From contig JAQTPJ010000014.1 of the NCBI GenBank assembly GCA_028712915.1, positions 1 to 11,387 on the forward strand: a stretch of DNA of 11,387 bases. Reading direction: 5' to 3'. Positions 1 to 11,387 of the stretch are shown one piece after another. Positions within the stretch are counted from its first letter, which is position 1. Every line of letters begins with the position of its first letter. The DNA comes from Candidatus Omnitrophota bacterium (GTDB taxonomy: Bacteria > Omnitrophota > Gorgyraeia > Velamenicoccales > JABMQK01). Under the pieces are notes generated by a model. The model ran no database searches. It was not told where the DNA came from and saw nothing but the letters and a program-made list of their open reading frames with translations. The position numbers were made by a program, and so were the translations under genes.

Positions 1-2
1 CT

Positions 3-428
3 ACAGAAGGCGGTTTGGACGCAGCATCTTTAAGGGCTAAGATTAAAGCGGCAGTTAATAAATTCCACTCCGAGGATATACTAGTTAGCCTTTTTATAGA
101 CCCGGATAAAAAACAGATTAAGGCAGCTAAGGATGTTGGCGCTGAGTTTATCGAAATACATACCGGAGAATACGCTAACAGCAAAAGCGAGAAAGAAAGA
201 GAAGTGAATTTATTAAAGATAGAAGAAGCAACGGCGTTTGCGCATAGCATAGGCTTGGGCGTTAACGCAGGCCATGGCCTGGATTATAAGAATGCCATGC
301 CTGTTTGCAAGGTTAAGCACATAAGAGAACTGAATATCGGCTATTCCATTATCTGCCGCGCTGTAATCGTGGGCCTGGATAAGGCTGTGCGAGAGATGAG
401 AAAGATTATTGATTCAAATTCATTATGA
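3..428 (+). CDS. pdxJ: pyridoxine 5'-phosphate synthase, C-terminal part (cut by left edge)
   Basis: This is the 3' part of PdxJ, which condenses 1-deoxy-D-xylulose 5-phosphate with 3-amino-2-oxopropyl phosphate in DXP-dependent vitamin B6 synthesis in the cytoplasm. The frame is open from the window edge, so the true start lies to the left. About 141 codons are present; the family is usually about 240 residues. Visible family motifs, in order, are TEGGLD at the left edge, SLFIDPD, FIEIHTGEYA, VNAGHGLDYKN, and ELNIGYSII followed by a GLDKAVREM helix. Family members normally read NIGH where this protein reads NIGY. This is a change in the conserved phosphate-binding loop of the TIM barrel. The stop codon overlaps the acpS start (ATGA), which suggests translational coupling. 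The identification is firm; the start cannot be seen. Confidence 0.93.
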   Translation, partial: TEGGLDAASLRAKIKAAVNKFHSEDILVSLFIDPDKKQIKAAKDVGAEFIEIHTGEYANSKSEKEREVNLLKIEEATAFAHSIGLGVNAGHGLDYKNAMPVCKVKHIRELNIGYSIICRAVIVGLDKAVREMRKIIDSNSL

Positions 429-760
429 ATAAAGGTATTGGCATAGATATGGTAGAGATTTCACGCTTGAAACAGGCAGTGGATAAGTGGGGAGATGTTT
501 TTTTAAACCGCGTATTTAACAAGAGAGAAGTCACATATTCTATGCAGAAGAGGTTTCCTTATCAGCATCTGGCTGCGCGTTTCGCAGCCAAAGAGGCAGT
601 TATTAAAGCGTTCGGCAACAGTCCTGTAACTTTTAAAGATATAGAAATAGTTAATGATAAATTCGGAAAGCCTTCTTGTAAGATCCGCAATAGAAAAAAC
701 CATATCCATCTTTCCATAACCCATACAGATAAGTATGCAATTGCCACGGCAATTATCTAA
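425..760 (+). CDS. acpS: holo-[acyl-carrier-protein] synthase
   Basis: AcpS transfers the 4'-phosphopantetheine arm of CoA to apo-ACP, activating it for fatty acid synthesis in the cytoplasm. The 111-residue protein starts with GIGIDMVEISRL, which carries the Mg2+-binding Asp8. The second signature is ARFAAKEAVIKAFG at 51-64, with the metal-binding Glu57. Near the C-terminus is LSITHTDKYAIA, the usual end of the fold. It is slightly shorter than the usual 120-126 residues, but all core motifs are present. The ATG overlaps the pdxJ stop by 4 bases. I see no strong Shine-Dalgarno site, so coupling to pdxJ translation is likely. A pdxJ-acpS neighbourhood is common in bacteria, which supports both calls. 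Confidence 0.95.
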   Translation: MNKGIGIDMVEISRLKQAVDKWGDVFLNRVFNKREVTYSMQKRFPYQHLAARFAAKEAVIKAFGNSPVTFKDIEIVNDKFGKPSCKIRNRKNHIHLSITHTDKYAIATAII

Positions 761-1637
761 GAGAAAAAAAGATTCGCATAAGGGCGATTTCGGCCATGTT
801 TTTATCTTGGCTGGTTCCTTGGGGATGACTGGCGCGGCTGTTCTATCCGCAAAGGCAGCGCTGCGCAGCGGAGCGGGGCTGGTGACAGTTGGCACGCCCT
901 GCAGTTTGGTCCCTGTTGTTTTGAGGCATAGCGTTGAATCAATGAGCCTTGCTTTGCCGGAGACAAATGAAGGGACTTTATCTAGCGCGGCATTTACTAA
1001 AATCAAGGATTTTCTGGATAAGGCTGATATCCTATTGGCAGGGCCGGGATTATCCAGGAATCACGAAACGCAGGAATTAACAAGAAAGGTAATTTTTGAA
1101 TCGCGCATAAGGACGATTATAGATGCCGACGGGATAAATGCCTTAGTAGGTTTTCTGGATAAATTTAAAATGTGTATTTCTTGCCTGCCTTTGGAGAAAA
1201 AGAATTTGCGGATTATTACGCCGCACCCCGGCGAGATGGCGAGGTTGTTGGATGTAAAGATAGAAGAGGTTCAGAAAAAAAGGCAGGAGACTGCCAGGAC
1301 TTTTGCCAAGGAATATAATGTTATAGTGGTTTTAAAAGGCTACCAGACAATAGTGTCTGATCCTTTCGGAGCGGTATATGTAAATAATACTGGCAACAGC
1401 GGTATGAGTACCGCCGGAAGTGGAGATGTTTTAACAGGGATGATTTCGGCATTTCTGGCGCAGGGCTTAAGCAGCTTTGAGGCTGCGAGGTTAGGCGTGT
1501 ATGCCCATGGCTTGGCAGGCGATTTCGCAGCGCAGGAAAAGACGCAATTAGGTCTAATCGCTTCGGATATCATTGAGTGCATTCCTAAAGCTATTAAAAG
1601 AATGGAAGAAGCCTATTCGAAGCAGGAGAAGAAATGA
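735..1637 (+). CDS. nnrD: ADP/ATP-dependent NAD(P)H-hydrate dehydratase (YjeF C-terminal type)
   Basis: The protein dehydrates the S-form of NADHX/NADPHX back to NAD(P)H at the expense of ADP or ATP, a metabolite-repair step. The 300 residues have the ribokinase-like carbohydrate-kinase fold: KGDFGHVFILAGS at 16-28, the ALRSGAGLVT stretch at 42-51, AGPGLSR at 102-108, DADGIN at 130-135, ITPHPGEMARLL at 161-172, LKG at 200-202, then GNSGM and AGSGDVLTGM with the catalytic-type Asp231. It lacks the N-terminal epimerase domain (NnrE) found in fused YjeF proteins, so NnrE must be encoded elsewhere if present. The ATG at 735 overlaps the end of acpS by 26 bases. It is preferred because homologues carry a short LPxR-type lead-in before HKGDFGH. 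The stop overlaps the next start by 4 bases. Confidence 0.93.
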   Translation: MQLPRQLSKRKKDSHKGDFGHVFILAGSLGMTGAAVLSAKAALRSGAGLVTVGTPCSLVPVVLRHSVESMSLALPETNEGTLSSAAFTKIKDFLDKADILLAGPGLSRNHETQELTRKVIFESRIRTIIDADGINALVGFLDKFKMCISCLPLEKKNLRIITPHPGEMARLLDVKIEEVQKKRQETARTFAKEYNVIVVLKGYQTIVSDPFGAVYVNNTGNSGMSTAGSGDVLTGMISAFLAQGLSSFEAARLGVYAHGLAGDFAAQEKTQLGLIASDIIECIPKAIKRMEEAYSKQEKK

Positions 1638-2575
1638 ATAAGTTTTTGGTCACAGGTGGGGCAGGTTTTATCGGCTCAAACATAACCGATAGGTTGTTGA
1701 AAGAGGGGAATTTCGTCAGGGTCTTGGATAATTTCTCAAGCGGCAAAAGAGAAAATTTAACTTTTGCGATAAAACATAAGAATTTTGAATTAATCAAAGG
1801 CGACATCAGGAATTACTCTACGTGTTTAAAGGCGGTAAAAGGCGTTAAATACATATTGCACCAGGCAGCGCTGCGTTCCGTCCCCAAATCAATGGGCAAT
1901 CCTTATGTCTACAACGATGTGAATATAAACGGCACGCTGAATTTATTGAAGGCGTCTTATGAAAACAAGGTAAAGCGTTTTGTGTTCGCGTCTTCGAGCT
2001 CCATATACGGAGAAACGGATGTTTTTCCCGAGAAAGAAACTTTTATCCCCGAGTTGATATCTCCTTATGCGTTGACAAAATTGGCTGGTGAATATTATTG
2101 CAGGATTTTCAGCATGAATTATAAATTAGAGACTGTCAGCCTAAGGTATTTTAATGTATACGGTCCGCGCCAGGGTTTGGATGATGAATATGCCGTAGTT
2201 GTGCCTAAGTTTATAACCTGTATGCTTAACGGCCAGCAGCCACCCATACACGGCACCGGTAAACAATCCAGGGACTTTACATATATAGATAATGTAGTGG
2301 ATGCAAATATACTCGCGGCAACAAAAAATGGCATAAAATGCGAGGTGTTGAACATAGCCAACAATAAAGATCATACCATATTGGATTTGGTCAGGATTTT
2401 AAATAAAATTATGGCCAAGAATATAAAGCCGAAATTTACCCCTATAAGGCTGGGCGATGTTCTCAGGACTTTTGCCGATATCTCTAAGGCGAGAAAGACT
2501 ATAGGGTATAAACCCAGAGTGGGTTTTGAGGCAGGTTTAAGATTGACGGTAGAATGGTTCAAGTTACATTTATAG
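1634..2575 (+). CDS. NAD-dependent nucleotide-sugar epimerase (GalE/WbpP-like)
   Basis: This is an extended short-chain dehydrogenase of 313 residues that most likely interconverts UDP-hexoses at C4 (UDP-Glc/Gal or UDP-GlcNAc/GalNAc) for surface glycans. The NAD-binding GGAGFIGS motif is at 8-15, and the adenine-ribose Asp31 is in LDNFSSG. HQAALRSVP follows at 76-84. The active site has the Ser cluster at 120-123 and the pair Tyr145/Lys149 in SPYALTK. The RYFNVYGPRQ motif and GTGKQSRDFTYIDNVV are also typical. HQAA-SVP and the SRDFTYI region resemble WbpP/TviC-type UDP-GlcNAc 4-epimerases, but substrate cannot be settled from sequence alone. An AGGAG Shine-Dalgarno site lies just upstream of the ATG, which overlaps the nnrD stop. 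It is the last gene of the housekeeping run. Confidence 0.88.
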   Translation: MNKFLVTGGAGFIGSNITDRLLKEGNFVRVLDNFSSGKRENLTFAIKHKNFELIKGDIRNYSTCLKAVKGVKYILHQAALRSVPKSMGNPYVYNDVNINGTLNLLKASYENKVKRFVFASSSSIYGETDVFPEKETFIPELISPYALTKLAGEYYCRIFSMNYKLETVSLRYFNVYGPRQGLDDEYAVVVPKFITCMLNGQQPPIHGTGKQSRDFTYIDNVVDANILAATKNGIKCEVLNIANNKDHTILDLVRILNKIMAKNIKPKFTPIRLGDVLRTFADISKARKTIGYKPRVGFEAGLRLTVEWFKLHL

Positions 2576-2629
2576 GATTTTTCGCTTCAACTCAGAATCA
2601 AGAAAATATTACATTAATGCAATCTTTAC

Positions 2630-2657
2630 TTGACAAAATATATCAGGATTATAGAAT
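2630..2657 (+). promoter_or_regulatory. sigma-70 promoter of the tRNA operon
   Basis: A perfect TTGACA (2630-2635) and a TAGAAT -10 element (2652-2657, 5 of 6 consensus) are separated by 16 bases. The predicted transcription start is near 2664, about 40 bases before tRNA-Thr. The 129-base gap after the epimerase holds nothing else I can recognise. Distance and strand fit a stable-RNA promoter. Confidence 0.72.
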
Positions 2658-2704
2658 AAAGCAAAAATTTTGTAAGGATTTATTTGTGCTATTGGTAGAT
2701 TTAT

Positions 2705-2777
2705 GCTGGCGTAGCTCAGCAGGCAGAGCAGGGGTTTTGTAAACCTCAGGTCGTGGGTTCGATTCCCTCCGCCAGCT
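2705..2777 (+). tRNA. tRNA-Thr (anticodon UGU)
   Basis: A 73-base cloverleaf: acceptor arm GCTGGCG/CGCCAGC with discriminator T, D-arm GCTC/GAGC, anticodon stem GGGGT/ACCTC around the loop TTTGTAA (anticodon TGT, reading ACA and probably other ACN codons), and T-loop TTCGATT. The T-stem GTGGG/CCCTC has one T-T mismatch at its second pair. No CCA is encoded, so the end must be added by CCA-adding enzyme. It is first in a Thr-Tyr-Gly operon. Confidence 0.95.
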
Positions 2778-2828
2778 CTTTGAAAAGGATTTTCGCCCCA
2801 CGCGTAAGTATGGGGTAAGAGTTTTTTC

Positions 2829-2911
2829 GGACAGGTACCCAAGTGGCCAAAGGGGGCAGACTGTAAATCTGCTGCACATGTGCTTCAGAGGTTCAAATCC
2901 TCTCCTGTCCA
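2829..2911 (+). tRNA. tRNA-Tyr (anticodon GUA)
   Basis: An 83-base class II tRNA: acceptor GGACAGG/CCTGTCC with discriminator A, anticodon stem GCAGA/TCTGC around the loop CTGTAAA (anticodon GTA), a long variable arm with the GCAC/GTGC stem typical of bacterial tRNA-Tyr, and T-arm AGAGG/CCTCT. CCA is not encoded. It lies 51 bases after tRNA-Thr. That spacer contains CCCCA...TGGGG, which could form a processing hairpin. Confidence 0.96.
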
Positions 2912-2922
2912 TTTTAATTTAT

Positions 2923-2995
2923 GCGGGTGTAGCTCAGTTGGTAGAGCATTTGCCTTCCAAGCAAATTGTCGTGGGTTCGAAACCCATCACCCGCT
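2923..2995 (+). tRNA. tRNA-Gly (anticodon UCC)
   Basis: A 73-base cloverleaf: acceptor GCGGGTG/CACCCGC with discriminator T, D-arm GCTC/GAGC, anticodon stem TTTGC/GCAAA around CTTCCAA (anticodon TCC, reading GGA/GGG), and T-arm GTGGG/CCCAT with loop TTCGAAA. CCA is not encoded. It sits 11 bases after tRNA-Tyr and is the last tRNA I can find in the operon. Confidence 0.96.
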
Positions 2996-2997
2996 TT

Positions 2998-3026
2998 GAT
3001 TTTAGTTTTAATGTAAAACTAAAATC
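2998..3026. repeat. perfect 13-bp inverted repeat after the tRNA operon
   Basis: GATTTTAGTTTTA and its exact reverse complement flank the 3-base loop ATG, starting 3 bases after tRNA-Gly. The stem is AT-rich and no T-tract follows, so it is not a classical intrinsic terminator. It could be a transcription pause, a 3'-end processing site for the tRNA precursor, or part of a weak terminator pair with the next palindrome. Confidence 0.7.
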
Positions 3027-3034
3027 ATACTAAA

Positions 3035-3064
3035 GCGAACAATTCCATTAATGGGATTGTTCGC
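3035..3064. repeat. near-perfect 14-bp palindrome
   Basis: GCGAACAATTCCAT and ATGGGATTGTTCGC flank a 2-base centre (TA). All 14 positions pair in RNA, with one G-U wobble. It begins 8 bases after the preceding palindrome. As DNA it is a 30-bp dyad; as RNA it is a stable hairpin without a following U-tract. Possible roles are tRNA-operon termination or processing, or a protein-binding site. Confidence 0.65.
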
Positions 3065-3174
3065 GGAAGTATCTTTATCTGCTTTCGCACCTATGTGCTG
3101 GTCAAGCAGGGATAGATTACAGCCGCTTAAGCATTCCGCCCGAAGGGTTCCATCTTATAGGTTTTATCCTATAT
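3063..3174 (+). other. intergenic segment rich in nested potential RNA stems, function unknown
   Basis: No protein gene is seen here. On the + strand, GCGGAA (3063-3068) can pair with TTCCGC (3134-3139). This encloses CTGCTT (3079-3084) pairing with AAGCAG (3104-3109), extendable by TAT/ATA past a GG bulge. Inside that is GCAC-CTAT-GTGC (3087-3098). Outside are CCC-GAA-GGG (3139-3147), which competes for the outer stem, and TATAGG...CCTATA (3156-3173). The order suggests a real folded RNA rather than chance. I do not recognise a known riboswitch or small-RNA family. It lies upstream of the clear promoter at 3210, so it would need its own promoter or read-through from the tRNA operon. Confidence 0.4.
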
Positions 3175-3209
3175 TTATGAGGTAATTTCTCGATATGGGC
3201 ATAAAATCA

Positions 3210-3238
3210 TTGTTTTCTCAGCAGAAAAAAGTTATAAT
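3210..3238 (+). promoter_or_regulatory. sigma-70 promoter of the trehalose operon leader
   Basis: TTGTTT (3210-3215, 3 of 6 consensus) and a perfect TATAAT (3233-3238) are separated by 17 bases. The predicted start is near 3245. This gives a leader of about 150 bases before the sensor-OtsA gene, with an intrinsic terminator inside it. The weak -35 next to a perfect -10 would fit help from an activator, but no operator is evident. Confidence 0.65.
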
Positions 3239-3244
3239 AGCACA

Positions 3245-3322
3245 TATATATAAAGGATATTTATCGGGTTCAGAGTATATGGCAGTTATATCTCTGGAGG
3301 GATAAGAGTAGATGGTCGGGCC
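3245..3322 (+). promoter_or_regulatory. candidate cis-regulatory leader RNA with antiterminator
   Basis: The first half of the leader folds as a two-level stem. TTATC (about 3262-3266) can pair with GATAA (3301-3305), enclosing CAGAG-T-ATAT / ATATCTCTG with the loop GGCAGTT (9 pairs, one bulged T). Downstream, AGATGG (3310-3315) can pair with CCATCT (3324-3329), the same bases that form the 5' arm of the terminator that follows, so the two hairpins exclude each other. This is the usual plan of a riboswitch or protein-controlled attenuator. I do not recognise a known riboswitch consensus in it. A terminated transcript of about 110 bases could also be a small RNA in its own right. Confidence 0.5.
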
Positions 3323-3358
3323 GCCATCTTGTAGAAAGACAAGATGGTTTTTTGTTTT
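3323..3358 (+). terminator. intrinsic terminator inside the trehalose operon leader
   Basis: The stem runs from 3323-3332 to 3339-3348: CCATCTTGT pairs with ACAAGATGG, plus a closing G-U. It has a 6-base AGAAAG loop and is followed by TTTTTT-G-TTTT. It lies 36 bases before the ATG of the first trehalose gene and downstream of its promoter, so it must be conditional or leaky if the genes are to be expressed from that promoter. Confidence 0.88.
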
Positions 3359-3393
3359 ATGGGCTCATAATCCTCTAAGCAAAAGGAATTCTT

Positions 3394-5628
3394 ATGAAAC
3401 GCATTTTCTTTCTCATTCTACCAACGCTGATTATCGTAACGGTGGTATTTATTATATTTGGCATAGTCCAGATACGCCTTACGCAAGAAAGGCTAATGGA
3501 TGATTTAAAAAGGAAAGCCGTTACGGTCGTTGAGGCTTTGGAATTATCGGCGCGGCACATTTTTATCAACAATGACCAGGGGTCCGCAAATCGCTTAGTA
3601 GAGACATTCCAGAATAAAGAAAGATTGCAGGGTTGTGTTATCTATAACAAGGATGGCGAAATTTTAGCCATTACCGAGAGGATTGTTTATTGGAAGGAGA
3701 AAGATAAGCCGTACCTGCAAGAGGTAATATCAAACAAGGCTCCGCGCAGGGCATTAGAAAGGTTTAAGGAGTATTCCGTATATAGTTATATTTTGCCTGT
3801 CTTAGGCGAGAACGGGGATGTGCTGGGTCTGGTCGAGGTTATTTACGATACTTCTTATATGTTTGTTGTCCTAATGGAATTATGGAAGAACATAAGTACG
3901 GCTTTAATTGTCATAATATTATTGATAGCCTTGATTTCCTTTTTAATACATAGACATATATTTATTATGCCTGTGCGCAGGCTTACGGAGTGGTTTAAGT
4001 ATTTCCAGAAAGGCGAAATAGATAAGTTAAAGCCTTTTGATGAGAAGGGCGAATTCGGCAAACTTATCAGCGAAGTAGAACAGGTAGCGTTAAGTTTAAG
4101 AGTAGCGAGGAAAGTAGTTACTGAAGAGGCGCATGTACGTATCCAGAAGGAAGAATTATGGACAGAGGCTAAACTAAGAGATTTGATTAATGCTAAGTTA
4201 GGGGAGAATGCTTTATTTGTCGTTTCAAACAGGGAGCCTTATCTTCACGTTATAAATGAAACAACAGGCAAGCCTATGTGTATCAGGCCTGCCAGCGGAG
4301 TAGTTACTGCTATAGACCCTATTATGCGCGCCTGCGGCGGCACCTGGATTGCCCACGGAAGCGGAAACGCCGATAAGAAATTCGTAAATTCCAAGAATAA
4401 ACTTGGTGTTCCTCCTAAGGATAACCGTTATATACTAAAGAGAGTATGGTTGACAAAAGAGGAAGAATCCGGTTATTACTATGGTTTTGCCAACGAGGGC
4501 CTGTGGCCTTTATGCCATGTTACGCATACCAGGCCTATTTTCCGCGAGAGCGATTGGCAGATGTATAAAAAAGTAAATGAGAAATTCGCCAATAGCATAT
4601 TAGAAGAACTACCGGCAAAAAGCCCTTTTGTATTTATTCAGGATTATCATTTTACCCTCTTGGCCACGATGATTAAAGAAAAACGCCCGGATGCGACTGT
4701 GGCGTTGTTTTGGCACATACCCTGGCCTAACCCCGAAGTTTTTGCAATATGCCCTTATCAGCAGGAAATCCTGGAAGGAATGTTAAATTGTGATTTGATT
4801 GGTTTCCATGTGCAGTATCATTGCAATAATTTTATTGATACTGCCAATAGGCTGACTGAATGCAGGATAGATACTGAGAAGTTCAGCGTCATCAGGTCAA
4901 CCAAAGAAACATTTATCAGGGCTTTTCCTATCAGCGTAAACGGTTATAGCGAGGAGAAAGATTCTAAATCCATGCAGAAGACAGTAGATGAAATACGCAA
5001 AGAATTCGACCTCGAGGATAAAATAGTGGCCTTAGGCGTAGACAGGATTGACTATACCAAGGGGATTACCGAGCGTATTTTAGCTATTGATAGGTTCTTG
5101 GAAAAATACCCTAAATACAGGAATAAGTTTGTTTTTATACAATTGGCTGCTCCCAGCAGGATTCATATAAAGCGTTATCATGAGTTAATATCCGAGATTG
5201 ATGAGTTGGTGGAAAAGAAAAACTGGAAGTATTCCGACGGTAACTGGAAGCCCATAATTTATTTGAAGAAATATTTTTCAGCTGAGGAGATTAGGCCCTA
5301 TTATTCATTAGCCGATATCTGTATTGTCAGTTCTTTGCACGACGGGATGAACCTGGTGGCAAAGGAATACGTCGTTTCAAAAGAGGATTTAAACGGCGTA
5401 TTGATACTTAGCCGTTTTACAGGCGCTGCCAGGGAATTGACCGATGCCGTCCAGATTAACCCTTATTCCATAGAAGAATCCGCGGACGCCATAAAGCTTG
5501 CCGTGGAGATGCCCGAGGAAGAGAGAAAAAGAAGTATGGAGAATATGCGCAATATCGTCAAGGAGAATAACATATATCGCTGGGCAGCGAATATCATTAC
5601 GGAATTGACTTCTTTAAAGAAAGATTGA
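3394..5628 (+). CDS. membrane sensor (Cache-like/HAMP) fused to trehalose-6-phosphate synthase (GT20)
   Basis: A 744-residue fusion. Residues 4-25 are a transmembrane helix and about 26-163 an extracytoplasmic domain with Cache/PAS-like strands (CVIYNKDGEILAIT, then YILPVLGENGDVLGLVEVIYD). Residues 168-186 are a second transmembrane helix, 187-240 a HAMP linker (PVRRLTEWFKYFQKGEID...DEKGEFGKL), and about 240-265 a charged helix. The rest (272-743) is a full OtsA-like GT20 domain: SNREPY at 278-283, GGTWIAHGSG at 315-324, QDYHF at 416-420, WHIPWPNPEVF at 440-450, VDRIDYTKGI at 549-558 with Arg551 and Lys556, and HDGMNLVAKEYV at 649-660 with Asp650 and Glu658. OtsA makes trehalose 6-phosphate from UDP- or ADP-glucose and glucose 6-phosphate. 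Ordinary OtsA is a soluble protein of about 470 residues, so the sensor half is extra and could gate the enzyme. An AAGGA site lies 6-7 bases before the ATG. A related GT20 specificity, such as glucosylglycerol phosphate synthesis, is possible. Confidence 0.88.
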   Translation: MKRIFFLILPTLIIVTVVFIIFGIVQIRLTQERLMDDLKRKAVTVVEALELSARHIFINNDQGSANRLVETFQNKERLQGCVIYNKDGEILAITERIVYWKEKDKPYLQEVISNKAPRRALERFKEYSVYSYILPVLGENGDVLGLVEVIYDTSYMFVVLMELWKNISTALIVIILLIALISFLIHRHIFIMPVRRLTEWFKYFQKGEIDKLKPFDEKGEFGKLISEVEQVALSLRVARKVVTEEAHVRIQKEELWTEAKLRDLINAKLGENALFVVSNREPYLHVINETTGKPMCIRPASGVVTAIDPIMRACGGTWIAHGSGNADKKFVNSKNKLGVPPKDNRYILKRVWLTKEEESGYYYGFANEGLWPLCHVTHTRPIFRESDWQMYKKVNEKFANSILEELPAKSPFVFIQDYHFTLLATMIKEKRPDATVALFWHIPWPNPEVFAICPYQQEILEGMLNCDLIGFHVQYHCNNFIDTANRLTECRIDTEKFSVIRSTKETFIRAFPISVNGYSEEKDSKSMQKTVDEIRKEFDLEDKIVALGVDRIDYTKGITERILAIDRFLEKYPKYRNKFVFIQLAAPSRIHIKRYHELISEIDELVEKKNWKYSDGNWKPIIYLKKYFSAEEIRPYYSLADICIVSSLHDGMNLVAKEYVVSKEDLNGVLILSRFTGAARELTDAVQINPYSIEESADAIKLAVEMPEEERKRSMENMRNIVKENNIYRWAANIITELTSLKKD

Positions 5629-5654
5629 CGCTTATTGCCTATTATGTTTCATTG

Positions 5655-6467
5655 ATGAAATATTTGTTTGATAAATGGGAGAGCCTCCAGAGAAAAATAC
5701 GCAATAAGTATTTATTCATTTTCCTGGATTACGACGGCACATTAACGCCTATCGTGGAAACGCCGCAGAAGGCGGTTATTTCCAAGGAGACTAAAGATTT
5801 ACTGAGGGTTCTCGCAAGGGCACCCAGGTGCAAAATAGCTGTAATCAGCGGCAGGTCCTTGAGGGATATTAAAAAGAAGGTCGGATTAAAGAAAATCATT
5901 TTTGTCGGTAATCACGGCTTGGAAATAGAAGGCCGGAAGATAAAACATGTTAACATGTTGTCTTTAAGATACAGGTCTTTGCTTAGAAAGATAAAGAGGG
6001 ATTTAGAAAAAAACCTTGCTTGCGTAAAGGGCGTTATACTGGAAGATAAAGGGTTGTCTTTTACGGTTCATTACCGCCTGGTAGAAAGCGGCGATATCCC
6101 TAAGGTTAAAAGTATTTTTAAAGAGGCTACAGAATTGCTTTCATTAAAAAATAAAATAAAGGCCAAGACAGGCAAGATGATATTTGAGGTCAGCCCTCCT
6201 TTGGAATGGAATAAGGGGAAAGCCGCTTTGTGGCTTTTGGCCAGGCATAAATTTTCATCCAAAGAAAAGATGATACTGCCGATTTATATAGGAGACGACA
6301 GGACTGACGAAGATGCCTTTAAGGTTTTGAACAGGAATGGTATTACGGTTTTTGTGGGGAGCCCGCGCAGTTCGCACGCAGAGTATTATTTGAAAGATAC
6401 AAAGGAAGTAAACCGTTTTATAAAAAAGACAATAGATTTATTAGCTGAAAAACCATGCCAAAATTAA
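5655..6467 (+). CDS. otsB: trehalose-6-phosphate phosphatase
   Basis: This HAD-superfamily phosphatase removes the phosphate from trehalose 6-phosphate made by the upstream synthase, giving trehalose. From the ATG at 5655 the protein has 270 residues. FLDYDGTLTP at 23-32 carries the nucleophile Asp25 and the acid/base Asp27. ISGR at 64-67 and GNHGLEIEG at 85-93 follow. Lys187 lies in EWNKGKA, and YIGDDRTDEDAF at 211-222 is the Mg2+-binding end motif. The frame is open further up to a TTG at 5625 that overlaps the stop of the fusion gene (TTGA). That start would add ten residues (LTLIAYYVSL) that look unlike a family N-terminus. Neither start has a clear ribosome-binding site, so coupling to the upstream gene is likely. 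The 3' end overlaps the next gene by 13 bases. Confidence 0.9.
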   Translation: MKYLFDKWESLQRKIRNKYLFIFLDYDGTLTPIVETPQKAVISKETKDLLRVLARAPRCKIAVISGRSLRDIKKKVGLKKIIFVGNHGLEIEGRKIKHVNMLSLRYRSLLRKIKRDLEKNLACVKGVILEDKGLSFTVHYRLVESGDIPKVKSIFKEATELLSLKNKIKAKTGKMIFEVSPPLEWNKGKAALWLLARHKFSSKEKMILPIYIGDDRTDEDAFKVLNRNGITVFVGSPRSSHAEYYLKDTKEVNRFIKKTIDLLAEKPCQN

Positions 6468-7126
6468 TAAGAGCTAAAGAGCCATTTAGATTCTATACGA
6501 GGCTGCATTTATCCGAACTGACAGGTTTAAGGGTAACTAATCTAAGCCAATTATTAAAGGCCATAAAAGAAGTCCCCGGTTCCTGCATATACCATCATAC
6601 CCATAGATTCTTGCAGCAGCATCAGTACCTTTCTCCCGAGCCGCCTAATGATTTTGCCTTCTGGGTCAGCGATGTGCTCGGTGAGGATGAGCTCGGAGAG
6701 AAATTGGCAAGTATCGACACAATACAATTTGCGACTATACGCAGCTTAAGGGAAAAGATAGCCGCAACGATTGAAGAGTATCTTAGGGGCAATGCCTTAG
6801 CAAAATTAAAATTTGCGAGGCAGGGAGAAGAACTGCATTTTATAAAATCGATTAGCTTTGTATTGCCTACAAACTATGTTGTTTATGATTTAAAGGAGTT
6901 CAGGGATACCGTTAAAAACATCACCATCGACTCAATATACTTTCACATTTTCGAAGCAAGGCTCAGGCTCGAGAAAAAAGATAACGACTTTTCATATTGG
7001 ATAAGCACATCCCTGGGCAATAAGGAATTAGCGGATGAAATTTCAAAACTTGACCCTTATACCTATACATTGGAAAGTTTGAGGCAGGTGCTTATCAGGA
7101 TAATAGATAAAAGATTACAGGATTAA
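6455..7126 (+). CDS. internally duplicated protein, DUF5752-like, function unknown
   Basis: A 223-residue soluble protein with no signal peptide or membrane segment. It contains two copies of one domain of about 95 residues. Copy 1 (11-110) has NLSQLLKAIKEV, YHHTH at 46-50, NDFAFWVSDVLG at 65-76 and a charged C-terminal helix. Copy 2 (128-220) has the matching DLKEFRDTVKNI, YFHIF at 162-166, NDFSYWISTSLG at 177-188 and the same closing helix. From memory the pattern (a loop-helix, then a Y-H-T-H-like motif, then NDFxxW) resembles DUF5752, which has no known activity; this needs a profile search. The His-rich motif survives only in copy 1, which could mean copy 2 is structural. It sits between otsB and treT, overlapping one and 1 base from the other, so it is probably an accessory or regulatory part of trehalose metabolism. 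Confidence 0.72.
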   Translation: MPKLIRAKEPFRFYTRLHLSELTGLRVTNLSQLLKAIKEVPGSCIYHHTHRFLQQHQYLSPEPPNDFAFWVSDVLGEDELGEKLASIDTIQFATIRSLREKIAATIEEYLRGNALAKLKFARQGEELHFIKSISFVLPTNYVVYDLKEFRDTVKNITIDSIYFHIFEARLRLEKKDNDFSYWISTSLGNKELADEISKLDPYTYTLESLRQVLIRIIDKRLQD

Positions 7127-7127
7127 T

Positions 7128-8339
7128 ATGGCTAATATAGAAGATTATATTCCTATAGTAGGGCAACCCATCATAGACGATTTAAAGTTGCTTGCCGACA
7201 GATTGCAGGGCAAGGTTATCCAGCATATAAATTCTACGGCGGTGGGCGGCGGCGTCGCCGAGATATTGCACAGGATGGTGCCACTTTTGAGGGAATTAGG
7301 CGTCGATACGCGCTGGGATTTGATAAAAGGCGGGGAGTATTTCTTTGAGGTGACTAAAAAATTCCACAACGCTTTACATGGCAGGCAGGCAGACATAACG
7401 CAGCGCGACTTCGATATTTTCATGGAGACGAGCAAGAAAAATATTGATGAGGTTAACATATACGGAGATATAATTTTCGTGCATGACCCTCAACCTATCG
7501 CGCTTATCAAGAAGAAGAAAGATAATAAATGGATTTGGCGCTGCCACATAGATGTATCTGAACCCAATCAGAAGGTATGGGGATTTTTAAAGAATTTTAT
7601 AGTGCAGTATAATGCCAGCGTATTTTCCGCGCCGTCTTTTTCTCAGAAATTACCTATAAGGCAATTCTTAATTTCTCCGTCTATAGATCCGCTCAGCGAT
7701 AAAAATAGAGAATTGCCGCAGGATGTAATAGATTCCGTATTAAAAAAATATAATATCCATACTGACAAGCCTATAATTACTCAGATTTCCCGTTTTGACC
7801 GCCTCAAAGACCCATTAGGGGTTATAGAGGCCTATTCGCAGGTTAAAAGATATATTGACTGCCAATTGATTCTAGTCGGCGGCACTGCTGCCGACGATCC
7901 GGAAGGCATGAGCGTTTTGGAAGAGGTTAAGGAAAAGGCTGCCTCTGACCCGGATATTCATATCTTGCTGCTTCCCCACAGCGACATAGAAGTAAATGCT
8001 TTGCAGAGGGTGTCTACTGTTATGATTCAAAAATCATTAAAAGAAGGTTTTGGCCTGACGGTCGCAGAGGCCCTTTGGAAGGCAAAACCTATAGTTGCTT
8101 CCAATGTAGGAGGAATTCCCCTGCAGATAAAACATAAATATTCGGGGTTGCTTTGCCATTCTGTTGAGGGAGCGGCCTTTGCCATAAAACAACTCCTTAA
8201 TAGCCCGCAATATGCCAAGAAATTAGGAGAGAACGGCAAGGAGCACATCAAAAATAATTTCCTGCTTACCCGCCATATAAGGGATTACATGCTTTTGTTT
8301 CTTTCTTTGAGCCATTCGGAAGATCTGGTTTACCTCTAG
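7128..8339 (+). CDS. treT: trehalose synthase, glycosyl-transferring (GT4, TreT type)
   Basis: TreT makes trehalose in one step from an NDP-glucose and free glucose, and the reaction can run backwards. The 403 residues match the archaeal Pyrococcus/Thermococcus-type enzyme along their whole length as I recall it: NSTAVGGGVAEILHRMVPLL at 35-54, YFFEVTKKFHNALHG at 71-85, VHDPQPIALI at 118-127, WRCHIDVS at 137-144, SPSIDPLSDKN at 183-193, TQISRFDRLKDP at 218-229 with donor-phosphate-binding Arg/Lys residues, DDPEG at 256-260, and the EX7E motif Glu306...Glu314 in KEGFGLTVAEALWK. It is cytoplasmic and has a Rossmann GT-B fold. The ATG lies 1 base after the previous stop, with AGGA 5 bases ahead. 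It gives the cell a route to trehalose that bypasses trehalose 6-phosphate, or a way to recover NDP-glucose from trehalose. Confidence 0.9.
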   Translation: MANIEDYIPIVGQPIIDDLKLLADRLQGKVIQHINSTAVGGGVAEILHRMVPLLRELGVDTRWDLIKGGEYFFEVTKKFHNALHGRQADITQRDFDIFMETSKKNIDEVNIYGDIIFVHDPQPIALIKKKKDNKWIWRCHIDVSEPNQKVWGFLKNFIVQYNASVFSAPSFSQKLPIRQFLISPSIDPLSDKNRELPQDVIDSVLKKYNIHTDKPIITQISRFDRLKDPLGVIEAYSQVKRYIDCQLILVGGTAADDPEGMSVLEEVKEKAASDPDIHILLLPHSDIEVNALQRVSTVMIQKSLKEGFGLTVAEALWKAKPIVASNVGGIPLQIKHKYSGLLCHSVEGAAFAIKQLLNSPQYAKKLGENGKEHIKNNFLLTRHIRDYMLLFLSLSHSEDLVYL

Positions 8340-8373
8340 TCTGTCTCTAAGGATAAGATACTCCCCCAAGAAA

Positions 8374-8406
8374 TTAAACAAGATGACTTCTTTTTGCTTG
8401 ATTTAA
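8374..8406. repeat. inverted repeat overlapping the -35 of the downstream promoter
   Basis: TTAAACAAG (8374-8382) can pair with CTTG-a-TTTAA (8397-8406), giving nine pairs with one bulged base around a 14-base loop. No T-tract follows, so it is not a terminator. Its right arm covers the -35 element at 8398-8403, so it might be an operator. It lies in the 136-base gap between treT and the next gene, where I see no terminator. Confidence 0.35.
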
Positions 8407-8427
8407 CATAGCATTAGGACTTATAAT
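8398..8427 (+). promoter_or_regulatory. sigma-70 promoter of the MgtE-like/Nramp pair
   Basis: TTGATT (8398-8403, 4 of 6 consensus) and a perfect TATAAT (8422-8427) are 18 bases apart. The predicted start is near 8434, giving a leader of about 40 bases. The leader is too short for an M-box-type Mg2+ riboswitch, and no M-box motif is visible. Confidence 0.6.
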
Positions 8428-8475
8428 AATTAAAATTTATAGCCTTAGAGAAATATTTCTTTAGGAGATTAGGCT

Positions 8476-9804
8476 TTGCAAAACATAAATAATATGAATC
8501 AAGAATCAAAAATGTTTATATATTTTTCTCATCTTGTCAATATTGAAGTATTGGATAAAGACGATAAATTAGTCGGCAGGCTCTATGATATTATCGTCGG
8601 CCAGGCAGAAATTTATCCCAAGGCGATTTCCCTGATTGTATATCAAGGCATATTCAAGAGGCGTTATGCGATTATTCCCTGGGGATTGGTTATAGAGAAG
8701 CTCGATAATGCCATCAGGATAAACCTGTCTTTGGATGAAATAAAGTTTTCTCTCCTGGAAAATAACAGGGATAAACTGGCCCTAAAGCGCGATATCCTTG
8801 ATCAGCAGGTTGTAGATACTTATAATCATAATGTTATAAGGGTTAACGATGCACATCTGCTTATAGTGGATAAAGATTTGATGTTGGCGCATGTCGATAT
8901 AGGAGCGCGAGGTTTCATTCGCAGGTTATCTTTTGAGAAGATAGTTGATTTGATTGTAAGGATATTCAATAAAAATTCAGCCTATCTTACCAAAGAAAAA
9001 CTCATCTCCTGGAAAAATATCCAGCCTTTGTCTATCAATCCGGTATCCAAGACGCTGAAAATAAATGTTTCCCAGAGGCAGATAAACGATATCCATCCCG
9101 TAGACCTTTCCGAGATTATGTTGGATTTAGACCGTAAGCACCGCCTTGCCCTATTCAGGGAATTTAACACTGCCACAAAGAGCGCGATATTTTCCATATT
9201 AGATTTTCCGCAGCAGAAATCATTTTTAGACGAACTATCGGATAAAGAGTCAGTAGAAATAATTTCCAATATGCCTTCAGATGAGGCGGCGGATTTACTG
9301 GATGAATTGCCGCGTGACCATGTAAATAAGATTCTTACTGCATTGGAGACGCCCAAGGCCAAGAAATTATCCACTCTATTAGGCTACAAGAGCGAGTCAG
9401 CTGGCGGGCTTATGACTACGGAATTCTTCGCTTTATTGCAGCAGATGACAATAGGGGATGCGTTGGAGCTGGTTAAATTAGACATCTCCAAGCCGGAAAC
9501 AATGCAGTATATGTATATCGTAGACGACAAAGCGCATCTATTGGGTTTTACTAATCTGCGTAAATTAATTTCTTTAGACCCCAAAGAAAATATCCTGAAG
9601 GCAAAATTCAGGAAAAACCTCTATATTTATCCTGAAGACGGAGTCAAAGAAGTAGCCGTGCTTATGGATAAATATAAAGTTAATGTTTTGCCTGTGGTAA
9701 ATGAAGAAAAGATACTGCAGGGTATTATTACCATCGACGATATATTGGATCATTTAATAAATATCGCCTGGCGAAAGAGAAGTAAGAAAACCGCTGCCAT
9801 ATGA
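8476..9804 (+). CDS. soluble PRC-like / MgtE N-domain / CBS-pair protein, putative Mg2+ sensor
   Basis: The 442 residues have no membrane helix. Residues 15-88 form a PRC-barrel-like unit (VNIEVLDKDDKLVGRLYDIIV) and about 120-165 look like a second. Residues 208-310 are the MgtE N-terminal superhelical domain (HPVDLSEIMLDLDRKHRLALF, then SNMPSDEAADLLDELPRDHV). SAGGLMTTEF at 308-317 opens a CBS pair (313-370 and 376-432, the latter ending LQGIITIDDILDHLI). In true MgtE this N-CBS module binds Mg2+ and closes the channel, but the MgtE transmembrane domain is missing here. The Nramp-type transporter starts 4 bases before this stop, so this protein probably regulates it in trans. The start is TTG at 8476, chosen because AGGAG lies 8 bases upstream. 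The in-frame ATG at 8494 has no ribosome-binding site. Confidence 0.85.
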   Translation: MQNINNMNQESKMFIYFSHLVNIEVLDKDDKLVGRLYDIIVGQAEIYPKAISLIVYQGIFKRRYAIIPWGLVIEKLDNAIRINLSLDEIKFSLLENNRDKLALKRDILDQQVVDTYNHNVIRVNDAHLLIVDKDLMLAHVDIGARGFIRRLSFEKIVDLIVRIFNKNSAYLTKEKLISWKNIQPLSINPVSKTLKINVSQRQINDIHPVDLSEIMLDLDRKHRLALFREFNTATKSAIFSILDFPQQKSFLDELSDKESVEIISNMPSDEAADLLDELPRDHVNKILTALETPKAKKLSTLLGYKSESAGGLMTTEFFALLQQMTIGDALELVKLDISKPETMQYMYIVDDKAHLLGFTNLRKLISLDPKENILKAKFRKNLYIYPEDGVKEVAVLMDKYKVNVLPVVNEEKILQGIITIDDILDHLINIAWRKRSKKTAAI

Positions 9805-11036
9805 AAAATAGATTTAAGACATACCGGAAAAGGATTTTGATATTCCTGGCGATTATGGGACCTGGTATTATTACGGCCAATGTCGATAATGATGCCGGAG
9901 GTATCGCTACGTATTCGGTCTGCGGCGCGCATTTTGGCTACAGCCTGCTCTGGTCATTCATACCCATAATATTTGCCTTGATAATAATCCAGGAGATGTG
10001 TTCGCGTATGGCAGTGGTGACGGGAAAAGGCCTCGCGGATTTAATCAGGGAGGAGTTTGGCGTCAGGATAACTTTTTACTCCATGATTATATTAATCCTG
10101 GCGAACATTGGTAATACTATGGCGAACTTCGCGGGCATTGCCGCAAGCGCGCAGCTGTTCGGCATAAGCAAATCATTGCTGGTAATTTTAAGCGCCGTAT
10201 TTGTCTGGTTTTTGGTTTTAAAAGGCACCTATAAATCGGTTGAAAAAGTATTCCTTGTGGCTTGTTTGTTTTATGTGACTTATATAATTTCAGGATTTAT
10301 CGTAAAACCTGACTGGAATGAGGTTGTAGCTAATGTAGTAAAACCCAAGATTGAATTTAGCCGCCCTTATGTTTTTATGTTAATCGGTTTGATAGGGACG
10401 ACCATAGCGCCCTGGATGCAGTTTTACCAGCAGGCCAGCGTCGTAGAAAAAGATATAAAGATTAAAGATTACGCCTATAACCGCCTGGATGTTATTATCG
10501 GCTCTTTCGTGGTAAACATCGTGGCTATTTTTATCGTGGTGGTGTGCGCGGCAACATTGTTTAAGAGCGGAATCCGCATTGAAACCGCTTCGGACGCAGC
10601 CATTGCCTTAAGGCCGCTCGCGGGAAATTATTGTTATTTATTATTTGCCGCCGGTTTGTTCAACGCTTCTTTGTTTGCCGCATCGATACTGCCTTTATCG
10701 ACGGCGTATACCGTCTGTGAAGGCATGGGCTGGGAGTTAGGCGTAAATAAGAAATTCAGGGAAGCGCCACAGTTTTACTGGCTCTACTCGGTTATAATAA
10801 TTATCGGCGCAGCGTTTATTCTTATCCCGAACATAAATTTCGTAAAGATTATGCTGGTGACGCAGGTGGCTAACGGAATTTTGCTTCCTTTTGTTCTTAT
10901 ATTGATGTTATTATTGGTAAACAAAAAAAGATTGATGGGCGAATATGCAAACTCCGCCTTTTATAATGTTATTTCCTGGTTTGTCGTAGTCGCGATGATA
11001 CTGCTTACGATAATCCTATTGTTTTCTTATTTTTAG
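9801..11036 (+). CDS. Nramp-family divalent metal transporter, magnesium-type (NRMT-like)
   Basis: A 411-residue inner-membrane protein with about 11 hydrophobic helices and the Nramp order of motifs. In helix 1 the usual DPGN is replaced by DAGG (31-34, within TANVDNDAGGIATY). In helix 6 the usual MPH is replaced by APW (203-205, within GTTIAPWMQFYQQ). The metal-coordinating Asn and Met of Mn2+/Fe2+ Nramps are thus Gly and Ala. From memory, these are the changes that mark Nramp-related magnesium transporters, in which loss of the soft Met ligand and a wider site allow hydrated Mg2+. The ATG overlaps the stop of the MgtE-like gene by 4 bases, which supports a joint Mg2+ function. Substrate is inferred, and Mn2+ is not excluded. 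Confidence 0.85.
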   Translation: MKNRFKTYRKRILIFLAIMGPGIITANVDNDAGGIATYSVCGAHFGYSLLWSFIPIIFALIIIQEMCSRMAVVTGKGLADLIREEFGVRITFYSMIILILANIGNTMANFAGIAASAQLFGISKSLLVILSAVFVWFLVLKGTYKSVEKVFLVACLFYVTYIISGFIVKPDWNEVVANVVKPKIEFSRPYVFMLIGLIGTTIAPWMQFYQQASVVEKDIKIKDYAYNRLDVIIGSFVVNIVAIFIVVVCAATLFKSGIRIETASDAAIALRPLAGNYCYLLFAAGLFNASLFAASILPLSTAYTVCEGMGWELGVNKKFREAPQFYWLYSVIIIIGAAFILIPNINFVKIMLVTQVANGILLPFVLILMLLLVNKKRLMGEYANSAFYNVISWFVVVAMILLTIILLFSYF

Positions 11037-11046
11037 TTTTTAATTA

Positions 11047-11075
11047 TTGATAATAATAAGCATTAGTATTAGAAT
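11047..11075 (+). promoter_or_regulatory. sigma-70 promoter placed for a near-leaderless mRNA
   Basis: TTGATA (11047-11052, 5 of 6 consensus) and TAGAAT (11070-11075, 5 of 6) are 17 bases apart. The predicted start is near 11082, only about 3 bases before the ATG at 11085. That agrees with the lack of a usable Shine-Dalgarno site there. The gap is AT-rich, so a chance match is possible. Confidence 0.5.
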
Positions 11076-11084
11076 GTTAGGGCG

Positions 11085-11387
11085 ATGCAAGAGAAAAATC
11101 TAAAACCGGTATTTATCGAGGCCTTTGATTTAGACGACGCATGGTTTCAATGTTTGAGTTCAATATTGGAAAACGGCGTTGTCTACGAAATCACCAGAGG
11201 CAGTTACCAGGGGCAGAGGCGCCTGGAGTTTGATTTTGTCTGCGTGCACGTAAAAAAACCGTCGCACCAGATTATCCCCTTAATCCCCGAAGGTATGAGC
11301 ATACCCGCTCCTACAGACATGGATTATATCCAGGGGTATTTAAGTTATCTGCTTACGGGAACAAAGACCGATACGGAAGATTATACA
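11085..11387 (+). CDS. thymidylate synthase-like protein, N-terminal part (cut by right edge)
   Basis: The frame is open from the ATG to the window edge: 101 codons starting MQEKNLKPVFIEAFDLDDAW. Features seen are the DLDDAWFQCLSSILENG helix, GSYQGQRRLEFDFVCVHV, the PLIPEG and IPAPT proline turns, and YIQGYLSYLLTG...TEDYT at the edge. I recall this pattern from divergent ThyA-family proteins of candidate bacterial phyla, in which a TYGxR motif follows directly. ThyA methylates dUMP to dTMP with methylene-tetrahydrofolate. The catalytic Cys region lies outside the window, so activity cannot be judged. It differs from classical ThyA in its longer lead-in. It has its own promoter and is probably not part of the transporter operon. 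Confidence 0.6.
   Translation, partial: MQEKNLKPVFIEAFDLDDAWFQCLSSILENGVVYEITRGSYQGQRRLEFDFVCVHVKKPSHQIIPLIPEGMSIPAPTDMDYIQGYLSYLLTGTKTDTEDYT

Follow-up and report, generated by a model that had tools for sequence, protein, structure and literature searches.

The closest described operon system is the msc-gt-tpsp operon of Thermoproteus tenax, in which genes for a trehalose-6-phosphate synthase (TPS), a trehalose-6-phosphate phosphatase (TPP), a GT4 glycosyltransferase and an MscS-like channel lie together and a complex with the glycosyltransferase activates TPS (PMC3634074). This operon has been called unique to Thermoproteus and Pyrobaculum; its TPS and TPP are fused to one another, and the available part of the report mentions neither a receptor module nor a riboswitch (PMC3634074). 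Another point of comparison is OtsA of Arthrobacter A3, where TPS and its product, trehalose 6-phosphate (T6P), are likewise tied to osmotic sensing; that enzyme self-assembles into networks, and the abstract mentions no membrane receptor (PMC5685639).

With respect to the leader, White et al. (2022) reported that nhaA-I RNAs sense Li+ and that rare terminator-bearing variants of these RNAs sense Na+ (Na+-II). The Na+-II variant that they examined has C in place of U at position 54 (D. propionicus numbering), and its C54U mutant responded to Li+, Na+ and NH4+ (PMC9646797). As far as the available text of that paper goes, nhaA-I RNAs occur in Proteobacteria, the terminator variants occur in Deltaproteobacteria only, and TPS genes are occasionally associated with nhaA-I RNAs, with Li+ versus Na+ sensing at those genes left open (PMC9646797). 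Na+-I riboswitches have been connected with osmotic stress (PMC9337991).

The locus described here lies in the window, by which we mean the whole 11,387-nucleotide stretch of Omnitrophota DNA that was analyzed (Table 1). It shares with the Li+-I and Na+-II riboswitches a match to RF03057 and the association with TPS, and its terminator platform is like that of the Na+-II variants; it differs from what that text describes in that such RNAs turn up often in Omnitrophota and also in Elusimicrobiota and in that the TPS is membrane-receptor-like (PMC9646797). Earlier work has noted trehalose synthesis in Omnitrophota (PMC8542988). Among the open-licence PMC papers listed, titles and abstract openings gave no description of a TM-HAMP-TPS protein. 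The new element here is an nhaA-I riboswitch, overlapped by a terminator, ahead of a receptor-TPS operon.

Table 1. Positions of the leader elements, protein modules and operon genes in the window
Feature	Position	Strand	Evidence
Promoter-like pair TTGTTT - 17 nt - TATAAT	3210..3238	+	by eye; weak, inferred
nhaA-I alkali-cation riboswitch aptamer, RF03057	3266..3329	+	Rfam 43.7 bits, gathering score 37
Intrinsic terminator, stem 3323-3348 then T-rich tail	3323..3358	+	10-pair stem
Receptor-TPS gene, 744 aa	3394..5628	+	single open frame
TM1, residues ~5-27	3406..3474	+	hydropathy; model helix 2-59; approximate borders
Extracytoplasmic single Cache sensor, residues 28-164, WalK/CitA-like	3475..3885	+	profiles, fold matches
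TM2, residues ~165-190	3886..3963	+	hydropathy, model; approximate borders
HAMP, residues 191-240, helix - connector - helix	3964..4113	+	profile matches, model, conserved P193/E227
Linker helices, residues 241-270	4114..4203	+	conserved A246, R249, W256, T257, L261
GT20 trehalose-6-phosphate synthase domain	4204..5625	+	
otsB trehalose-6-phosphate phosphatase	5655..6467	+	TIGR00685 178.8 bits, cut-off 68
DUF5752 protein	6455..7126	+	PF19027 E 8e-70
TreT-like GT4 trehalose synthase	7128..8339	+	PF21269 E 5e-56

Module order and conservation of the receptor-TPS protein

HAMP receptors are known with kinases, cyclases, phosphatases and chemotaxis proteins as their outputs, and the OtsA enzymes characterized so far are, to our knowledge, soluble. 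Compared with the OtsA/OtsB pathway (a GT20 enzyme and a HAD phosphatase), the window differs by a TM-Cache-TM-HAMP module before the catalytic domain; compared with WalK-type Cache-HAMP sensor kinases, it has a sugar transferase after the HAMP domain, and Pfam finds no kinase domain. The earlier note had read the gene as one uninterrupted frame leading from a TM segment through an extracytoplasmic domain, a second TM segment, HAMP and a linker to GT20. This reading was confirmed, in that sequence and prediction give the order TM, single Cache, TM, HAMP, linker helix and GT20 within a 744-residue frame, the sensor being assigned as a single Cache domain from profiles and models. We regard it as almost certain that this predicted architecture is genuine in the window protein.

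Pfam recovered neither N-terminal module of the window protein at its cut-offs. Pfam HAMP gave no match to the whole protein at E ≤1 or to residues 1-275 at E ≤0.1, and sCache_3_2 scored 17.4 bits against a cut-off of 28.4; among relatives, Pfam HAMP matched 6/66 at E 0.01 and 11/37 at E 0.1. Nonetheless, structure prediction and domain search of this region, one of the checks that the earlier note had proposed, yielded both a Cache and a HAMP domain from family profiles and predicted structures. In profile comparison, the HAMP region matches the HAMP domains of Tsr and Af1503, and past TM2 it has two helices and a connector, profile similarity to solved HAMPs and a conserved proline. The HAMP unit proposed earlier appears as helix, connector and helix in a single-chain model whose pLDDT goes down to 57-65 across residues 201-250. 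Since the matches listed in a fold search of the whole protein were all GT-type, residues 1-275 were folded separately; the predicted sensor fold, a long N-terminal helix and a five-strand sheet flanked by the TM segments, matches solved Cache domains.

Conservation was compared across 101 fused rows (80 named loci, 20 Omnitrophota loci and the window). In 95/101, two TM segments flank a stretch of 100 residues or more; the Cache part is missing in four fused-type relatives (L086, L093, L113 and L123), and one TM segment is missing in L060 and L098. Mean pairwise identity, calculated from 1500 random pairs of fused rows, is 30% for the sensor, 34% for HAMP, 47% for the linker and 60% for GT20. 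Within HAMP, P193 (99/101), E227 (100/101) and A238 (100/101) are nearly fixed, with G207 (86/101) and W200 (89/101) less conserved; within the linker, A246 (98/101), R249 (96/101), W256 (101/101), T257 (99/101) and L261 (101/101) are nearly fixed. A diverging sensor joined to a conserved transmission element looks like the pattern of a receptor, short of proof for signalling. Soluble Omnitrophota OtsA frequently share W256 (16/20) and L261 (17/20), so the linker helix is part of the enzyme, and the receptor was either added ahead of it or lost.

The window GT20 domain fits the GT20 profile and the GT-B fold. It scores 428 bits with the NCBIfam OtsA equivalog TIGR02400, below the cut-off of 564.85, and the best NCBIfam model for the protein, PRK14501, gives 481 bits against a cut-off of 634. 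Identity as a glucosylglycerol-phosphate synthase was rejected because its 317.5 bits are weaker than the OtsA score. The acceptor and donor residues of the window protein are R280, G302, W318, Y362, W371, D417, H441, R551, K556, R589, D650-L654 and E658, which we take to be the counterparts of R9, G22, W40, Y76, W85, D130, H154, R262, K267, R300 and D361-E369 of E. coli OtsA, with R280 presumably equivalent to R9. The donor-site residues had been called intact from the window alone, and the claim holds across the fused set, with sixteen active-site positions identical in 101/101 fused rows. The window GT20 domain is thus predicted to be a trehalose-6-phosphate synthase (UDP-glucose + glucose-6-phosphate -> T6P) with an intact active site.

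Occurrence of the fused form

Residues 1-275 of the window protein match 944 proteins at E ≤1e-3; among the 120 matches listed, the organism names are Omnitrophota/Omnitrophica or just 'bacterium'. Any match to the window protein occurs in 180/285 Omnitrophota genomes. A full-length receptor-TPS, defined as one covering the query from ≤11 to ≥735, is present in at least 72/285, the window genome included, a lower bound because at most three candidates were scored per genome and the weakest matches are unlisted. These full-length Omnitrophota versions form two identity bands, 61-78% and 41-47%, and 61 further Omnitrophota rows among those listed are soluble-type OtsA that start within the linker helix.

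The fusion is also present in at least seven phyla besides Omnitrophota. The N-terminus of a more distant family member matches at least 1179 proteins, among whose names are Omnitrophota, Nitrospirae, Eisenbacteria, Elusimicrobia, Acidobacteriota, Methylomirabilales, Gemmatimonadales and Deltaproteobacteria. Among 553 relatives in named genomes, the best 80 belong to Omnitrophota, Acidobacteriota, Elusimicrobiota, Methylomirabilota, Rokuibacteriota, Nitrospirota, Gemmatimonadota, Edwardsbacteria, Bacteroidota and Daviesbacteria/Patescibacteria, with one Syntrophus; Edaphobacter aggregans DSM 19364 and Niastella soli MAH-29 are named strains with a receptor-TPS. Because this named set is the best 80 of 553 and was gathered with fused-protein queries, it scarcely samples soluble forms beyond Omnitrophota. 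The related fusions that the earlier note suspected thus exist in at least eight phyla. Full-length versions in at least 72/285 Omnitrophota genomes and in other phyla rule out an assembly artefact and the sequencing error joining two genes that it had named as a refuting condition, and members in other phyla rule out a fusion peculiar to Omnitrophota. A further lead, that long TPS with such an N-terminus are common in Proteobacteria, was also dropped, as 0/359 matching records of a plasmid collection cover 80% of the query, the best hit being an Aminobacter protein.

Where relatives have a database name, it is mostly plain trehalose-6-phosphate synthase. Names such as the JGI example 'trehalose-6-phosphate synthase/uncharacterized membrane protein affecting hemolysin expression' indicate that automatic annotation has already registered the fusion. 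In a quick LG+G4 tree of 126 GT20 rows, which has 38 open forks and long outgroup branches, the 101 fused rows group with an Aminobacter protein (SH-aLRT 96), and 20 soluble Omnitrophota OtsA form a separate group (SH-aLRT 97). The Aminobacter protein is shorter, annotated at 605 aa, with one TM segment by eye. Since the rows were picked by similarity, the tree gives no count of receptor losses elsewhere.

Operon partners and the nhaA-I leader

The gene order in the window is receptor-TPS, otsB, DUF5752 and TreT-like GT4. For otsB, the ATG at 5655 is the likely start, and an earlier TTG at 5625 is also a possible frame start in the list of open reading frames; the TreT-like protein scores 383 bits with the NCBIfam TreT model, short of the 775 cut-off. 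Counting same-strand genes up to 3.5 kb away, fused Omnitrophota loci have OtsB in 20/20, DUF5752 in 17/20 and TreT in 17/20, soluble Omnitrophota OtsA loci have them in 18/20, 9/20 and 9/20, and the named set, which includes many short contigs, has them in 36/80, 37/80 and 38/80.

Compared with the T. tenax operon, the window has TPS, TPP and GT4 genes but no MscS gene; the sole MscS match of this incomplete genome is on another contig. Within 6 kb of the fused TPS, 9/20 Omnitrophota loci have an MscS-like gene in the same orientation, in 8 of them at no more than about 50 bp, as do 5/20 soluble Omnitrophota and 7/80 named loci. PF00924 matches inside all nine MscS genes of the fused Omnitrophota set, whose genomes carry just 0-4 MscS matches apiece, and MS_channel was confirmed by Pfam in 7/7 MscS representatives. 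Relatives of DUF5752 are fused behind an MscS-type domain in L057:12069-13445 and L082:8762-10153 (Pfam) and in L054:6267-7646 (BLAST). These fusions suggest that DUF5752 may serve mechanosensitive channels on the cytoplasmic side, as a partner or a sensor; we found no mention of DUF5752 in the open-licence PMC literature. Na+/H+-exchanger-type genes lie within 6 kb in 7/80 named loci (Pfam-tested in L062, L055 and L089).

Several other genes lie near these operons. A PRC-MgtE_N-CBS protein and then an Nramp transporter follow the trehalose genes in the window (8476-11036). MgtE-like and Nramp genes gave no match in 40 Omnitrophota stretches and 1/80 and 2/80 elsewhere, so we do not count them as part of the system; in two Patescibacteria loci, L104 and L105, Nramp is about 2 kb from the TPS gene. 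Related MGH1-like/trehalase-like glycoside hydrolase genes are near the Daviesbacteria/Patescibacteria receptor-TPS in L090, L099, L102, L103, L104 and L105 (Pfam-tested in L102 only). Upstream of the window operon, tRNA-Thr, tRNA-Tyr and tRNA-Gly genes are consecutive at 2705-2995. A distant GT20 match (E 1e-32) at G012:C30:18537-20198 (-) lies within a 7499-residue open frame, which might encode a giant protein that includes a glycosyltransferase domain.

The nhaA-I aptamer ends 64 bases ahead of the receptor-TPS start codon, and the promoter-like pair upstream falls below the threshold of a consensus scan. The 5' arm of the terminator includes part of the 3' strand of the last helix of the riboswitch. 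Since the terminator stem starts inside this helix, the aptamer helix and the terminator would be mutually exclusive, and we infer that the window leader is an ON switch by design. Of the other receptor-TPS leaders that have a riboswitch, 39 of 43 were fetched. The overlap is present in 40/41 leaders, the window included, as a raw count by a looser rule and without a shuffled control; a strict T-run test, which cuts stems short, gives 33/40, and the shuffled comparisons apply to this strict count only.

RF03057 accounts for 103 rows in 70/285 Omnitrophota genomes and is found in 1/14 control genomes. It lies within 1.7 kb upstream on the same strand of 41/72 full-length receptor-TPS genes versus 3/61 soluble-type rows (G060, G084 and G158, the last, at 74% identity, possibly a cut fused gene). 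The distance is ≤200 bp in 29 of the 41 and mostly about 1.1 kb in the remainder; in three such cases that were checked (G001, G101 and G051), an mscS gene lies between the riboswitch and the receptor-TPS. Of the other 31/72, two have RF03057 farther off, at 3.5 kb and 4.8 kb, and 29 lack it up to a distance of 6 kb. In Omnitrophota locus L047, RF03057 lies 5.7 kb from TPS, ahead of the MscS gene, and in L201 (G176:C133:23077-23331), two tandem nhaA-I riboswitches stand ahead of the receptor-TPS gene. Under stricter filters, RF03057 was found in 10/45 named genomes and in none of the 11 Acidobacteriota among them. Direct scanning of Elusimicrobiota loci placed it before the TPS operon in 5/8 (L051, L053, L055, L089 and L101) and found none there in L073, L106 and L109; in L055 and L089, a Na+/H+ exchanger gene separates the riboswitch from TPS.

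We also examined 20 stretches from the 55 rows in which the riboswitch is unlinked to TPS. MscS-like genes come next in 4/20 (L244, L250, L252 and L258; two Pfam-tested), exchanger- or CitMHS-type transporters in L249, L255 and L257, and other or unassigned genes in L240, L241, L243, L247, L251 and L256. HflK/HflC-like SPFH pairs follow in 8/20 (L242, L245, L246, L248, L253, L254 and L259, and L244 after MscS); one was Pfam-tested (Band_7), and the rest were assigned via similar N-termini. Such pairs are absent as an nhaA-I target from the available text of White et al. (PMC9646797).

Candidate modes of control

We consider it fairly probable that the receptor-TPS is the committing step of an osmotic/ionic-stress trehalose operon under double control, with a cation riboswitch governing expression and, probably, a membrane receptor governing enzyme activity. 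Taken separately, real switching of enzyme activity by the receptor likewise seems to us somewhat more likely than not. A rise in a cytoplasmic alkali cation (Na+ or Li+) would allow the last helix of the aptamer to form, the terminator to be blocked and the operon to be transcribed. Outside, the Cache domain, or membrane strain, would signal via TM2 to a dimeric HAMP domain, which would shift the conserved linker helix; since this helix ends about 10 residues before R280, it could gate the use of UDP-glucose and glucose-6-phosphate. OtsB would remove the phosphate from T6P, TreT would supply a second trehalose route or act as a synthase activator like the GT4 partner in T. tenax, and the MscS channels of sister operons would let solutes out once stress is over.

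The MscS genes that adjoin TPS in relatives, the few MscS genes per genome, the DUF5752-MscS fusions, the exchanger genes and the riboswitch all speak for the osmotic reading. The setting thus points to osmotic or ionic stress, which was among the signals that the earlier note had proposed, and T6P synthesis itself would probably be switched by the receptor. Its further idea that no transcription step is involved was partly wrong: with an alkali-cation riboswitch and a terminator in the leader, expression is probably regulated as well. Against double control stand the Cache-less relatives, the HAMP and Cache scores below cut-offs in the window, the many genes without the riboswitch and the window operon without MscS. 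Receptor-less OtsA also fills the same operon slot in sister lineages, indicating that catalysis does not require the receptor, which might chiefly be an anchor.

The main rival is an anchor without switching, in which TM-Cache-HAMP keeps the synthase dimeric and holds it, together with OtsB and TreT, at the membrane and the riboswitch alone regulates. The receptor-less sisters, the relatives that have TM2-HAMP and lack Cache, and the sufficiency of the riboswitch as a control point all fit this explanation. However, a Cache-sized domain kept between the TM segments in 95/101 fused rows at 30% mean identity would be a costly anchor, and P193 and E227 of HAMP and the linker residues are almost invariant. 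We consider the anchor unlikely, though it deserves to be taken seriously.

We give similar weight, about one chance in a few, to a riboswitch that answers Li+ as a toxic ion, with trehalose serving lithium tolerance rather than osmotic stress. RF03057 is the Li+-I class, and White et al. name this possibility in the available text (PMC9646797). The base before the string CGGGC is U in 38/40 sequences that hold it, the window included, and C in L232, its correspondence to position 54 being uncertain; in L238 the string lies outside the aptamer, and the 41st leader, L226, reads TGGGC. If this base is position 54, the U leans toward Li+ or a broad response. On the other side, the window leader has the intrinsic terminator typical of the published Na+-II variants (PMC9646797), as do 39/40 fetched leaders, and the riboswitch-led genes (MscS, exchangers, HflK/HflC-like pairs and trehalose genes) look osmotic or sodium-related and would favour Na+/osmotic stress.

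A Cache domain that reads extracellular trehalose, another sugar or a carboxylate, and so tunes synthesis by feedback and not by salt, seems improbable to us, as the neighbours linked to ions and tension, together with the cation riboswitch, point rather to ions or the osmotic state. Least probable of all is that the receptor sets T6P mainly as a signal controlling growth or morphology, a role that OtsA/T6P is reported to have in Arthrobacter A3 (PMC5685639): an adjoining OtsB would serve as its off switch, but the TreT, MscS and Na+/H+ exchanger neighbours suit a bulk osmolyte better. A receptor with a small-molecule product does resemble the cyclase receptors.

Returning to double control, we see about an even chance that the fused proteins represent a pan-bacterial class of receptor-enzymes, Cache-HAMP receptors with a biosynthetic glycosyltransferase as output, often accompanied in Omnitrophota and Elusimicrobiota by an alkali-cation riboswitch, MscS or Na+/H+ exchangers. 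Its wide distribution and its hosts among named strains make the class testable. The riboswitch link bears on the published question of whether TPS-associated nhaA-I RNAs respond to Li+ or to Na+ in osmotic stress (PMC9646797). If the proposed mechanism is true, one operon would read the ion inside through its RNA, the outside through its receptor and tension through its channel, and the state outside would be converted to an osmolyte precursor within one protein. A glycosyltransferase output would then let bacteria skip signalling cascades, since the receptor itself would make the protective solute.
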